Assembly: GCA_016868665.1 (NCBI GenBank)
Contig: VGGK01000003.1
Coordinates: 39,467-103,466, forward strand
DNA length: 64,000 nucleotides
From: Chlorobiota bacterium
GTDB taxonomy: Bacteria; Bacteroidota; Chlorobiia; Chlorobiales; Chlorobiaceae
Direction: 5' to 3'
This document shows positions 1 through 64,000 of the stretch, piece after piece. The notes beneath the pieces were generated by a model, which saw only the letters and a list, made by a program, of their open reading frames with translations, was not told the DNA's origin and made no database searches. The translations under genes were made by a program, and so were the position numbers. Every line of letters begins with the position of its first letter. The first letter of the stretch is position 1.

Positions 1-778
1 AGGATTCCTGGCAGAGGTCGCAGCCGAAGATCCAGTTTCCAACCATTCGCGATTCTTCCGGCGTGAACTCCTGTTTGAGCTCGGTGGTGAGGTAGGATAT
101 GCAGCGGCGGGCATCGAGTTTTCCCGGTTCCATGAGTGCTCCGGTGGGACAGGTGTCGATGCATATGCTGCAGGCGCCACAACGATTGGGCAGCTCGTGT
201 GATGGTTCCAGGATTTCGAGGTCGATCAGCAGCTCTCCGAGAAAAACGTATGATCCGGATGCTGGAGTGCTCAGCAGGGTGTTTTTTCCTGTTCTGCCTA
301 TTCCAGCGTTTTCGGCCCATGCTTTCTCAAGGACAGGGGAGCCGTCTACGGCAATGACGGCTTGTACGGGTTTATCGTATATCGTCCCGATGAAGGTCAG
401 AAGTTCTTCGAGTTTATTTCGTACTACCCTATGGTAGTCGTTGATGAGCGCATATCTCGATATGCGTGCGCCATCGGTTGCTGATGCATGATATTCAGGG
501 AGATTGTAGCTGAGCGCAACCGAGATGACGGTTTTTATGCCAGGCAGAAGCAGCTCGGGGTCGGCACGCTCCGCCATTCCGGTTTCGAGCCAGTTCATTT
601 CTCCGTGCCGTTTTTCTGCTATCATGCCGCTGATGCGGGCAATTGCTTTTTCCTGCGGTCGGAGAGGTGAAAACCCGATGGATGCGATGCCGAGCCGCAG
701 TGCTTCGCGGCGGATTGCTTTCGCGAGGTTTTCATCATTCTTCTGCATCCGTTGTTTTTCTGCGTTCGCTGTTTCCAT
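1..778 (-). CDS. queG: Epoxyqueuosine reductase QueG (3' part outside window)
   Basis: QueG is the cobalamin- and iron-sulfur-dependent enzyme that reduces epoxyqueuosine to queuosine in tRNA. The first 259 residues are visible; the gene continues beyond base 1. The frame contains the ferredoxin-like motif CGACSICIDTCPTGAL, with Cys200, 203, 206 and 210, and then CDLCQE with Cys253 and 256, which opens the second [4Fe-4S] motif completed outside the window. The stretch KLDARRCISYLTTE just after the first cluster is typical of QueG. The ATG at 778 is the only reasonable start; I see no strong ribosome-binding site. It is divergent from crtU, with 96 bases between the starts. Confidence 0.93.
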   Translation of the reverse strand, partial: METANAEKQRMQKNDENLAKAIRREALRLGIASIGFSPLRPQEKAIARISGMIAEKRHGEMNWLETGMAERADPELLLPGIKTVISVALSYNLPEYHASATDGARISRYALINDYHRVVRNKLEELLTFIGTIYDKPVQAVIAVDGSPVLEKAWAENAGIGRTGKNTLLSTPASGSYVFLGELLIDLEILEPSHELPNRCGACSICIDTCPTGALMEPGKLDARRCISYLTTELKQEFTPEESRMVGNWIFGCDLCQES

Positions 779-874
779 GGCGGTGATGGTTGCCAGAATT
801 ACTATTTATCGTTAAATATACATTTCGCTTTGTTTTCCAACTGATCCTCTGCGGGTCTTTGTTCACCTCTGTAT

Positions 875-2809
875 ATGGAACGTCGCGAGTTTATCCGGAA
901 AGTACTTACCCGTACGGGCATCGGAGCAGGAGTCAGCGCGGCTGCGCTTGCCGGAGCGGTGGGTTATTATCAGCCGAGAAAAGAGATTTACCGAAAAGCG
1001 GGCAACGATGAAAAGGGGGCCGAGCGGCTTGAAAAGCCCAGGAACGCTGTCGTAATAGGCGGTGGGCTTGCCGGCATCAGTTCTGCTCTCGAACTTGCGC
1101 GTCGGGGATTCCGCGTTTCGCTGGTCGAGGCGGCCGGGTCGCTTGGCGGAAAGCTGACCGGGTGGGATCTCGAAGCGCTTGGCGAGCGGTTTCCGGTGGA
1201 ACACGGGTTTCACGGTTTTTTCGATCAGTACTATAATCTGAACGAGATGTTTGCCTTCGCCGGGGTCACAAGCGGAGTGTTCGATCCGGCTCCGGGTTAT
1301 CCGGTGCTCTTCAGCAAGAGGCCGGCCGAAGTCTACGGAAAGACTCCGAAATGGTTTCCCTTCAATATCATCTCCGTGGTAGGCCAGTCCCGTTCACTCG
1401 ATATCGCTTCGTTCCTGAAAGAGTACAAAGGGCTCTGGCCGGTGATCGGCATGTTCCGTTACGAGTACGGCGCAACGTTCAGGGATTATGACTCCATCGA
1501 CTTCATGACCTACTGCCGGAAAGGGGAGATACTGCCGGCATTCATCGATACCGTGCTGCATCCGTTTGCCGATGCCACCATGAACCGGATGGAGGTACTC
1601 TCCGCCGCCGAGGCTATCCGTTATTTTCATTTTTATTTCATGGGCAGTCCCGAAGGGCTGGCCTTCCGGATTACCAACCGGGACTGCATGACGGCGCTGA
1701 TCGATCCGCTCGAAGCGAAACTTCGAGAGCTTGGCGTTACGATTCTGAAGGGACGAAGAGCGGACAGGCTGCAGGTGGAGAACGGCAAGGTTACAGGCGT
1801 AGAACTGCAGGGGGGGGCCGGCAGCGGAGGCGTGGTTTTTCGGCAGACAGACGGGGGCAGCCTTCCCGATCGGGGCTGGGCCCTGCTGCATACGGATGGA
1901 GGCGTGCCGGTTATCGCTTCTCGCGAAGGAGGAGTTATCAGGGCGTTCGACGCGCGTTGCACGCATATGGGTTGCCCGGTTACCTGGGATGCCGACGCAG
2001 GGGAATTCTACTGCCCCTGCCATGCAGGTCGTTTCGATGCGGAGGGCAATCCGGTCGGCGGTCCGCCCGAAGCTTCGCTTGCGCCGCTCGACGCTGTCGA
2101 AGATGGCAATGTTCTTGTTTTCAGGGTTCCTCGGACGGCCTCAGGGTTATCGGCGGAGGTGCTTGCAGCCGATTACTGCGTTATGGCTTCCGACGTCCGG
2201 GGGACGAAGGAACTGGTGCGTGCTTCCGGACCGGGCCTGGTGTCCCTCGAATCATCCGTTGCGTCGCTTGGCGAGGCGGATCCCTATGCGGTTTATCGCC
2301 TCTGGCTCGACAGGCCGCTCCGTTCAGCAGATTTTCCCTTCTACACGGTGTCCGGTTATACCTATACCGATTCCATTTCGGTCTACTCGGATTTTCAGGA
2401 GCCTTTCATTTCATGGGCAAAAGAGCATGGGGGATGCGTCGTCGAACTGCATGCGTATGCCATCGCTCCTGAAGATGTGAAGCCGGAGGAGATTATCAGG
2501 GCAGCCATGAAGGAGGAACTGTATCAGATGTTTCCGGAAACGCGGGAGGCGTCCATCCTGCACGAACTCTACATGCAGCAGTCGAATTTTACCCGTTGGG
2601 CTCCCGGCGCCCACAGCCGCAGGCCCGGAGTCGAGACCCCGATATCAAATCTTTTTCTTGCGGGCGACTGGGTGCGCGTGGATGCTCCGGTTTTTCTCAT
2701 GGAGGCCGCTGCCTTCACCGGGCGCATGGCCGCCAACGCGATTTTCAGCCAGGAGTCGCTGCAATTGACGCCCTTGCCGATCGTGCCGATGGACGGCATT
2801 TTTGCTTAA
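875..2809 (+). CDS. crtU: CrtU-type carotenoid desaturase/methyltransferase with inserted Rieske domain
   Basis: The 644-residue protein is a flavin-dependent amine-oxidase/phytoene-desaturase-type enzyme. The FAD-binding motif VVIGGGLAGISSALELARRG lies near residues 59-78, and the C-terminal FAD motif NLFLAGDWV is followed by the usual MEAAAFTGRMAANAI. Between the two halves, about residues 318-420, sits a complete Rieske [2Fe-2S] domain: Cys362-x-His364 and Cys380-x-x-His383 would bind the cluster, with Cys367 and Cys382 placed to form the usual disulfide. The N-terminus ERREFIRK followed by a hydrophobic run resembles a Tat-type anchor. In green sulfur bacteria CrtU makes the aromatic end rings of chlorobactene and isorenieratene, and to my knowledge that family carries such a domain, so CrtU is the best call. 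A related FAD/Rieske oxidoreductase of other specificity is the alternative. It is not next to other carotenoid genes. Confidence 0.78.
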   Translation: MERREFIRKVLTRTGIGAGVSAAALAGAVGYYQPRKEIYRKAGNDEKGAERLEKPRNAVVIGGGLAGISSALELARRGFRVSLVEAAGSLGGKLTGWDLEALGERFPVEHGFHGFFDQYYNLNEMFAFAGVTSGVFDPAPGYPVLFSKRPAEVYGKTPKWFPFNIISVVGQSRSLDIASFLKEYKGLWPVIGMFRYEYGATFRDYDSIDFMTYCRKGEILPAFIDTVLHPFADATMNRMEVLSAAEAIRYFHFYFMGSPEGLAFRITNRDCMTALIDPLEAKLRELGVTILKGRRADRLQVENGKVTGVELQGGAGSGGVVFRQTDGGSLPDRGWALLHTDGGVPVIASREGGVIRAFDARCTHMGCPVTWDADAGEFYCPCHAGRFDAEGNPVGGPPEASLAPLDAVEDGNVLVFRVPRTASGLSAEVLAADYCVMASDVRGTKELVRASGPGLVSLESSVASLGEADPYAVYRLWLDRPLRSADFPFYTVSGYTYTDSISVYSDFQEPFISWAKEHGGCVVELHAYAIAPEDVKPEEIIRAAMKEELYQMFPETREASILHELYMQQSNFTRWAPGAHSRRPGVETPISNLFLAGDWVRVDAPVFLMEAAAFTGRMAANAIFSQESLQLTPLPIVPMDGIFA

Positions 2810-3003
2810 GACAGGAGACGTTTTCCTCGGATTTTCATCGATGGAAGCCTGGAGCGCATTACGGGAGTATAGGGCGTAACAAGTATGGGACGTTGTTTTG
2901 CAGCTCAACTTGCGAAGGGGAAAAAGGGGAATTGATAATTGATAATGGGAAGATGGGAGTGATGAGGTGCTATCCAGCCGGTTTTGTTGTGTCCCGATCA
3001 TGT

Positions 3004-4137
3004 TTATTTTATGCACTGAACCACGGTGTCGTGCAGGAGGGGACGGAATTTGCGGATCTTTATGTTATCCGAGGTGGGGTGGACGCGGTTGCTGAGCATG
3101 ATGACGGCAAGATCCTTTTCGGGATCGATCCAGATGCTGGTGCCGGTGAAACCGAGATGCCCCCATGAGGAGGTGGAAAATGCCGTTCCGGCTGAGGAGG
3201 GCCCTTCGAGCGAGCGAAGGTCCCATCCGAGCGCACGGGAGTTGCGTCCTGTTCTCGTTGTGAACATTCTTACGGTTTCCGGCGTGAAATATTGTTTTCC
3301 TTCATAGGTTCCTCCCTGCATAAGCATCCTGATATAGGGCACAAGATCGCCGGTTGTGGAGAACAGTCCTGCATGGCCGGCTATACCGCCAAGCAGCGCG
3401 GCGTTCTGGTCGTGTACGAGAGGGCGTTTCGTACGGAAGTGCCACGTAGTATCCTGTTCCGTCGGAGCGATTGAGCCGAGAAGTGAAGCCGGAGGGTTGA
3501 ACATGGCGTGTCGCATGCCGAGCGGAAGGGCGAATCGTTGCCGGAAGTTGGCATCGAGAGTCCTTCCGGTAACGGTTTCGACGATTCTGCCGAGCGTGAT
3601 GAATCCGGGGTCGCTGTAGAGCGTTCTGACGCCTGGCGTCGAGAGCAGCGTGTCGGCGTCTATTGCCTGGAATACCTCTTCGGGAGTTCGACAGGTTTTA
3701 TGATAGAGTGTATGGGCGCGCAATCCCGAATTGTGCAGCATGATGTTGCGAACCGTGACCGACTGCTTGCCGCGGGATGCGAATGCCGGCAGGTAGCGCG
3801 AGACCGGCGCGTCGAGATCAAGCGAATCCCGCTCGACAAGCTGCATGACGATACCGGTCGTGACAACAGGTTTGGTGAGCGATGCGAGATCGTAGATGGT
3901 TGCGGTATTGGCAGCCGGGGATGCGGCTGCATAGGTTTGCCGCCCGAAAGCCTTGTGGAATACGGTTTTTCCCCGGTGGATCACCGCTATGCCTGTTCCG
4001 GGAAAAACGCCTTCCCTGAGAGCATTTTCGACAAGCGCTTCAAGAGGCCGGAAATCCCCGGCGGCAGCCTGCCGGGGAAGGGCGAGCGCTGCAGCAGCGG
4101 CCAGCAGCATGATGGAAATCGTTCTGCGAATGCCCAT
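3004..4137 (-). CDS. Serine beta-lactamase-like hydrolase (class C/esterase family), secreted
   Basis: The 377-residue protein starts with a cleavable-looking signal peptide (hydrophobic run to about residue 25, ending AAAG), so it is probably periplasmic. It has the serine beta-lactamase/DD-peptidase motifs: Ser86-Leu-Thr-Lys89 as the SxxK catalytic pair, Tyr174-Ser-Asp in place of YxN, and a HLGFTGT segment as the third motif near the C-terminus. Members cleave peptidoglycan stem peptides, beta-lactams or esters, and the sequence does not show which. It begins 11 bases after mlaD ends and is probably the last gene of the mla transcript, which suggests cell-envelope maintenance rather than drug resistance. 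Confidence 0.85.
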   Translation of the reverse strand: MGIRRTISIMLLAAAAALALPRQAAAGDFRPLEALVENALREGVFPGTGIAVIHRGKTVFHKAFGRQTYAAASPAANTATIYDLASLTKPVVTTGIVMQLVERDSLDLDAPVSRYLPAFASRGKQSVTVRNIMLHNSGLRAHTLYHKTCRTPEEVFQAIDADTLLSTPGVRTLYSDPGFITLGRIVETVTGRTLDANFRQRFALPLGMRHAMFNPPASLLGSIAPTEQDTTWHFRTKRPLVHDQNAALLGGIAGHAGLFSTTGDLVPYIRMLMQGGTYEGKQYFTPETVRMFTTRTGRNSRALGWDLRSLEGPSSAGTAFSTSSWGHLGFTGTSIWIDPEKDLAVIMLSNRVHPTSDNIKIRKFRPLLHDTVVQCIK

Positions 4138-4147
4138 CCTGAGTTCC

Positions 4148-5026
4148 TCAGAATACCGAGAACTTGACGTAACGTTTCGGGTTTTTTTTCAGGTCTACCA
4201 GAAGCGAGTCGAGCGAAGTGAGCGTTTCGTTCAGGTTATTGTATAGCGCCGGGTTGGAATGAAGCTGGCCGAACGTGCCCTGGTCGCTTTCGAGCCTGGC
4301 TAGCAGCGCTTCGGTTTTTTCCGCTGCCTGGTTCAGGCGCGAGACGGTCTGTTCGGTGTTTTTAGCCAGTTCTCCGTCGTTCAGAAGCTTCGGCAGGAGG
4401 CCGTTGCCTTTCGATGCTTTCTGTGAAAGCGTCGAAAGTTCGGCAGAGGTGCTTCTGAGGCTGCTGACGGTTTCAGCCAGATCGGCACCCATCTTTTCAT
4501 CGGAAACCAGCCGGCCGGCTACCCCTTTGCCGCTGTTGAGCCTGTCAAGCAGTTCGTTGATTTTTGCAAGTACCTGGTTTGCTCCGCCGGTCAGCTCTGC
4601 CATGCCGTCTTCGGAGTCGAGGGCGATGAAGTCGCCGCTCTTTACCGGAGTGCCCTTGCCGGTCATGATATCGACATATTTATCGCCAAGCACGCCGAGA
4701 GAGCGGATGGTGGCTTTTGCATCCTTTGTGACAAGACCTGCAAATTCGTCACGCAGCTTCAGTTCGGCAACCACATAGAGGGAGTCGTTATGGGTGACGA
4801 AATCGAGCTTTGACACCGTTCCGATTTTTTTTCCGGAGACGGAGACGAAGTTGTTTTCCGCAAGACCCTGGACGTCACGGGAGAGTACCTTGATGGTGGT
4901 CGTTCCGGTGAAAAGGCTGCTGTTCTTGCCGATCACGAGACCGAGATATGCGGCAAAGCCCAGACCGAACAGAAAGAATATGCCGGTTTTCAGATCGCTC
5001 CATTTCAGTGAGTTCGGGTTTTTCAT
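4148..5026 (-). CDS. mlaD: MCE-domain lipid-binding subunit of an Mla-type ABC transporter
   Basis: MlaD-type proteins are inner-membrane-anchored and hold lipid in the periplasm during phospholipid traffic between the two membranes. The 292-residue protein has one N-terminal membrane segment (about residues 13-32), an MCE domain at about 38-118 (ending SLGVLGDKYVDIMTG), and a long helical, probably coiled-coil tail to the C-terminus. The tail is longer than in the short E. coli MlaD and recalls chloroplast TGD2 and other long-tailed MCE proteins, which may help it bridge the periplasm. It follows mlaF after 21 bases in an mlaE-mlaF-mlaD order. Confidence 0.93.
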   Translation of the reverse strand: MKNPNSLKWSDLKTGIFFLFGLGFAAYLGLVIGKNSSLFTGTTTIKVLSRDVQGLAENNFVSVSGKKIGTVSKLDFVTHNDSLYVVAELKLRDEFAGLVTKDAKATIRSLGVLGDKYVDIMTGKGTPVKSGDFIALDSEDGMAELTGGANQVLAKINELLDRLNSGKGVAGRLVSDEKMGADLAETVSSLRSTSAELSTLSQKASKGNGLLPKLLNDGELAKNTEQTVSRLNQAAEKTEALLARLESDQGTFGQLHSNPALYNNLNETLTSLDSLLVDLKKNPKRYVKFSVF

Positions 5027-5047
5027 ACAGGTAATTCGCTCTTGAGG

Positions 5048-5782
5048 TTACAGTTCCAGAATTTTGTCGGAGAGGATCGAGCGGATGAACGGATGTTCCG
5101 ACTGGTGCAGCTTTTCCGTTTCGTCATCGAAAATGATTTCTCCTTGATAGAGCACTGCTGCATGGTCGGCTATGCTGAAAACGTCGTCGATAATATGCGT
5201 TACAATCACTGCGCCAAGATTGCTCGACTGCTGAAGCGTGCTGATAAGATGCAGTATACGCTTGGAGCTGACCGGATCGAGACCTGCAGTAGGTTCGTCG
5301 AACAGTATCATATGTGGTTTGAAAATCAGCGCCCGGCCTATGGCAACACGTTTACGCATGCCTCCGCTGAGATTTTCCGGAAGCTGATCTTCGTACCCTT
5401 CAAGTCCGGAGAACCTGATCTGTTCGGCAACTCTCTCCTGTACTTCTTCTTCGGGCAGATTGAGGTTTTCTCTCAGAAAGAACCCGAGGTTCTGGCTGAT
5501 GCTCATTGAGTCGAACAATGCATTGCCCTGGAATACCATGCCCATTTTTCGCCTTATGGGATAGAGTTCGGTTTCCTTGAGTCTGGTTATGTCGGTGCCG
5601 TCGACAAAAACCCGACCGCTGTTGGGCTTGATCAGCCCGAGCATGAGCTTGAGAATCGTGCTTTTTCCCACGCCGCTGGGTCCGAGAATCGCCTTGATGG
5701 TGTTGTCCCTGATGGTCAGGGATACATTTTTCAGAATTTCCCGTTCTCCGTACTTCAATGTGATATTACGCAGTTCAATCAT
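5048..5782 (-). CDS. mlaF: Mla-type ABC transporter ATP-binding subunit
   Basis: This 244-residue cytoplasmic ATPase should power lipid transport through MlaE. It carries Walker A GPSGVGKST (near residue 35), the signature LSGGMRKRVAIGRAL, Walker B MILFDEPTAGLDP and the switch histidine in IVTHI. The wording of the signature and the Q-loop stretch GMVFQGNALFDSMS are characteristic of the MlaF/Ttg2A group rather than general importers. The start lies 4 bases after the end of mlaE, so the two are almost certainly translated from one message. Confidence 0.95.
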   Translation of the reverse strand: MIELRNITLKYGEREILKNVSLTIRDNTIKAILGPSGVGKSTILKLMLGLIKPNSGRVFVDGTDITRLKETELYPIRRKMGMVFQGNALFDSMSISQNLGFFLRENLNLPEEEVQERVAEQIRFSGLEGYEDQLPENLSGGMRKRVAIGRALIFKPHMILFDEPTAGLDPVSSKRILHLISTLQQSSNLGAVIVTHIIDDVFSIADHAAVLYQGEIIFDDETEKLHQSEHPFIRSILSDKILEL

Positions 5783-5786
5783 CTTC

Positions 5787-6581
5787 TTACATGTTTTCCA
5801 GCACTATTTTCGACACATAGAAGTTTGCGATGAGCACGAGTCCCGAGGATACGACGATTCCTTTGATGGTGGCGCGACCGACGCCGGCTGTGCCGCCTTT
5901 TGCTATAAAACCGTTATAGCTGCTTACCAGCGTGATAATGATGGCGAAAACCGGTGCCTTAAGGAAACCGACGACGAAATCCTTAGGCACGAGTCTCGGA
6001 TAGACCGAGTTCCAGAAGATGCCGGGGTCGAGGCGATGGTAGTGTTCGGCAAGCAAAGCGGCGCTCTGCAGCCCGGCAAAATCGGAGAGTGCCGTGAGCG
6101 GAATGAACATGACGAGCGCGGCAGCAAGCCTTGGCATGACAAGTTTTGCTATCGGGTCTGTACCGAACGCCCGGAGTGCGTCAATCTGTTCGGAGATCTT
6201 CATGGCTCCGAGTTCGGCTCCGTTGCGCGAACCGAACCTTGCCGAGAGCATGAGCCCCATGAGCAGGGGCCCGAGTTCCCGGATGACAGAGATGGATGTG
6301 GAACGGCCGAGCATGGTTTTCGCTCCGAACTCTTCGAGCAGGTTGCCGACCTCGATAGCCAGCAGCGAACCGATGGAAATGGCGCTTACCAGTACGATCG
6401 GGATGGAGTCTGTGCCGCAGATTTTGGCCTGGTCGAGAAAATCCCTCCAGTAGCGTGTAAGTTTGGGGAGCGTGAAGAAAGCTCTCATCGAAAAAATGAA
6501 GAACTCCTGCATGGTGAGCAGAAAATCCTTCGCTTTCAGGGTAAGTTCTTTTTCGAGGGAGCGAACGACGGATATTGGCAT
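5787..6581 (-). CDS. mlaE: Mla-type ABC transporter permease
   Basis: This 264-residue polytopic inner-membrane protein belongs to the MlaE/TGD1 permease family. The conserved cytoplasmic loop SRNGAELGAMKISEQIDAL, followed by RAFGTDPIAKLVMPRL, identifies it. Roughly five membrane segments are visible after an amphipathic N-terminal region. It is the first gene of the mlaEFD-hydrolase group and is preceded by 110 bases without a gene, where its promoter probably lies. Partners: MlaF (ATPase) and MlaD (MCE subunit), both encoded directly downstream. I see no mlaA, mlaB or mlaC nearby. Confidence 0.94.
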   Translation of the reverse strand: MPISVVRSLEKELTLKAKDFLLTMQEFFIFSMRAFFTLPKLTRYWRDFLDQAKICGTDSIPIVLVSAISIGSLLAIEVGNLLEEFGAKTMLGRSTSISVIRELGPLLMGLMLSARFGSRNGAELGAMKISEQIDALRAFGTDPIAKLVMPRLAAALVMFIPLTALSDFAGLQSAALLAEHYHRLDPGIFWNSVYPRLVPKDFVVGFLKAPVFAIIITLVSSYNGFIAKGGTAGVGRATIKGIVVSSGLVLIANFYVSKIVLENM

Positions 6582-6691
6582 AAATACTGTGTCATAGAGA
6601 TGTCAGCCGAACCCTGCCGGTTCGGCCGAACCTGAAATTTCACCTGATAATAGCAAATCTTAGCTGAAAATCACATATCTGTTCTCTGGCC

Positions 6692-7552
6692 TTATGCATT
6701 CACCAGACGGCTTTTCATCTTTGTTACCCATTCATAGGGAATTGCAATGGAGCCGAAGGTTTCGTCGTCCCTTTCCTTCAGTCCATGAAAATCCGATCCT
6801 CCCGAGAAAAGCAGGAAGTACTCGTTGGCGATCTCTCTGTAGTAGTTCTGTTTGTATGTATCGTGCGAAGGGTGTACAATTTCGATGCCGTCAAGGCCGA
6901 AGGTTATAAGCTGTTTGAGGATTTCGTCGGGCACGTTCTGAGCAGGATGGGCAAGAAAAGAGAGTCCAGAGGCTTCGTTGATAAGCCTGATGACATCCGC
7001 CGGATGCGTTTCTATGCTTTTGACGTAAGCCGGACTGTGCGCTCCAAGGTACTTGCTGAACGCTTCGCTGAAGCTTCTTACATAACCACCGTCCTGCAGC
7101 ACGGCAGCGATATGCGGTCTGCCCACACTGCCGTTCTGCGCTTTGAGGATAATTTCCTCGATGCCGATTTTTACGCCCATTTTTGCCAGTTTTCCAACCA
7201 TGCGTTCCGCTCTTTCGGTGCGCAGGTGGCGGCAGTGGTCGAGGTAGCGTTTCAGTTCCGAGTGCTCGTAATCAAAAAAATAACCAAGGATATGAATATC
7301 ATAGCCCTTGAAGGTTGAACTCATTTCAACGCCGGGAATGAGCTCAATGCCTTTTGCTGAGGCTAATGGCTTTGCTTTGTCAATACCAGAAACGGAATCG
7401 TGGTCGGTAATACTGATAGCCGACAGACCGGAAACCGAAGCCTTGACTACGATTTCCTCCGGTGAAAAGATTCCGTCCGAACATTTTGTATGTATATGTA
7501 AGTCTGCTTTTTCAAAGCCATTATGCCCTACGCTTTCAAAGCTGTATGGCAT
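6692..7552 (-). CDS. PHP-domain metal-dependent phosphoesterase (TrpH/RNase AM-like)
   Basis: The 286-residue protein has the metal-binding motifs of the PHP (polymerase and histidinol phosphatase) fold: DLHIHTKCSDG at residues 17-27, ITDHDS, the inserted segment RPHIA, FLAHPAQ and GGSDFHG near the C-terminus. Characterised members of this branch (TrpH/YciV) hydrolyse 5'-ends of short RNAs or 3',5'-nucleoside bisphosphates, so a role in nucleotide or RNA end processing is the best inference. It is cytoplasmic with no signal peptide. It lies between uppP and mlaE on the same strand with gaps of 133 and 110 bases, so it may be transcribed alone. Confidence 0.85.
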   Translation of the reverse strand: MPYSFESVGHNGFEKADLHIHTKCSDGIFSPEEIVVKASVSGLSAISITDHDSVSGIDKAKPLASAKGIELIPGVEMSSTFKGYDIHILGYFFDYEHSELKRYLDHCRHLRTERAERMVGKLAKMGVKIGIEEIILKAQNGSVGRPHIAAVLQDGGYVRSFSEAFSKYLGAHSPAYVKSIETHPADVIRLINEASGLSFLAHPAQNVPDEILKQLITFGLDGIEIVHPSHDTYKQNYYREIANEYFLLFSGGSDFHGLKERDDETFGSIAIPYEWVTKMKSRLVNA

Positions 7553-7685
7553 GGCCGACTGGTTAATCGTGTTAGTAAATTCTCTATATATAAGAAAAAA
7601 TTAATCGCTCTCTCAATGAGAAAAGAGAATTCTTTTTGTCAGTTAAAAGTGCCCGGAGGTATGGCGCGGATATACCTCTCTCTTT

Positions 7686-8537
7686 TTATGTCGCCGGCAG
7701 TATGCCTGTGGCGACCAGCAGCAGTATGGCTCCGCCGAGTGCGAATCGGTAGAGTATGAATATTCTTGTGCTGTGGTTTTTCAGGTAGTTCAGCAGAAAA
7801 GCTATGGATGCGTAGCCGACAATTCCTGAAACGATGGTTGCGACAACGATTGCCGCGAGGTTGTCCGGCGAGGAGAAGATTATATCCCTGGTTTTATAGA
7901 GCTGGTAGATGCCGGCGGCAAAGACCGAGGGGAGCGAGAGCAGGAACGAGAATCTTGCGGCGGCTTCTCGGGAAAGATTGAGGAAGAGCCCGCCGGTTAT
8001 GGTTACGCCGGATCGGGAAGATCCCGGGATAAGCGCAATGCTCTGGATGAGACCGATGAGAAGAGCCTCTTTCCAGCCGATTTTTTCCATCTGCTTCATT
8101 TCGAGGCCTTTGGCAAGGCGTTTTTTCATCCGGTATTCAGCAATCGTGAGCAGCAGGGCAAGCCCGATCAGGGCTGCGCTGATCGAGTAGAGCGAGCGAA
8201 GGCTGGTTTCGATTTCGGTTTTAAAAAGCAGCCCGAACACTACTATAGGCAGAGTGCCGGCGGCGATCATCCATCCCATTTTCGATTCCTGCGTGCCGAG
8301 AGGGCGCCCGCTTGCAATGCCCTGCAGGACGGCCTGGAGGATCGAAACGATGTCGCGGTAGAAGTAGATCAAAACCGCGGCAAGGGTGCCGATCTGCACA
8401 ATGGCAGTAAATGCGGCTCCCGGGTCCTCCCATCCTGCAAGCGCGGGTACGATTCTCAGGTGCGCGGTGCTGCTGATGGGCAGGAACTCGGTGAGTCCCT
8501 GAACGATACCGAGTATGACTGCTTCGATAAGATTCAT
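7686..8537 (-). CDS. uppP: Undecaprenyl-diphosphatase UppP (BacA family)
   Basis: UppP recycles the lipid carrier undecaprenyl diphosphate to the monophosphate for peptidoglycan and polysaccharide synthesis. The 283-residue membrane protein has both catalytic signatures: GLTEFLPISSTAHL near the N-terminus (the Glu and the following PISSTAH) and PGSSRSG near residue 170. Seven or eight hydrophobic segments are present. Length is normal for the family. It follows rdgB by 18 bases and is probably co-transcribed with pdxJ and rdgB. Confidence 0.96.
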   Translation of the reverse strand: MNLIEAVILGIVQGLTEFLPISSTAHLRIVPALAGWEDPGAAFTAIVQIGTLAAVLIYFYRDIVSILQAVLQGIASGRPLGTQESKMGWMIAAGTLPIVVFGLLFKTEIETSLRSLYSISAALIGLALLLTIAEYRMKKRLAKGLEMKQMEKIGWKEALLIGLIQSIALIPGSSRSGVTITGGLFLNLSREAAARFSFLLSLPSVFAAGIYQLYKTRDIIFSSPDNLAAIVVATIVSGIVGYASIAFLLNYLKNHSTRIFILYRFALGGAILLLVATGILPAT

Positions 8538-8555
8538 GTGCGGGGGATGAGTGGG

Positions 8556-9254
8556 TTATGTTTCCGGTGAGTTATGGTTTGCCATGATACCGGCAAGCAT
8601 CGCCGATGCGTTCCGCAGGGCAATGGCACGGTGGCTGATCGAGTTTTTTTCAGCCGTTGTCATTTCGGCGTAGGTTTTGCCTGCGTCATGTACATGAAAT
8701 ACGGGGTCGTAGCCGAAGCCGAGCATGCCTTTGGGTTCCGTAGTGATCGAGCCTTCGACTGCTCCTTCCGCGCTGTGGCGGAACTCGTGGATCGATCTGC
8801 CGGACGGGATTCGTCCTTTCATGGCTATGACGGTTCTGAAGGTCGCGGATCTGTCGTTCATGCCTTCCATTCTCATGAGCAGGTGGCGGACGTTATCGTC
8901 GTAGGAGGGTTTTGCGCCTTCCGGAACCGGAGCGAATCTTGCGGAAAAGACTCCGGGTTCGCCGCAGAGAGCTTCGACTTCGAGCCCGGTATCGTCCGCA
9001 AGGACTATGACATAAGGGTACAGTTGCCCGACAAGGCGGAATATGGCGTCGGCTTTCAGGAACGCATTGCCTTCGAGCGTGCTCTCCGTTTCCTCGACCT
9101 CTGCCGTTATTGCAAGATCGGCCAGAGAGCGTACCGCAAAGAGCGGCGAGGCCGATTCCATCATCGGACGAAGTTCCCTGACCTTGTCGGGGTTTGCAGT
9201 GGCGAGGACGACAGGTATCCGGTTTTCTGCTGGTTCCGCAGGTGAATGATTCAT
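8556..9254 (-). CDS. rdgB: Non-canonical purine NTP pyrophosphatase RdgB/HAM1
   Basis: This house-cleaning enzyme hydrolyses dITP, XTP and ITP to monophosphates so that deaminated purines stay out of nucleic acids. The 232-residue protein has the family motifs [12 protein letters not shown] at the N-terminus, [20 protein letters not shown] with the catalytic acid, GFGYDPVF, and [11 protein letters not shown] near the C-terminus. It is slightly longer than the usual 190-200 residues because of an N-terminal extension and a longer loop in the middle. Its ATG overlaps the pdxJ stop by four bases, which indicates translational coupling. Confidence 0.95.
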
Positions 9255-9970
9255 GCTTTTCCTCCGAGAAGGGCGATCATCTCCTGCACGGCGGCCCCAA
9301 GGCCAATGAATGCGGCTCTTGCGATGATGGCGTGTCCGATGCTGACCTCTTCGATGTCGCTCAGTGAGGCGAAAGCCGCGGCGTTCCGGTAGTTCAGGCC
9401 GTGGCCGGCTACGACGGCGAGGCCGAGGGATCGGGCAAAACGTGCCGCATGACGGATTTTATCGAGTTCCAGTTCGCGTTCTTCATCCGTTTCTCTGAGT
9501 GAATAGATTCCTGTATGCAGTTCGACGATGTCTGCTCCTGCGTTTTTGGCAAGTTCGATTGCCCGTTCATCGGGTTCGATGAAAATGCTGACTTCTATCG
9601 ATGCGTCCCTGAACGGTTTGATGTATTCGGCCAGTGCGTTGTAGTGGCGGGCTATATCGAATCCCCCTTCGGTCGTGAGTTCCTCGCGTTTTTCGGGTAC
9701 GAGCGTGACCAGCTCCGGTTTGGTTTTCAGCGCGATTCCCTGCATTTCTGCAGTCATGGCCATTTCAAGATCGAGTCTGGTGGTTACCGCCATGCGGAGG
9801 CGTGCAAGGTCAAGATCCCTGATGTGGCGACGGTCTTCGCGCAGATGGCACACGATGCCTGCTGCACCGCTTTTTTCGGCAAGGATCGCGGCTTCTGCAG
9901 GATCGGGATCGAATTCGTTCCGGGCGTTGCGCAGCGTTGCGATATGGTCGATATTGACGGCGAGTCTCAT
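9251..9970 (-). CDS. pdxJ: Pyridoxine 5'-phosphate synthase
   Basis: PdxJ condenses 1-deoxy-D-xylulose 5-phosphate with 3-amino-2-oxopropyl phosphate to give pyridoxine phosphate (vitamin B6). The open frame extends upstream to 10060, but the family N-terminus [17 protein letters not shown] places the start at the ATG at 9970, giving 239 residues, the usual length. Other conserved stretches are [30 protein letters not shown] and [11 protein letters not shown]. The frame ends inside the start of rdgB. The substrate made by Dxs (encoded at 13738-15669) is shared between this pathway and isoprenoid synthesis. Confidence 0.96.
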
Positions 9971-10170
9971 GATGGATAAGGAACGAGGGATGCCGGGTAA
10001 AAACCGCATCTCCCTGTTGTGGAAAAAACTGACCTGCAAAAGTAACGAGTTCCGGCGCAAAAATCAACAAAAGGAGGTTATCATGGTTGAGATGGCGGTG
10101 AGCGTCTCCGGGATGATTCTTGTATATTGTCTGGAAAATGTCAGGAAACAGATCTGGAGAAGGGAAAAGC

Positions 10171-12561
10171 ATGGATTCGTCTGCATTACGAAAACTCGAG
10201 TTTACCGGAATTGTACACTACACGTCGCGCTATTGCCTTTCAGCCATGGGGTGCGATCATCTGCTCGAGGCCATTGCGTTTACAGAGCCTTCGGAACTGA
10301 TCGACGAGCTGGAACGGGTGCTGGAACTCAGGAATTTCATGCTTGAAGGTCATTCATTGCCTTTTTCGGCACTGCCGGATACCCGCCATCTTCTCAGGCA
10401 GCTGGAGATTATCGACAGTTATCTCGATCCGGCGGGCCTTCGTGATATCCACGACTTTCTGCATGCGTCGGCAGAGCTGAGGAAATTCATGTTCGGAAGC
10501 CGGGAGCAATATCCGAAACTGAATGCGTTCTGCATCAGGTTATGGCTCGAAAAAACAATCCGGTATACGATTCGCAACGTACTCGATGAACAGGGAGGGA
10601 TTCGCGATACGGCCAGTGACGGGCTGATGCTGATCCGCAGCGAGCTTCGGGAGAGCAGGATCGCGTTGCAGCTCAGGATGGAACGGCTGCTCCGCCGCTG
10701 CATCGGGAACGGATGGCTGATGGACGATACAATCGCCATGAAGAACGGCCGTCTTACGCTCGGTTTCAGGGTGGAGTACAAATACAAGGTTCCGGGATAT
10801 ATCCAGGATTATTCAGGAAGCGGACAGACCGTTTTTATCGAGCCGGCTGAAACGCTTCTTCTGAGCAACCGTATCCAGGAACTTGAAATCGACGAACGCA
10901 GGGAGATCGAGCGTATCCTGCGCGAGGTGTCGTCCGGCATACGTCCTGAACTTGAGAATCTTCGGCACAATCAGGAGATTATGGCAGGTTTCGATGCAAT
11001 CCTTGCCAAGGCGAGGCTTGCACTCGAAACATCGTCCGTGCTTCCCGAAATCGCTTCTGGCCGGAAACTGCATATTGTGAAGGGTTATCATCCCTGGCTG
11101 CTCATCACGCACAGACTGAAGCATGCCGAGGTGTTTCCGCTCGATCTCGACCTGCAGGATGATGAACGGGTTCTGGTGATTTCGGGGCCGAATGCAGGGG
11201 GTAAATCGGTCGCGATGAAAACCGTCGGACTGCTTTCGGCGATGCTGGCTCACGGCTACCTGCTGCCTTGCAGCGAGAGTTCGGTTTTTCCGGTTTTCCG
11301 CTCGATTGCGATCGAGATCGGCGACGAGCAGTCTATCGAGAACGATCTTTCCACTTTCAGCTCCCATCTTGCCGCGATACGGGATATCCTCGATACTGCG
11401 GACAGCGGTTCACTTGTCCTGATCGACGAGCTGTGTTCCGGCACCGATGTCGAGGAGGGCGGCGCTATTGCCAGGGCTGTGATCGAGGAACTCCTGCGCA
11501 AGGGGGCCATGACGATTGTGACCACGCATCTCGGCGAGCTGAAGGCCTACGGACATGAACGTTCCGGTGTGGTCAATGGTGCCATGGAGTTCGACCGCCA
11601 GGGTCTTGTGCCTACTTTCCGGTTCATAAAGGGTGTGCCAGGCAGCAGTTTCGCGTTCGCCATGATGAAGAGGCTCGGGTATTCTCCGGTGATGGTAGAA
11701 GAAGCGGAGCGCTTCATGAAAAGCGGACATCCCGGGATGGAACGGCTGCTTGACGACCTGACGCGCATGATGCAGGAAAACCGGTCGCTGGCCGCTGCCC
11801 TTCAACGGGAGCGTCAGCAGCTTGTGGCGGAGCAGGAGGCTGTTTCGTCAATGCAGGCGGATCTGGCCGTGCGGCAGAGGGAGCTGAAAGGAAGGGCTGT
11901 GCGCGATATGCAGAAAGAGCTTGAGCATGCGCGCCGCGAGATTCGCAGTATCGTTCAGGATGTGAAAAGTTCGTCTGCGGACGAGCGGGAGGTCGCCGAT
12001 GCACGGCGCAAGCTCGAACTCCGGAAAAAGGAGCTTCTGGCCGGAGCAAAAGAGCTTGAAGCGGAGCGGGAGGCAATGGGGAAAATCGAGGATGTATTCC
12101 GGACGGGAGATCTTGTTCGCCTGCTTGAGAGTAATGCTTCCGGCGAAATCGAGTCGATTCAGGGTGGAAATGCTGTCGTGCGCTGCGGGAATTTCAGGCT
12201 GACGACAGGCTTGGGGAGCCTTCAGAAAATCACGAAAACCGGCGTCAGGAGAATGCAGCGCGAATCCGGATCCACCGGTAAAACAGCATCATGGAAGGCG
12301 GCAATGGCCGACGTGGAATCGACATCTCTCGATCTCCGTGGAATGACCGGCGATGAGGCCATAGCCGCCGTCGAGCGTTTTCTCGACCGCATGAGCATGA
12401 ACCGCATCCGGCAGGTTACCATCATTCACGGTAAAGGTACCGGTTCCCTGCGCAGGAAAACCGCCGATTGCCTGCAGCGCCATAAAGCTGTCGAGCGGTT
12501 CAGGCTCGGCGAGTGGGGAGAGGGCGGAACGGGCGTTACCGTTGTGGAGTTGAAGAGTTGA
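10171..12561 (+). CDS. mutS2: MutS2 family ATPase/endonuclease with Smr domain
   Basis: The 796-residue protein has the MutS2 layout: an N-terminal clamp/core region, an ABC-type ATPase with Walker A GPNAGGKSVAMK (near residue 340) and Walker B VLIDELCSGTDVEEGG, a long charged coiled coil at about 520-640, and a C-terminal Smr domain with LDLRGMTGDEA and IIHGKGTGSLR. MutS2 lacks the mismatch-reading domain of MutS; members suppress recombination or rescue collided ribosomes. I chose the ATG at 10171 because GGAGAAGG lies 8 bases upstream and the protein then begins MDSSALRKLEF; a TTG at 10120 would extend it by 17 residues. An unusually strong ribosome-binding sequence lies 90 bases upstream in another frame (see findings). 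Confidence 0.94.
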   Translation: MDSSALRKLEFTGIVHYTSRYCLSAMGCDHLLEAIAFTEPSELIDELERVLELRNFMLEGHSLPFSALPDTRHLLRQLEIIDSYLDPAGLRDIHDFLHASAELRKFMFGSREQYPKLNAFCIRLWLEKTIRYTIRNVLDEQGGIRDTASDGLMLIRSELRESRIALQLRMERLLRRCIGNGWLMDDTIAMKNGRLTLGFRVEYKYKVPGYIQDYSGSGQTVFIEPAETLLLSNRIQELEIDERREIERILREVSSGIRPELENLRHNQEIMAGFDAILAKARLALETSSVLPEIASGRKLHIVKGYHPWLLITHRLKHAEVFPLDLDLQDDERVLVISGPNAGGKSVAMKTVGLLSAMLAHGYLLPCSESSVFPVFRSIAIEIGDEQSIENDLSTFSSHLAAIRDILDTADSGSLVLIDELCSGTDVEEGGAIARAVIEELLRKGAMTIVTTHLGELKAYGHERSGVVNGAMEFDRQGLVPTFRFIKGVPGSSFAFAMMKRLGYSPVMVEEAERFMKSGHPGMERLLDDLTRMMQENRSLAAALQRERQQLVAEQEAVSSMQADLAVRQRELKGRAVRDMQKELEHARREIRSIVQDVKSSSADEREVADARRKLELRKKELLAGAKELEAEREAMGKIEDVFRTGDLVRLLESNASGEIESIQGGNAVVRCGNFRLTTGLGSLQKITKTGVRRMQRESGSTGKTASWKAAMADVESTSLDLRGMTGDEAIAAVERFLDRMSMNRIRQVTIIHGKGTGSLRRKTADCLQRHKAVERFRLGEWGEGGTGVTVVELKS

Positions 12562-12611
12562 AAAACAGTCGTTGAAATTCTATCTTAAAGTACGATGTAT
12601 TTGAGTTTTTT

Positions 12612-13277
12612 ATGTCCGGTTCCGGCAACGGCGGCATGGCAATCAATCCAGACAGGGTGAAAGAACAGTTTACCTTACAGATGACGGTACCGAACCAGTT
12701 GACCATGCTTCGCATCGTGCTGGTTCCGGTTTTTGTGGCTTTCATGCTGCAGGATGATCCCTGGCTGAAGCTGATGGGGGTGATTGTATTTGCGGTGGCC
12801 TCCATTACCGATGCCTACGATGGTTACCATGCCCGGAAATACGGCGAAACAACCAGGCTCGGCGCTTTTCTCGATCCGCTTGCCGACAAGATTCTCATTA
12901 CCGCCGCTTTTCTGCTTTATGTCCACATGGGGTATCTCGTGCTCTGGATGGTGGTTCTTGTAGCCATACGCGATATTCTCATCACGGTGTTGAGGGTCTA
13001 CGCCGAGTTCAAGGACAGACCGGTGGTGACGAGCCGCGAGGCTAAATATAAAACCCTTGCCCAGAATGTTTTCGCCTATGTGATCATGGTCATGCTGCTC
13101 ATGAAGGAGAAGTTTTTTTTCGGCAGCAGGATCTCCAGTTCGATAGAAGGCATGCTCCGTTCGGATTATCCCGATTACATCATGCTTGCGATCACGCTTT
13201 TCACCCTTTATACGGGCGTATCGTACCTGGTCGTAAACTGGAAGGTTTCCATTCGCAACCCTTCGGGCGGGGATTGA
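12612..13277 (+). CDS. pgsA: CDP-diacylglycerol--glycerol-3-phosphate 3-phosphatidyltransferase
   Basis: PgsA transfers the phosphatidyl group from CDP-diacylglycerol to glycerol 3-phosphate, the first committed step to phosphatidylglycerol. The 221-residue membrane protein carries the CDP-alcohol phosphotransferase signature: DAYDGYHARKYG followed by LGAFLDPLADK, with the expected four aspartates. There are about four to five membrane segments. The N-terminal 25 residues before MTVPNQLTMLRI are not typical and no good ribosome-binding site precedes 12612, so a start at the ATG at 12681 is possible. The next gene, pgpA, performs the following step, so the pair forms a small phosphatidylglycerol operon. 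Confidence 0.93.
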   Translation: MSGSGNGGMAINPDRVKEQFTLQMTVPNQLTMLRIVLVPVFVAFMLQDDPWLKLMGVIVFAVASITDAYDGYHARKYGETTRLGAFLDPLADKILITAAFLLYVHMGYLVLWMVVLVAIRDILITVLRVYAEFKDRPVVTSREAKYKTLAQNVFAYVIMVMLLMKEKFFFGSRISSSIEGMLRSDYPDYIMLAITLFTLYTGVSYLVVNWKVSIRNPSGGD

Positions 13278-13282
13278 GGTCC

Positions 13283-13759
13283 ATGGCACTCAATATAGCC
13301 AGATTGCTTGCCACCTGTTTCGGGCTCGGCTATGCGCCTGTGGCGCCGGGTACCGTTGTCAGCGCCGCAGCCGTGCTTTTTTATTACCTGATTCCGTCGC
13401 TTCAGGATCTCAGGCTGATGATTCCTCTGGTTTGCGTCATTACCGCAGCGGGAATCTGGTCGGGCCGCATTATGGAAAAGCGGTATGGACAGGATCCATC
13501 GATCGTCACCATCGATGAACTTGCCGGACAGTGGGTCGCGCTGCTGGCCCTGCCTCCGACGCTTCCTTCGCTAATGCTGGCTTTCGCTGCGTTCCGGTTT
13601 TTCGATATCGTCAAGCCGGGTCCCGTGGACCGCGTGCAGCGCCTTCATGGTGGCTGGGGGATCATGGCTGACGATCTTCTGGCAGGGTTTTTCGCCAATC
13701 TTTCGGTCAGAGCCGTCATGGGCCTCGCCGCCCTTGCTCAGACGTTGTTTCCATTGTAA
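13283..13759 (+). CDS. pgpA: Phosphatidylglycerophosphatase A
   Basis: PgpA removes the phosphate from phosphatidylglycerophosphate made by PgsA. The protein (158 residues from this start) has the family motifs GYAPVAPGTVVS near the N-terminus, a conserved IVTIDELAGQWVAL segment, FRFFDIVKPGPV and DRVQRLHGGWGIMADD(L), the acidic residues of which bind metal. It is a membrane protein. The ATG at 13283 has GAGG only four bases upstream; a TTG at 13274 overlapping the end of pgsA is an alternative start. The 3' end overlaps the 3' end of the convergent dxs by 22 bases. Confidence 0.93.
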   Translation: MALNIARLLATCFGLGYAPVAPGTVVSAAAVLFYYLIPSLQDLRLMIPLVCVITAAGIWSGRIMEKRYGQDPSIVTIDELAGQWVALLALPPTLPSLMLAFAAFRFFDIVKPGPVDRVQRLHGGWGIMADDLLAGFFANLSVRAVMGLAALAQTLFPL

Positions 13760-15669
13760 AATTCCCTGATACGCTGCAGGACGTTTTCGGTCGTCATTCC
13801 GGTCTCCCTGTAGAGGTCGTTCATGCTGCCGTGCGTGATGAAGCGGTCGGGCAGGCCGATTTTCAGTACCGGCAAGTGCATTCTTTTTTCATTCAGGTGG
13901 TCGATAACCGCGCTGCCCATGCCTCCTATGATGCTGTTTTCTTCGATTACGGCGATATGTGTTGAACTTTCTGCAAGCTGTTCGGTCAGCAGGGTGTCGA
14001 GCGGTTTGAGAAAGCGCATGTTGGCGACCGATGCGTTGATTCCCTCTTTTGCAAGCTCGTCGGCGACTTCGAGCGCGAGGGAGAGCAGCGGCCCGGCGGC
14101 AAGCAGGGCTATGGCGGATCCCTTACGGACCAGCTCGCCTTTTCCTGCTTCGATCGGGGTGAATGATTTCCGCAGGGCTATGCCGGTTCCGTTGCCTCTC
14201 GGGTAACGGATAGCCACCGGTCCCCTGATATCGTAAAGCGCGGTGTGCAGCATGTCGCGCAATTCCTGTTCGTTGGCCGGTGCCATTATGGTGAGGTTGG
14301 GCACCGCGTGCAGGTAGGAAAGGTCGAACGATCCGTGATGGGTCGGCCCGTCTTCGCCGACGAGGCCTGCCCTGTCGATGGCGAAGACCACGTGCAGGTT
14401 CTGCTGGGCAACATCGTGGATAAGCTGGTCGTAGGCTCGCTGCAGGAATGAAGAGTAGATCGCGCAGACCGGGATAAAGCCTTTGGTGGCCTGTCCTGCC
14501 GCAAAGGTGACGGCATGACCTTCGGCGATGCCGACGTCGTAGAAGCGTTTGGGCAGAGCTTTCTGGAAAAGGTCGAGCGAGGTGCCGCTCGGCATTGCTG
14601 CCGTAATTGCGGTGATGCGCAGGTCTTTGAGGGCGAGTTCCACCAGGGCTTCGCCGAAAACCTCCTGGTATTTCGGCGGTTGCGGCTTGCCGGCCGGCGC
14701 GAGCGTTTTGCCCGTTACGGTGTCGAAGCCTCCGCTGTGGGCGTGCCATTTGCTCTGGTTCAGTTCGGCGGGTTTGAAACCTTTTCCTTTGGTTGTAACC
14801 ACATGGAGCAGTTTTGGATGAGGGAGTTGCTGTATTTCGCGCAGCGCTCTGACCAGCTGCTCCATATTGTGTCCGTCGATGGGGCCGAAATAGCGCAGGC
14901 CGAGGGCTTCGAAAAACGCGCCCGGAGTGAATGCGGCCTTGAATCCGTCCTCGAGTTTCCGGACTGCGTTCTTTGCGGCGTCTCCGAACTCGTTGTTCAG
15001 AAGCGAGATGGAGTTCCAGATGAATTTTCGGGTTCTGTTGTAGGTCTTGTTGAGCGTGATATTGATCAGATGGGTTTTGAGTCCGCCCGTGCTCGGAGAG
15101 ATTGCCATCTGGTTGTCGTTGAGGATGACCAGCACATCGCTTTTCAGATCGCCGAGATGGTTCATGGCTTCGAAAGCCATGCCTCCGGTCATGCTGCCGT
15201 CGCCGATGACTGCGATGACCTTCTCCCCGGTGCCGGCGAGGTCCCGTGCGGCTGCTATGCCTGCGGCAGCCGAAATGGAGGTCGATGCATGGCCGGTGCC
15301 GAACGCATCGTGCGGGCTTTCGGCGATTTTAGGAAATCCGGACAGGCCGCCATACTGGCGGTTGGTGTGCATTCGATCCTTTCTTCCCGTAAGGATTTTA
15401 TGGACGTATGCCTGATGGCCGACGTCCCATACGATCTTGTCGCGAGGCGAGTCGTAGACGTGATGCAATGCAACCGTCAGTTCCACTACGCCCAGAGTGG
15501 AGGCGAAATGGCCTCCGTTTTCTGCGACGAGGTTGATGACTTCCTGACGACACTCTTCTGCAAGCAGCAGCAGTTCGGGTATCGAGAGGTTGTTCATGTC
15601 TTCAGGGGAGTGAATCGTCGGAAGCAGCGGGCTGCTCCCGGGACGGGAAATCTGAAGGGAATCCGGCAT
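13738..15669 (-). CDS. dxs: 1-deoxy-D-xylulose-5-phosphate synthase
   Basis: Dxs is the thiamine-diphosphate enzyme joining pyruvate and glyceraldehyde 3-phosphate in the first step of the MEP isoprenoid pathway, which here feeds carotenoids, bacteriochlorophyll tails and quinones. The 643-residue protein has the substrate/ThDP residues in WDVGHQAYVHKILTGR, the ThDP motif GDGSMTGGMAFEAMNHLG ending near NDNQ, the transketolase centre DRAGLVGEDGPTHHG, and RYPRG near the C-terminal domain. Length matches the family. It is encoded opposite to pgsA-pgpA and ends inside pgpA. A gap of 103 bases separates its start from the upstream YjbQ-family gene. Confidence 0.96.
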   Translation of the reverse strand: MPDSLQISRPGSSPLLPTIHSPEDMNNLSIPELLLLAEECRQEVINLVAENGGHFASTLGVVELTVALHHVYDSPRDKIVWDVGHQAYVHKILTGRKDRMHTNRQYGGLSGFPKIAESPHDAFGTGHASTSISAAAGIAAARDLAGTGEKVIAVIGDGSMTGGMAFEAMNHLGDLKSDVLVILNDNQMAISPSTGGLKTHLINITLNKTYNRTRKFIWNSISLLNNEFGDAAKNAVRKLEDGFKAAFTPGAFFEALGLRYFGPIDGHNMEQLVRALREIQQLPHPKLLHVVTTKGKGFKPAELNQSKWHAHSGGFDTVTGKTLAPAGKPQPPKYQEVFGEALVELALKDLRITAITAAMPSGTSLDLFQKALPKRFYDVGIAEGHAVTFAAGQATKGFIPVCAIYSSFLQRAYDQLIHDVAQQNLHVVFAIDRAGLVGEDGPTHHGSFDLSYLHAVPNLTIMAPANEQELRDMLHTALYDIRGPVAIRYPRGNGTGIALRKSFTPIEAGKGELVRKGSAIALLAAGPLLSLALEVADELAKEGINASVANMRFLKPLDTLLTEQLAESSTHIAVIEENSIIGGMGSAVIDHLNEKRMHLPVLKIGLPDRFITHGSMNDLYRETGMTTENVLQRIREFYNGNNV

Positions 15670-15772
15670 GTGGTTTTTATTCGGTTTGCAAAGACTCTAT
15701 TGCGAATGTTCCAATGTACAATGCACTCTAACCGGAGCTTTTCCTACAGGGTTCCGTATCAGCCCGTCTGCT

Positions 15773-16198
15773 TCACATTCCCATGATATGCAGGAGCACC
15801 TCCCTGCGGGGTCTGGGTCCGTCGAGCTCCACGAAAAATACCGACTGCCATGTTCCGAGCAGCAGCCTGCCGTCGGAAAACGGAATGGATTCCGAGGCGT
15901 TCATGAAGAGTCCGAGCAGGTGGGCATGGGCATTGTCGCGCCCGTCGACAGGCGCGATGTTATGCAGGTAGTTGCCGTCGCGGGGAACAATCCGCTTCAG
16001 GAAGGTTTCCATGTCTTCGAGCAGGCGGTCTTCCTTTTCGTTGATATTGACGAATGCCGTGCTGTGTCGGCTTAAGATGGTGAGCGTGCCGTCGGCAAGC
16101 CCCGAAGCTGCAGCCGCTTCCCGAATCTTTTCGGTGATGTCGATTATTTCGACGGGCTTGCGGGTTTCCAGGGTTATGGTTGTTGTCGTAAAGCGCAT
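15773..16198 (-). CDS. YjbQ/UPF0047 family protein
   Basis: The 141-residue cytoplasmic protein matches the UPF0047 pattern: LSRHSTAFVNINEKED, a DNAHAHLLGLFM segment with the conserved histidine, IPFSDGRLLLGTWQSVFFVE and DGPRPRREVLLHIMG at the C-terminus. Some family members have weak thiamine-phosphate-synthase activity, but the physiological role is unknown. It begins 14 bases after the GH13 gene ends and is likely co-transcribed with it. Its position before dxs, itself a ThDP enzyme, is suggestive only. Confidence 0.9.
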   Translation of the reverse strand: MRFTTTTITLETRKPVEIIDITEKIREAAAASGLADGTLTILSRHSTAFVNINEKEDRLLEDMETFLKRIVPRDGNYLHNIAPVDGRDNAHAHLLGLFMNASESIPFSDGRLLLGTWQSVFFVELDGPRPRREVLLHIMGM

Positions 16199-16211
16199 GT
16201 CAGGGCGTTCG

Positions 16212-17675
16212 TCAGGATTGATGTGTGCTTTCGGTACGGCAGGTAATCACTATGCCTTCATGAGGAGCGAGCCGCACCTGCATGGTTTCTCCCGCCATAT
16301 GGATACTGGTTTTATCGCGTTCCATCGTGCTGAGCATGTCGATATCTTCGTGAGAGAGCAACAGCAGCGCCGGGTGGCTGAAGGCTATCTCTATACCGGT
16401 CACGCTGAAATTGGCTATGACGAATGCGTGCTCCTTTTCCGTGAAACGATGGTAGCCGAAACAGTGGGAACTGCTTGGCGCGTTCAGGTGCAGCCATTCG
16501 ATGTGCCCTTCCTGGAAGACCCGCTGTTTCTGCAGCATGAAAAGAGATCTGTAAAGCCCTGCGAGTTCCGGATGATCGGTTTCCTCGGCCTGCCGTATCA
16601 GCTGAACCGGAATTTTCTTTTTATAGCCGTCCATCTGATCCTGATGTATCAGGTGCATGCCCGGAGAGGTCATCAGCACAAGAGCGGCAGCGCTGTTGTT
16701 CAGTCCCGTTTTGGCGGCCGCCCTTGGTTCATCGTGGTTTTCAAGAAAACGGCAGAGATGTTTCTGGTAGTGCCACTGGGCCTGCATGTGTCCCATCAGT
16801 TTTTCGATATTGGCCGGAACGTGCGTGATGTAGTCGTAGAAAGGTTTGTCGTAGGTGAAGTCGAAGCCGAGCTGCTGCAGTTCCCACTCCTTGTTCCAGT
16901 AGGATTCCGCAATAAAGAGAAAACCCGGATGGCACTCTTTGACGACTCGTATGGCTTTCGTCCAGAACTCGTCGTGCATTGGGCCGCTCAGATTGCTCCA
17001 GGTGGTGTTGAATACGCTTTTCAGCACCAGCATGGCTACGTCGCAACGGACCGCATCGCACTGTGAGCTGATGGTGAGCAGATTGTCGATCATCATTTCA
17101 TGAGTGCCGGGATTGGCGTAGTTCAGCTGCAGCGTATCGGTCCATGCCGGAAAATAGGGATCCTTGCCGTAAGCGAGATACTTCCCTTCGGCATATTCGA
17201 AGCAGGATTCGGGATCATGGCACTGTTCGTCGCAGGAGACGGGAATGAAATATTCCGGGTGCCCTGGAAGCCATTCGTTGTCGAGAGCGAGGTGGTTCGG
17301 CACGAAGTCGAGCATGAGCTTTATGCCCGCCTGTTTCAGCCGTTCCCGGAACATGCGCAGTTCGTCTTCGCCGCCGAGATCGCGGTTGACGGTATACGAG
17401 GGAATCGAGTAGGGAGATGAGACGATATCGTCGGGATCTACCGAGCCGAGATGCTGCAGGAAGGTGGTGCGCAGGCAGGGGTGAGCCGTGGCGATAGCCT
17501 TGCTGTACCGGCTGGGCTGCCATACGCCCATCAGCCAGACGTAGTCGAAGCCGCATTCGGTAAAAAACAGGAATTCCTCATCCGGTACAAAGCCGAGAGT
17601 GACCTCTGTTCCGTATTTTTTCGTCAGGTTCTTAAGCCAGACGCGTGTGTTTATTTCGTAGACCAGAGGAAACAT
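16212..17675 (-). CDS. GH13-family alpha-glucan hydrolase/transglycosylase
   Basis: The protein is an alpha-amylase superfamily (glycoside hydrolase family 13) enzyme with all four conserved regions: LMLDFVPNHLALD (region I), CDAVRCDVAML with the nucleophile Asp (region II), FLFIAESYW with the acid/base Glu (region III) and FLENHDEPRA (region IV). The frame is open to 17783, but the family N-terminus MFPLVYEINTRVWL indicates the ATG at 17675, giving 487 residues. It has no signal peptide, so it acts in the cytoplasm, probably on glycogen or maltodextrins. Specificity cannot be read from the sequence. No glycogen synthesis or sugar transport genes are adjacent. Confidence 0.9.
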   Translation of the reverse strand: MFPLVYEINTRVWLKNLTKKYGTEVTLGFVPDEEFLFFTECGFDYVWLMGVWQPSRYSKAIATAHPCLRTTFLQHLGSVDPDDIVSSPYSIPSYTVNRDLGGEDELRMFRERLKQAGIKLMLDFVPNHLALDNEWLPGHPEYFIPVSCDEQCHDPESCFEYAEGKYLAYGKDPYFPAWTDTLQLNYANPGTHEMMIDNLLTISSQCDAVRCDVAMLVLKSVFNTTWSNLSGPMHDEFWTKAIRVVKECHPGFLFIAESYWNKEWELQQLGFDFTYDKPFYDYITHVPANIEKLMGHMQAQWHYQKHLCRFLENHDEPRAAAKTGLNNSAAALVLMTSPGMHLIHQDQMDGYKKKIPVQLIRQAEETDHPELAGLYRSLFMLQKQRVFQEGHIEWLHLNAPSSSHCFGYHRFTEKEHAFVIANFSVTGIEIAFSHPALLLLSHEDIDMLSTMERDKTSIHMAGETMQVRLAPHEGIVITCRTESTHQS

Positions 17676-18003
17676 GTGCGGATAAGTAAATGGTTGGCGG
17701 TTTGATGCTTCTGCTGCATCAATATAGCAACTGCCGGTGGCAAACCGGCAGAACCCGGGAGCGTTTTTTGCCGATACTTTCAAGTATCAGAACGCTTTCG
17801 GCATATTCGTTGAGCGATTTTTAATATATACAACATAAAAAAAATGTATATTGGATGAAATTTGTATCCTGTTGCCCATTCGATTCGATCAGGCAGGTTC
17901 GCTCTACCCATGAAGATGCCCGTTTCCCGATATGTTGCATTGAAGAGTGTTTTTTACGCTTTTTTCGAGAATACCAACTTTCCAATTAATTTTCATGTAA
18001 CAT
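17676..18003. other. Gene-free divergent region with three hairpin-forming sequences
   Basis: This 328-base stretch separates the GH13 gene from the autotransporter gene. It holds a perfect 8-bp stem (CTGCCGGT/ACCGGCAG, 17731-17751, five-base loop), a second hairpin GATACT-TTCA-AGTATC at 17773-17788 enclosed by GCGTT/AACGC arms, and an A+T-rich inverted repeat around 17827-17850. None has a U-run placed for a terminator on either strand. The last 180 bases are A+T-rich and should contain the promoter and 5' leader of the autotransporter gene; I cannot assign -10/-35 boxes with confidence. Confidence 0.5.
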
Positions 18004-21000
18004 ATGAAAAAATCACGTTTAGCCATCGTGGCGCTTCTTGTTGCGCTCGGAGCGTCCAATGCCCATGGGCAGAGTTACAGCGTCAGTGACTATGCCGGTA
18101 CCAATGATAACGGGACATTGCGCAAGGCATTGAGTAATCTTAGCTCTACTGGATCCGGAAGCGGAAATACCATTACATTTTCAAACGGTCTTGGCGAGAT
18201 AGCTCTTTCAAACGATCTGACCGAGATCAACAAAGGGGTTTCCTTTCTTTCGGATTACAGTGTGCAGATTCGTTCATCGAGCCTGACCGGTAAAAGTTTG
18301 TTCACCCTGGGTAATGACAGTCCTTCGATTTCAATTTCGCCGAATCTGGATCTCTATGCGCAGGGGCAGAACAACGTGAAAGCCATTTTCGGCAAGAGAA
18401 GCATAAATATCCTCAGCGGGCTTGGCGGCGATTATGAGGCGCAAACCCAGTTAGGAAACGGAGCCTACGGTATTCTTGCCAACGGGGATGCGAGATGGAC
18501 TTCTACTGGTATTTTTAGTGGATACTGGACTTATCATTCGGGAAATATAAGCATCGGTCTTCTTTCTGATGACGGCCTCTCCGGCAGCGTTACAGCTACG
18601 TCGGCCGCAAGCCATGCATATGGCCTGAGGGCTGGCGGTCCGACTGAATATGGTATTCTTACGAATTTTCGCGTTGCAGGCGATATAGCGGTGTACGGCG
18701 ATCTTTCAGGAGAAGTGAGTGCGACTGCCGTCGATGACCATGCGTACGGTCTCTATGCCCAGGGCGGCAGGGGCAGCGCGAACGGATCGATCACGATCGA
18801 CGGCGATCTGTCCGGTTCGGTTACAGCCACAGCTACTGAAGGAAATTATGCATACGGCCTCTATGCACGTGGCACGTCGCTGGATCTTTCCAGGGATATA
18901 CTATCGGGAAACGGCATAAAGACAGGCACACTTTCACTCGGAGCGTTGTCAGGCAAGGTTACGGTTACTGCGGCCGGTAGCGACGCGTATGGCCTGAAGG
19001 CCGGAGAACTTGGAGTGTCTCCGGGTGAGTATGATGGCCTGGATGATTTACTTGGTCTGGTTAATTATGCTCCCGGTAACATTTTTATCGGAAGCAGCGG
19101 GAACGGCGGCGACCTTTCCGGCATTATCGACGTCGAGGCAACCGGGGGTTCAAATGCTTACGGATTGTATGCAGCAGGAGACATCACTATTTATGGATCT
19201 TTTACTGAAGGGAACTTCAATGTGACCTTGAATGGAGAGGGAGAGGGTTCCGCTTCAGAGGGCGGTCTCGTTACTGTCAGGGCCGGTCAGGATCATGCGT
19301 ACGGCATGTATGCGTCAGGCGACATTGTTACAGGAGGAGACTTTGCCGGTACGATGGATGTGGAAGCTGGAGGCAGCAACGCCTATGGTCTGAAAGCCGG
19401 AGAGGCAATTTTCGTCAACAATCTCCCGGTTTCCGTATTGGAGGGGGATATTATAGTCGGAGACCATGCATCGTTAACCGGTGATTTTTCCGGTAAAGTA
19501 TCTGTTGATGCAGCAACCGGTTCCAACGCATTCGGTCTTTTTGCCTCCAATGATATCATAGTCGGCGGTTCCTTCCTTGGTACAGGCGTACCCGACCTTG
19601 CGAAGGTTTCGGTAATGGATTCCGGATATCCTGATATAGATATTTCGGCGGCCGGAAATTTCGTCATGGGCATCACCGCGCTCAATAATATCGAAGTTGG
19701 CGTTGATTTTGCCAACACGGTATCGGTTTCAGCTGGCGGCAATGTGGCTTCGGGTATATTTGCTGGAAACAACATAAACGTCGGTAACGATTTCTCTGCC
19801 TCAGTGTCGTCTACGGCAGGCGGCGATGTAGCGACAGGCGTTTTCGCCGGCGACGATATCGAAGTCGGAAACGATCTGTCGGCAACGGTAAGGGCCGATG
19901 CAGGCGGCAATGTGGCAACGGGAATTCTTGCTCTCGGTAACATTGAAACAGGCGGCGATCTGTCCGGAAAAATCGTCACGAAAGCCGGAGGGAATGCTGC
20001 CCTGGGTATGTCATCGGGTAACGATGTGCTGATCGGCAACGATCTTTCCGGTAAAATCATCACGAAAGCCGGCGGCACAGGAGCGTCGGGTATACTGGCT
20101 TTGAACAACATCGAGATCGGCAACGATCTTTCCGGTAAAGTGATTACGATTGCCGATGGTAACCTGGCTGCAGGTCTCTCGGCCGGGGGCGATATTGAAA
20201 TCGCCGGCGAGCTTTCAGGGAAGGTTATCTCGATTGCAAAAGGTGAAGGTACCGGATTCGATTTTTTCGGTATTGGCGCATTCGGCCTTGGCGCTCTCGG
20301 CGGGATTTATGGCGCAACTCCGGACGAGTCGCTTGATATTTCCGGTACTGTACTGGCAAAGGCAAATATCGGAGCTGCTGGCATAGTGGCTTTTGGTCCG
20401 ATGAACCTTGACATTACCGGTACGGTTGCAGGTATCGATACGTTTATCGATGGAGAGAATCTCGGCTTCTCTGTTCTGTCCGGCTCGCTGTTGACGTCGA
20501 ACAATGTTACCGACAAGGTGACGGTCAGAGAATACGGAGAGCTTATCGGCAGCGTCAATCTCGGTGCCGGTGATGATGAGATGACGGTGGAGGATCAGGC
20601 GATAATCAGCAGCGTACCGATGCTGAACGGCGGGACCACCCTGGATTTCCAGAATTCCGAGAACGACGTGCTGACCTTTGATGGTTGGACCGGAACGCTC
20701 GGCGATGTGGTGATCAACTGGGAAACCATCGATGTTCTCAACAACTCCGATGTCGATCTCGGCAAGAGCAAGGTTATCATTACCCTTGCTGACGGCTTGC
20801 AGGAGTACGAAGCGCAACTGTTGCAGCCGGTGAACATGACGATCGATGAAACATCGGCTGTTCGTGCCAAAGGCAATTCGCCGGGTCTTTACGGGCTCGT
20901 TGGCAATCTGACGAATAAGGGCCTTTTCGACCAGATGGATGATGAGGTCAATGACGTCATGGCTCTCATTGATTATTCCGGCTCGGGCAATGATGCGTTT

Positions 21001-22251
21001 TACTATCTCGATGCCGATCTGAGCACAAGCGGTAAAATATCGACCGAGGGATTGATTGTGGCCGGCGATGTTTCCGGCAAGACCAAGGTGATGCTGAATA
21101 ATGTCGATAGCCATGTTGCGGTTACCGAAGGTGATGGTATCCTGTTTGCCGCGGTGGCGGGTTCAAGCCAGAACGATGCGTTCGTGCTTGAAAATCCGAA
21201 CGATTTCGGCCCCTTCGCTGTGGACATCGCTCGGGGGACATCTTCTTTGACCGATGAAAGCTGGTTTATCGTATCGCCCGGCTATCGCGAAGAGGCTGCC
21301 GTGCTTCAGGCTGTAACGCCGTTCATCGAGCGCCTCGGATACGAGTCGATCATGAAGTTCCACGAGCGCCGCGCCTACGGATGGTTCCGGTATGACGAGG
21401 GTGAGCAGGAAGCGTACTGGGTGCGTATGACCGGCAGCAAGTATCGCCTCGGCATGGAAGGCGATGCTGCCAGCGAGCTTGAAGGCTACACCGGCTGGTT
21501 CCAGATCGGTGCCGACCTCTACGCAGACGGCAACGAGGATACCCGGTTCAATATCGGTGTGTTCGCCGGCGCCGGTTATGGCGAGGCCGACGTTGCGGGC
21601 CTGAGGAGCGACAAGGCAGGCGAACTTTCGCAGACCGCTTATGGCATAGGCGCCTACATGACGCTGCACCAGCGGGGAGCATGGTACCTCGATGCCGTGG
21701 CGCAGGCAATCTACAACGACCTGAGCATCGACTATCTGACCGAGGCGAAACAGAAGCCCGATGCATGGTCGTGGCTGGCTTCAATCGAAACGGGCGGATG
21801 TATCGGCCTGGGTGATTCGTTCCGGCTCCAGCCGCAGGCGCAGCTCGTCTACCAGCATACCGACGGCATCGATCTGCAGACTCTTGTAGGAGAAGTCAAC
21901 ATCGAGGATCACGAAGGGCTGCAGGGCCGTCTGAGCCTGACCGGTATTGCCGGTGCATGCAAGGACGACACGAATCCTTTCTTCGAGGTTACCCTTATCA
22001 GGGATTTCTCGGAAAGCGGCAAGGTTGTCTATCAGGGCAACGCCGAACTCGATCCTTCGTTTGATCATGAGGCTGTCGAGCTTTCTTCAAACCCTGAAAG
22101 ATGGTTCCTCGGCGGAGCTGTCGGCCTGAGCAGGGAAGTATCCGAAAAGAATGCACTTGGCTACTACATCAAGCTTGGCGCACTCTATGGAATGGACAGT
22201 CTCGATTCCTACAGCTACTCGCTGATGGCCGGATTGAGAAAAACATTCTGA
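18004..22251 (+). CDS. Large repeat-containing autotransporter-like outer-membrane protein
   Basis: The 1415-residue protein begins with a classical signal peptide ([22 protein letters not shown]). Residues about 200-750 are a chain of imperfect repeats. The first copies are about 30-60 residues and end in AYGLYA/AYGLKA-type boxes; the later ones settle to 27-30 residues of the form [20 protein letters not shown]. Such Gly/Asp-rich repeats suggest a parallel beta-helix passenger. Residues about 770-1100 are a less repetitive linker. About the last 310 residues (from [16 protein letters not shown]) alternate polar and aromatic residues and end in Phe (LRKTF), as in autotransporter beta-barrels. 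The likely role is adhesion or cell-cell contact, by inference. A strong terminator follows at 22280. Confidence 0.88.
19650..20240 (+). repeat. Most regular part of the autotransporter repeat array
   Basis: In this part the passenger repeats have a near-constant period of 27-30 codons (about 81-90 bases), and each copy carries a version of GNDLSGK followed by AGGN and an AxGIxA box. At least seven consecutive copies can be read. DNA identity between neighbours is high enough (for example GATCTTTCCGGTAAA recurs) that copy number could change by recombination or slippage. Before 19650 the units are longer and more diverged. Confidence 0.75.
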
Positions 22252-22279
22252 TTGCCTGAATCGGTTCAGCGGCAATGTG

Positions 22280-22312
22280 GAAAGCGGGCGGAAAGCCCGC
22301 TTTCTTTTTTTT
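22280..22312 (+). terminator. Rho-independent terminator after the autotransporter gene
   Basis: A perfect 10-bp stem, GAAAGCGGGC (22280-22289) with GCCCGCTTTC (22295-22304) around a five-base loop, is followed by a run of eight T. It lies 29 bases after the stop codon and should isolate the autotransporter transcript from corA. Confidence 0.92.
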
Positions 22313-22427
22313 CATTGTATAGAGAATGTCTGGTTCTGAAACTTTTTCCGGCTATCGGCGGTTTTCCGGCTTTGTCTGATTATGCATGGTGCCCGGTTAA
22401 TGCGTGTGCAAAAGGGGAAACACGATA

Positions 22428-23555
22428 ATGAAGCAGAAACGCGTTGCGTCGAAAGGCGGAAGGGACGATCGGGCGGATGTCCGTTCCATGAAGAAGGTGA
22501 TGCGTCATTTTTCCGGCAAGATCGGCCAGCCGGCTGGAACGCTGTTTCATACAGGGGAGCGGAGAGAGGAGCGTCCCGTCATCACGGTATTCGGATATGA
22601 CGAGGAGCGGCATGTCCGTCTGGATGTGCAGAGCCTCGAAGAGTGTCGCGATCTGCGGGAAAAGTACAGGGTGCTCTGGATAAACATCGACGGGCTGCAC
22701 GAGGTGAAGGTCGTCGAAGATGCGGGCAGGATGTTCGGCATTCATCCGCTTACGCAGGAAGATATCCTGCATACCCATCAGCGTCCGAAAATCGAGGAGT
22801 ACGACAAATACCTGTTTCTGATGCTGAGGATGCTCAGTATCGCTGCAGGTTCGGAGACGGTTGCCGAAGAGCAGCTGAGCATGGTTGTCGGTAACGGTTA
22901 TGTGCTGACCTTTCAGGAGACGTCCGGCGACGTTTTCGATTCCATACGGGAGAGGATTGCCACATCCGGTACATCGCTGCGCAAGAGGGGCGCCGATTAT
23001 CTCGCCTATGCGCTTATGGATGCAGTCGTCGATAATTATTTCAGTGTTCTCGAACAGTTCGAGAACCGAATCGATCAGCTCGACACGCAGTTGCTCGATC
23101 AGTCTGCAGATGCGGCTTTCCAGTCGATCTACACGCTGAAAAAAGAGCTTATTCTGCTTCGAAAATCAGTCTGGCCCATGCGCGAGATCGTCAACAGCAT
23201 CAGCCGGGACGGGTTCGACGTGATCGACGATGTCTCGACCGGTCCGTTTTTCAGGGATATTTTCGACAACCTGATTCTTGTCATAGAAACCGTCGATACC
23301 TATCGGGATATTGCAATAGGCATGTACGACACAAGGCTTGCTATCGTCAACAATCGCATGAACGGGATCATGAAGGTTCTCACGATCATTGCCACTGTGT
23401 TCATGCCGATATCCTTCATTGCCGGCGTATACGGCATGAACTTCCGCTATATGCCCGAACTCGAGTGGCGATGGGGTTATTTTGCCGTATGGGGCTTCAT
23501 GCTCGCCCTTTCTGCCGGCATGATGCTTTATTTTCGCACAAAACGGTGGTTTTAG
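22428..23555 (+). CDS. corA: Magnesium/cobalt transporter CorA
   Basis: CorA is a pentameric inner-membrane channel for Mg2+ (and Co2+). The 375-residue protein has a long acidic/helical cytoplasmic domain, followed by two C-terminal membrane segments. The selectivity signature Gly-Met-Asn occurs in IAGVYGMNFRYMPEL just after the first membrane segment, followed by the periplasmic loop and the second segment near the C-terminus. The ATG at 22428 was chosen because AAGGGGA lies about 10 bases upstream; a GTG/ATG eight codons earlier is possible. It stands alone between the autotransporter terminator and the convergent UPF0114 gene. Confidence 0.94.
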   Translation: MKQKRVASKGGRDDRADVRSMKKVMRHFSGKIGQPAGTLFHTGERREERPVITVFGYDEERHVRLDVQSLEECRDLREKYRVLWINIDGLHEVKVVEDAGRMFGIHPLTQEDILHTHQRPKIEEYDKYLFLMLRMLSIAAGSETVAEEQLSMVVGNGYVLTFQETSGDVFDSIRERIATSGTSLRKRGADYLAYALMDAVVDNYFSVLEQFENRIDQLDTQLLDQSADAAFQSIYTLKKELILLRKSVWPMREIVNSISRDGFDVIDDVSTGPFFRDIFDNLILVIETVDTYRDIAIGMYDTRLAIVNNRMNGIMKVLTIIATVFMPISFIAGVYGMNFRYMPELEWRWGYFAVWGFMLALSAGMMLYFRTKRWF

Positions 23556-23574
23556 CGATCAGTTCTACTGGTAA

Positions 23575-24069
23575 TCAGTGTTTTTCTTCATATTTTCCTT
23601 TTTTCTTCTGTCCGGTAAAGTAGGTCAGCCCTGCTACCACTATGCCTATGGCGCCACCCAGGTAAAGTATTTCTGTTTCACCGTGCCATTTTACGACATG
23701 GCCGAGAAAGATGACGGCCATGACAACGACAATGACCCCGATGAGTTTGCTTTTCAGGTCGTCGAGATTATGGATTATGAGCCATTCCGGGAGTTTTATG
23801 GTATCGTCGATGAACAGTTCGTACAATCCCAGCGACATGATATAGAGCGCCGTTGCGACAAGGAAAAGATCGGCGTTTTCAATGAATCCGAGCGCAAGAG
23901 ACTTCGCTCCCTTGGCCGATACCGCGCCATCCAGAATGGTATGGGTTATCTGCTGAACGACGGATATGCCCCCGTAGATGATCAGCGTGAGGGCGGAAAG
24001 GAATGTGCCTGCAACGGCGATTATGATGAGGTAACGTGTGGATGAGAGCAGGTTGCGCACAAATGCCAT
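23575..24069 (-). CDS. UPF0114 (YqhA) family inner-membrane protein
   Basis: The 164-residue protein resembles YqhA/UPF0114 proteins of unknown function: N-terminal basic residues, then about four hydrophobic segments, with the conserved SLGLYELFIDD and the amphipathic segment PEWLIIHNLDDLKSKLIGVIV. The C-terminus is Lys/Glu-rich and cytoplasmic. It converges with corA (20 bases apart) and is divergent from the CIA30 gene. No function should be inferred beyond membrane location. Confidence 0.85.
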   Translation of the reverse strand: MAFVRNLLSSTRYLIIIAVAGTFLSALTLIIYGGISVVQQITHTILDGAVSAKGAKSLALGFIENADLFLVATALYIMSLGLYELFIDDTIKLPEWLIIHNLDDLKSKLIGVIVVVMAVIFLGHVVKWHGETEILYLGGAIGIVVAGLTYFTGQKKKGKYEEKH

Positions 24070-24211
24070 GGCTGTTGCTGTTTGAAGTTAAATAATTTTT
24101 TACAAGAATATGTAATGTATATGCCATGCTTCGGGCACATGGCATCGTGTTCTTTTTATGGATCGGCCTGACTTTCGGTTGTCAATTTGGTAGTATAACA
24201 GAATTTTGCTT

Positions 24212-24724
24212 ATGAGTACGGAAAAACTGATCTGCGATTTTACGACACCTCACTGCCTCGACTGGTACAGTGTTGATGATGTGGTCATGGGCGGTGCTTC
24301 GGGCAGCCGTTTTTATCGAAATGCTGACAGCACCGCGACGTTCGAGGGATTTCTCACAACGGAAAACAGCGGTGGATTCGCTTCTGTCAGAACATTTCTG
24401 CCCGACAGGGATTATTCGGGATTTACCGGCATAGAGCTCTCTGTGCGGGGTGACGGCAAGCGGTACAGTTTTCGCATACGCAACGACGATCGTTTTGATG
24501 GTATAGTCTATAAACACGATTTCGATACCGTTCGGGGGGAGTGGATTCAGGTATTGCTTCCGTTTTCGCAGTTCAAGGCTGCATTCAGGGGAAGGACCGT
24601 CGAAGGAACCCATCCGCTCGATGCCTCAAATATCGTTCAGATCGGCATACTCGTTTCGAAAAAGCAGATCGGAGGCTTCTCGCTTGATATCGACTGGATC
24701 AAAGCCTATCGGAATCCTTCGTAG
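24212..24724 (+). CDS. CIA30 (NDUFAF1-like) domain protein
   Basis: The 170-residue soluble protein consists of one CIA30 domain, a galactose-binding-like beta-sandwich. The signature DVVMGGASGSRF occurs near the N-terminus, then GFASVRTF, ELSVRGDGKRYSFRIR and a C-terminal DIDWIKAYR. In mitochondria the homologue NDUFAF1 helps assemble respiratory complex I; the bacterial role is unknown and many bacterial members lie away from complex I genes, as here. The ATG at 24212 is taken as start. It is divergent from the UPF0114 gene across about 140 bases. Confidence 0.85.
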   Translation: MSTEKLICDFTTPHCLDWYSVDDVVMGGASGSRFYRNADSTATFEGFLTTENSGGFASVRTFLPDRDYSGFTGIELSVRGDGKRYSFRIRNDDRFDGIVYKHDFDTVRGEWIQVLLPFSQFKAAFRGRTVEGTHPLDASNIVQIGILVSKKQIGGFSLDIDWIKAYRNPS

Positions 24725-24847
24725 CCTTACAGGATTGCGATCAATGTTCATGGGATTTGCGCGTTCGCTGCCGGAGATCGTTGCGGCAGCATTTTTGAGT
24801 CCTGCAGAAACAGGTGAACATGGCTTTCTGGTGAAGGGGTGATGTTG

Positions 24848-25684
24848 TCAGAGCGCTGCAGAGTATTCAAGAGAACTGACCCGTACTGCCACGCTGAGTT
24901 TTTCCGTCGCCGCTCCCTTGTAGGTGCCCCTGACGGGAGGCACATCGCCGTAGTCCCGCCCGGCGCCTATCTTGATGTAACGCTCATCGACAAGGAGGGT
25001 GCTGTGGGTGGGGTCGAATCCCGTCCATCCTTTTTCCGCACCGCAGTAGATTTCGCACCATGCGTGGCTGGCTTCGTCGCGACCTTCAGGAGTGCTGCCT
25101 CCACCGAAAAGATAGCCGCTTACATAGCGTGAGGGCAGTCCGAGACTGCGGCAGACAGCTATCATGATATGCGCAAAGTCCTGGCAGACTCCTCGTCCGA
25201 GAACCATGACCACTGCGCTGGTACTGTGAACGTCGGTCACCCCCGGCTCGTAGCGGAACGATTCGTTTATATGCCGGCAGATATCGAGAGCCTGCTGATA
25301 ACGGTCGACGGTTCCTCTGAAAGGTTCGGCGAAGCTGAGAATTGCCGGGTCGAAATGCACGTAACGGCTCTCTGCAGAGAAGTCCATGAGATAAATTTCT
25401 CTTTCTTCGGGCGTTCCCTGTGATGCGGGAGCTGTTTCTACTACCGATGTCGCTACTATCTTCACTCTTTTGTGGCTCTGCAGGATATTGAAGTGGTGTA
25501 CCTTGTTGCCGTAAAAGTCGGTGTAGTCGAATACCGTCGCATCCGGATGGAGCTGCAGGTTGAAGTTCACGCATCGCTGGGCAGTTGTTCCGTTTCCTGC
25601 AGGATGCAGGCGCACTTCCGTTGCGGTCTCGTAAATGGGTGAGTCGTATTCGAAGAGGGTGGTATGTTCAACCTTGAGTATCAT
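24848..25684 (-). CDS. Transglutaminase-like (cysteine protease fold) protein
   Basis: The 278-residue protein starts with a bacterial transglutaminase-like N-terminal beta domain and continues into the catalytic transglutaminase core. The Cys-His-Asp triad is visible: GRGVCQDFAH (Cys), EASHAWCEIYC (His) and TGFDPTHS (Asp). Members act as proteases, amidases or cross-linking enzymes; no signal peptide is seen, so it is cytoplasmic. It is the third gene of a leftward set after the circularly permuted ATP-grasp and alpha-E genes, a combination that recurs across bacteria and has been proposed from comparative genomics to make and process peptide-like conjugates. The product is not known. Confidence 0.9.
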   Translation of the reverse strand: MILKVEHTTLFEYDSPIYETATEVRLHPAGNGTTAQRCVNFNLQLHPDATVFDYTDFYGNKVHHFNILQSHKRVKIVATSVVETAPASQGTPEEREIYLMDFSAESRYVHFDPAILSFAEPFRGTVDRYQQALDICRHINESFRYEPGVTDVHSTSAVVMVLGRGVCQDFAHIMIAVCRSLGLPSRYVSGYLFGGGSTPEGRDEASHAWCEIYCGAEKGWTGFDPTHSTLLVDERYIKIGAGRDYGDVPPVRGTYKGAATEKLSVAVRVSSLEYSAAL

Positions 25685-25736
25685 AACACAAACTACTTAT
25701 TTCCCGGAGATTTCCCGCCGGAAAAGCGCGGGATAT

Positions 25737-26807
25737 TCATTGCTGCTGCTGCGACTGGCTCCAGTTTGCACGTCCTCCGGCAAGTCCGGTGAAGGGGAGC
25801 GCCTCGTGAATGTCGTTCGGTTCGATTTTCGGGGTGTGGTAGGCAAAGTAGAGCAGATGTATCTGTTCGCCGATTCTGTTCAGCCCCTGTTCGATCTCTT
25901 CGAGAAAGCTGTGGAGTCCTTTGTTGTACATATCCTCAACCGTGGTATATATCAGCTCCGCCTCCATTTTGCCGATTAGCCGGTCGGCGTTGTTTGCGTA
26001 GCGGTGGCGGGAGCTGCCGGAAATCCTCCAGAGAGCTTCCTGCGCCGCATAGATCGAAAAAGCGATGCTGCGGGGGAAAGTCCGGTCGAGGACGAGAAAC
26101 CAGAGAATGTTTTCGGGATCGATCTTTGACAGGTAGACCTTTCGGAACGCTTCGAGCGCACTGCAGCTTTTCAGCACGGCCATCCACTGAATGGTATCGA
26201 ACGAATCGTGGACAGGATCGTGTTCGCGTCCTTCTCTGGGAAGCAGCATGTGATATTTCACGTCGATAAGCCGCGCCGTGTTGTCGGCGCGTTCGAGATA
26301 TTTGCCGATCTGAATGAACTCCCATCCTTCGGTGCGTGAAAAGATGTTGTCCGTGATGCCCTGGAACAGATGCGATGCGTTTTTTATCTCTCGGTAAAAA
26401 CTGAACGGGTCGTTATGCACCTGCTGCGGCGTGACGGTCTGCAGAAAGTGGTACAGGTTGTTGATCTGTTCCCACATTTCGCTCGATATGCTGTCGATGA
26501 TGCTGCGGGCATTCTCTCGCGCCATGCCGATTGATGCGTTGATGGAATTGCTGTTCTGGCGGTTGAATACCAGATAGTCCGTAACGGTATGGGCATTGAA
26601 CTCGGGATAGCGTTCCATAAATGACGCGGGATCGCCGGTTACGCGGATCAGCGGATTCCAGTAGTTCGGATGGTCGATAGCGGTGATGTCGTTCAGATCG
26701 AGCAGCAGGTTCAGATTCACCTCCAGAAAACGTGCGGTGTTTTCTGCCCTTTCGACATAGCGGCTCATCCAGAAAAGCGATTCGGCGACACGGCTCAGCA
26801 TGTTCAA
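25737..26807 (-). CDS. Alpha-E domain protein (DUF403)
   Basis: The 356-residue, mostly helical protein opens with MLSRVAESLFWMSRYVERAENTAR, the hallmark of the alpha-E family, and repeats a related stretch, GKYLERADNTARLID, near residue 170. The arrangement suggests two copies of a Glu/Arg-containing helical unit. No catalytic activity is established. It lies between the permuted ATP-grasp gene (15 bases upstream) and the transglutaminase-like gene (52 bases downstream), and is presumed to be their partner. The last residues are a Gln-rich tail. Confidence 0.92.
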   Translation of the reverse strand: MNMLSRVAESLFWMSRYVERAENTARFLEVNLNLLLDLNDITAIDHPNYWNPLIRVTGDPASFMERYPEFNAHTVTDYLVFNRQNSNSINASIGMARENARSIIDSISSEMWEQINNLYHFLQTVTPQQVHNDPFSFYREIKNASHLFQGITDNIFSRTEGWEFIQIGKYLERADNTARLIDVKYHMLLPREGREHDPVHDSFDTIQWMAVLKSCSALEAFRKVYLSKIDPENILWFLVLDRTFPRSIAFSIYAAQEALWRISGSSRHRYANNADRLIGKMEAELIYTTVEDMYNKGLHSFLEEIEQGLNRIGEQIHLLYFAYHTPKIEPNDIHEALPFTGLAGGRANWSQSQQQQ

Positions 26808-26822
26808 TTCCTCTTTATTGTG

Positions 26823-28271
26823 TTATTCGTCGATCACCCAGGTGTCCTTGCTGCCTCCCCCCTGGGAGGAGTTCACCACAAGCGATCCTCGTTTGAGCGC
26901 AACCCTCGTCAGACCGCCGGGAACGATGACCGGCGATTTTCCGAAAAGAACATATGGCCGAAGATCTATGTGGCAGCCGACAAGTTCGTTGTCGTTGAAA
27001 AGGCTCGGATGTCGCGAGAGAGAGATCGTAGGCTGGGCAATATAGTTGCGCGGATTTGCCACGATTTTTTCAGCGAACCGTTCCCTTTCTTCTTCTGTCG
27101 ATTCAGGTCCCACGAGCATGCCGTAGCCTCCGGACTCGTTCGCGGCTTTCACTACCAGCCTGTCGAGATTTTCAAGGATATATTTCATCTCTTTCGGGTT
27201 GCTCGGAAGCCATGTTTCAACATTTTCGAGCAGCGGATCTTCTCCAAGGTAGTAGCGTATGATTTTCGGCACGAAACTGTAGATTACCTTGTCGTCCGCA
27301 ACACCGGTGCCGATGGCGTTGGCAAGCGCGACGTTGCCTTTTCTGTATGCGTTTATCAGCCCTGCGACGCCGAGTTTCGAGTCGGGACGAAAGACCAGTG
27401 GATCGAGAAAGTCGTCGTCTACGCGCCGGTAAATCACATCTACCCGCTGCAGCCCCCTTGTCGTACGGGTATATACCTTATTGTTGTTTATAACCAGATC
27501 CCTTCCCTCGCAGAGTTCCACTCCCATCTGCCGGGCAAGAAAGCTGTGCTCGAAGTATGCGGAGTTGTAGATGCCCGGCGTGAGTACGACAACGTTGGGC
27601 TCGGGTCGGGACGTCGGGCTGATTTCCTGAAGGGTGCGCAGCAGCTCCTGCGGATAGTTGTCGATAGGGCGTACCTTGTAACGGTCGAAGAGTACCGGGA
27701 ATGCGCGTTTGAGCGCCTGCCGGTTCTGCAGCATGTAAGAGACCCCGCTGGGCGTGCGAAGGTTGTCTTCAAGAACCATGTACCGGCCGTCAAGCCCCCG
27801 GATGATGTCGCTGCCGGTTACGTGGATATAGACGCCGAGCGGAGGTCGGACTCCGACGAACTCGCGGCGGAAGTGCTTGCTGCCGAGTACCAGTTCGGCA
27901 GGGACGACCCGGTCTTTCAGGATTTTCTGGTCAGAATAGATATCCGTAAGAAATTCGTTGAGCGCCGTGATTCTCTGGATGAGGCCCTGTTCTATGCAAT
28001 GCCATTCATTGGCGGGAATGATCCGCGGAATAAGGTCGAAAGGAAAAATCCTCTCTATACCGTCTTCAACGCCATAGACGGTAAAGGTTATTCCCTGGTT
28101 GCGGAAAAAGACATTGACGATCTGCCTGCGGGTTCTGATATCTTCAAGCGAAAACTGACCGAACCGGTGTACCATTTTAACGTAATGATCTCTTGGCTTC
28201 ATTTCAGCCGAAAGCACTTCGTCAAAAAAACGGTCGGCGGATGCGTCGTATCGCTCAAACAGACTGATCAT
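26823..28271 (-). CDS. Circularly permuted ATP-grasp protein (type 2)
   Basis: The 482-residue cytoplasmic protein belongs to the circularly permuted ATP-grasp family (older names DUF404/DUF407). Recognisable segments are [16 protein letters not shown] in the middle, [34 protein letters not shown], then [17 protein letters not shown] containing the nucleotide-binding lysine and glycine loop, and a C-terminal [21 protein letters not shown]-grasp enzymes form amide bonds through acyl phosphates, so a ligase joining amino acids or capping a peptide is likely, but the substrate is unknown. First gene of the three-gene cassette; an A+T-rich gap of about 300 bases precedes it. Confidence 0.93.
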
Positions 28272-28575
28272 TTCCGGATGGCTTTGTGCTTTTAATAATC
28301 TTCAAGCTGATATTTACATAACTTAAAATATTACGGATAAATATAAAATTTTTCTAAAAAAATAATACATCAATGTAGTTAATCCCTGAATCTGTCATTA
28401 TCGTCGCTGTTGTCTGAAGGCGGTTGACGGGCTGCCGGAAAACACCTGTAATCCTGTAATATTAAAAATTTCAGGATAATCTGTCTGATGCGCACAAATA
28501 ATTAGGCGTTTTATTGTTTTTCTTTAAATTAACTGTATAGTTATATGGTATTGTTTAATTTCAGCGGATTCAGCC
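28272..28575. other. A+T-rich divergent intergenic region
   Basis: This 304-base stretch lies between the ATP-grasp cassette and ndh, which diverge, so it should hold both promoters. I see no gene. It contains an inverted repeat ATCCTG/CAGGAT (28451-28456 and 28472-28477) with an A+T-rich interior, preceded by a partial direct copy CCTGTAAT; this could be an operator but no protein can be named. The last 60 bases before ndh are A+T-rich. Confidence 0.4.
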
Positions 28576-29901
28576 ATGAAGCATGTCGTCGTTGTCGGAG
28601 GTGGATTTGCCGGCCTGAATGTCGTTAAAGAGCTTGGCAACAAGCGGAATGTAAAGGTCACGCTTATCGATAAAAATAATTTTCATCTGTTTCAGCCTTT
28701 GCTCTATCAGGTTGCGATGGCTGCACTCAATGCAGGAGAAATCGCCTACCCTTTACGAATGATGCTTGCCCGTTACCGGAATGTAACCGTCTATAAAGGG
28801 GTTGTTGAGCGGATCGATCCGGATGAAAAAAAAGTTTACACTGATTTCGGCTCGTTGGATTACGATTACCTCGTTCTGGCGTGCGGCGCGAAGCACCACT
28901 ACTTCGGTCATAACGGATGGGAGGAACATGCCCCCGGACTGAAGACCATCGCGCAGGCTTCCGAAATCCGCAGGCGCGTCATGGATGCCTATGAAAAGGC
29001 CGAACGGACGCAGGACAGTGCGGAAAAGCGACGGATGCTGACTTTCGTTGTTGTCGGCGGCGGTCCGACCGGGGTAGAGCTTGCTGGTTCAATTGGCGAG
29101 ATGAGCCGGTATTACCTTTCAAAATACTACAGGAATATCGATCCGAAGCTTACAAGGATATTTATCGTTCACTCTGCTCCACGTATTCTGCAGACCTTTT
29201 CGCCGGAACTTTCCGGGCGAGCTACCCGCGAACTCGAGAAGCTTGGCGTTCAGGTCTGGACATGCAGCCTTGTTAACGGGATCGATGCATATGGCGTGCA
29301 GGTAGGCAACGAGCGGATAGAGGCCGGTACGGTGCTCTGGGCTGCCGGCGTGAAAGCGAGCCGCCTGCCTGGCGGCAGCGTTTTCGAAACCGACAGCGGC
29401 GGCAGGGTATATGTTACCGATGAGTTAAGTTTGCCGGGATATCCGGATGTGTTTGCCGGAGGAGATCAGGCGTGCTTTTCTCTTGAGGACGGAACGTCTC
29501 TTCCTGGAATAGCCTCTGTTGCCCTGCAGCAGGGGCGTGCTATCGGGCGTAATATTCTGCTTTCGGCAGAAGGGAAGGAGCGCAAGGCTTTCCGCTACAA
29601 GGACAAGGGGCAGATGGCTACCATAGGCAGGAAGATGGCGATCGCCGAAAAGGGCAATGTGAAGCTGTACGGCCTGTTAGCGTGGATCATCTGGATCGGA
29701 GTGCATGTCTACTACCTCAGCGGAGTCAGACATCGCTTTTTTGTTCTGATGCAGTGGGCGTGGTCATATTTTACGTTCGGGCATGAAGCGCGCATCGTCA
29801 ACAAGGAGTGGCGTTTTTATTCCGATCTGCCCGAGCGCGCCGAACCTGCCGAACCGACAGTGCTGCACACCCATCCCGGATGCAGTTGTGTTTCCGGTTG
29901 A
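28576..29901 (+). CDS. ndh: Type II NADH dehydrogenase (NDH-2)
   Basis: The 441-residue flavoprotein transfers electrons from NADH to quinone without pumping protons. The N-terminal FAD site is VVVGGGFAGLNVVKEL, and the NADH site is FVVVGGGPTGVELAGSIGEM near residues 157-176. Characteristic segments are FQPLLYQVAMAALN and FAGGDQA with the second FAD contact. The C-terminus carries a hydrophobic stretch (LLAWIIWIGVHVYYL) for membrane attachment, followed by a short His/Cys tail (HTHPGCSCVSG). It is transcribed alone and converges with cimA. In a strict anaerobe it could serve quinone redox balance; a role in oxygen removal is possible, but unproven. Confidence 0.92.
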   Translation: MKHVVVVGGGFAGLNVVKELGNKRNVKVTLIDKNNFHLFQPLLYQVAMAALNAGEIAYPLRMMLARYRNVTVYKGVVERIDPDEKKVYTDFGSLDYDYLVLACGAKHHYFGHNGWEEHAPGLKTIAQASEIRRRVMDAYEKAERTQDSAEKRRMLTFVVVGGGPTGVELAGSIGEMSRYYLSKYYRNIDPKLTRIFIVHSAPRILQTFSPELSGRATRELEKLGVQVWTCSLVNGIDAYGVQVGNERIEAGTVLWAAGVKASRLPGGSVFETDSGGRVYVTDELSLPGYPDVFAGGDQACFSLEDGTSLPGIASVALQQGRAIGRNILLSAEGKERKAFRYKDKGQMATIGRKMAIAEKGNVKLYGLLAWIIWIGVHVYYLSGVRHRFFVLMQWAWSYFTFGHEARIVNKEWRFYSDLPERAEPAEPTVLHTHPGCSCVSG

Positions 29902-29992
29902 TTGTTCTCGTCTGCTGATGGTGACAGTCGAAAGACTTGCCGGGGTTGTCAGTCATGAACGGTGCATCCGATCAGGACTGACGATACGATGA

Positions 29993-31603
29993 TCAGTTCG
30001 AAAGTGCTGATTCCCTGCCCGGTACGACGGCTTTTACCGTGAAGAGATGGTAGTTCATGCTGTCGCAGAGCGCCTGCAGGCTGGCTTCGATGATGTTGGT
30101 GGATACACCGACCGTTCCCCAGATCGTTTTACCGTTGCCGGTTTCGATCAGTACCCGCACTTTTGCGCTCGTACCGCGTTTTTCTTCCAGTACGCGAACC
30201 TTGTAATCTACCAGCTTGATGGTTCGGATCTGCGGATAAAAACGGCTGAGCGCCTTGCGCAGGGCCTTGTCAAGTGCGTTTACCGGTCCGTCGCCATCCG
30301 CCGCCACCAGTTCGGTTTCGTCGCCGACGGCAACTTTCAGCACCGCCTGGTCGACATTTTTCATGTCCTTGCGTGACTCTATCGATATTTTTGTTTCAAG
30401 CACATCGAAGAATGGCTTGAAGTTGCCGAGTTCACGTTGCAGGATGAGTTCGAACGACGCTTCGGCCCCATCGAACTGGTAACCCTTGTGTTCGAGCTCC
30501 TTGACGTGGTGTACGAGGGTTTTCAGGAGTTCTCCTTTTTCCGGCAGTTCCACTCCGAGCTCTCTGGCCTTGTAACGGATGTTGCTCTGGCCAGCAAGTT
30601 CAGAAACGAGCACGCGCTGACGGTTTCCTACCAGCATCGGGTCGATATGTTCGTAAAGCGAACTCTCTTTCATGACCGCGCTGACGTGGATCCCTCCTTT
30701 GTGCGCGAAAGCCGAGCGGCCTACGAAAGGAGCTTTTCCGTCCGGCGGAAGATTGAGGATTTCGTAAACGAACTTCGACAGTGAGGTGAGCTGCGTGAGA
30801 TGTTCCACGAAGGTGAAGCTCCGCTGCAGCTTCAGCATGACGTTGGCAATGATGCTGATAAGGTTCGCGTTGCCGCACCGTTCGCCGATACCGTTGATGG
30901 TGCCGTGGATATGTGTCGCTCCGGCAAGGATTGCGGCAAGGGAGTTCGCAACGGCAAGGTCGCCGTCGTTGTGGCTGTGGATACCCACAGGCAGGCCTGT
31001 CTGCTCGAGAACGGTACGAACGATCTCGGTGACTTCGTCGGGCAGCGATCCGCCGTTCGTGTCGCACAGTACCAGGCGTGATGCTCCGGCTTCGGCTGCC
31101 GAACGCAGCATTCTGAGGGCGAATTCCCTGTTATCCTTGTAGCCGTCGAAAAAATGCTCGGCATCGAAGAATACCTCACGGCCCTCTGCTCGCAGCAATG
31201 AAACCGATCGATAGATCAGTTCGGCATTTTCATCCTCGGATATGCCGAGTCCTTTTTTTGTGTGGGCCTGCCAGGTTTTGCCGAAAATGGTTATGACCGG
31301 CGTTTCTGACTGCAGAAGGCCAAGGAGGTTCGGGTCGTTGTCGATGTTTTGCAGAGAACGGGCCGTAGATCCGAAGGCGCAAAGTTTCGAATGTGCAAGA
31401 TTGAGCGTTCGGGCCTTCAGGAAATATTCTTCGTCCTTGGGATTGCTGCTGGGCCACCCTCCTTCTATGAAGTCCATGCCGAACTCGTCGAGTTTTTCGG
31501 TAATGAGCAGCTTGTCCTGCACGGAGAGATTGATGTGCTCGCCCTGCGTGCCGTCACGCAGGGTGGTATCGTAGAGTTCTATTGCCTTCGGCGTTTCATT
31601 CAT
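29993..31603 (-). CDS. cimA: (R)-citramalate synthase
   Basis: The 536-residue enzyme of the DRE-TIM metallolyase family condenses pyruvate and acetyl-CoA to citramalate, opening the threonine-independent route to 2-oxobutyrate and isoleucine. ELYDTTLRDGTQGEHINLS at the N-terminus, EGGWPSSNPKDEEYF and CDTNGGSLPDEV distinguish it from 2-isopropylmalate synthase (which has a different IPS-type substrate loop). HGTINGIGERCGNANL holds the metal-binding His residues. A C-terminal LeuA-type regulatory domain (about 400-536) suggests feedback inhibition, probably by isoleucine. It is the last gene of the operon and overlaps leuD by eight bases. LeuB, LeuC and LeuD upstream can process citramalate as well as isopropylmalate. 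Confidence 0.93.
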   Translation of the reverse strand: MNETPKAIELYDTTLRDGTQGEHINLSVQDKLLITEKLDEFGMDFIEGGWPSSNPKDEEYFLKARTLNLAHSKLCAFGSTARSLQNIDNDPNLLGLLQSETPVITIFGKTWQAHTKKGLGISEDENAELIYRSVSLLRAEGREVFFDAEHFFDGYKDNREFALRMLRSAAEAGASRLVLCDTNGGSLPDEVTEIVRTVLEQTGLPVGIHSHNDGDLAVANSLAAILAGATHIHGTINGIGERCGNANLISIIANVMLKLQRSFTFVEHLTQLTSLSKFVYEILNLPPDGKAPFVGRSAFAHKGGIHVSAVMKESSLYEHIDPMLVGNRQRVLVSELAGQSNIRYKARELGVELPEKGELLKTLVHHVKELEHKGYQFDGAEASFELILQRELGNFKPFFDVLETKISIESRKDMKNVDQAVLKVAVGDETELVAADGDGPVNALDKALRKALSRFYPQIRTIKLVDYKVRVLEEKRGTSAKVRVLIETGNGKTIWGTVGVSTNIIEASLQALCDSMNYHLFTVKAVVPGRESALSN

Positions 31604-32174
31604 GTGGTTCAGTTCCGGCCATTAAATTCTCCTGACGCGCGTATGCGAATATCCCTCCGGCCCTGACAATGTTGAAAACGTCGCCGAGAGGGTTAAGCTG
31701 CCAGGTCACTCCTGTCGTCAGATTGGTTACAGTGTTCGCTTCTATGTCGATTTTCAGTTCATCGCCTGTTCTGACCGCTTCAGTCAGCGTATCAGCAGTC
31801 TCGTAGGGTATAACGAATCCTCCGTCCACACAGTTGCGGTAGAAGATTCTTGCGTACGATTCCGCGATAATGGCTTTTGCTCCTGCGACCTGCAGCGAGA
31901 ACGGGGCATGTTCGCGCGACGAACCGCAGCCGAAGTTCGGACCGGCTACGATGATGGTGAATTCCGACCGGAAACTGCCTTCGTTGACGAACGGGATATT
32001 TCCCTGCGGCAGACCGCCCTGCTCGGGAGGGACGCCGGAGAGGGCATATTTGCCGTACAGCTTCACCTCTTCCGGATCGGAGAGGCTGTATACAAGATGT
32101 TCGGCCGGTATGATCTGGTCGGTATCGATATTCCTGCCTAATACGTAGGCTTTTCCCTGAATGATTGTTTCCAT
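31596..32174 (-). CDS. leuD: Isopropylmalate/citramalate isomerase small subunit
   Basis: LeuD is the small swivelling subunit that with LeuC isomerises 2-isopropylmalate to 3-isopropylmalate, and in citramalate-using bacteria citramalate to 3-methylmalate. The 192-residue protein contains NIDTDQIIPAEHL, the substrate-binding FGCGSSREHAP loop and an IFYRNCVDGGF segment. It belongs to the shorter archaeal-type/HacB-like branch, in which LeuD is about 165-200 residues. The start is 41 bases downstream of leuC and the end overlaps cimA, so expression is probably coupled. Confidence 0.93.
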   Translation of the reverse strand: METIIQGKAYVLGRNIDTDQIIPAEHLVYSLSDPEEVKLYGKYALSGVPPEQGGLPQGNIPFVNEGSFRSEFTIIVAGPNFGCGSSREHAPFSLQVAGAKAIIAESYARIFYRNCVDGGFVIPYETADTLTEAVRTGDELKIDIEANTVTNLTTGVTWQLNPLGDVFNIVRAGGIFAYARQENLMAGTEPHE

Positions 32175-32214
32175 GTATCTTGTTCCTTGGCGTTTCGTTG
32201 CTGTCTCTTGCCGG

Positions 32215-33510
32215 TCAGAGGAAATCCCTCGGATCGGTAAGTTTTCCGGTAACGGCCGATGCCGCCGCAGTCAGAGGCGAGGCAAGATAGACTCCGGCTT
32301 TCTTGCTTCCCATGCGCCCGGGGAAGTTGCGGTTCGTGGTCGAGACCACGACGTCGTAATCCACCGATCGTCCTACCGTATCTGCAGGGCCGCCGAGGCA
32401 GGCTGCACAGGAAGGCAGGGCGATGCTGCAGCCTGCATCCTCGAAAATCTTTTTCAGCGTTACGCCTTCATATGTTTCGATTTCGAGATCACGCGCAACT
32501 TTCACGGTTGCCGGTACAATATTGGTCGGTACCGCAGCCTGTCTGCCTTTGAGTATCTTTGCTGCGAGCATGAAATCGGTAAGTTTTCCGCCTGTGCAGG
32601 ATCCGATATACGATTTGGTGATCTTCGTCCCCTGAACGCTTCTTACCGTGGCACGGTTATCCGGGCTGTGCGGCTGTGCTACGACCGGTTCCATCTCTTT
32701 TACGTTGTAGCGGCGGATGCTGTGGTACGGGGCGTCCGGGTCGCTATGGAATATTTCGTACGGTTTGCTGCTGTGAGCTTTCACATAAGCTTCGGTTACT
32801 GCATCAGCGGCGATGATGCCGTTCATGCCGCCGGCTTCTATAGCCATGTTGGTGAGCGTCATGCGCTCTTCGACAGGCAGCGAGTAAACCGCTTCGCCGT
32901 CGAACTCCATAGCCCGGTATGTCGCTCCATCGGTACCGATGTCGCCGAGAATCTGCAGGATGAGGTCCTTCGCAGAGAGGTATTCCGGCATCTCGCCCTC
33001 GAAGGTGAACTTCATGGATTCCGGCACCTTTTCCCAGAGCTTGCCTGTGCCGAGGATGAATGCCGCATCGGTGTTGCCTATACCGGTACCGAACATGCCG
33101 AAAGCTCCGGATGTGCAGGTGTGCGAGTCGGTTCCGAAAAGCACGGTGCCGGGAATATTGAAGCCCTCTTCGGCAAGAGCCACGTGGCAGACCCCTTTGT
33201 AACGGTCGGTGCCTACATCGTAGTAGTTGGGGAGTCCCTGCCGGGCCGCGAACTCACGGAGCAGATCGATATTGCGGTGCGCATGCTCGTTGGCGGTAAA
33301 GATGTAGTGATCGGGCAGGACGACCACTTTTTCCGGATCCCAGACTTTGGCGTCGGGACCGAACTCCTGTCTGAAAATATCGAATGTCGGCGGCCCGCAG
33401 ACGTCATGGGTGAGCAGGATATCGACATTGAGCCATACGTTTTCGCCGGCATCGACGAATTTACGGTTTGCGGCCCGGGAAAGGATTTTCTGGGTTATGG
33501 TTTGTGCCAT
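32215..33510 (-). CDS. leuC: Isopropylmalate/citramalate isomerase large subunit
   Basis: The 431-residue aconitase-fold subunit binds the [4Fe-4S] cluster. Visible motifs: TLFGTDSHTCTSGAFGMF (written VLFGTDSHTCTSGAFG here), GSCTGGKLTDF and SCAACLGGPADT, which supply the cluster cysteines, plus GRMGSKKAGVYLASP near the C-terminus. The length of about 430 rather than 470 places it with the HACN/archaeal-type LeuC that pairs with a small LeuD. It follows leuB with a 51-base gap. The enzyme is oxygen-sensitive, in keeping with anaerobic life. Confidence 0.94.
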   Translation of the reverse strand: MAQTITQKILSRAANRKFVDAGENVWLNVDILLTHDVCGPPTFDIFRQEFGPDAKVWDPEKVVVLPDHYIFTANEHAHRNIDLLREFAARQGLPNYYDVGTDRYKGVCHVALAEEGFNIPGTVLFGTDSHTCTSGAFGMFGTGIGNTDAAFILGTGKLWEKVPESMKFTFEGEMPEYLSAKDLILQILGDIGTDGATYRAMEFDGEAVYSLPVEERMTLTNMAIEAGGMNGIIAADAVTEAYVKAHSSKPYEIFHSDPDAPYHSIRRYNVKEMEPVVAQPHSPDNRATVRSVQGTKITKSYIGSCTGGKLTDFMLAAKILKGRQAAVPTNIVPATVKVARDLEIETYEGVTLKKIFEDAGCSIALPSCAACLGGPADTVGRSVDYDVVVSTTNRNFPGRMGSKKAGVYLASPLTAAASAVTGKLTDPRDFL

Positions 33511-33561
33511 GGTATCGTTAACCCTCTGTTCTCGTTATTGTTGGGTTGTATGTTTGTTTCG

Positions 33562-34617
33562 TCAGCCGAGATTTTTTACGATGGATGCGGTCATTTCAGT
33601 TGTCGAAACCGGTTTCTGGCCGGCGGCGGTGATGTCGGCGGTCCGCAGTCCTTCGGCAAGAGACGCTTCAATGGCTTTGTAGATTTCGTCGGCGACGTCC
33701 GGCATGCAGAAGCTGTGTTCGAACATCATGGCAACCGATGCGATCGTGGCTATAGGGTTTGCCTTGTTCTGACCGGCGATATCCGGCGCGCTTCCGTGGA
33801 TCGGCTCATACAGAGCGTGACTCTTGCCGATGCTTGCCGAAGGCAGCATGCCGAGACTTCCGGTGATCATGCCGGCGATATCGCTGAGGATGTCTCCGAA
33901 CAGGTTGCCGGTTACGATGACGTCGAACTGTTTCGGGTTGCGCACGATCTGCATTGCGGCGTTATCGACATACATGTCGGCAAGCTCTGTATCGGGGAAA
34001 TCCCTATGGACTTCATGCACCACGTTTCTCCAGAGCTGCGAAACTTCGAGCACGTTGGCCTTGTCTATAGAGGTGACTTTTCCGCCGCGTTTCCGGGCGG
34101 CTTCGAACGCAAGGCGGGCGATACGTTCGACTTCGTAGCGTTCGTAAACCATGGTGTTCCACCCCTTGTTCTCGTCATAGCCCCTCGGCTGACCGAAATA
34201 TATGCCGCCGGTGAGCTCCCTGAAGACGATGAAGTCGGTTCCCCCGACAACGTCGGCCTTGAGTGACGATGCATCGATAAGCGCGTCGTAGATTTTGGCT
34301 GGTCTAAGGTTTGCGAAAAGGCCGAGTTCCTTGCGGATTTTCAGCAGCGCGGCTTCGGGTTTTTGTTCGTGAGGAAGGTTTTCCCATTTCGGACCGCCAA
34401 CGGCACCAAGCAGCACTGCATCACAGTTTCTGCAGGCTTCAAGCGTTTCCTTTGTCAGCATTTCGCCGTGCAGGTCGTATGAGGCTCCGCCGAACGGGTG
34501 TTCCTCTATACTGACGGTAAAACCATGTTTTTCCGAGAGCCGGTTCATGACGGCTACAGCTCCGGCTACAACTTCCGGGCCGATGCCGTCACCCGGTATG
34601 GATACTATTTTATACAT
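33562..34617 (-). CDS. leuB: 3-isopropylmalate dehydrogenase
   Basis: LeuB oxidatively decarboxylates 3-isopropylmalate with NAD+ to the leucine precursor 2-oxoisocaproate, and can also act on 3-methylmalate in the citramalate route. The 351-residue protein starts MYKIVSIPGDGIGPEVV and contains LLGAVGGPKW, the family signature NLFGDILSDIAGMITGSLG and EPIHGSAPDIAGQNKANP. It is 17 bases after ilvC. The length is typical. Together with leuC, leuD and cimA it can serve both leucine and isoleucine formation. Confidence 0.95.
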   Translation of the reverse strand: MYKIVSIPGDGIGPEVVAGAVAVMNRLSEKHGFTVSIEEHPFGGASYDLHGEMLTKETLEACRNCDAVLLGAVGGPKWENLPHEQKPEAALLKIRKELGLFANLRPAKIYDALIDASSLKADVVGGTDFIVFRELTGGIYFGQPRGYDENKGWNTMVYERYEVERIARLAFEAARKRGGKVTSIDKANVLEVSQLWRNVVHEVHRDFPDTELADMYVDNAAMQIVRNPKQFDVIVTGNLFGDILSDIAGMITGSLGMLPSASIGKSHALYEPIHGSAPDIAGQNKANPIATIASVAMMFEHSFCMPDVADEIYKAIEASLAEGLRTADITAAGQKPVSTTEMTASIVKNLG

Positions 34618-34634
34618 GCTCTTTTCCTGCTGCG

Positions 34635-35627
34635 TTATTTCCTGATCAGCCAGCTCATCATGTCGCGAAGTTTCGCGCCGACCCGCTCGATGGCGTGGCC
34701 GCTGTTTTCCGCTCTGAGCCTGTTGAGATTATTGTAGCCGCCGTTGCACTCGTCGATGAACTCCTTTGCAAAACGTCCGTCCTGCACCTCTTCGAGAATC
34801 TTTTTCATCTCGGCTTTCACTGCAGGGGTAATGACGCGCGGACCGCGGGTCATGCCGCCGTACTCTGCGGTATCGCTGACCGAGAAGTTCATCCTCGAAA
34901 GGCCGCCTTCATAATAGAGATCGACGATAAGTTTCAGTTCGTGCATGCACTCGAAATAGGCCAGCTCTTCCGGGTATCCGGCTTCGACAAGGGTTTCGAA
35001 TCCTGCCTTGATGAGTTCCGCCGAACCGCCGCAAAGCACGGCCTGTTCGCCGAAGAGGTCGGTTTCGGTTTCGTTTTTGAACGTGGTTTCGATGACGCCG
35101 GCTTTAGTGCCGCCGATGCCTTTTGCCCAGGCAAGGGCGATCTGGTGCGCTTCGCCTGTGGCATCCTGATGCACGGCGATGAGGCACGGTACGCCGTTAC
35201 CCTCGGCATAGGTGCGACGAACAAGGTGGCCAGGGCTTTTCGGTGCAATCATGATGACATTTATCGACGCATCAGGCACGATCTGATTGTAATGGATATT
35301 GAATCCGTGGGCAAATGCCAGGGTATTGCCCGGCTGCAGGTTCGGCGCAATTTCGCTTTCATAGATCGCTTTCTGGTACTGATCGGGCAGGAGCACCATG
35401 ACGATATCTGCCCATTTCACGGCATCGGCCACGGTGTTGACCTGCAGGCCTGCTTCGCGGGCACGGTCGCAGGATGAACTGTCGGGGCGGAGACCCACGC
35501 AGACATTCATTCCGCTCTCCTTGAGATTCAGGGCGTGCGCATGGCCCTGGCTGCCGTAACCGAGTATGGCGATATTTTTTCCCTGCAGATAACCGAGATC
35601 GGCATCCTGCTCATAATAAGCGTTCAT
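34635..35627 (-). CDS. ilvC: Ketol-acid reductoisomerase (class I)
   Basis: IlvC isomerises and reduces acetolactate or acetohydroxybutyrate with NADPH. The 330-residue protein has the class I layout: Rossmann motif [19 protein letters not shown], then [13 protein letters not shown] (written so in the sequence) and the knotted C-terminal domain with [14 protein letters not shown] and [18 protein letters not shown], which holds Mg2+ ligands. Ends in a short basic tail. It sits between ilvN and leuB in the operon, with gaps of 42 and 17 bases. Confidence 0.96.
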
Positions 35628-35669
35628 TCTTCTGATATGTTTGAATTTTGTGTATGTAATAAAAATTGT

Positions 35670-36149
35670 TCAGGATTCACCCCGGTGGATGGCTACAGCT
35701 CCGGAGCGGGCAAGCTCCTTTATGCCGTACGGTCTGAAAATATCAATGGTTGTATTGATCTTGTCCGGAGAACCGATGACCTCAATAGTAATGGATTTTT
35801 GTTTTATATCCACGACTTTTCCCTTAAAAACATTGATGAGACCGAAAATCTCATGCTGGGTGGCTCTGCTGAGTTTCAGGGTCATGAGCAGCAGTTCGCG
35901 CTCGACATGAGGCTGTTTCGTCAGGTCGGTTACCTTGATGGTATCGATCAGCCGGTTGAGTTGCTTGAGCACCTGGCTGATGATCTGGTCGTCACCTCTT
36001 GTGACGATGGTCATGCGTGAAATTTCGGTGTCTTCGGTTTCGCCTATGGAGATGCTTTCGAGGTTGAAGCCCCGGGCACTGAACATCGCGGCGACACGGT
36101 TCAGTGTGCCGAACTTGTTTTCGACCAGAACGGATATGATGTGTTTCAT
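35670..36149 (-). CDS. ilvN: Acetolactate synthase regulatory subunit
   Basis: The 159-residue protein has an N-terminal ACT domain (MKHIISVLVENKFGTLNRVA, then ARGFNLESISIGETED) and a C-terminal ferredoxin-like domain (QHEIFGLINVFKGKVVDI). It activates IlvB and gives valine feedback inhibition. The ATG at 36149 was chosen from the family N-terminus; a TTG four codons upstream is possible. It begins eight bases after the ilvB stop, so translation is probably coupled. The name IlvH is used for the same type in enteric bacteria. Confidence 0.94.
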   Translation of the reverse strand: MKHIISVLVENKFGTLNRVAAMFSARGFNLESISIGETEDTEISRMTIVTRGDDQIISQVLKQLNRLIDTIKVTDLTKQPHVERELLLMTLKLSRATQHEIFGLINVFKGKVVDIKQKSITIEVIGSPDKINTTIDIFRPYGIKELARSGAVAIHRGES

Positions 36150-36157
36150 GGTGCGTT

Positions 36158-37879
36158 TCAAACCATTGTTTTCGGGTTCAGTCTCTTCAGCAGCATGTCG
36201 GAAATCGATCCGCCTGCCGGGACCATAGGGAATACCATATCTTTTTTGATGACCCTGAAATCGACCAGTATCGGGCCGTCGTTGTATGCGAGCGCTTCAG
36301 TGATGGCCAGCTTTGCCTCTTCCGGATTTTCTGCACGCATTGCCCGGCAGCCGAACGCTTCGGCAACTTTTACGAAATCCGGGTTACTTTCGGCGAGGTC
36401 GGTGAACGAGTACTTTTCCTGGTGGAAAAGTTCCTGCCACTGACGCACCATGCCGAGAAAGCTGTTGTTGATAAGGAAAATCTTGACCGGTATTCGGTAG
36501 TGTACGGCCGTAACCATCTCCTGCACGTTCATCATAAAACCTCCGTCGCCGCAGAAAAGCACGACGGGCCGGTCGGTCACTCCGAATGCCGCCCCGATTG
36601 CCGCCGGAAGTCCGTAGCCCATGGTGCCGAGGCCGCCGCTGGTGATGATCGATCGGGGTTTTCTGAACCTGTAGTACTGGGTCGTCCACATCTGGTGCTG
36701 TCCAACGTCGGTCGTCACAACGGCGTTTCCTTCCGTTTGACGGCTGACTTCGTCGATCACGTATTCGGTTTTCAGCGAATCGCTCTCGATCGTGTAGGTC
36801 AATGGACAATCGTCCTGCCAGACGCGGATCTGCGCGAGCCATCCGGAACGGTCTTCGGTGTGTTTCGGCATCTCACGGAGCAGTCCGGTGAGGAAATCCC
36901 TGGCGTCGCCGACCACGGGAAGGTCGACCTTGATGTTCTTGTCGACATTTGTCGGGTCGATATCGTTATGGATGATGTATGCCTGGGTGGCAAAGGTATC
37001 CGTTTTGCCTGTTACCCGGTCATCGAACCTCGCACCGACGGCTACGAGAAGGTCGCAGTTATTGACGGCCTGGTTCGCCCAGTAGGTGCCGTGCATGCCG
37101 AGCATGCCCATGGAGAGCGGATGGTCGCCGGGAAATGCACCAAGTCCCTGCAGCGTCATGGTGACCGGAATGTTCTGTTCGACGGCGAGCCGGCGAAGCT
37201 CTTCGGAAGCTTCGGACGAAATGACTCCTCCCCCGATGTAGAGCAGAGGTTTTTTTGCTTTTGCTATTTTGTGCGCGGCTTTCTCGATCTGGTTCTGATG
37301 ACACCTGATGGTCGGTTTGAATCCTCTGATATCGACGCTTTCCGGCCATTCGAAAGCGCACTGGGCGTTCAGGACATCTTTCGGCATATCGACCAGAACC
37401 GGACCGGGTCTGCCGTTCGTGGCAAGGTAGAATGCCTTGCGGATGGTAGAGGCCAGCTCCCTGACGTCCTTGACCAGGAAGTTGTGCTTGGTGATAGGCC
37501 GGGTTATGCCGACGATATCGGCTTCCTGAAATGCGTCGTTGCCGATAAGGGAACTCGGTACCTGACCGGTGAAGACCACCATCGGAGAAGAGTCCATATA
37601 GGCGTTGGTTATTCCTGTGACGGTGTTGGTGGCTCCCGGTCCTGAGGTGACAAGCACGACGCCCGGTTTGCCGGTAGCCCTTGCATAGCCTTCGGCCATG
37701 TGCGTGGCTCCCTGTTCGTGACGGACAAGGATATGCCGGATATCCTTGATGTCGTAGAGCGTTTCGTAAACTTTCAGAAGCGCTCCGCCGGGGTAGCCGA
37801 AAATGTATTCGACCTTTTCACGTCTCAGACACTCGAAGAATATTTCGGAACCGTTCAGTTTCTGTCCTGGTGCATGCAT
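36158..37879 (-). CDS. ilvB: Acetolactate synthase catalytic subunit
   Basis: This 573-residue thiamine-diphosphate enzyme makes acetolactate (valine, leucine) and acetohydroxybutyrate (isoleucine). Recognisable parts are GYPGGALLKVYE and RHEQGATHMAEGYARATG with the ThDP glutamate at the N-terminus, the central FAD-binding domain, and the ThDP motif GDGGFMMNVQEM ending in INNSFLGMVRQWQ. It lies between ilvD (nine bases upstream) and ilvN, which encodes its regulatory partner. Length and motifs are those of biosynthetic AHAS rather than catabolic AlsS. Confidence 0.96.
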   Translation of the reverse strand: MHAPGQKLNGSEIFFECLRREKVEYIFGYPGGALLKVYETLYDIKDIRHILVRHEQGATHMAEGYARATGKPGVVLVTSGPGATNTVTGITNAYMDSSPMVVFTGQVPSSLIGNDAFQEADIVGITRPITKHNFLVKDVRELASTIRKAFYLATNGRPGPVLVDMPKDVLNAQCAFEWPESVDIRGFKPTIRCHQNQIEKAAHKIAKAKKPLLYIGGGVISSEASEELRRLAVEQNIPVTMTLQGLGAFPGDHPLSMGMLGMHGTYWANQAVNNCDLLVAVGARFDDRVTGKTDTFATQAYIIHNDIDPTNVDKNIKVDLPVVGDARDFLTGLLREMPKHTEDRSGWLAQIRVWQDDCPLTYTIESDSLKTEYVIDEVSRQTEGNAVVTTDVGQHQMWTTQYYRFRKPRSIITSGGLGTMGYGLPAAIGAAFGVTDRPVVLFCGDGGFMMNVQEMVTAVHYRIPVKIFLINNSFLGMVRQWQELFHQEKYSFTDLAESNPDFVKVAEAFGCRAMRAENPEEAKLAITEALAYNDGPILVDFRVIKKDMVFPMVPAGGSISDMLLKRLNPKTMV

Positions 37880-37888
37880 GATCTGGTA

Positions 37889-39586
37889 TTATTTGGTTTC
37901 GCAGAAAACAGGGCTTTTCATGATCGCTCCGGTGCTTGCCGATGTGACGAGCTGCGAGTAGCGGGCAAGGTACCCTTTTTTGATTTTCGGCTCGAACGGC
38001 GTGAGCTCCTTAAGCCGTTCCTGTACGGTGCTGTCGGGCAGGTCCATGCTGATCGATCGGTTCGGTATATCAATGGTGATCATGTCGCCGTTCCTCAGGG
38101 CGGCTATCGGTCCATTCTCTGCGGCTTCCGGAGAGACATGTCCGATGCAGGCCCCCCTCGACCCTCCGGAAAACCGTCCGTCGGTAACGAGCGCCACCGA
38201 ACTGCCGAGTCCACGCCCCATGATTGCGCTGGTGGGCGAGAGCATCTCGGGCATGCCGGGTCCGCCTTTCGGTCCTTCGTATCGGATGACCACGACATCA
38301 CCTGCAACGATATCGCCCTCCATAATGCCTTTCAGCGCGTCGTCCTGTGAATCATATACTCTGGCGGGGCCGGTATGACGCATCATTTCAGGGGCGACTG
38401 CGCCGGTTTTGATGACGGCGCCCTGCGGCGCGAGATTGCCGTACAGCACGGCAAGTCCTCCTGTTGCGGAATAAGGGTCCTCGACGCTCCGGATGACGTT
38501 GCGGTCGAGCACACCGGCTTCGGCTATGTTCTCACCGAGGGTTTTTCCGGTTACCGTCGGCACCGAGAGGTCAAGCAGACCCTCTATCGAGCTGAGCTCT
38601 TTCAGAATAGCCGAAACGCCTCCCGCACGGTCGACGTCTTCGATGTGCACTTCCATGGTTGCCGGGCTCACCTTGCAGATGTAGGGTGTTTTTGCGGAAA
38701 GACCGTTCAGTTCCGAAAAGTCGAAATCCAGTTCCGCTTCGTTGGCAATGGCCAGCGTGTGCAGGATCGTGTTGGTGCTTCCTCCCATGGCAAAATCGAG
38801 GGAAAAAGCGTTAAGCAGCGATTTTCTGGTGAGGATGTCTCTTGGCCTGACATTGCGGTCTACCAGGTCGATGATCCTGCGCGAAGCCTCCCTGACCAGT
38901 TCTCTGCGGCGCGGATCTTCGGCAAGAACCGTGCCGTTTCCCGGAAGGGCCATGCCCAGGGCTTCGGAAAGACAGTTCATTGAATTGGCCGTGAACATTC
39001 CGGAACAGGAGCCGCATCCGGGGCACGCGCTGTCCTGGATTGTTTCAAGCTCGGATTCGGTTATCTCTCCGGTGCTGCACTGGCCGACCGCTTCGAATAC
39101 CGAGATCAGGTCAACCGTTTTGCCGGAGGGTGTATGGCCGGCTCTCATGGGGCCGCCGGAAACGAAGATTACCGGGATGTTGATGCGCAGCGCGGCCATC
39201 ATCATGCCCGGCGTTATCTTGTCGCAGTTAGGTATGCAGACAAGCCCGTCGAGTCTGTGCGCTTCGGCTACGGTTTCGACGCTGTCGGCAATGATTTCGC
39301 GGCTTGCGAGCGAGTATCGCATGCCGATATGGCCCATGGCGATGCCGTCGCAGACGCCGATGGTGTTGAACTCGAAGGGCACTCCGCCGGCCTTTCGAAC
39401 TTCTTCACTGGCGATTCTTCCCAGTTCCTGCAGGTGCGCATGGCCGGGAATGAGCTCGTTGAACGAGTTGCAGATGCCGATGAACGGCTTTCTGAAATCG
39501 CTGTTGGATGCGATTGCTCCGGTAGCCTTGAGGAGGCTGCGGTGCGGCGCTTTTTCGAATCCTTTTTTTACCGTATCAGATCTCAT
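37889..39586 (-). CDS. ilvD: Dihydroxy-acid dehydratase
   Basis: IlvD dehydrates 2,3-dihydroxy-isovalerate and -methylvalerate to the 2-oxo acids. The protein from this start has 565 residues. Iron-sulfur cluster cysteines appear in [13 protein letters not shown] and [17 protein letters not shown]; the C-terminal domain contains [17 protein letters not shown] and [10 protein letters not shown]. The frame is open 19 codons further, to 39643, but the family start [16 protein letters not shown] fixes the ATG at 39586. The extra codons (mostly Val, Leu, Ile) come from the U-rich tail of a candidate attenuator rather than from the enzyme. First structural gene of the ilv-leu-cimA operon. Confidence 0.95.
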
Positions 39587-39604
39587 GATGACAATGTTGA
39601 CAAT

Positions 39605-39640
39605 TAACAAAACAACCCCCGGGCCTGCCGTTCCCGAAGC
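39605..39640 (-). promoter_or_regulatory. Candidate attenuator hairpin before ilvD
   Basis: On the minus strand the sequence CTTCGGG (near 39639) can pair with CCCGGGG (near 39617) across a nine-base loop, allowing two G-U pairs, and is followed at once by the U-rich tail GTTGTTTTGTT. This lies between the end of the branched-chain-rich leader frame (39698) and the ilvD start (39586), where a transcription attenuator is expected. I did not identify a convincing antiterminator pairing by eye. Confidence 0.5.
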
Positions 39641-39697
39641 CATCAGATTTGCTTATTGTCTGAGAAGGAAAAAATGGACTTGGGACCGGCTTTCTGT

Positions 39698-39856
39698 TCA
39701 GATTACAGAAATGATTACCTGTACGGGAAGTACAGATACCGACACTCCGATCCTGGTGCTGAGGATGAGGCGCGTGCAAACCGCACTGACGCTGTTTTCG
39801 AAGGAACTTGTCGATCCTGTATGTGCTGAGCGGCTATGTGTTCCTGTTCCTTGCAT
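39698..39856 (-). CDS. Candidate ilv leader peptide (52 codons)
   Basis: A short frame starts at the ATG at 39856 and stops with TGA at 39698, upstream of ilvD. It is not otherwise explained. The first 34 codons are unremarkable, but the last 18 read RIGVSVSVLPVQVIISVI, with 11 Val/Ile/Leu residues, which is the composition of leader peptides that sense charged branched-chain tRNAs. It ends 58 bases before a hairpin with a U-rich tail. No good ribosome-binding site precedes the ATG, and a shorter form starting at the GTG in the Val-rich part is possible. The region 39857-40097 upstream has no gene on this strand and should hold the operon promoter. Confidence 0.55.
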   Translation of the reverse strand: MQGTGTHSRSAHTGSTSSFENSVSAVCTRLILSTRIGVSVSVLPVQVIISVI

Positions 39857-40097
39857 GTAACTCGTTCAATACAGGGTTTGTCGGTTGCAGTGCGCTTTAT
39901 AAACGAACAAAATATACAAACAGGCCATAATTTACATATTGGAGCCAATTAAAACAAACTGTAAAAAAAAGGATAAAAGGTCCTTCGGATTTTCTATTTA
40001 TTTGTAGTTTTCTTAGTGTAAAAATGAACGAATGCACTTTGTGCGGTAATCGTTCCGGATCTGCTTTTTTCAGCAACGAAATCAAAGAACTGGTATT

Positions 40098-41675
40098 ATG
40101 CTGCATCTTCAGCCGCCACAACCTCAGGACCTTCCTGCTTTTTTTCTGACGATCACGCTTTCGCTCTTTTTCGTGATTCTGGGCGAACTGCTTGTCAGGA
40201 AGTTCAGCGTCAATGCTTTTGCCGTCCGCAAGATCATCCATCTCGGCATGGGTATTGTCGTGTTTTTCGTCCCTGACTATTTCGAATCGAATTTTTATCC
40301 GGCGGCTGCGGCTCTCCTGTTCGTCGTGTTCAACGGCTATAATACTCTGACGGGCCGGTTGCGGGCCCTGCATAAGGAAACCATAGAGCCCGAAGGGTCC
40401 AAAGGCGTCAACACCTACGGTTCGATGCTTTTTCCGCTTGCGTTTCTCATGCTGTCGCTGCTGCTGTGGGAGTCCCATAAATGGATTCTGCAGACAGCAA
40501 TGCTCGTTATGGGCGTGGGCGATTCGCTTGCCGCGATTGTCGGCAGCACCGCCGGCCGCCGTCATATAGAACATCTGACTAAAAGCCCGAAAACGCTGGA
40601 AGGGTCATTCGTCATGTTCGGGATTTCCTTTATGCTCATTCTCTTGTGCCTCGGCTTTTTCCGGCCGGAAATTTCCGGCTCGATCGCTGACCGGCCATTG
40701 TGGATGATCGTGCTGTTCGCGCTTTTTCTCGCACTTGTGGCAACGGCGGTCGAGGCGCTGCTCTCCTATGGGCTTGACAATCTTTTCATTCCTTTTTCCG
40801 TTGCCTATGCGCTGTACGTTCTCGATGTCAATCATACCGTTCTGCTTGAGAACTTTCTGCTCGGCGGTTTTTTTGCCCTGCTGCTTGCGCTTTTTTCCAT
40901 CAGGGTGAAATTCCTCAACAACAGCGGTGCCGTCGCGACGTTTCTTCTCGGAACCACTATTTTCGGTATCGGCGGAATTACCTGGACGGTTCCTATGTTA
41001 ACCTTTTATCTGCTTTCGTCGGTACTTTCGAAACTTGGCAAGAAGCGTAAGGCGAAATTCGATCTTGTGTTTGAAAAGGGATCCCAGAGGGATGCAGGCC
41101 AGGTATATGCCAACGGTGGTATTGCATGGATTCTTATGGTTGTTTTTTCTCTTACCAATGATCCGGCCGTGTTTTTCGCATACCTGGGAACGCTGGCCGC
41201 AGTGCAGGCGGATACCTGGGCGACCGAGATAGGAACCATGTGGCCTAACCCCAAGGCCTGGCTGATAACATCGCTCAGGGAGGTACCTGTTGGAACATCG
41301 GGTGGTGTATCGGTTCCTGGTACTTCCGGCGCTTTTATCGGCTCGCTTTTCATATGTGCGAGCGCGTTAATGGTTAATGCAGGGTGGCTCTATCAGTTCG
41401 GCGTTGTGCAGTCGATGTTGCTTATCGGGGTTTCGGGGCTGGTTGCAAGCCTTGTTGACAGTTTTTTCGGAGCGACCGTTCAGGCGCAGTACTATGATCC
41501 GATACGTGAAAAAGTTACCGAACGGACGCACAGCTTTGCTCCCGACGGAACACTTGTCGAGAACCGTCTGCTCAAGGGAGTCGCTTTTGTAAATAACGAT
41601 ATGGTCAATACTCTTTGCGCGGTATCGGGGTCCGCACTGGCATACATCGTCATCGGAAATCTCAATATCTTTTAA
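40098..41675 (+). CDS. Fused phytol-kinase-like (VTE5) and DUF92/VTE6-like membrane protein
   Basis: The 525-residue polytopic protein joins two families. Residues about 10-235 are a CTP-dependent polyprenol/phytol kinase domain (SEC59/DGK1/VTE5 group): AVRKIIHLGMGIVVFF, KGVNTYGSMLFPLAF, MGVGDSLAAIVGSTAGRR and KTLEGSFVMFG are its conserved segments. Residues about 245-525 are a DUF92 domain: NNSGAVATFLLG, GSQRDAGQVYANGGIAW, ADTWATEIGT, VPVGTSGGVSVPGTSGAF, SLVDSFFGATVQ and NNDMVNTL. In Arabidopsis VTE5 phosphorylates phytol and VTE6 (DUF92) phosphorylates phytyl phosphate. The fusion therefore predicts salvage of phytol or farnesol to the diphosphate for chlorophyll and quinone tails. It stands alone, divergent from the ilv operon. 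Confidence 0.88.
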   Translation: MLHLQPPQPQDLPAFFLTITLSLFFVILGELLVRKFSVNAFAVRKIIHLGMGIVVFFVPDYFESNFYPAAAALLFVVFNGYNTLTGRLRALHKETIEPEGSKGVNTYGSMLFPLAFLMLSLLLWESHKWILQTAMLVMGVGDSLAAIVGSTAGRRHIEHLTKSPKTLEGSFVMFGISFMLILLCLGFFRPEISGSIADRPLWMIVLFALFLALVATAVEALLSYGLDNLFIPFSVAYALYVLDVNHTVLLENFLLGGFFALLLALFSIRVKFLNNSGAVATFLLGTTIFGIGGITWTVPMLTFYLLSSVLSKLGKKRKAKFDLVFEKGSQRDAGQVYANGGIAWILMVVFSLTNDPAVFFAYLGTLAAVQADTWATEIGTMWPNPKAWLITSLREVPVGTSGGVSVPGTSGAFIGSLFICASALMVNAGWLYQFGVVQSMLLIGVSGLVASLVDSFFGATVQAQYYDPIREKVTERTHSFAPDGTLVENRLLKGVAFVNNDMVNTLCAVSGSALAYIVIGNLNIF

Positions 41676-41697
41676 TCATTTTTCTCTTTGTACCGTC

Positions 41698-42375
41698 ATG
41701 AACGATTCTTCATCAGGGCTGTTCTCGCTGATATCTGATTCGGGACCGTTAGTCCTTTTTGTCCTGTTCCTGCTGCTCTCTTTTTCCGTGATTTCATGGG
41801 CAATAATAGCGTACAAGTTCAACACGGTAAGAAAATCCAAACAGGAATCCGACGAATTTCTTGAATGCTTTTTTGAAGTTTCGAGTATTGAGAGGGTTTT
41901 TGCCGAGAGCGAAAAATACCGCAACGGTTCTCTTGCCCGGGTATTCCGATCCGGTTATCTGGAATACCGGGCAGCCGGTAAGAGCGGCGAGACTTCAGTT
42001 TCAGCCGATCGCATAAGACGCGCGATCAAAAGAGAGGCTAATGCCGAAAGCAAGCGACTGTCTCGTCTGGTGCCTTTTCTGGCCACCGTCGGCAATACGG
42101 CCCCCTTTATCGGACTTTTCGGTACGGTTTGGGGTATCATGAACTCGTTTCATACGATCGGACTGACTCAGTCGGCATCTCTTGCCTCAGTTGCACCGGG
42201 TATTTCCGAAGCGCTCATTGCGACCGCTGCAGGACTGGCCGCAGCAATTCCTGCAGTCATGGGATATAACTATTTTATCCAGCAGATCGGTACTATCGAA
42301 CGCGACCTCGATGACTTTTCCGGCGAATTCGCGGCAGCCTGCATGGAGCAAACCGATAACTCGCGGAACGCATGA
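41698..42375 (+). CDS. tolQ: TolQ (MotA/TolQ/ExbB proton channel)
   Basis: TolQ forms with TolR the proton-driven motor of the Tol-Pal system in the inner membrane. The 225-residue protein has three membrane segments; the family signature [20 protein letters not shown] is followed by [11 protein letters not shown], and the third segment reads [20 protein letters not shown]. It begins 22 bases after the preceding gene and overlaps tolR by four bases. Given tolA, tolB and pal downstream, TolQ is preferred to ExbB. Confidence 0.93.
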
Positions 42376-42794
42376 TGACTTCCGGAAAGAAAGGTCTGAT
42401 GAGCGAGATAAACGTAACGCCGTTTGTCGATGTCATGCTTGTGCTGCTCATTATTTTCATGGTAACGGCCCCGATGATGACCCATGGAGTGAAAGTTGAT
42501 ACGCCGCAGACAACGCATGAAAACATGGATGTCGATGCAAAAGCGCTCATTATCAGTATAGACGGAAACCGTCAGGTTTTTATCAATCAGTACCAGCTCG
42601 ATGCCTCGGAAGTCAGGGAGCGTCTTCCGGCAATACTCGACGTGCGTCAGACGGGAGAAGTTTTTCTTAAAGCCGACAAATCCCTGCCTTACGGCATTGT
42701 AATGGATGTCATGGCTCAGATAAGGGATGCCGGCATCGGGAAAATCGGCATGGTAACCGAACCATCTCCGGTTCGGACGGAACGGCAAAGGTAG
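42372..42794 (+). CDS. tolR: TolR (ExbD/TolR family)
   Basis: TolR couples proton flow to force on TolA. The 140-residue protein has a short cytoplasmic N-terminus, one membrane segment with the essential aspartate in [19 protein letters not shown], and a periplasmic domain with the family pattern ([31 protein letters not shown]). Start overlaps the tolQ stop. Operon context (tolA, tolB, pal) supports TolR over ExbD. Confidence 0.94.
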
Positions 42795-42803
42795 GCCGGT
42801 ACT

Positions 42804-43694
42804 ATGAATCGACGTGAAGTCGCCATAGAGAGACAGCGGTTTTCGTTCTGGCTTGCCGCAGTGGCGGGCATGCACATCATGCTTCTTCTTTCGGCTTTTG
42901 CATGGCAGCATTTTGCCGGAAAGAAGGAACCGATCAGAAACGTTGTGAGTGTCAGCCTCGTAACGCTTCCGGGGTCAGGGGGTTCGCCCCTGCCCGCTGC
43001 GGTTCCCGGCGGGGCTCCGCAACCGGAAGGCGGGGAGCCGGCAGGCGCTTTTCCGGAATCGGAGCCGGAAGGGATCAGGCTTGAGGCAGCGCCCCCGGAA
43101 CCGGAAAAACCGAAGGCGCCGGAAATGCCGGTCGGGAAACAGCCTGCCGCTGTGAGGAAAGAGATTCCTGAGTCTCCGAAAAAAACGGAGAATCTCGGAA
43201 AGGCGCTTGACAAGCTCAGACAGTCGGTCGAGAGCCGCAGCGCCGAACAGCAGAAACAAAAGAGTCTCGGCAACGCTCTGGCAAAGCTTCAGGAAAAGGT
43301 CGCCCGGCAGGGCGGGGCAGGAGGTAATACCAATGGTGCCGGCGGGGGTGCCGGAAAGCCCGGCACCGGCTCCGGTGGCCCCGGAGGAGGCGGCGGCGGC
43401 AAGGCTGATCCCTATACGGTAAGGGTGGCTTCGATAATCCAGCAGAACTGGGAGTTCTCTTCTAAAATGCTGCAGAGCAATTACGGCATGGAAGTATATG
43501 TGCATATTTTCGTGCTGCCTGACGGAACGATCAGGGATATCCGCTACGATAAAAGTTCTCCGAGCGCATACCTGAACAATTCGGTGAAGAGGGCCCTCGA
43601 ACAATCGTCCCCGTTGCCGCCACTTCCCCGTGAAAACGGTACTGGCGGGAAGTCCATAGGCTTTGTTTTCACTCCGGAAGGGATCGATATGTAG
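42804..43694 (+). CDS. tolA: TolA/TonB-type energy-transducing protein
   Basis: The 296-residue protein spans the periplasm from the inner membrane. It has one membrane segment near residues 14-32, a Pro/Glu-rich stretch (about 50-125), a charged helical part (about 125-170), a Gly-rich linker (about 170-200), and a C-terminal TonB/TolA domain beginning DPYTVRVASIIQQNW and containing LPDGTIRDIRYDKSS. The position after tolQR and before tolB-pal argues for TolA. Compared with E. coli TolA (421 residues) the helical arm is short, and the Pro-rich and Gly-rich parts are more TonB-like, so a role in TonB-dependent uptake cannot be excluded. Confidence 0.85.
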   Translation: MNRREVAIERQRFSFWLAAVAGMHIMLLLSAFAWQHFAGKKEPIRNVVSVSLVTLPGSGGSPLPAAVPGGAPQPEGGEPAGAFPESEPEGIRLEAAPPEPEKPKAPEMPVGKQPAAVRKEIPESPKKTENLGKALDKLRQSVESRSAEQQKQKSLGNALAKLQEKVARQGGAGGNTNGAGGGAGKPGTGSGGPGGGGGGKADPYTVRVASIIQQNWEFSSKMLQSNYGMEVYVHIFVLPDGTIRDIRYDKSSPSAYLNNSVKRALEQSSPLPPLPRENGTGGKSIGFVFTPEGIDM

Positions 43695-43846
43695 CTTTTC
43701 GAGCTGTTTCGATTTGAAGTCAGTGTTTTCTGTGTATGGTTTTATCTTTATATTGTTACATATTTATATCAGGGGGGGTGGCCTTGTTTTATGCTCGGCT
43801 GGCAAGTTTTTCCCAACCTCCGGGTGATAGGGATGTATTTTGCAAT

Positions 43847-43865
43847 GACAATGATAATCAGTAGT
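43847..43865 (+). promoter_or_regulatory. Fur-box-like sequence upstream of tolB
   Basis: The 19-base sequence GACAATGATAATCAGTAGT matches 15 of 19 positions of the classical Fur consensus GATAATGATAATCATTATC. It lies 29 bases before the tolB start in an A+T-rich stretch with no gene. A match by chance to an A+T-rich consensus is possible. The alternative reading is that TGATAAT is part of a promoter -10 element. Confidence 0.4.
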
Positions 43866-43893
43866 ATCGCTTTTTAAGGTTAACAGTTTTTTT

Positions 43894-45222
43894 ATGAACA
43901 GTCATGGAACAATGATCGGGTTTTCGAAAGTTATCATCTCAGCTGCGCTTCTGCTTCTTGCCGGCATATTACTGAATCCTCTTGCTGCAATTGCCGTCGA
44001 ACAGGGCGAATATATCGCTATACGCAAGCAGGGCACCGGAAAAATCGCCATTGTGCTTGACCGCACATCCGCAAAAGGGAAAACGGAATCCGCTTGGGCC
44101 CAGAGCCTCGATGCAATTGTTAAAGACGGACTGGTTTTTTCCGATCTTTTCTCGATTCTGCCACCACCTTCGAATATCAGGGCCGAAGGTAAGGATAAAG
44201 CTGTCAATTTCAGCGCTCTCAGTTCAGTGGGTTCCGAGGTCTATGCCGGCGGCAGCGTTTCAAAGAAAAGCGGCAAGGTGCATCTCGATATGGAAGTTTA
44301 TGATACGTTCGGCTCAAAACTGCTTTTGAAGAAAAGCTATACGGGTTCGGAGGCGGAGCTTCGATCTATGGGTCACGCTTTCTGCGCAGATCTGATAGAG
44401 ATGCTGACGGGCAAGAAGTCGTATTTCGGGAGTAAAATCGTTTTTGTCTCAAGCAAAACCGGAAACAAGGAGATTTACCAGTGTGATTTCGATGGTCAGG
44501 GAGTGCAGCAGCTGACCAATTTCCGTTCGATATCCCTTACTCCTGTTTTTTCACCTGATGGCCGCTATCTTGCCTACACATCATATACATCCGGGCGTCC
44601 CACCCTTTATGTGAAAAATCTTGCTGACAATACGATTGCTTCGGTAGTTAAAAACGGCGTCAGCGTCGATCCCGGTTGGCGTAACACCGGCGAGGTGGCA
44701 ACGACCCTCTCGTTCGAAGGCGATCAGGAGATATACCTCGTCCGTCCGGACGGCAGCATTACAAGACGCATCACCAGCAGTCGGGGCATCGACGTATCTC
44801 CGACGTTTTCGCCGGACGGCAGCCGTATGGCTTTCGTTTCGGCAAGAAACGGTCTGCCTCAGATTTTTATTCAGGATATGCAGACGGGCGCAGTCAAACG
44901 GCTCACATACAGCGGTCGATACAATACCCAGCCATCATGGTCGCCCGGCGGAGATAAAATTGCTTATACGACATGGGAAAAAAGCGGGGAAATCAATATA
45001 TTTGTTATAAATGCCGATGGTTCCGGTTTGAAACGCCTTACCAGTGGCGCTCGTGAGAACGAATCGCCTTCGTGGTCTCCTGACGGCAGCATGATTGTCT
45101 TCACCTCAAATCGTCAGGGAGGCAAGAGATTATATGTAATGGGTTCGAATGGAGAAAACCAGAGGCGTTTATTACAGATGGAAGGTGAGCAGATGCAGCC
45201 TTCCTGGTCTTTGTTCCGTTAG
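43894..45222 (+). CDS. tolB: TolB beta-propeller protein
   Basis: TolB is a periplasmic protein that binds Pal and is released by TolA. The 442-residue protein has a signal sequence (hydrophobic run to about residue 34), an N-terminal alpha/beta domain (about 40-165), and a C-terminal six-bladed propeller with PD40 repeats, each with a variant of SPDGRYLAYTS (for example FSPDGSRMAFVSAR, WSPGGDKIAYTTW, WSPDGSMIVFTSNRQGG). A 200-base gap separates it from tolA, with a Fur-box-like site near its start, so it probably also has its own promoter. Confidence 0.95.
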   Translation: MNSHGTMIGFSKVIISAALLLLAGILLNPLAAIAVEQGEYIAIRKQGTGKIAIVLDRTSAKGKTESAWAQSLDAIVKDGLVFSDLFSILPPPSNIRAEGKDKAVNFSALSSVGSEVYAGGSVSKKSGKVHLDMEVYDTFGSKLLLKKSYTGSEAELRSMGHAFCADLIEMLTGKKSYFGSKIVFVSSKTGNKEIYQCDFDGQGVQQLTNFRSISLTPVFSPDGRYLAYTSYTSGRPTLYVKNLADNTIASVVKNGVSVDPGWRNTGEVATTLSFEGDQEIYLVRPDGSITRRITSSRGIDVSPTFSPDGSRMAFVSARNGLPQIFIQDMQTGAVKRLTYSGRYNTQPSWSPGGDKIAYTTWEKSGEINIFVINADGSGLKRLTSGARENESPSWSPDGSMIVFTSNRQGGKRLYVMGSNGENQRRLLQMEGEQMQPSWSLFR

Positions 45223-45258
45223 TATATGTTTTTGCAATAACCTTAAAAAGGGGGAAAC

Positions 45259-45717
45259 ATGAGATCCGTAAAACCACTACTCAGAAGCATGTTCATTCCG
45301 GGCATGCTGCTTCTCGGTGCCTGCTGCTGCGAAAAAGACGTTGTCGTCGCACCACCTCCGCCGCCGCCTCCGCCGCCGCAGGTTGAGCTTGGAGATATTT
45401 TCTTTGATTTCGACAAGTCCGAGCTTCGTGCAGAGGCTGTACAGCAGCTGCAGAAGAACTTTGACTGGATGAAACAGAATCCTGCAGGCACGCTTATCAT
45501 CGAAGGCCACTGCGATGAAAGGGGAACCAACGAATACAACATGGCTCTCGGCGAGCGCCGTGCAAATGCAGCCAAGGACTACATGATCAATATCGGTGCT
45601 GATCCCGCAAAAATGCAGACTGTCAGCTACGGTGAAGAGCGTCCTTTCGCTCTCGGGCATGACGAGGCCGCATGGCAGCAGAACAGAAGGGCTCATTTCG
45701 TCGGTCAGGGCCGTTAA
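45259..45717 (+). CDS. pal: Peptidoglycan-associated lipoprotein Pal
   Basis: Pal anchors the outer membrane to peptidoglycan. The 152-residue precursor has a lipobox LLGAC with acylation at Cys22 (two further Cys follow), a run of eight to nine prolines at about residues 33-41, and an OmpA-like domain with [32 protein letters not shown] and VSYGEERP, which includes the diaminopimelate-binding Asp and Arg. AAAGGGGGAAAC precedes the ATG by about seven bases. A terminator follows at 45745. Confidence 0.95.
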
Positions 45718-45744
45718 GCAGACTGCTTGCTTTATATGAACACC

Positions 45745-45774
45745 GGGCAGGCAGTGATGTCTGCCCTTTTTTTT
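45745..45774 (+). terminator. Rho-independent terminator after pal
   Basis: GGGCAG (45745-45750) pairs with CTGCCC (45761-45766) and is followed by eight T. It lies 28 bases after the pal stop and 22 bases before the second pal-like gene, so transcription of the following genes is probably reduced or begins anew. Confidence 0.8.
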
Positions 45775-45795
45775 CACGATTAATACCATGCTGCC

Positions 45796-46305
45796 ATGAA
45801 TACCAGAATCAGAGGATTGATTGTCGTCATGATGATAGCGAGTGCGGGTTGTTCATCGAAGAATGTCGCGACCTCACCTGATGCAGGCACAGACACATCG
45901 CAATTGCAGCAGGGCGGGATTGCGGGTTCAGGATCGCAGAGCGGAAGGGGATATGGATTTGACGAGTATCAGACCGGCCCTATCGGGGATGTTTTTTTCG
46001 ATTTCGACAGCTCGATGCTTGCTCAGGAAGCTCAGGACAGGCTTGTGCAGAACGCTGCATGGATGAAAAGCAATCCGGGCAGATCGGTGCTGATAGAAGG
46101 CCATTGTGATGACAGGGGAACATCGGAATACAATATTGCGTTGGGAGAAAGAAGGGCCGTTACCGCCAAAGAGTATCTTGTAAGGCTTGGGGTATCCTCC
46201 TCGCGCCTTGAATCGGTGACCTACGGAGAAGAACGTCCGTTCGACAAGGGTCAGAACGAAGAGGCCTGGGCGAAAAACAGAAGAGCCCATTTCGTTGTAA
46301 AATAG
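45796..46305 (+). CDS. Second Pal-like OmpA-domain lipoprotein
   Basis: The 169-residue precursor has a lipobox (IASAGC, Cys19), a flexible Ser/Gly/Gln-rich linker and an OmpA-like peptidoglycan-binding domain with [36 protein letters not shown] and [24 protein letters not shown]. The domain closely parallels the preceding pal, so the two are recent or long-kept tandem copies with different linkers (poly-Pro against Gly/Ser). Which copy is the main TolB partner cannot be told. It is followed by cpoB. Confidence 0.93.
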
Positions 46306-46346
46306 ATGACGAAAAAGGATTTACCGGAAGATAGCGGCAGTTGAAA

Positions 46347-47123
46347 ATGAATAAAACCAGGTCAGTGGTTATGCATATCAGGAATGCTGTTGTGTTTTTA
46401 TGTCCGTTGCTTGTTCTTAACGCATGTGCCTCCAAATCGGAACTTGTCGTTGTGGCAGATGACGTAAAGCGGCTTAAAACCGATACCGAAACCGTAAGAA
46501 GCCAGTCGGCGGCATCTTATTCAGATGTGCAGCTTGTTCGCGACGAGGTTGCGCAGCTTAAGGGCAATGTCGATGAGATGGCCTACAGGAACAAACAGAC
46601 ATTCGGGCGTCTCGGGCTTGAGGATTCTCTCATCGTCCATAAGCTCGATGCCCTGGAGGCAAGGCTTTCAAGGCTCGAGCAGCAGCTTGGCCCGGTTCCT
46701 GCGAAATCCCTTTCTCAGCCCTCCTCCGCTTCGGGCGTTTCTTCAGGGCCGGTCGCCCGGACTGCCTCTGCGATGCTCGGAGATGGAATTCAGAAGCTTG
46801 AAAGCGGAAATTATTCATCGGCAAGGGAGAGCTTCGTCTCTCTCCTGCAGAGCCATCCTTCATCCGATCTCGTGGACGACGCCCAGTTCTATATTGCTGA
46901 AAGTTATTTTGCCGAAAAGTGGTATGAGAAAGCCGTGCTTGAATATCAGACGGTGATTGCAAAATACACAAAGAGCAGCAAACGCCCGGCTGCGTTGTAT
47001 AAACAGGCGCTTGCTTTCGAGCAGCTTGGCGATACGGTCAATGCGAAAGCAAGGTTCAGGGATGTTATGAACGTTTATCCTTCTTCTTCCGAAGCAGCAA
47101 AGGCAAAAAAGATGTTTAAGTAG
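46347..47123 (+). CDS. cpoB: CpoB/YbgF-like TPR protein of the Tol-Pal system
   Basis: CpoB coordinates peptidoglycan synthesis with Tol-Pal constriction. The 258-residue precursor has an N-terminal hydrophobic stretch ending LVLNAC, a possible lipobox (in contrast to soluble E. coli CpoB). A coiled-coil region follows at about 35-105, then a Ser/Pro linker, and TPR units from about 135 to the end (GIQKLESGNYSSARESF, AQFYIAESYFAEKWYEKAV, ALYKQALAFEQLGDTVNAK). The ATG at 46347 is preferred to the in-frame TTG at 46341. It closes the tol-pal cluster and is followed by a strong terminator. Confidence 0.9.
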   Translation: MNKTRSVVMHIRNAVVFLCPLLVLNACASKSELVVVADDVKRLKTDTETVRSQSAASYSDVQLVRDEVAQLKGNVDEMAYRNKQTFGRLGLEDSLIVHKLDALEARLSRLEQQLGPVPAKSLSQPSSASGVSSGPVARTASAMLGDGIQKLESGNYSSARESFVSLLQSHPSSDLVDDAQFYIAESYFAEKWYEKAVLEYQTVIAKYTKSSKRPAALYKQALAFEQLGDTVNAKARFRDVMNVYPSSSEAAKAKKMFK

Positions 47124-47149
47124 CCTTCTGTCTTGCCTGCAGAGTATGG

Positions 47150-47182
47150 AAAAACCCGGTATATCCGGGTTTTTCTTTTTTT
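47150..47182 (+). terminator. Rho-independent terminator after cpoB
   Basis: A perfect 10-bp stem AAAAACCCGG/CCGGGTTTTT (47150-47159 and 47165-47174) with a five-base loop is followed by C and seven T. It separates the Tol-Pal cluster from the iron-related genes. Confidence 0.93.
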
Positions 47183-47299
47183 GTGTATTTATTTTTATTT
47201 ATTCTAAATAATAATATATTCGTTGATTAATTAATGATTGCGTGTGTTTCGCTGAAAAGCGAAGCTTCTTGTTTGCTAATTAACAATAGTGTTTCTCTC

Positions 47300-48295
47300 A
47301 TGAATACCATTACCAGTGCATTATCTCTCGCATGTCTTGGCGTCTTTCTTGCGGCACCATCTTTTGCTGCCGAAAACGAGCCGGAGAAGAAAGAGTTTAT
47401 CAAAGGTCTGAGTTTTTCGGGACTTGTCGAAGTTGAGGCCGCTTATAACAGCGAAGAAGAGGCGACAGACCTGAGCCTGGCAACCTTCGAACTGGGTCTC
47501 GAGGCACAGGTTACCGACTGGCTCAGCGCACATGCTCTGCTGCTGTACGAGGAGGATGGCGATGACGAGCTGATAGTGGATGAGGCCTATTTAAGGATGA
47601 AAAAGGAGGATTCGCCGTTTTTTGCGGAAGCCGGACGGATGACGCAGGCATTCGGCAATTTCGCGACAGGGATGATTTCAGATCCGCTGACGCTTGAGCT
47701 CGGCGAAACAAAGCATCATGCTACCCTCAGGGTCGGTTACGAGGCTGATCCGGTAACGGCATCGATAGCGGTGCTCAAAGGCGATTTGCAGAAAACAGGG
47801 AAGGACGATATCAATACTATCGTTGCGTCAATCGGTGCTGCCGGCGGGGTGAATGATTCGTTCAGCTACGGAATCGGAGTATCGTATATCAGCAATATTG
47901 GCGATACTGATGGTCTGCAGGAGTCCTGGGAGTTATCGGGTGACGAAACGGCCGATTTTGTTGCGGGTTACAGCATCTACGGTATTGCCGGATTCGGCGA
48001 TTTCGAGTTCCGCGCCGAGTATCTTTCTGCGGCAGAGAAGTTTTCAGATGGCGGGATGAATGGCTTGAGGCCACAGGCTTACAACTTCGAGATCGGTTAC
48101 GATTTTCCTTTTCCGCTGCACTTTGCGCTGCGTTATGCGGGTGCCGAGGATTATGGCGTGGAAAAGCAGTATGGCGCCACACTCGCTTACGATCTGGCAG
48201 AGCAGGCTACGGTAGCGGTTGAGTATTTGCGCCAGAAGGACGACGATCTGAAGAAGAGGGATATGGTGACGCTGCAGCTGGCTATGGGATTTTAA
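47300..48295 (+). CDS. LbtU-like outer-membrane porin
   Basis: The 331-residue precursor (ATG at 47300; the open frame runs back to 47234) has a signal peptide ending SFAAENE and then an alternating polar/hydrophobic pattern typical of a 16-strand-like beta-barrel, closing LQLAMGF with a terminal Phe. It resembles the LbtU family of TonB-independent siderophore/iron porins (EAGRMTQAFGNF, YEADPVTASIAVLKG). The feo genes follow directly, so a role in ferrous or chelated iron entry is likely. The stop codon merges with an A9G7 run in front of the next gene. Assignment to LbtU is by general resemblance. Confidence 0.75.
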   Translation: MNTITSALSLACLGVFLAAPSFAAENEPEKKEFIKGLSFSGLVEVEAAYNSEEEATDLSLATFELGLEAQVTDWLSAHALLLYEEDGDDELIVDEAYLRMKKEDSPFFAEAGRMTQAFGNFATGMISDPLTLELGETKHHATLRVGYEADPVTASIAVLKGDLQKTGKDDINTIVASIGAAGGVNDSFSYGIGVSYISNIGDTDGLQESWELSGDETADFVAGYSIYGIAGFGDFEFRAEYLSAAEKFSDGGMNGLRPQAYNFEIGYDFPFPLHFALRYAGAEDYGVEKQYGATLAYDLAEQATVAVEYLRQKDDDLKKRDMVTLQLAMGF

Positions 48296-48309
48296 AAAAA
48301 AAGGGGGGG
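48294..48309 (+). promoter_or_regulatory. A9G7 homopolymer tract in the ribosome-binding region
   Basis: Nine A followed by seven G join the stop codon of the porin gene to the start of the FeoA-like gene (ATG at 48314). The G run is the apparent ribosome-binding site. Length change by slippage would alter the spacing to the ATG and so could change translation of the iron genes. Confidence 0.5.
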
Positions 48310-48313
48310 TGTG

Positions 48314-48616
48314 ATGTGTCCTCTGGCAATGCTGACATGCGGCGAATCTGCTGAAATTGTTGGCGTGAGGAATGGTTTTCGCCATCATGGAGGCGAGTGT
48401 GTCCGTCATGGTGATTCCGGTTGTTCTTCCGGTCATCATGGCGATGGGAGGCGACGTTCGGCCCGTTTATCCGAAATGGGGTTTTCTCCCGGTCAGATAG
48501 TCGAGGTTGTGCAGAACAGTCCCGGAGTGCCGCTTCTGCTAAGGGTAAGGGATGGAAAAATGGCGGTGGACAAGCGAACCGCAATGGAAATAATGGTAAG
48601 GAGAATATCGTCATGA
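48314..48616 (+). CDS. FeoA-domain protein with His/Cys-rich insertion
   Basis: The 100-residue protein is an SH3-like FeoA-domain protein: PLAMLTCGESAEIVGV, then RLSEMGFSPGQIVEVVQ and LLLRVRDGKMAVDKRTAMEIMV. Between these halves, at about residues 22-48, is an insertion rich in metal ligands: His24, His25, Cys29, His32, Cys37, His41 and His42, at the loop where ordinary FeoA has only a few residues. The insert could bind iron or zinc. It is the first of two FeoA-type genes and overlaps the second (ATGA), so both are translated with feoB. Confidence 0.85.
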   Translation: MCPLAMLTCGESAEIVGVRNGFRHHGGECVRHGDSGCSSGHHGDGRRRSARLSEMGFSPGQIVEVVQNSPGVPLLLRVRDGKMAVDKRTAMEIMVRRISS

Positions 48617-48840
48617 ATTTATCGGAACTGAAAAAAGGGCAGTCGGGCAGGGTGCTGAAGGTTGTTGCTTTGCCGGCACTGCGTAAAAGGCTTCTTGATA
48701 TGGGGGTGCTGGCAGGCGAGGTTATCCGGGTAGAGGGTGTTGCCCCATTAGGCGATCCTATGGAGGTGCTGGTAAGAAATTACAGGCTTACGCTGCGAAA
48801 GCATGAGGTTGAAGGAATTCTTGTAGAGGAGGTGCGGTGA
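48613..48840 (+). CDS. feoA: FeoA ferrous-iron transport accessory protein
   Basis: The 75-residue protein is a normal-length FeoA: MNLSELKKGQSGRVLKV, RKRLLDMGVLAGEVIRVEG and DPMEVLVRNYRLTLRKHEV. FeoA is a small cytoplasmic SH3-like protein needed for FeoB activity. It starts inside the stop of the His-rich paralogue and its own stop overlaps the start of feoB, which indicates tight translational coupling. Confidence 0.95.
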   Translation: MNLSELKKGQSGRVLKVVALPALRKRLLDMGVLAGEVIRVEGVAPLGDPMEVLVRNYRLTLRKHEVEGILVEEVR

Positions 48841-51203
48841 TGGTGCAGGCTGAAGAAATGGTTGGCGCGGCCCTGAAGAAGAATGGCGCCAGGGTGAGTG
48901 GTTATGTGGTCGCGGTAGTGGGTAATCCCAATTGCGGAAAGACCACCCTGTTCAATGCGCTGACCGGTTTGACTCAGAGGGTCGGAAACTGGCCCGGCGT
49001 GACGGTAGACAGGAAGACCGGTTATTACACTCACGAGCGAACGCGATTCGAGCTGGTCGATCTGCCCGGTATCTATTCGCTCTCTGCGCTCTCTCAGGAT
49101 GAAGAGATTGCCCGCGACTGTATTTTGTCCGGGGAAGCTGATCTGATTGTCAATATCGTTGATGCTTCCAATCCGGACAGAAACCTTTATCTGACGAGCC
49201 GGCTGCTTGAAATGAAGGTGCCTGTGGTGGTTGCGCTCAATATGGTTGATGTTGCTGCCGAAAAAGGGATCGAGACCGATGTTTCGGAGCTTTCAAGACA
49301 GCTTGGAACTCCTGTCGTGCCGCTCGTCGCTTCGAAGGGTGAAGGAATTGAGGAGTTGAAGGCTGCTATAGAGAAAGCGGTTGTTGAAAAGCGTGTGGCA
49401 GGCAATCGTGTTGCCTATCCGGAGCCGCTCGACAAGGCTATAAGGGAAATGTCGCAGGAGCTTTCTTCTGCTGCCGGAGCATTGAAATACGATCCTGCCT
49501 GGCTGTCGCTCAAGCTGCTGGAGGGCGACGAGCGTCTTGAGGAAAAACTCGATGTTTCCGTGCGCGAGCTTGCAGGGCGCCGTCGCGAAACTGTCGCCGG
49601 GCAGCTTGGGGACGATGCAGATATAGTCATTGCCGATACTCACTACCGTTTCGTGGGCGATCTGACCGGAAGCGCCATCAAAAGAAGGACTGACAGATCG
49701 GCGACATTCAGTGACCGTATAGACCGGATCGTACTCAACAGGTTTCTCGGCATTCCGTTTTTTCTTCTCGTGATGTATCTGATGTTTCTGTTCACCATCA
49801 ACGTCGGCGGAGCTTTCATCGATTTCTTCGATATTGCCGCCGGAGCGCTCTTTGTTGATGGGTTCGGACTTCTGCTTGCCTCTCTTGGGTCGCCGGAGTG
49901 GCTGGTAACCATTCTAGCCGGCGGGTTCGGCGGGGCGCTGCAGACCATGGCCACCTTCATTCCGCCCATCGGGTTCATGTTCTTATTTCTCTCCATTCTT
50001 GAGGATTCCGGGTACATGGCAAGGGCGGCCTATGTCATGGATCGAGGTATGAGGGCGATAGGTCTTCCCGGCAAGGCCTTTATTCCGATGCTTGTAGGGT
50101 TCGGCTGCTCTGTGCCTGCTATCATGTCGGCTCGAACCATGAACGACGAACGCGACCGCATCATGACGGTCATGATGGTGCCGTTCATGTCCTGTGGCGC
50201 AAGGCTGCCTGTTTATGCGCTTTTCGCGGCGGCATTTTTTCCTGCCGGAGGACAGAACCTTGTCTTTCTGCTCTATCTTATGGGAATCGGTGTCGCCGTT
50301 CTGACAGGATTCATACTGAAAAATACCCTGCTCAGGGGCGACGTCTCTCCGTTTATCATGGAGATGCCGGCATACCATATGCCGACTTTGAAAGGTATTG
50401 TCATCAGGGTATGGGAGCGGCAGAAGTCGTTTCTTTTCAAAGCGGGAAAGGTTCTTATGCCGGTCATCATGGTGCTGAGTTTCATGAATTCTCTCGGTAC
50501 AGACGGATCGTTTGGTAACGAGGATACCGAGCGCTCGGTGCTGTCGGTTACCGGAAAGGCCATAACGCCTGCATTCGCGCCATTCGGCGTTACAGAAGAG
50601 AACTGGCCTGCCGCTGTCGGCCTCTTTACCGGCATTTTTGCCAAGGAAGCCGTTGTCGGTACCCTTGACAATCTCTATGCGCAGATGTCGGCAGATGGAG
50701 GAGGCGAGGCGGAAGAGGAGGGGGATTTCAGTCTCATTGGCGCGCTTTCGGAAGCTGTCGCTACGATTCCTGATAATCTTGGCGCAATAACGGAAACACT
50801 GCTCGATCCGCTTGGGATTTCCATCGGCGAGGTATCGGATGCGGGGGCAGCAGCCGAAGAGCAGGGGGTCAGTACGTCCATTTTCGGTTACATGGTTTCT
50901 TTATTCGACGGAACGGCAGGGGCATTCGCCTATCTTGTTTTTATTCTGCTTTATTTCCCCTGTTCGGCCGCCATTGCTGCTGTCTATCGCGAAACCAACT
51001 TCGGATGGACGCTTTTTGCAGGTGCATGGACGACAGGAATGGCATATTTCTTTGCGGTTATCGTTTATCAGATTGCAACATTTACGGTTAATCCCGCTGC
51101 CTCGTCGGGATGGATCGCGGGCATGCTGTTTCTTTTCCTTGCAGCGACAGGTCTGATGTATGTGAAAGGAGTGCGCGATAATGACCGGAAATCTTCAGTC
51201 TGA
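48840..51203 (+). CDS. feoB: Ferrous iron transporter FeoB
   Basis: FeoB is the inner-membrane Fe2+ permease with a cytoplasmic GTPase. The 787-residue protein begins with the G domain: G1 VGNPNCGKTTLFNALTG, G3 VDLPGIYSLS, and the switch segment RVGNWPGVTVDRK. A helical guanine-dissociation-inhibitor part follows to about residue 275, then the membrane region with about 8-10 helices, including the paired gate motifs (GFGCSVPAIMSARTM and FTGIFAKEAVVGTL). The ATG at 48840 is preferred, with GGAGG eight bases upstream; a GTG three bases earlier is an alternative. Confidence 0.96.
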   Translation: MVQAEEMVGAALKKNGARVSGYVVAVVGNPNCGKTTLFNALTGLTQRVGNWPGVTVDRKTGYYTHERTRFELVDLPGIYSLSALSQDEEIARDCILSGEADLIVNIVDASNPDRNLYLTSRLLEMKVPVVVALNMVDVAAEKGIETDVSELSRQLGTPVVPLVASKGEGIEELKAAIEKAVVEKRVAGNRVAYPEPLDKAIREMSQELSSAAGALKYDPAWLSLKLLEGDERLEEKLDVSVRELAGRRRETVAGQLGDDADIVIADTHYRFVGDLTGSAIKRRTDRSATFSDRIDRIVLNRFLGIPFFLLVMYLMFLFTINVGGAFIDFFDIAAGALFVDGFGLLLASLGSPEWLVTILAGGFGGALQTMATFIPPIGFMFLFLSILEDSGYMARAAYVMDRGMRAIGLPGKAFIPMLVGFGCSVPAIMSARTMNDERDRIMTVMMVPFMSCGARLPVYALFAAAFFPAGGQNLVFLLYLMGIGVAVLTGFILKNTLLRGDVSPFIMEMPAYHMPTLKGIVIRVWERQKSFLFKAGKVLMPVIMVLSFMNSLGTDGSFGNEDTERSVLSVTGKAITPAFAPFGVTEENWPAAVGLFTGIFAKEAVVGTLDNLYAQMSADGGGEAEEEGDFSLIGALSEAVATIPDNLGAITETLLDPLGISIGEVSDAGAAAEEQGVSTSIFGYMVSLFDGTAGAFAYLVFILLYFPCSAAIAAVYRETNFGWTLFAGAWTTGMAYFFAVIVYQIATFTVNPAASSGWIAGMLFLFLAATGLMYVKGVRDNDRKSSV

Positions 51204-51282
51204 GCGGTTATGATTCTAACGGGATGCGGCGGTTTCTTCCGGGATGCCGCATCTCTCATTCATTAAAACGATCGGAGCATCT

Positions 51283-51507
51283 ATGACGCTGTCTGCTATA
51301 AGGGATTTTCTCCGTGAGCGGGGGCCTGCATCTGTAGGTGATATTGCCAGGCATTTCGGTTCCGATACTGTCATGGCAGAGACCATGATCGACGAGTGGA
51401 TCAGAAGGGGAATGGTCGAGAAGAAGGCTGCGGATTCCTTTTCGCATGTCTGCTGCGGCAAATGCAGTGCTCATCGATCAGATATCTGCCATTGGATCGG
51501 AGCATAG
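51283..51507 (+). CDS. FeoC-like winged-helix protein with Cys-rich end
   Basis: The 74-residue protein begins MTLSAIRDFLRERGPASVGDIA and has the winged-helix pattern of FeoC (ARHFGSDTVMAETMIDEWIRRGMVEKK), followed by CCGKCSAHRSDICHW, four cysteines as in FeoC proteins that carry an iron-sulfur cluster. FeoC senses oxygen or iron and stabilises FeoB. The open frame reaches back to 51244, but GGAG lies six bases before the ATG at 51283. Position directly after feoB supports the call. Confidence 0.85.
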   Translation: MTLSAIRDFLRERGPASVGDIARHFGSDTVMAETMIDEWIRRGMVEKKAADSFSHVCCGKCSAHRSDICHWIGA

Positions 51508-51541
51508 TTCTCTATATAAAACAGAGGTTAAATGACGCGGA

Positions 51542-51570
51542 AGGCGGTACGGTACGTATGCCTTTTTTTT
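51542..51570 (+). terminator. Possible terminator after the feo genes
   Basis: AGGC and GCCT flank a GTAC-rich interior and a run of eight T follows. The stem is short, so this is a weak prediction. It lies 35 bases after the FeoC-like gene. Confidence 0.4.
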
Positions 51571-51630
51571 GTGGCTATAAGTTAATTTATAAATAATCTT
51601 AATAAAAATAATTCAGAAGGAGGGAAAAGT

Positions 51631-51954
51631 ATGAACTCGCATGAGCGAAAAAACAGAGGTTGCCATACCCTGTGCTTTGTGCAGAAATGTTCCTGCGGAG
51701 CATTTCATCTGCATTACCGCTATGCAATGGTGGTTCTGCACAAGCAGACACTGTTCCAGATCATGGAAGAGTGCTATCAATGGGAAGAGGGCAGTGGGCA
51801 CAAAGATGGCCGGAAATCCTCTTCGCCGCTTATCATCATGCTCGGAATCGTATCGCTTATCGTTCCGGAAGAGGATTTTCAGCTGTTCAGCAAGGCTGTC
51901 AACGATGCTGTTACCGAGGAACTCGGCCTGCCTGCCCTTGTTGGACAGATTTGA
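51631..51954 (+). CDS. Small protein with CSCG motif (DUF6686-like)
   Basis: The 107-residue protein has a strong ribosome-binding site (AGGAGGGAAAAGT before the ATG). The N-terminal half reads CFVQKCSCGAFHLHYRYA and resembles small DUF6686-type proteins of Bacteroidetes/Chlorobi: two Cys pairs, then an aromatic/His region, followed by a helical C-terminal half. No function is known. It sits between the feo genes and a flavodoxin, so a role in iron or redox metabolism is a guess from position only. Other frames over the same bases lack such a site. Confidence 0.75.
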   Translation: MNSHERKNRGCHTLCFVQKCSCGAFHLHYRYAMVVLHKQTLFQIMEECYQWEEGSGHKDGRKSSSPLIIMLGIVSLIVPEEDFQLFSKAVNDAVTEELGLPALVGQI

Positions 51955-52013
51955 GGTTTCGGTAGCGGAAAAAAAATATCTGCTTTTCAAGTAACATGAA
52001 ACAAATCGACATC

Positions 52014-52520
52014 ATGAAAAAAATCGGACTTTTCTGGGGTTCAGAGACTGGCAATACAGAGCATGCTGCCGGCATCATTGCGGATACAATCGGCAATGAT
52101 TTCGTGGACAGTTACAATATCAGGGATGTATCTCCGGATACACTTGCAGGATATGACGCATTGATCATCGGTTCCTCGACATGGGGCGCCGGAGAGTTGC
52201 AGGATGACTGGTATAATTTCTACGGAAAGCTCGATTCGTTCGATTTAGGCGGTAAAACCGTTGCGTTTTTCGGACTTGGCGATCAGTTGAGTTATGGCGA
52301 TTATTACCTTGACGCCATGGGAATTCTTTATGAGAAATTTATAGAACGCGGTGCAAAGGTGACGGGAAGCTGGCCTGTCGATGGCTACGAATACTCCTCT
52401 TCCAAAGCCGTCGTGCATGGTTCCTTCGTAGGTCTTGCGCTTGACGCCGACAATCAGGATCACCTGACCCATTCAAGGGTTCAGGCCTGGGTAGAGCAGA
52501 TAAAACCTGTGCTTTTCTGA
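52014..52520 (+). CDS. Flavodoxin (long-chain type)
   Basis: The 168-residue FMN protein carries one-electron traffic and often replaces ferredoxin when iron is short. FMN-binding segments are FWGSETGNTEHAAG (phosphate loop), SSTWGAGELQDDWYNFY and FFGLGDQLSYGDYYLDAMG; the latter includes the longer loop of long-chain flavodoxins. The ATG at 52014 (MKKIGLFWGSETGN) fits the family; an ATG at 51996 would add six residues. It follows the DUF6686-like gene by 60 bases and ends before a bidirectional terminator. Its place beside the feo genes fits induction at low iron. Confidence 0.93.
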   Translation: MKKIGLFWGSETGNTEHAAGIIADTIGNDFVDSYNIRDVSPDTLAGYDALIIGSSTWGAGELQDDWYNFYGKLDSFDLGGKTVAFFGLGDQLSYGDYYLDAMGILYEKFIERGAKVTGSWPVDGYEYSSSKAVVHGSFVGLALDADNQDHLTHSRVQAWVEQIKPVLF

Positions 52521-52560
52521 ACGTCGTTGTTTATTCTTCAGATCATTTTCTGAAAAAGAA

Positions 52561-52594
52561 AAAGCCATGTATTACAATGAATACATGGCTTTTT
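52561..52594. terminator. Bidirectional terminator between flavodoxin and the hypothetical gene
   Basis: A 13-bp perfect stem AAAGCCATGTATT/AATACATGGCTTT with a six-base loop (52574-52579) is preceded by A-rich and followed by T-rich runs, so it can act on both strands. It serves the rightward flavodoxin gene and the leftward gene at 52615-53049. Confidence 0.92.
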
Positions 52595-52614
52595 CCGCTG
52601 AAGAAAAATCCGGT

Positions 52615-53049
52615 TTACTTGAAGAATTCGTCGAGCGTATAGGTGCGCCGATCGATTTCAACGCACAGCTGCCTGTGAAGCGAATCGTAGAATACAGGAA
52701 TATCCCGCATGGTCCATTTTACACCTCGCTTGTCGAAGTCGATAACATAACGGTTCTCATTGTCAAGCACCTTCCGGGCAAGATTGATTGCAATATCCGG
52801 CTGCGTGGTCAGCACAAAGAGCTCGATCTCCCCTGATATGATCTTGTCTATCATCTCTTTGGTCGGGGAGAGTTTCTTTCGTCCGGTAGCAGGAGAAATT
52901 TCGAGTTGAAGGCGATTGTTCCGGTCTCTCCTTGCTGAGGTTATAAAATACTTTTCCGCTTTATGAGCAGCGTTACCAGACCAGGGACCGGAAACTGATT
53001 TGCGTACCTGGTTATCTAAGGTGAATGGCCGGCTGAGCTGAGGTTGCAT
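52615..53049 (-). CDS. Hypothetical protein
   Basis: The 144-residue frame ends 21 bases before the bidirectional terminator, which supports it as a real gene. The protein is charged and has no signal peptide or membrane segment. The N-terminal part is basic and weakly structured, and the C-terminal part (from about residue 60) contains [21 protein letters not shown] and a mixed alpha/beta pattern ending TLDEFFK. I do not recognise a family. The frame begins with a GTG three codons further upstream, but the ATG at 53049 is preferred. Confidence 0.65.
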
Positions 53050-53606
53050 TGTTTGCACATGATTTGGATTGGCAAATAATACACACAGCAGTGTGTACCT
53101 TCAACAACTTACAAGTTAGTAAAACATCGGCAAATAAAAAAAGATTCCGGTACGATGCTTTCCTGAGGCAAACCTGGGGCTTGCAGCGCTTTTGCGATTC
53201 TTTGCTGATTATCGGCCGACTATCAGAGGAAGCGGGTTGAAGAAAAAAAGAAAATGCGGATTCCAGGCTGGCACCTGTAATCCGCATCTATGAAGTGACT
53301 TAAAGACGGGCGCCTTTGAAAGATCACTATGCTTCCTTTTTCCTTAACGATCGTGAATTTATGTGCCGGATTCGATTGAAACAAGGCATGGTTCATTTAA
53401 TACAAAAAAAAAGGTTGATTTTGCATGATTCGGGAGAAAAGATTCTTGATGTCAGATGCAGGTAAGAGATTTCTGGTTGAACAGAACAGAGGAATTATAC
53501 CGATATGGAAGCCCCATACTTGTCGGGTGCTGAACTTCGATCCTGGTGTCCGGCTAGCCATCTGGTGACAATAATGTTGTTCATGGCTCGATGTACCAAT
53601 ATAAAT
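53050..53606. other. Gene-free stretch downstream of dnaK
   Basis: About 560 bases with no convincing gene on either strand. Short frames here (for example 53049-53240 on the plus strand and 53505-53720) lack ribosome-binding sites and protein-like composition. The stretch is framed by a minus-strand terminator at 53241-53287 and the dnaK terminator-like hairpin at 53607-53639. It also contains an A9 run at 53403-53411. Its minus strand could encode a small RNA or a long dnaK 3' region. Bases 53050-53240 should include the promoter of the hypothetical gene. Confidence 0.45.
53241..53287 (-). terminator. Minus-strand rho-independent terminator not attached to a known gene
   Basis: ATGCGGATT (53254-53262) pairs with AATCCGCAT (53279-53287); after one mismatch, CAGG/CCTG extends the stem inward. 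On the minus strand it is followed by the U-rich run TTTCTTTTTTTCT (53241-53253). It lies about 390 bases beyond the end of dnaK. Confidence 0.75.
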
Positions 53607-53639
53607 GCGGAAGGGCGCCTTTTCAGGTCGCCCTTCCGC
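53607..53639 (-). terminator. Strong hairpin 38 bases after dnaK
   Basis: GCGGAAGGGCG (53607-53617) pairs perfectly with CGCCCTTCCGC (53629-53639), an 11-bp stem with an 11-base loop. On the minus strand it is followed by ATTTATATT, which is a poor U-run, so termination may be partial; it might instead act as an RNA-stability element for the dnaK message. Confidence 0.6.
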
Positions 53640-53677
53640 GTTGATGTTTTCATGCTGTCGATTCGTCCGGTGCAGGA

Positions 53678-55597
53678 TTATTTGTCGTTGCCGTCGATGA
53701 CCTCGTATTCAGCATTCTGAACCTCACCATCTCCGCTTTTTTTCCCGCTCTGCCCGTCGCCGCCCTGAGCTGGGCCGGATGCGCCCGGTGCACCGGTTTC
53801 AGGTGTCTGGTAGAGGTTTGAGGCGATATCGCTCCATTCCCTGTTCAGGTCGTCGACAGCGGTTCTGATAGACTCGGCGGTGCCGTTTTTGTATGCCTCC
53901 TTGAGCTTTTCGAGCGCGCCTTCGAGACGCGGTTTTTTATCGGCTGGTATTTTATCGCCGAGTTCCTTCATCTGTTTTTCGGTACTGAAGATCAGCGAGT
54001 CAGCGGTGTTCCGGATTTCGATTTCAGCCTTTTTCTTTTCGTCTTCGGCTGCGTGTTCCTTTGCGTCCTGTTTCATCTTTTCAATTTCGGCATCGCTGAG
54101 CTTTCCGCTGGATTCGATGCGGATGCTCTGTTCCTTGCCCGTAGCCTTGTCTTTGGCCGAGACGCTCAGAATGCCGTTCGAGTCGATGTCGAAGGTTACC
54201 TCGATCTGCGGAACCCCTCTGGGGGCCGGCGGAATGTCGCCGAGGTGGAAGCGCCCGAGGGTTTTGTTGTCGGAAGCCATCGGACGTTCTCCCTGAAGCA
54301 CATGCACTTCAACCGATGTCTGGCTGTCGGCGGCCGTAGAAAATACCTCCTGCTTTCTGGTCGGTACGGTGGTATTTGCTTCGATAAGTTTTGTCATCAC
54401 GCCGCCGAGCGTTTCGATGCCGAGCGAAAGAGGAGTGACGTCGAGCAGAAGCACGTCGGTTACGTCGCCCTTGAGCACGCCGCCCTGAATGGCGGCCCCT
54501 ATTGCCACCACTTCATCAGGGTTTACACTTCTGTTGGGTTCCTTGCCGAAAAACTCCTTGACAAGAGCCTGTACTTTCGGGATGCGTGTTGATCCGCCCA
54601 CAAGTACGACCTCATCGATCTCTTTCATTTCAAGCTTCGAGTTCTTGACGGCACGGTGGCACGGTTCGAGCATTTTGCGGAACAGCTCTTCGCTCATGGC
54701 TTCGAATTTCGCCCTTGTGAGGTTGATCACCAGATGTTTCGGTCCTTCCTGGGTTGCCGTGATGAAGGGCAGGTTGATTTCGGTATCGGTTCTCGACGAA
54801 AGTTCGACCTTGGCTTTTTCCGCCGCTTCCTTAAGGCGCTGCAGGGCTATGGCATCATTTCTCAGGTCAATGCCTTCCTGCTTTTTGAACTCTTCGGCAA
54901 GATAATCGATAATTTTCTGGTCGAAATCGTCTCCACCGAGATGCGTGTCGCCGTCTGTGGACTTGACTTCAAATACTCCGTCGCCAAGCTCGAGTATGGA
55001 GATGTCGAAGGTTCCGCCCCCAAGGTCGAACACTGCCACTTTTTCGTTGCTCTTTTTTTTGTCGAGCCCGTAGGCAAGTGCAGCTGCTGTCGGTTCGTTG
55101 ATGATTCTTTTCACGTCGAGCCCTGCGATTCTGCCGGCATCCTTGGTTGCCTGACGCTGAGCGTCGTTGAAGTATGCCGGAACAGTAATGACGGCTTCAG
55201 TCACTTTTTCGCCGAGAAAATCTTCTGCGGTCTGTTTCATTTTCTGCAGGATCATTGCCGAAACTTCCTGCGGTGAGTAAATTTTATCGTTGATTCTGAC
55301 GCGGGCTTCTCCACCTTCGTTTATTACGTCATAAGGCGCGAGCTTTTTTTCGTTCGGAACCTCGTCGTATTTGCGTCCCATGAAACGCTTGATCGAAGAG
55401 ACGGTGTTTTTAGGGTTGGTTATGGCCTGACGCTTTGCTGCCTGTCCGACCAGACGGTCCCCGGTTTTGGTTACCGCAACAATCGAGGGCGTTGTACGGT
55501 AGCCTTCGGAATTTTCGATAACCGTCGGCTGGGTGCCCTGCATGACGGCTACACAGGAGTTGGTGGTTCCGAGGTCAATACCGATGATCTTTCCCAT
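53678..55597 (-). CDS. dnaK: Chaperone DnaK (Hsp70)
   Basis: The 639-residue protein starts [21 protein letters not shown] and has all Hsp70 landmarks: [32 protein letters not shown] and [12 protein letters not shown] in the ATPase domain, [14 protein letters not shown] at the linker into the substrate domain, and a Gly/Gln-rich tail ending [10 protein letters not shown]. It follows hsp20 by 85 bases on the same strand. I see no CIRCE inverted repeat (TTAGCACTC-N9-GAGTGCTAA) or grpE/dnaJ nearby, so regulation by HrcA is not evident here. Confidence 0.97.
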
Positions 55598-55681
55598 TGT
55601 GTTACTTCCTTTTCTTGAGTGTGTCTGTAAAGTTATCCGGCTCGGCTTACTGGTTGTCGCCGGCCGGACTGTCTGGTGTTA

Positions 55682-56086
55682 TTACCTGATAGATATTTCC
55701 TTGGTTTTTCTCACCGGCTGCGCTTTCGGCAGGGTGACATGCAGCACGCCGTTATCGAAATCAGCGCTGATGTTTTCCTGATCTATCATCTCTCCGAGGT
55801 TGAAGCTTCTGGAGAAACTTCCGTAGCTTCTTTCTATCCGATGAAAATTCTTTTTGTTCTCTTCGGATTCCTGTTTGCGTTCGGCCTTGATGGTCAGTAC
55901 ATCGTCCTCGATATTCAGCGCTATCTGTTCCTTCGTCAGACCGGGAAGTTCCGCATCGATATGAAACCCGGTTTCGTCTTCGGAAATGTCCACTTTGAAC
56001 GCAGGAGCTGCAGATGCAGGCATCTGCGTGCCTGACCAGATATCGTCGAAAAGTCTGAGCGGATCTTTAGCTAATTTTACAAGCAT
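55682..56086 (-). CDS. Small heat-shock protein Hsp20
   Basis: The 134-residue protein is a holdase of the alpha-crystallin family. The short N-terminal arm ([16 protein letters not shown]) is followed by the alpha-crystallin domain: [38 protein letters not shown] and GVLHVTLPK, with a C-terminal KEISIR that holds the I-x-I motif used for oligomer contacts. The ATG at 56086 was chosen because GGAGG lies eight bases upstream. First gene of a probable hsp20-dnaK transcript; the region upstream has an unusual TGTCA/TGACA array. Confidence 0.95.
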
Positions 56087-56483
56087 GTTCGTTTCCTCCA
56101 TGGATCTGTTTTCTCTTATTGTTTGCCTTATCGCTTTATTACAAGCAATTTATTGTCACGCTTATTGATAGGCAAATAGCGTGCCAGAACTGTTTTTCAG
56201 CTTGATTGCGCTGAATGGAGTTCGATATGTGTCATATTTGTATGCATAATTGCGACAAAATGTCATATGTTGACATTATTGTCAGGTATTGTGTCTATAT
56301 GGTGTTCATCTGCGGATGGTTAGATTAATGTGAAATGCTGGCGGTTCTTCGGCAGAGGAAGTGATCCGCTGTGTCGATTTCATCGTACCTGTGTTGTTGA
56401 GGTCGCGGGGGTCAGGCCGTGCGGTTGCCGAAGGGCGTACTACGTCACCGGAGAGTGGAAGGGGCTCAATGCGTGGAAAAGTA
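56087..56483. other. Gene-free stretch between arsR-type gene and hsp20
   Basis: About 400 bases without a convincing gene. The half near hsp20 is A+T-rich and holds the TGTCA/TGACA repeat cluster (56230-56284); it is the expected promoter region. The half next to the regulator gene is G+C-rich with no strong hairpin and only fragments of open frames. Confidence 0.4.
56230..56284. promoter_or_regulatory. Array of TGTCA/TGACA half-sites upstream of hsp20
   Basis: Five half-sites occur in 55 bases: TGTCA (56230), CGACA (56253), TGTCA (56261), TGACA (56271) and TGTCA (56280). The last four are spaced 8-10 bases apart with alternating orientation, forming overlapping inverted repeats. Spacing near one helical turn fits cooperative binding of a dimeric regulator; the ArsR-type protein encoded 200 bases upstream is a candidate, by position only. 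Confidence 0.4.
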
Positions 56484-56873
56484 TCAGGCGGTAAGATTGT
56501 TATTGACCTTTTGAATCCAGCTCAGTCTGTCCTGAAGGTTTTCAACGACGCTTTTCGATATGAGATAGCAGGCGAAGATGATGCTGTCATCGGCTATGCG
56601 GTAATAACACTTCAGTCCCTCTTTGCGGCGGTTGACCACGCCATTGTCGTGCATGAGGGCGAGATGCTTGGAAATGTTTGCCTGGCTTGCGCTGACTTCG
56701 TTGACAATCTCCTGAACCGTGCGTTCCCTTTCGCAGAGAACCCGCAGAATTTTCAGCCGCATGGGTTCCGACAGCAGTTTGAAGCGGTTGGAGACGGCTT
56801 CAAGCATCTCGTCAGGCATATTCAGATTCCACTTCTTAACTTCGTCTTCGGAAATCGTAATCGTTTTACCCAT
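56484..56873 (-). CDS. ArsR-family winged-helix transcriptional regulator
   Basis: The 129-residue protein has a winged-helix DNA-binding domain of the ArsR type: [22 protein letters not shown], then the recognition part [22 protein letters not shown] and the wing [16 protein letters not shown]. The ELCVCDL-type metal-binding motif of classical ArsR/SmtB is absent; only scattered single cysteines are present. It may therefore sense a redox or thiol signal, or none. It lies 143 bases downstream of the anti-sigma gene and upstream of hsp20 on the same strand. Target unknown; the TGTCA array is a candidate. Confidence 0.9.
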
Positions 56874-57016
56874 AACAATCCGGTTGGTTCGGACAGGTTT
56901 TATCTCTACCCGCCCTTGCAGTATGACGGTTTAAATGTAAGTCGTAGCTATATAGCTATTAATTCATACAATTCAAACCAAAAAAAGCCTGATCTGCAGG
57001 CCTGGGTAGCGATTGA

Positions 57017-57280
57017 TTATAATTGATCGAACAGGAGGGAGCCTTCAGCCTGGGGATTTGTATGAGTTCCGAGCCTGAGTATGGACTCTACAAGGGATTG
57101 AGGGGCCTTGACCCGGACGATTTTTTCTCTGATAATCATTTTGGTCTTTTTCGCCTCGGTGAATTCTGCGGCACATTCAGGACACTCCGCAAGATGCTTC
57201 AGAAATTCCTCCTCTTCCCTGGCGGAAAGCTCGCAATCCAGAGCACAGCTCATCAGTACTCGGGTTTTGTTGCAGTTCAT
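57017..57280 (-). CDS. RsrA-like zinc-binding anti-sigma factor
   Basis: The 87-residue cytoplasmic protein (ATG at 57280; the frame is open back to 57358 inside the sigma gene) carries the full ZAS zinc motif: Cys3, then 25 residues, His29, Cys33 and Cys36 (HLAECPEC), with extra Cys12 and Cys16. The spacing C-x25-H-x3-C-x2-C equals that of RsrA, which releases its sigma factor when thiols are oxidised. It starts 28 bases after the sigma gene ends, the usual sigma/anti-sigma arrangement. Thiol-oxidation sensing is inferred from motif and partner type. Confidence 0.9.
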
Positions 57281-57308
57281 GGCAAATGATCTCTGTATGT
57301 GAAAGGTA

Positions 57309-57938
57309 TTACTCTTCTGAATCGGTATTAAAACCATATTTTCTCGCATAAGTTTCAAGTTGGGCGCGCAACAGTTTTCTTCCCCGATAAAGTCTTGACC
57401 TCACTGTTCCTATTGGACTTTCCACCATGTTTGCAATCTCCTCGTAGGTGAACCCTTCTATATCGCACAACTGTATGACCTCCCTGAACTCTTCCGGTAA
57501 TGACTGCAGAGCCTGGTAGACCTCTTCATGCATGAGCGAGTGGAAATAGTCCGACTCTGCCTCGCTGGTATCGCTTCTTACATCCTTGATGGAATGATAG
57601 AAATCCTTGATCAGATCATAATCAACCTTGCCCGGTTCTCGTGAATTCTTGCGGAATCTGTTGATATAATTATTTTTAAGGATTTTAAACAGCCAGGCTT
57701 TGCAGTTTGTTCCCCGTTCGAAAGAATTAAAGAATTTGTAAGCTTTGAGATAGGTTTCCTGCACCAGATTTTCGGCATCGTCAGGGTTCATGGTCAGATG
57801 CAGGGCGTAGTTATAAAGAGAGTTTATGTGCGTAACAGCTTCCTGCTGAAATTCCTGCTGTTTTTTCAACTCTTCCCTGGACAGTGTATTTCTGCCCGTT
57901 CTCGGTTTTTTTTTCTCTGAGAATTCGTTAGTATCCAT
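57309..57938 (-). CDS. SigR/RpoE-like ECF sigma factor
   Basis: The protein (209 residues from this start) has sigma region 2 in [20 protein letters not shown] with [20 protein letters not shown], and region 4 in [23 protein letters not shown] with [20 protein letters not shown]. These stretches resemble SigR of actinobacteria (ECF12-type), which pairs with a ZAS anti-sigma, as here. The open frame reaches an ATG at 57980, but a sigma-type promoter motif covers that start (57974-57998), so the ATG at 57938 is preferred; neither has a good ribosome-binding site. Divergent from crtH. Confidence 0.93.
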
Positions 57939-57973
57939 AACAGGTTTTAATTCTTTGCCGGGGATATTTCCCT

Positions 57974-57998
57974 GAACCATGAACTGGCATGGCGTTCC
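57974..57998 (-). promoter_or_regulatory. Candidate ECF (SigR-like) promoter of the sigma gene
   Basis: On the minus strand GGAAC (57998-57994) is followed, after 16 bases, by GTTC (57977-57974), matching the general ECF pattern GGAA(C/T)-N16-19-GTT. Transcription would start near 57967, about 30 bases before the ATG at 57938. This is consistent with autoregulation, which is usual for such sigma factors, but is a short-motif match. Confidence 0.45.
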
Positions 57999-58071
57999 GG
58001 AGTTAAATAACTAATTTATAACAATAATAATACGTAAACAAGAATGCATCTCATATTTCTGAAGTAATGTC

Positions 58072-59583
58072 ATGAGCGTACAGACAGATGTGATAGTGGT
58101 CGGGGCGGGCATCGGCGGTTTGACTGCGGCTGCGCTCCTGCAGGAGAGAGGGATCCGGACGGTCGTTTTTGAAAAAAACGGTTTTCCGGGAGGAAGCTGC
58201 GCTTCGTTCCGGAGGAACGGCTATACGTTTGATGCCGGAGCTTCGGTTTTTTATGGTTTTTCCGATAATGACCGGAGCGGAACGCTGAACCTGCATACCC
58301 GGATATTCCGTAAGCTGGGAGTGTCGGTTGAGACCGTTTCTGATCCGGTTCAGATTCACTACCATCTGCCGAATGGTTTTTCAGTGGCGGCATCTTACGA
58401 TCGTCAGCTGTTTCTCGATTCTCTGGTTATGCGTTTTCCCCGGGAGAGAGAAGGAATCATGCGTTTTTACCGGGAACTGGAAGATGTCTATGATATTCTG
58501 AGTTCGCTGCCAGCCGGTTCTCTCGAGGATGTTGTTCATCTTGCTTCCGTCGGAGGGCGATTTCCTGTCAAGACCCTCATGCTTGCCCTGAAAACTTTTC
58601 GGTCGATGGGAAAAACGGCTCGCCGGTACATCAGCAACGAAGAACTGCTTCGGTTCATCGATATCGAATCATATTCATGGGCCGTACAGGATGCGATATC
58701 CACTCCGCTGGTCAATGCGGGAATATGCCTTGCCGACCGGCATCACGGAGGCATCAACTATCCTCTGGGCGGTTCCGGAAGAATTCCCGAAGCGTTGTGC
58801 AAGGGGATCGGGAAGTTCGGCGGCAGTGTGCGATACCGTACCGAGGTTACTGAAATCGTCGTGGAAAACGGAACGGCAACCGGCGTTCGGCTCTCGGACG
58901 GCGAGATTGTTCGAGCGCAGGCGGTCATTACCAACGCCACTGTATGGGATACCTTCAACCGGCTGATTCCCGACAAGCGCTACCGGGTGCCGGAAGACCG
59001 GTTTCTTCGCGCCCCGAGCTGGTTCCAGCTGTTCCTCGGCGTCGATGCCGGAGTGATTCCTGTCGGGTTCAATGTGCACAATATTCTCGTCGACGACTGG
59101 AAAACTTTCGATAGTCCGGGAGGTACCATTTATTTTTCCGCTCCGTCCCTTCTCGATCCCTCGCTCGCCCCTTCCGGCAAACATGTCGTGCATGCGTTCG
59201 TGACCTCCGAGACGACATTGTGGGAGCAGTATGAGCGGGGAAGCTCGGCTTATTGCGAGGCGAAGGATCGTTATGCCGATTCGATCATCGAGCGAACCGA
59301 AAAAATTCTGCCGGGACTGGCACAAGCAGTGGAACTGAAAATCCTTGCTACTCCCCAGACCCATGAACGATATCTTAACCGGTACAAAGGGTCTTACGGT
59401 GCTCTTCTCAAGCCCGGCCAGAATATTCTGCAGAAGCCGCAGAACCGGACGCCGGTCGGCAATCTTTTTGCAACCGGAGACAGCACGTTTCCGGGACAGG
59501 GCGTTATTGCCGTGACCTATTCCGGAGTATCTTGCGCATCGCTTGTGGCCCGCAGGATGGGAAAGCCTCTCGATTATCTGTAG
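58072..59583 (+). CDS. crtH: CrtH-type carotenoid cis-trans isomerase
   Basis: CrtH/CRTISO converts poly-cis lycopene to all-trans lycopene in the plant-type carotenoid pathway used by green sulfur bacteria. The 503-residue flavoprotein has the FAD motif DVIVVGAGIGGLTAAALLQE at the N-terminus, the CRTISO signature NAGICLADRHHGGINYPLGG in the middle, and a C-terminal FAD contact LFATGDSTFPGQGVIAV. No signal peptide is present. It is divergent from the sigma factor gene and convergent with ald, so it is transcribed alone. Confidence 0.88.
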   Translation: MSVQTDVIVVGAGIGGLTAAALLQERGIRTVVFEKNGFPGGSCASFRRNGYTFDAGASVFYGFSDNDRSGTLNLHTRIFRKLGVSVETVSDPVQIHYHLPNGFSVAASYDRQLFLDSLVMRFPREREGIMRFYRELEDVYDILSSLPAGSLEDVVHLASVGGRFPVKTLMLALKTFRSMGKTARRYISNEELLRFIDIESYSWAVQDAISTPLVNAGICLADRHHGGINYPLGGSGRIPEALCKGIGKFGGSVRYRTEVTEIVVENGTATGVRLSDGEIVRAQAVITNATVWDTFNRLIPDKRYRVPEDRFLRAPSWFQLFLGVDAGVIPVGFNVHNILVDDWKTFDSPGGTIYFSAPSLLDPSLAPSGKHVVHAFVTSETTLWEQYERGSSAYCEAKDRYADSIIERTEKILPGLAQAVELKILATPQTHERYLNRYKGSYGALLKPGQNILQKPQNRTPVGNLFATGDSTFPGQGVIAVTYSGVSCASLVARRMGKPLDYL

Positions 59584-59648
59584 ATATGCATCGAGCGGGT
59601 TTATCGTCCTGAACGGGGTCGGGTCGAATGCGTCCTCCGATGAGTCCT

Positions 59649-60860
59649 TCAGCTTGCTGCGAGCAGCATGTCGATTTCACGGTAGGGGAAGTCGGTCAGT
59701 TCGGCAAGTATTTTCTTGGTGACATATCCTTTGAAGAGATAGGTGCCTTTCCTCAGGCTGTGGCTTTTCCAGAGAATGTCGGATATGGTTTCATGTTCCG
59801 TGAGTTTCAGGAGGAAAGGAAGCAGGGTGTTGGTTAACGCGAACGACGCGGTTTTCGCTACGGCGGAAGGGATGTTCGGAACGCAGTAATGGGTGACGCC
59901 GTGCTTGACGTAGATCGGATTGGTATGCGATGTGTGGCGGCTCGTTGCAAAGCATGAACCCTGGTCGATGGAGACGTCGATGATGACGGAACCGGGTTTC
60001 ATGGTTTTAATCACCTGTTCGCTGACCAGCGGTCTGATGATTTTCTTTTTCGGGCTCAACGCTCCGATCATGACGTCGGATGTCTTTGCCAGCTGGGAGA
60101 TATAGTGATCGTTTGCGATTGCCGTGACGAGGTGACGGTTGAAGAACGCTTCGAACCTCCTGAGTCGATTGATCTCCTTGTCGATAACCGTCACCTGGGC
60201 TCCAAGCCCGAGTGCATCCTGGGCAGCGAAGAGTCCTACGGTTCCAGCACCGATGATCGTGACACTGGCAGGAGGTACTCCTGCGATGCCTCCGAGCAGG
60301 ATGCCGCTTCCGCCGTAGCCGGTTTCAAGATATTTCGCAGCCGTCTGTATGGCAAGCGATCCCGCTATTTCGCTCAGCGTCCTTACGATGGGCAGTTCTC
60401 CGTCACGGGTTTCGATAAATTCGAAACCGAGTGCGGTGATGTTTTTTTCAAGCAGGGTTTTCATGAGATGGCGGTTAACCGTACCAAGATGGAGCGCCGA
60501 GATGAGCATCTGGCCGGATGAAAACAGGGGCAGCTCTTCAGGCAGGGGCGGCAGCACCTTGACGATGACGTTTGACTGCCGGAACAGCTCTTCGGGCGAC
60601 GGAGCGATGAGCGCTCCGGCTTCGGCATATTCGGTGTCGGAAAAATTGCAGCACTGTCCGGCGGTTGTTTCAACGATCACTCTGATACCGTGTTCGGCAA
60701 GGATCTGCACTCCAGCAGGGGATATGGCAACCCGTCTCTCGTCCAGGGCTCTTTCCCTGGGAATTCCCAGGGAGATGTTCATGGTTTTTTCCGGCTTGAT
60801 CAGCCAACGTTCAAGTGTTTTGACTCCGAGGTCGAACTCGATATCACAACCGTATCCCAT
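59649..60860 (-). CDS. ald: Alanine dehydrogenase
   Basis: Ald interconverts alanine and pyruvate plus ammonia with NAD+. The 403-residue protein has [20 protein letters not shown], the pyruvate-binding part, then the Rossmann motif [27 protein letters not shown] and [21 protein letters not shown]. An N-terminal extension of 26 residues (before [11 protein letters not shown]) is like that of the longer Bacteroidetes-type enzymes; an ATG at 60782 would give the usual 377 residues. It lies 113 bases downstream of the chlorosome ferredoxin gene on the same strand. The interval holds a GC-rich hairpin (60945-60960) without a U-run. Confidence 0.92.
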
Positions 60861-60973
60861 GAAAGGTGCGTTTATAGGGTGTTAGAGTGTGCGGGATGTA
60901 AAGCCGGCCATGTCCTGGCACAATGGCCCGCCGGATAAATGCGTCCCCTCTTTCGAGGGGCGCTGCTGTCGGT

Positions 60974-61852
60974 TTATCTGACTGTTATGGTAACATTCTC
61001 GATGTGTTGCGGTTTTGCGGCATCGCCGGAAGAACAGGCGGTTCCCGGCAGGCTTATTCGGCCTCCCGAAATCGAGCAGAGAATGCCGTTCGCTGTGCTG
61101 AAGATGCCGTTTGCTGCCATGGAAACAAGCGATAAAGGAGTCTGCAATACGCCCGAAACGAAGGATACGGGTGACTGGAGCGCTCCTGAAACAATCGAAA
61201 CCGGTGCCTGAAGCGCGTTCGAAACCAGGGAGACCGAGCTTTGCAGTGCTCCAGATATAATCGTAACCGGAGTCTGCAGTGCGCCGGAAATAAATGATAC
61301 AGGGCCCTGCAGTGCTCCTGATACAAATGATACTGGAGCCTGGAGCACCGGCAGCGTGTCCAGCGCCGTATGCACTGCAAGATTGGCTCCATAGCCGACG
61401 CCGCCTGCAATTTTTCCGATCGATTCCAGAGGATTGAGCTTTCCGCCTCTCACACGGGCAATCACATTTGATGCTCCTTCGGGCAGTTTGGTGGTTACGT
61501 TGTAGCCGATCGTCCGGGCATAGGTGATGAAGCCCGGAACGTTGAGCCCTAAAACAATTCTTCTAAGGTGTTCAGCTCGAGTGAGCACCCTTATGGTGCC
61601 TTCGCCGGTGATAACGGTCTGGCATGCAAGTCGGCCTCCTTCCTTGAAAAGCTTGTCGGAAATGAAGGCTTTTTCTTCGTCGCCTGGCGGCGAAAGCAAT
61701 TCGGCGCCTTCCCTGACATAGACGAAACAGCTCTGGCAGATGCCGTTTCCCCCGCAGATGCAGCCGATATGAGCCTTGTTATGCTGCGCTGCATGAAGCA
61801 GAAGGCTGCCTGATTCTGCTTCGCATGCTTTGTCGTTTATGTAGATGATCAT
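60974..61852 (-). CDS. Chlorosome envelope ferredoxin (CsmI/J/X family) with repeat tail
   Basis: The 292-residue protein has an N-terminal adrenodoxin-like [2Fe-2S] domain: Cys33, Cys39, Cys42 in CGGNGICQSC and Cys77 in RLACQT, with an extra Cys31. In chlorosomes CsmI, CsmJ and CsmX carry this domain on the envelope and pass electrons that control quinone-dependent quenching. The C-terminal half carries seven 11-residue repeats (residues 169-245) followed by a hydrophobic/glycine stretch and the terminal ENVTITVR, which recalls the end of CsmI. It is longer than the usual 220-245 residues because of the repeat. Which of CsmI, J or X it corresponds to is uncertain; CsmI is my first choice. 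Confidence 0.9.
   Translation of the reverse strand: MIIYINDKACEAESGSLLLHAAQHNKAHIGCICGGNGICQSCFVYVREGAELLSPPGDEEKAFISDKLFKEGGRLACQTVITGEGTIRVLTRAEHLRRIVLGLNVPGFITYARTIGYNVTTKLPEGASNVIARVRGGKLNPLESIGKIAGGVGYGANLAVHTALDTLPVLQAPVSFVSGALQGPVSFISGALQTPVTIISGALQSSVSLVSNALQAPVSIVSGALQSPVSFVSGVLQTPLSLVSMAANGIFSTANGILCSISGGRISLPGTACSSGDAAKPQHIENVTITVR
61118..61348 (-). repeat. Seven 33-base (11-residue) tandem repeats in the chlorosome ferredoxin gene
   Basis: Seven contiguous copies of an 11-codon unit of the form ALQxPVSxVSG (variants LQAPVSFVSG, LQTPVTIISG, LQSSVSLVSN, LQTPLSLVSM) fill residues 169-245. Positions Leu2, Gln3, Val6, Ser7 and Ser10 are almost invariant, while positions 4, 8 and 9 vary conservatively. 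There are no gaps between the copies. Confidence 0.93.
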
Positions 61853-61981
61853 TGTTGCCGGTGTTTTCAGGTGAACAGATCATGTGTTTCAGAATATAAC
61901 CATTTTGTCTGCGGCACAATTCCTGATAAGGCATGCCTCATCTGATTTTTTTCAATCAGTGTGCGTCTTCTTGTTTCATTG

Positions 61982-62010
61982 AAAAAGGCCCCGTTGCCGG
62001 GGCCTTTTTT
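61982..62010 (-). terminator. Terminator after the second chlorosome ferredoxin gene
   Basis: AAAAAGGCCCC (61982-61992) pairs with GGGGCCTTTTT (61999-62009), an 11-bp stem with a six-base loop. Both flanks are U-rich on the relevant strand, so it can act in either direction. It lies 14 bases beyond the end of the 62024-62698 gene, so the repeat-tailed paralogue (61852) needs its own promoter in 61853-61981. Confidence 0.93.
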
Positions 62011-62023
62011 CTGTCGTTGATTT

Positions 62024-62698
62024 TCAGGCGGCAATTCCGTTCTCTTTTCGGCATGCCGGTTCATGATCCTTAGCCGTTTTTGGTCCGACGTCTGCAGCTC
62101 CTTTCCTGCAGCATCCGTCAAGAAGGGTGCCTATGCCTTCTTTTGCAAGCCGTTTCCGGATTGTACTGTCCGGTTGGGTCAGGCGGGCTTCATCCTGACT
62201 ATTGTTACCGAAGAGTGCAACCATTGCGAGTTCGACGGCATCCCCGATACCTTTAACCACATCCGAAAGAATCTGGAGGATATCGAAATGGCCGGTGACA
62301 GTTCGCTGTATCTGCAATGCAATGGTTTCGGGCATCTTCACCAGAGATTCCCAGCCCATTTTAGCTGAGTAGGCAGGAAGCTCATATGGTGCTGTTTCGA
62401 ACATCTGTTTAACCTCTTCCACTGCAGTGAGGATATTGACGGTTCCCGGTTTTTCGACTGTGGCAAGACATGCCATTCTGGTGCCTTCTTCGATAAGGCG
62501 GTCTGAGAGCATTGCTTTTTCAGTGTCGGAGAGCGGCGAGAGCAACTCGGCGCCTTCGAGCACTTTAACATAACAGGTCTGGCATATACCGTTTCCGCCG
62601 CAGAAATATCCAATGTGGCTGTGGTTCTCGCGAGCTATGTCTATAAGGCGTTCGCCTGTTGCTGCTTCACAGGTGCGGTTATTTATGATGGTAGTCAT
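62024..62698 (-). CDS. Chlorosome envelope ferredoxin (CsmJ/X-like)
   Basis: The 224-residue protein has the same adrenodoxin-like [2Fe-2S] domain as its neighbour: Cys33, Cys39, Cys42 in CGGNGICQTC and Cys76 in RMACLA. The C-terminal half is mostly amphipathic helix without the 11-residue repeats and ends with a charged tail that has several extra cysteines (GCCRKG). Length and end fit CsmJ better than CsmI, but I cannot separate CsmJ from CsmX by eye. It lies 159 bases after mfd on the same strand and ends at a strong terminator. Confidence 0.9.
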   Translation of the reverse strand: MTTIINNRTCEAATGERLIDIARENHSHIGYFCGGNGICQTCYVKVLEGAELLSPLSDTEKAMLSDRLIEEGTRMACLATVEKPGTVNILTAVEEVKQMFETAPYELPAYSAKMGWESLVKMPETIALQIQRTVTGHFDILQILSDVVKGIGDAVELAMVALFGNNSQDEARLTQPDSTIRKRLAKEGIGTLLDGCCRKGAADVGPKTAKDHEPACRKENGIAA

Positions 62699-62857
62699 TG
62701 CTTATATGGTTTTATGCTTATTCAGTTCGATGCATCTTAATCATCTAACTTCATTCGGGCAGTAAAAAGTTGCCGCTATGCAAGGCGTCTGTGCAGGGTT
62801 TTTTCGGGAGATCGGTCAGGAGTACGCAGTTCGGGATACTCCGGTTCCTCTTTGATG

Positions 62858-64000
62858 TCAGCTGTATTCAGCCGTATCGGGTTGTTCGGCAGCTTCCTTC
62901 AGCTGCAGGAGTACCTGCATGTAGGCGGCAAGCAGTTCTGTTGGAAGAGCGGGGATATGATGGGGGCGATGCAGCAGGAGTTTCATTTTCTTTTCCATTG
63001 AAAATCCGGGCCTGAAGGGTGCCATCCACGGTTTCTGCACAGAGGAGAAAAGCGACTGGAAAAATGCGAGGTGTTCGTTGTTTTCCTCGGTGTTATCCGG
63101 CAGGAAAAGGGTGAAGGTATCGGGCTGAAGATCGATTTTCGCGATGCCGTTCGAAGCGGCGATAATTTTCAGCTTCGAGAGGTGCAGCATGTTCGTTACC
63201 TCTTCGGGGAGCTTGCCGAATCGGTCGCCGAGTTCCGTGCCGATAGACTCGAGTTCCCGTTCGCTGCGGGCTTTCGAGATTTTTTCATAGAACCCGAAGC
63301 GTTCGTGAACCGCGCTGATGTAATAGTCTGGGATCAGTGCATCGCAAAAGAAGACGATATCGCAGGTTACGGCCTGCTTGAGAGGAGCCGGGCTTCCTTC
63401 GGCAAACAGTTCCCGGAAGTGCGTCGATTTCAGTTCTGCTACGGTCTCTTCGAGCATTTTCTGATAGAGGTCGAAACCGAGTTCATGAATGAATCCGGAC
63501 TGTTCCGCGCCGAGAAGATTCCCCGCTCCGCGGATATCGAGATCGCGAAGGGCCACAGTAAAGCCGGAGCCGAGTTCAGTGAAGCTTTCAATGACGGCGA
63601 GCCGCTGAACGGCTTCGCGTTTGAGCGTGTGCAGCGGAGGAACGATCATGTAGCAGAATGCTTTGCGTTCGCTCCGGCCTACCCGTCCCCGCAGCTGGTA
63701 GAGGTCGGAGAGTCCGAACATATCCGCCCGGTTGATGATGATGGTGTTCGCGTTGGATATATCGAGACCGGAGCCGATGATGGAGGTCGATATCAGTACG
63801 TCAACCTCCTGCTGCATGAAGTCCATCATGATCTTTTCAAGTTCGCGGGACGGCATCTGGCCGTGAGCGTATACGATTCTTGCATACGGAACGAGTTCGC
63901 GAAGGATGTTCTGCATCTCTTCGAGGCTGCCGATCCGGTTCTGCAGAAAAAACACCTGGCCTTCCCGCCGTATTTCCCTTTCTATGGCCGCTTTGATGAC
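62858..64000 (-). CDS. mfd: Transcription-repair coupling factor Mfd (C-terminal part; 5' outside window)
   Basis: Mfd removes stalled RNA polymerase and recruits UvrA. About 380 C-terminal residues are visible and the frame remains open at base 64000, so the gene continues outside the window. The part seen covers the second half of the RecG-like translocase: [63 protein letters not shown] and the RAD/relay segment with [19 protein letters not shown], followed by the C-terminal TRCF domain. No sign of disruption. Confidence 0.95.

Follow-up and report, generated by a model that had tools for sequence, protein, structure and literature searches.

The ilv, leu and trp operons of Escherichia coli are governed by four-strand ribosome-mediated attenuators, and this mechanism is textbook. 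A 2010 paper stated that leader peptides for amino acids had been described in no groups other than Proteobacteria and Actinobacteria, and itself added a Firmicutes case (PMC2965389); in 2023 candidate ilvB motifs were described in further groups (PMC10272879). Our literature search found no description of attenuation in Chlorobi/Bacteroidetes; an earlier prediction in older comparative papers is possible. As far as this search shows, its occurrence in green sulfur bacteria would be new. Here we report that the element upstream of ilvD in a Chlorobiota bacterium is, with high probability, a classical ribosome-mediated transcription attenuator, which most likely restricts transcription of the operon to times when valine, isoleucine or leucine is short. 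A sequence-only reading of this DNA had claimed that a green sulfur bacterium controls a whole eight-gene operon in this way, and the comparison of relatives presented below supported the claim as one of candidate regulation.

The window, that is, the whole stretch of 64,000 nucleotides that was analysed, contains the operon ilvD-ilvB-ilvN-ilvC-leuB-leuC-leuD-cimA, whose products make valine and, through citramalate, isoleucine, and cover part of the leucine pathway. The genes and the region preceding them are as follows.

37889..39586, minus strand: ilvD, first gene of the operon (TIGR00110), start taken from the alignment of relatives
36158..37879, minus strand: ilvB (TIGR00118)
35670..36161, minus strand: ilvN (TIGR00119)
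34635..35627, minus strand: ilvC (TIGR00465)
33562..34617, minus strand: leuB (TIGR00169)
32215..33510, minus strand: leuC-type isopropylmalate dehydratase large subunit (NF001614, TIGR02086)
31596..32174, minus strand: leuD-type isopropylmalate dehydratase small subunit (TIGR02087)
29993..31603, minus strand: cimA, citramalate synthase (TIGR00977)
39929..39958, minus strand: promoter-like block TTTG-N20-TAAATT, recognised by its recurrence in ilvD upstream regions; putative function

The listed ilvD ORF opens at ATG 39643, which sits within the leader region, 57 bases before the true start at 39586. In relatives, ilvD begins at the ATG equivalent to 39586 (MRSDT[IV]...), and many of them have stops between both ATGs. 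The Val/Leu/Ile-rich codons that had been ascribed to the ilvD frame after the hairpin are thus leader RNA and not protein, and they were seen because the over-long ilvD ORF covers this RNA.

Conservation was assessed in 83 distinct ilvD upstream regions, drawn from two Chlorobiaceae genera (the second being Chlorobaculum) and from two outgroup genomes of another family in the same order. The pattern TTTG-N18-21-TAnnTT was present in 48 of the 83 regions, compared with 4.5% of shuffles. Since this conserved promoter-like block recurs upstream of the leader, and not downstream of 39698, the transcription start most likely precedes the leader. The block in the window resembles the Bacteroidetes promoter type. 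A sigma-70 promoter scan returned no site, and a divergent DUF92 gene lies upstream.

The leader frame is unannotated and reads MQGTGTHSRSAHTGSTSSFENSVSAVCTRLILSTRIGVSVSVLPVQVIISVI up to its stop codon.

39698..39856, minus strand: leader peptide ORF of 52 codons, with the Val/Ile/Leu-rich tail at codons 39754-39701 and the stop TGA at 39700-39698

The frame described by the sequence-only reading, with 11 Val/Ile/Leu in its last 18 codons, was indeed present with the same translation, and it alone reached this 11/18 tail among the 658 window ORFs of 20-80 amino acids. The ribosome-binding site reported as missing was not found either: no Shine-Dalgarno-like sequence precedes the leader ATG, and none is evident before ilvD. 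When a leader was scored as conserved if an ATG frame ended with at least 7 Val/Ile/Leu among 18 codons, 71/83 regions carried one. Its commonest length was 57 codons (exactly 57 in 30 of these 71 loci). The tail held on average 10.03 Val/Ile/Leu per 18 codons in frame versus 1.14 and 3.32 in the shifted frames (71 loci), and pN/pS was about 0.39 in the tail, indicating constraint, versus about 0.77 in the near-neutral and little conserved N-terminal part. The distance from the leader stop to strand 2 of the RNA described below was 9-14 nt in 71/71 loci, a stop-codon position that fits masking of strand 2 by a terminating ribosome.

The leader is unusually long, and its N-terminal two thirds (window 39754-39856) evolve almost freely despite the recurrent 57-codon length.

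Twelve of the 83 loci fell outside the conserved set. Five of them had a shortened leader (5-6 Val/Ile/Leu) and three a weaker tail; one retained the Val/Ile/Leu tail, the ATG search having chosen a different frame there, and the remaining three had lost the element (genomes G062, G067 and G022, 96-100% complete). The absence of the element from three nearly complete genomes was counted as evidence against an attenuator. At these three loci (L062, L067 and L069, in G067, G022 and G062, respectively), the ilv leader and attenuator are lost and a leuA leader is retained.

A small functional protein, such as a membrane peptide, next to hairpins that serve as an ordinary stability or processing element, would also account for a hydrophobic tail and for conservation of the frame over the family. 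Such a protein is very improbable, as the N-terminal part is hardly held, the frame is always coupled to the same RNA strands at fixed spacing, and it precedes an operon for valine, isoleucine and leucine.

The RNA parts of the proposed attenuator lie in and behind the leader frame.

39747..39753, minus strand: strand 1, GGAUCGG, forming with strand 2 a putative pause/protector hairpin 1:2 (window fold; paired cells in relatives)
39676..39690, minus strand: strand 2, antiterminator 5' arm, GCCGGUCCCAAGUCC (pairing and covariation)
39627..39641, minus strand: strand 3, antiterminator 3' arm, GGCUUCGGGAACGGC, which includes the terminator 5' arm (2:3 covariation, 3:4 pairing)
39600..39639, minus strand: intrinsic terminator, CUUCGGG (39639-39633) pairing with CCCGGGG (strand 4, 39623-39617), U-rich tail 39616-39600

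The hairpin with a U-rich tail that had been noticed 58 bases past the stop was confirmed as CTTCGGG-N9-CCCGGGG at 39639-39617. Its loop exceeds 8, so that a simple terminator scan overlooked it and called another hairpin, within the leader codons. A clear antiterminator had been described as absent; this did not hold, as a 2:3 helix was found that shares strand 3 with the terminator, which makes the antiterminator and the 3:4 terminator mutually exclusive. Alignment and folding of Chlorobiales upstream regions showed 80 loci that share the Val/Ile/Leu-rich frame end and the mutually exclusive hairpins, with fixed spacing from the stop to strand 2, in agreement with the sequence-only reading.

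Pairing was then counted per cell in the alignment of these 80 sequences (A1) against 500 shuffles. The 2:3 helix had standard pairs in 88.3% of cells (83.4% after shuffling), two-sided changes in 41 cells (12.5 after shuffling) and a covariation score of 0.202 (0.123 after shuffling). None of the 500 shuffles attained the observed values, and all slid registers were worse. Among the compensatory changes, U-A replaced G-C at the fourth pair and C-G close to the loop. The 3:4 helix was paired in 84.6% of cells; its changes were one-sided (U-G to U-A and similar), with no covariation excess over shuffles, a pattern that the constraint of strand 3 by two partners may explain. In 68/80 sequences, the 14 nt following the 3:4 stem contained 7 U or more. 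In the window itself, the U-tract is interrupted and the terminator stem is moderately stable only, its energy being no better than that of shuffles. This weak terminator energy is all that speaks for chance, by which base composition would yield a Val/Ile/Leu-rich frame with an unrelated hairpin. A frame that is unique among the window ORFs and conserved in 71 loci, together with a covarying helix, already contradicts this explanation, and we regard it as extremely improbable.

The moderate stability of the stem, together with the lack of an evident Shine-Dalgarno sequence at ilvD, would also be compatible with control of translation instead of transcription, the alternative structures governing ribosome access to ilvD. 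We consider this unlikely, since the 3:4 stem of most relatives is followed by a U-rich tail, and about 30 nt separate the end of the stem from the ilvD ATG, which is left uncovered.

Strand 1 falls within the Arg-Ile-Gly codons of the leader, and in the window a three-way fold with strand 1:strand 2 at its base reached -25.8 kcal/mol (z -2.64). The 1:2 helix was paired in 62.5% of cells in relatives, where its formation is a prediction. The 1:2 hairpin is the least certain part of the switch, because it is less regular across relatives and shows no covariation excess. The latter counts against an attenuator, as do the interrupted U-tract and moderately stable terminator stem of the window and the missing Shine-Dalgarno sequence before the leader ATG.

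In the transcription attenuator that we propose, a shortage of charged Val-, Ile- or Leu-tRNA would make a ribosome that translates the leader stall in the tail codons, on strand 1 or beyond it but short of strand 2. Strand 2 could then capture the nascent strand 3, leaving strand 4 single, and transcription would read on through ilvD to cimA. When amino acids are plentiful, the ribosome would arrive at the stop codon, which lies 10 nt ahead of strand 2, and would cover the base of that strand; with strand 2 masked, the 3:4 terminator would form and transcription would stop about 15-30 nt before ilvD. If the leader is not translated, the 1:2 hairpin would block strand 2, and termination should follow as well.

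To follow the element beyond these loci, a covariance model built from strands 2-4 was searched in 296 genomes of the phylum, as delimited in the collection. In each of 60 Chlorobiaceae genomes and 2 genomes of the sister family, the model located a single site, which lay at ilvD. The genome under study has no second copy of the ilv element. One weak match, from a further family of this phylum (G135, E 0.004), had no ilv gene nearby and was taken as a false positive. Frames rich in Val/Ile/Leu also precede the closest outside ilvD genes, in a Bacteroidetes MAG (L221), Neomarinimicrobiota (L222) and CSSED10-310 (L223); these are single genomes and serve only as leads. In other phyla, Desulfobacterales among them, short Val/Ile/Leu-rich frames together with strong terminators were observed before ilvD at L233, L285 and L298. 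The frames at all six loci are candidate attenuators.

A second leader was found at leuA, in another part of the same genome; there, the Leu-rich leader MFTVNLNSLSTGLCLLLQSSGALGGGAF, ending at a stop codon, and a strong terminator come before the gene.

3368-3282 of L098 (contig C4), minus strand: leuA leader, with the terminator at about 3250-3210, just before leuA

Leaders of the same kind were present in about 25 of the 30 leuA loci checked first, for example NNLLLTLGLLLLSERALRGGAF, and in 16/16 further genomes, including the three from which the ilv element has been lost. This leader is conserved in both Chlorobiaceae genera. Such leader peptides were absent before hisG, trpE and pheA, each checked in 14-15 genomes. 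We lean towards the view that green sulfur bacteria have two attenuation switches, one for Val/Ile/Leu at ilvD...cimA and one for Leu at leuA, and that the ilvD switch is older than the split between Chlorobiaceae and the sister family and may reach other Bacteroidota relatives.

A family-wide attenuator that is backed by covariation, in photosynthetic bacteria of ancient divergence, would broaden the range of the mechanism, and it gives green sulfur bacteria a route for regulating amino acid synthesis that can be tested. The analysis also corrects the ilvD gene start, and the alignment is available for a new RNA family entry.

Searches of Rfam 15, including T-box and other leader families, gave no match at the gathering score, and lax thresholds returned unrelated matches only, well below their gathering scores. 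The Chlorobiaceae element likewise has no sequence or Rfam match to enteric ilvL (ilvGMEDA), ivbL (ilvBN) or leuL. It resembles these three in having a short leader ORF rich in end-product codons, a stop just before strand 2, an alternative 2:3 antiterminator and 3:4 terminator, and predicted cis control of an ilv/leu operon. Unlike them, its leader is longer, at about 57 codons, and has no Shine-Dalgarno sequence, and its operon begins with ilvD and ends with cimA for the citramalate route to isoleucine. The Corynebacterium ilvBNC attenuator (ilvB-II motif; PMC10272879, PMC11857589) is similar in combining a uORF rich in branched-chain amino acid codons with a terminator and antiterminator, and its leader is also reported to have no ribosome-binding site (reference 16 of PMC10272879); in contrast to the Chlorobiaceae element, the ilvB-II motif precedes ilvB in Actinobacteria, and no relation between the two was detected. 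The ilvB-OMG and Leptospira ilvB motifs (PMC10272879) are, like the present element, candidate uORF attenuators for branched-chain amino acids outside Proteobacteria, and they precede ilvB, whereas the Chlorobiaceae element precedes ilvD.
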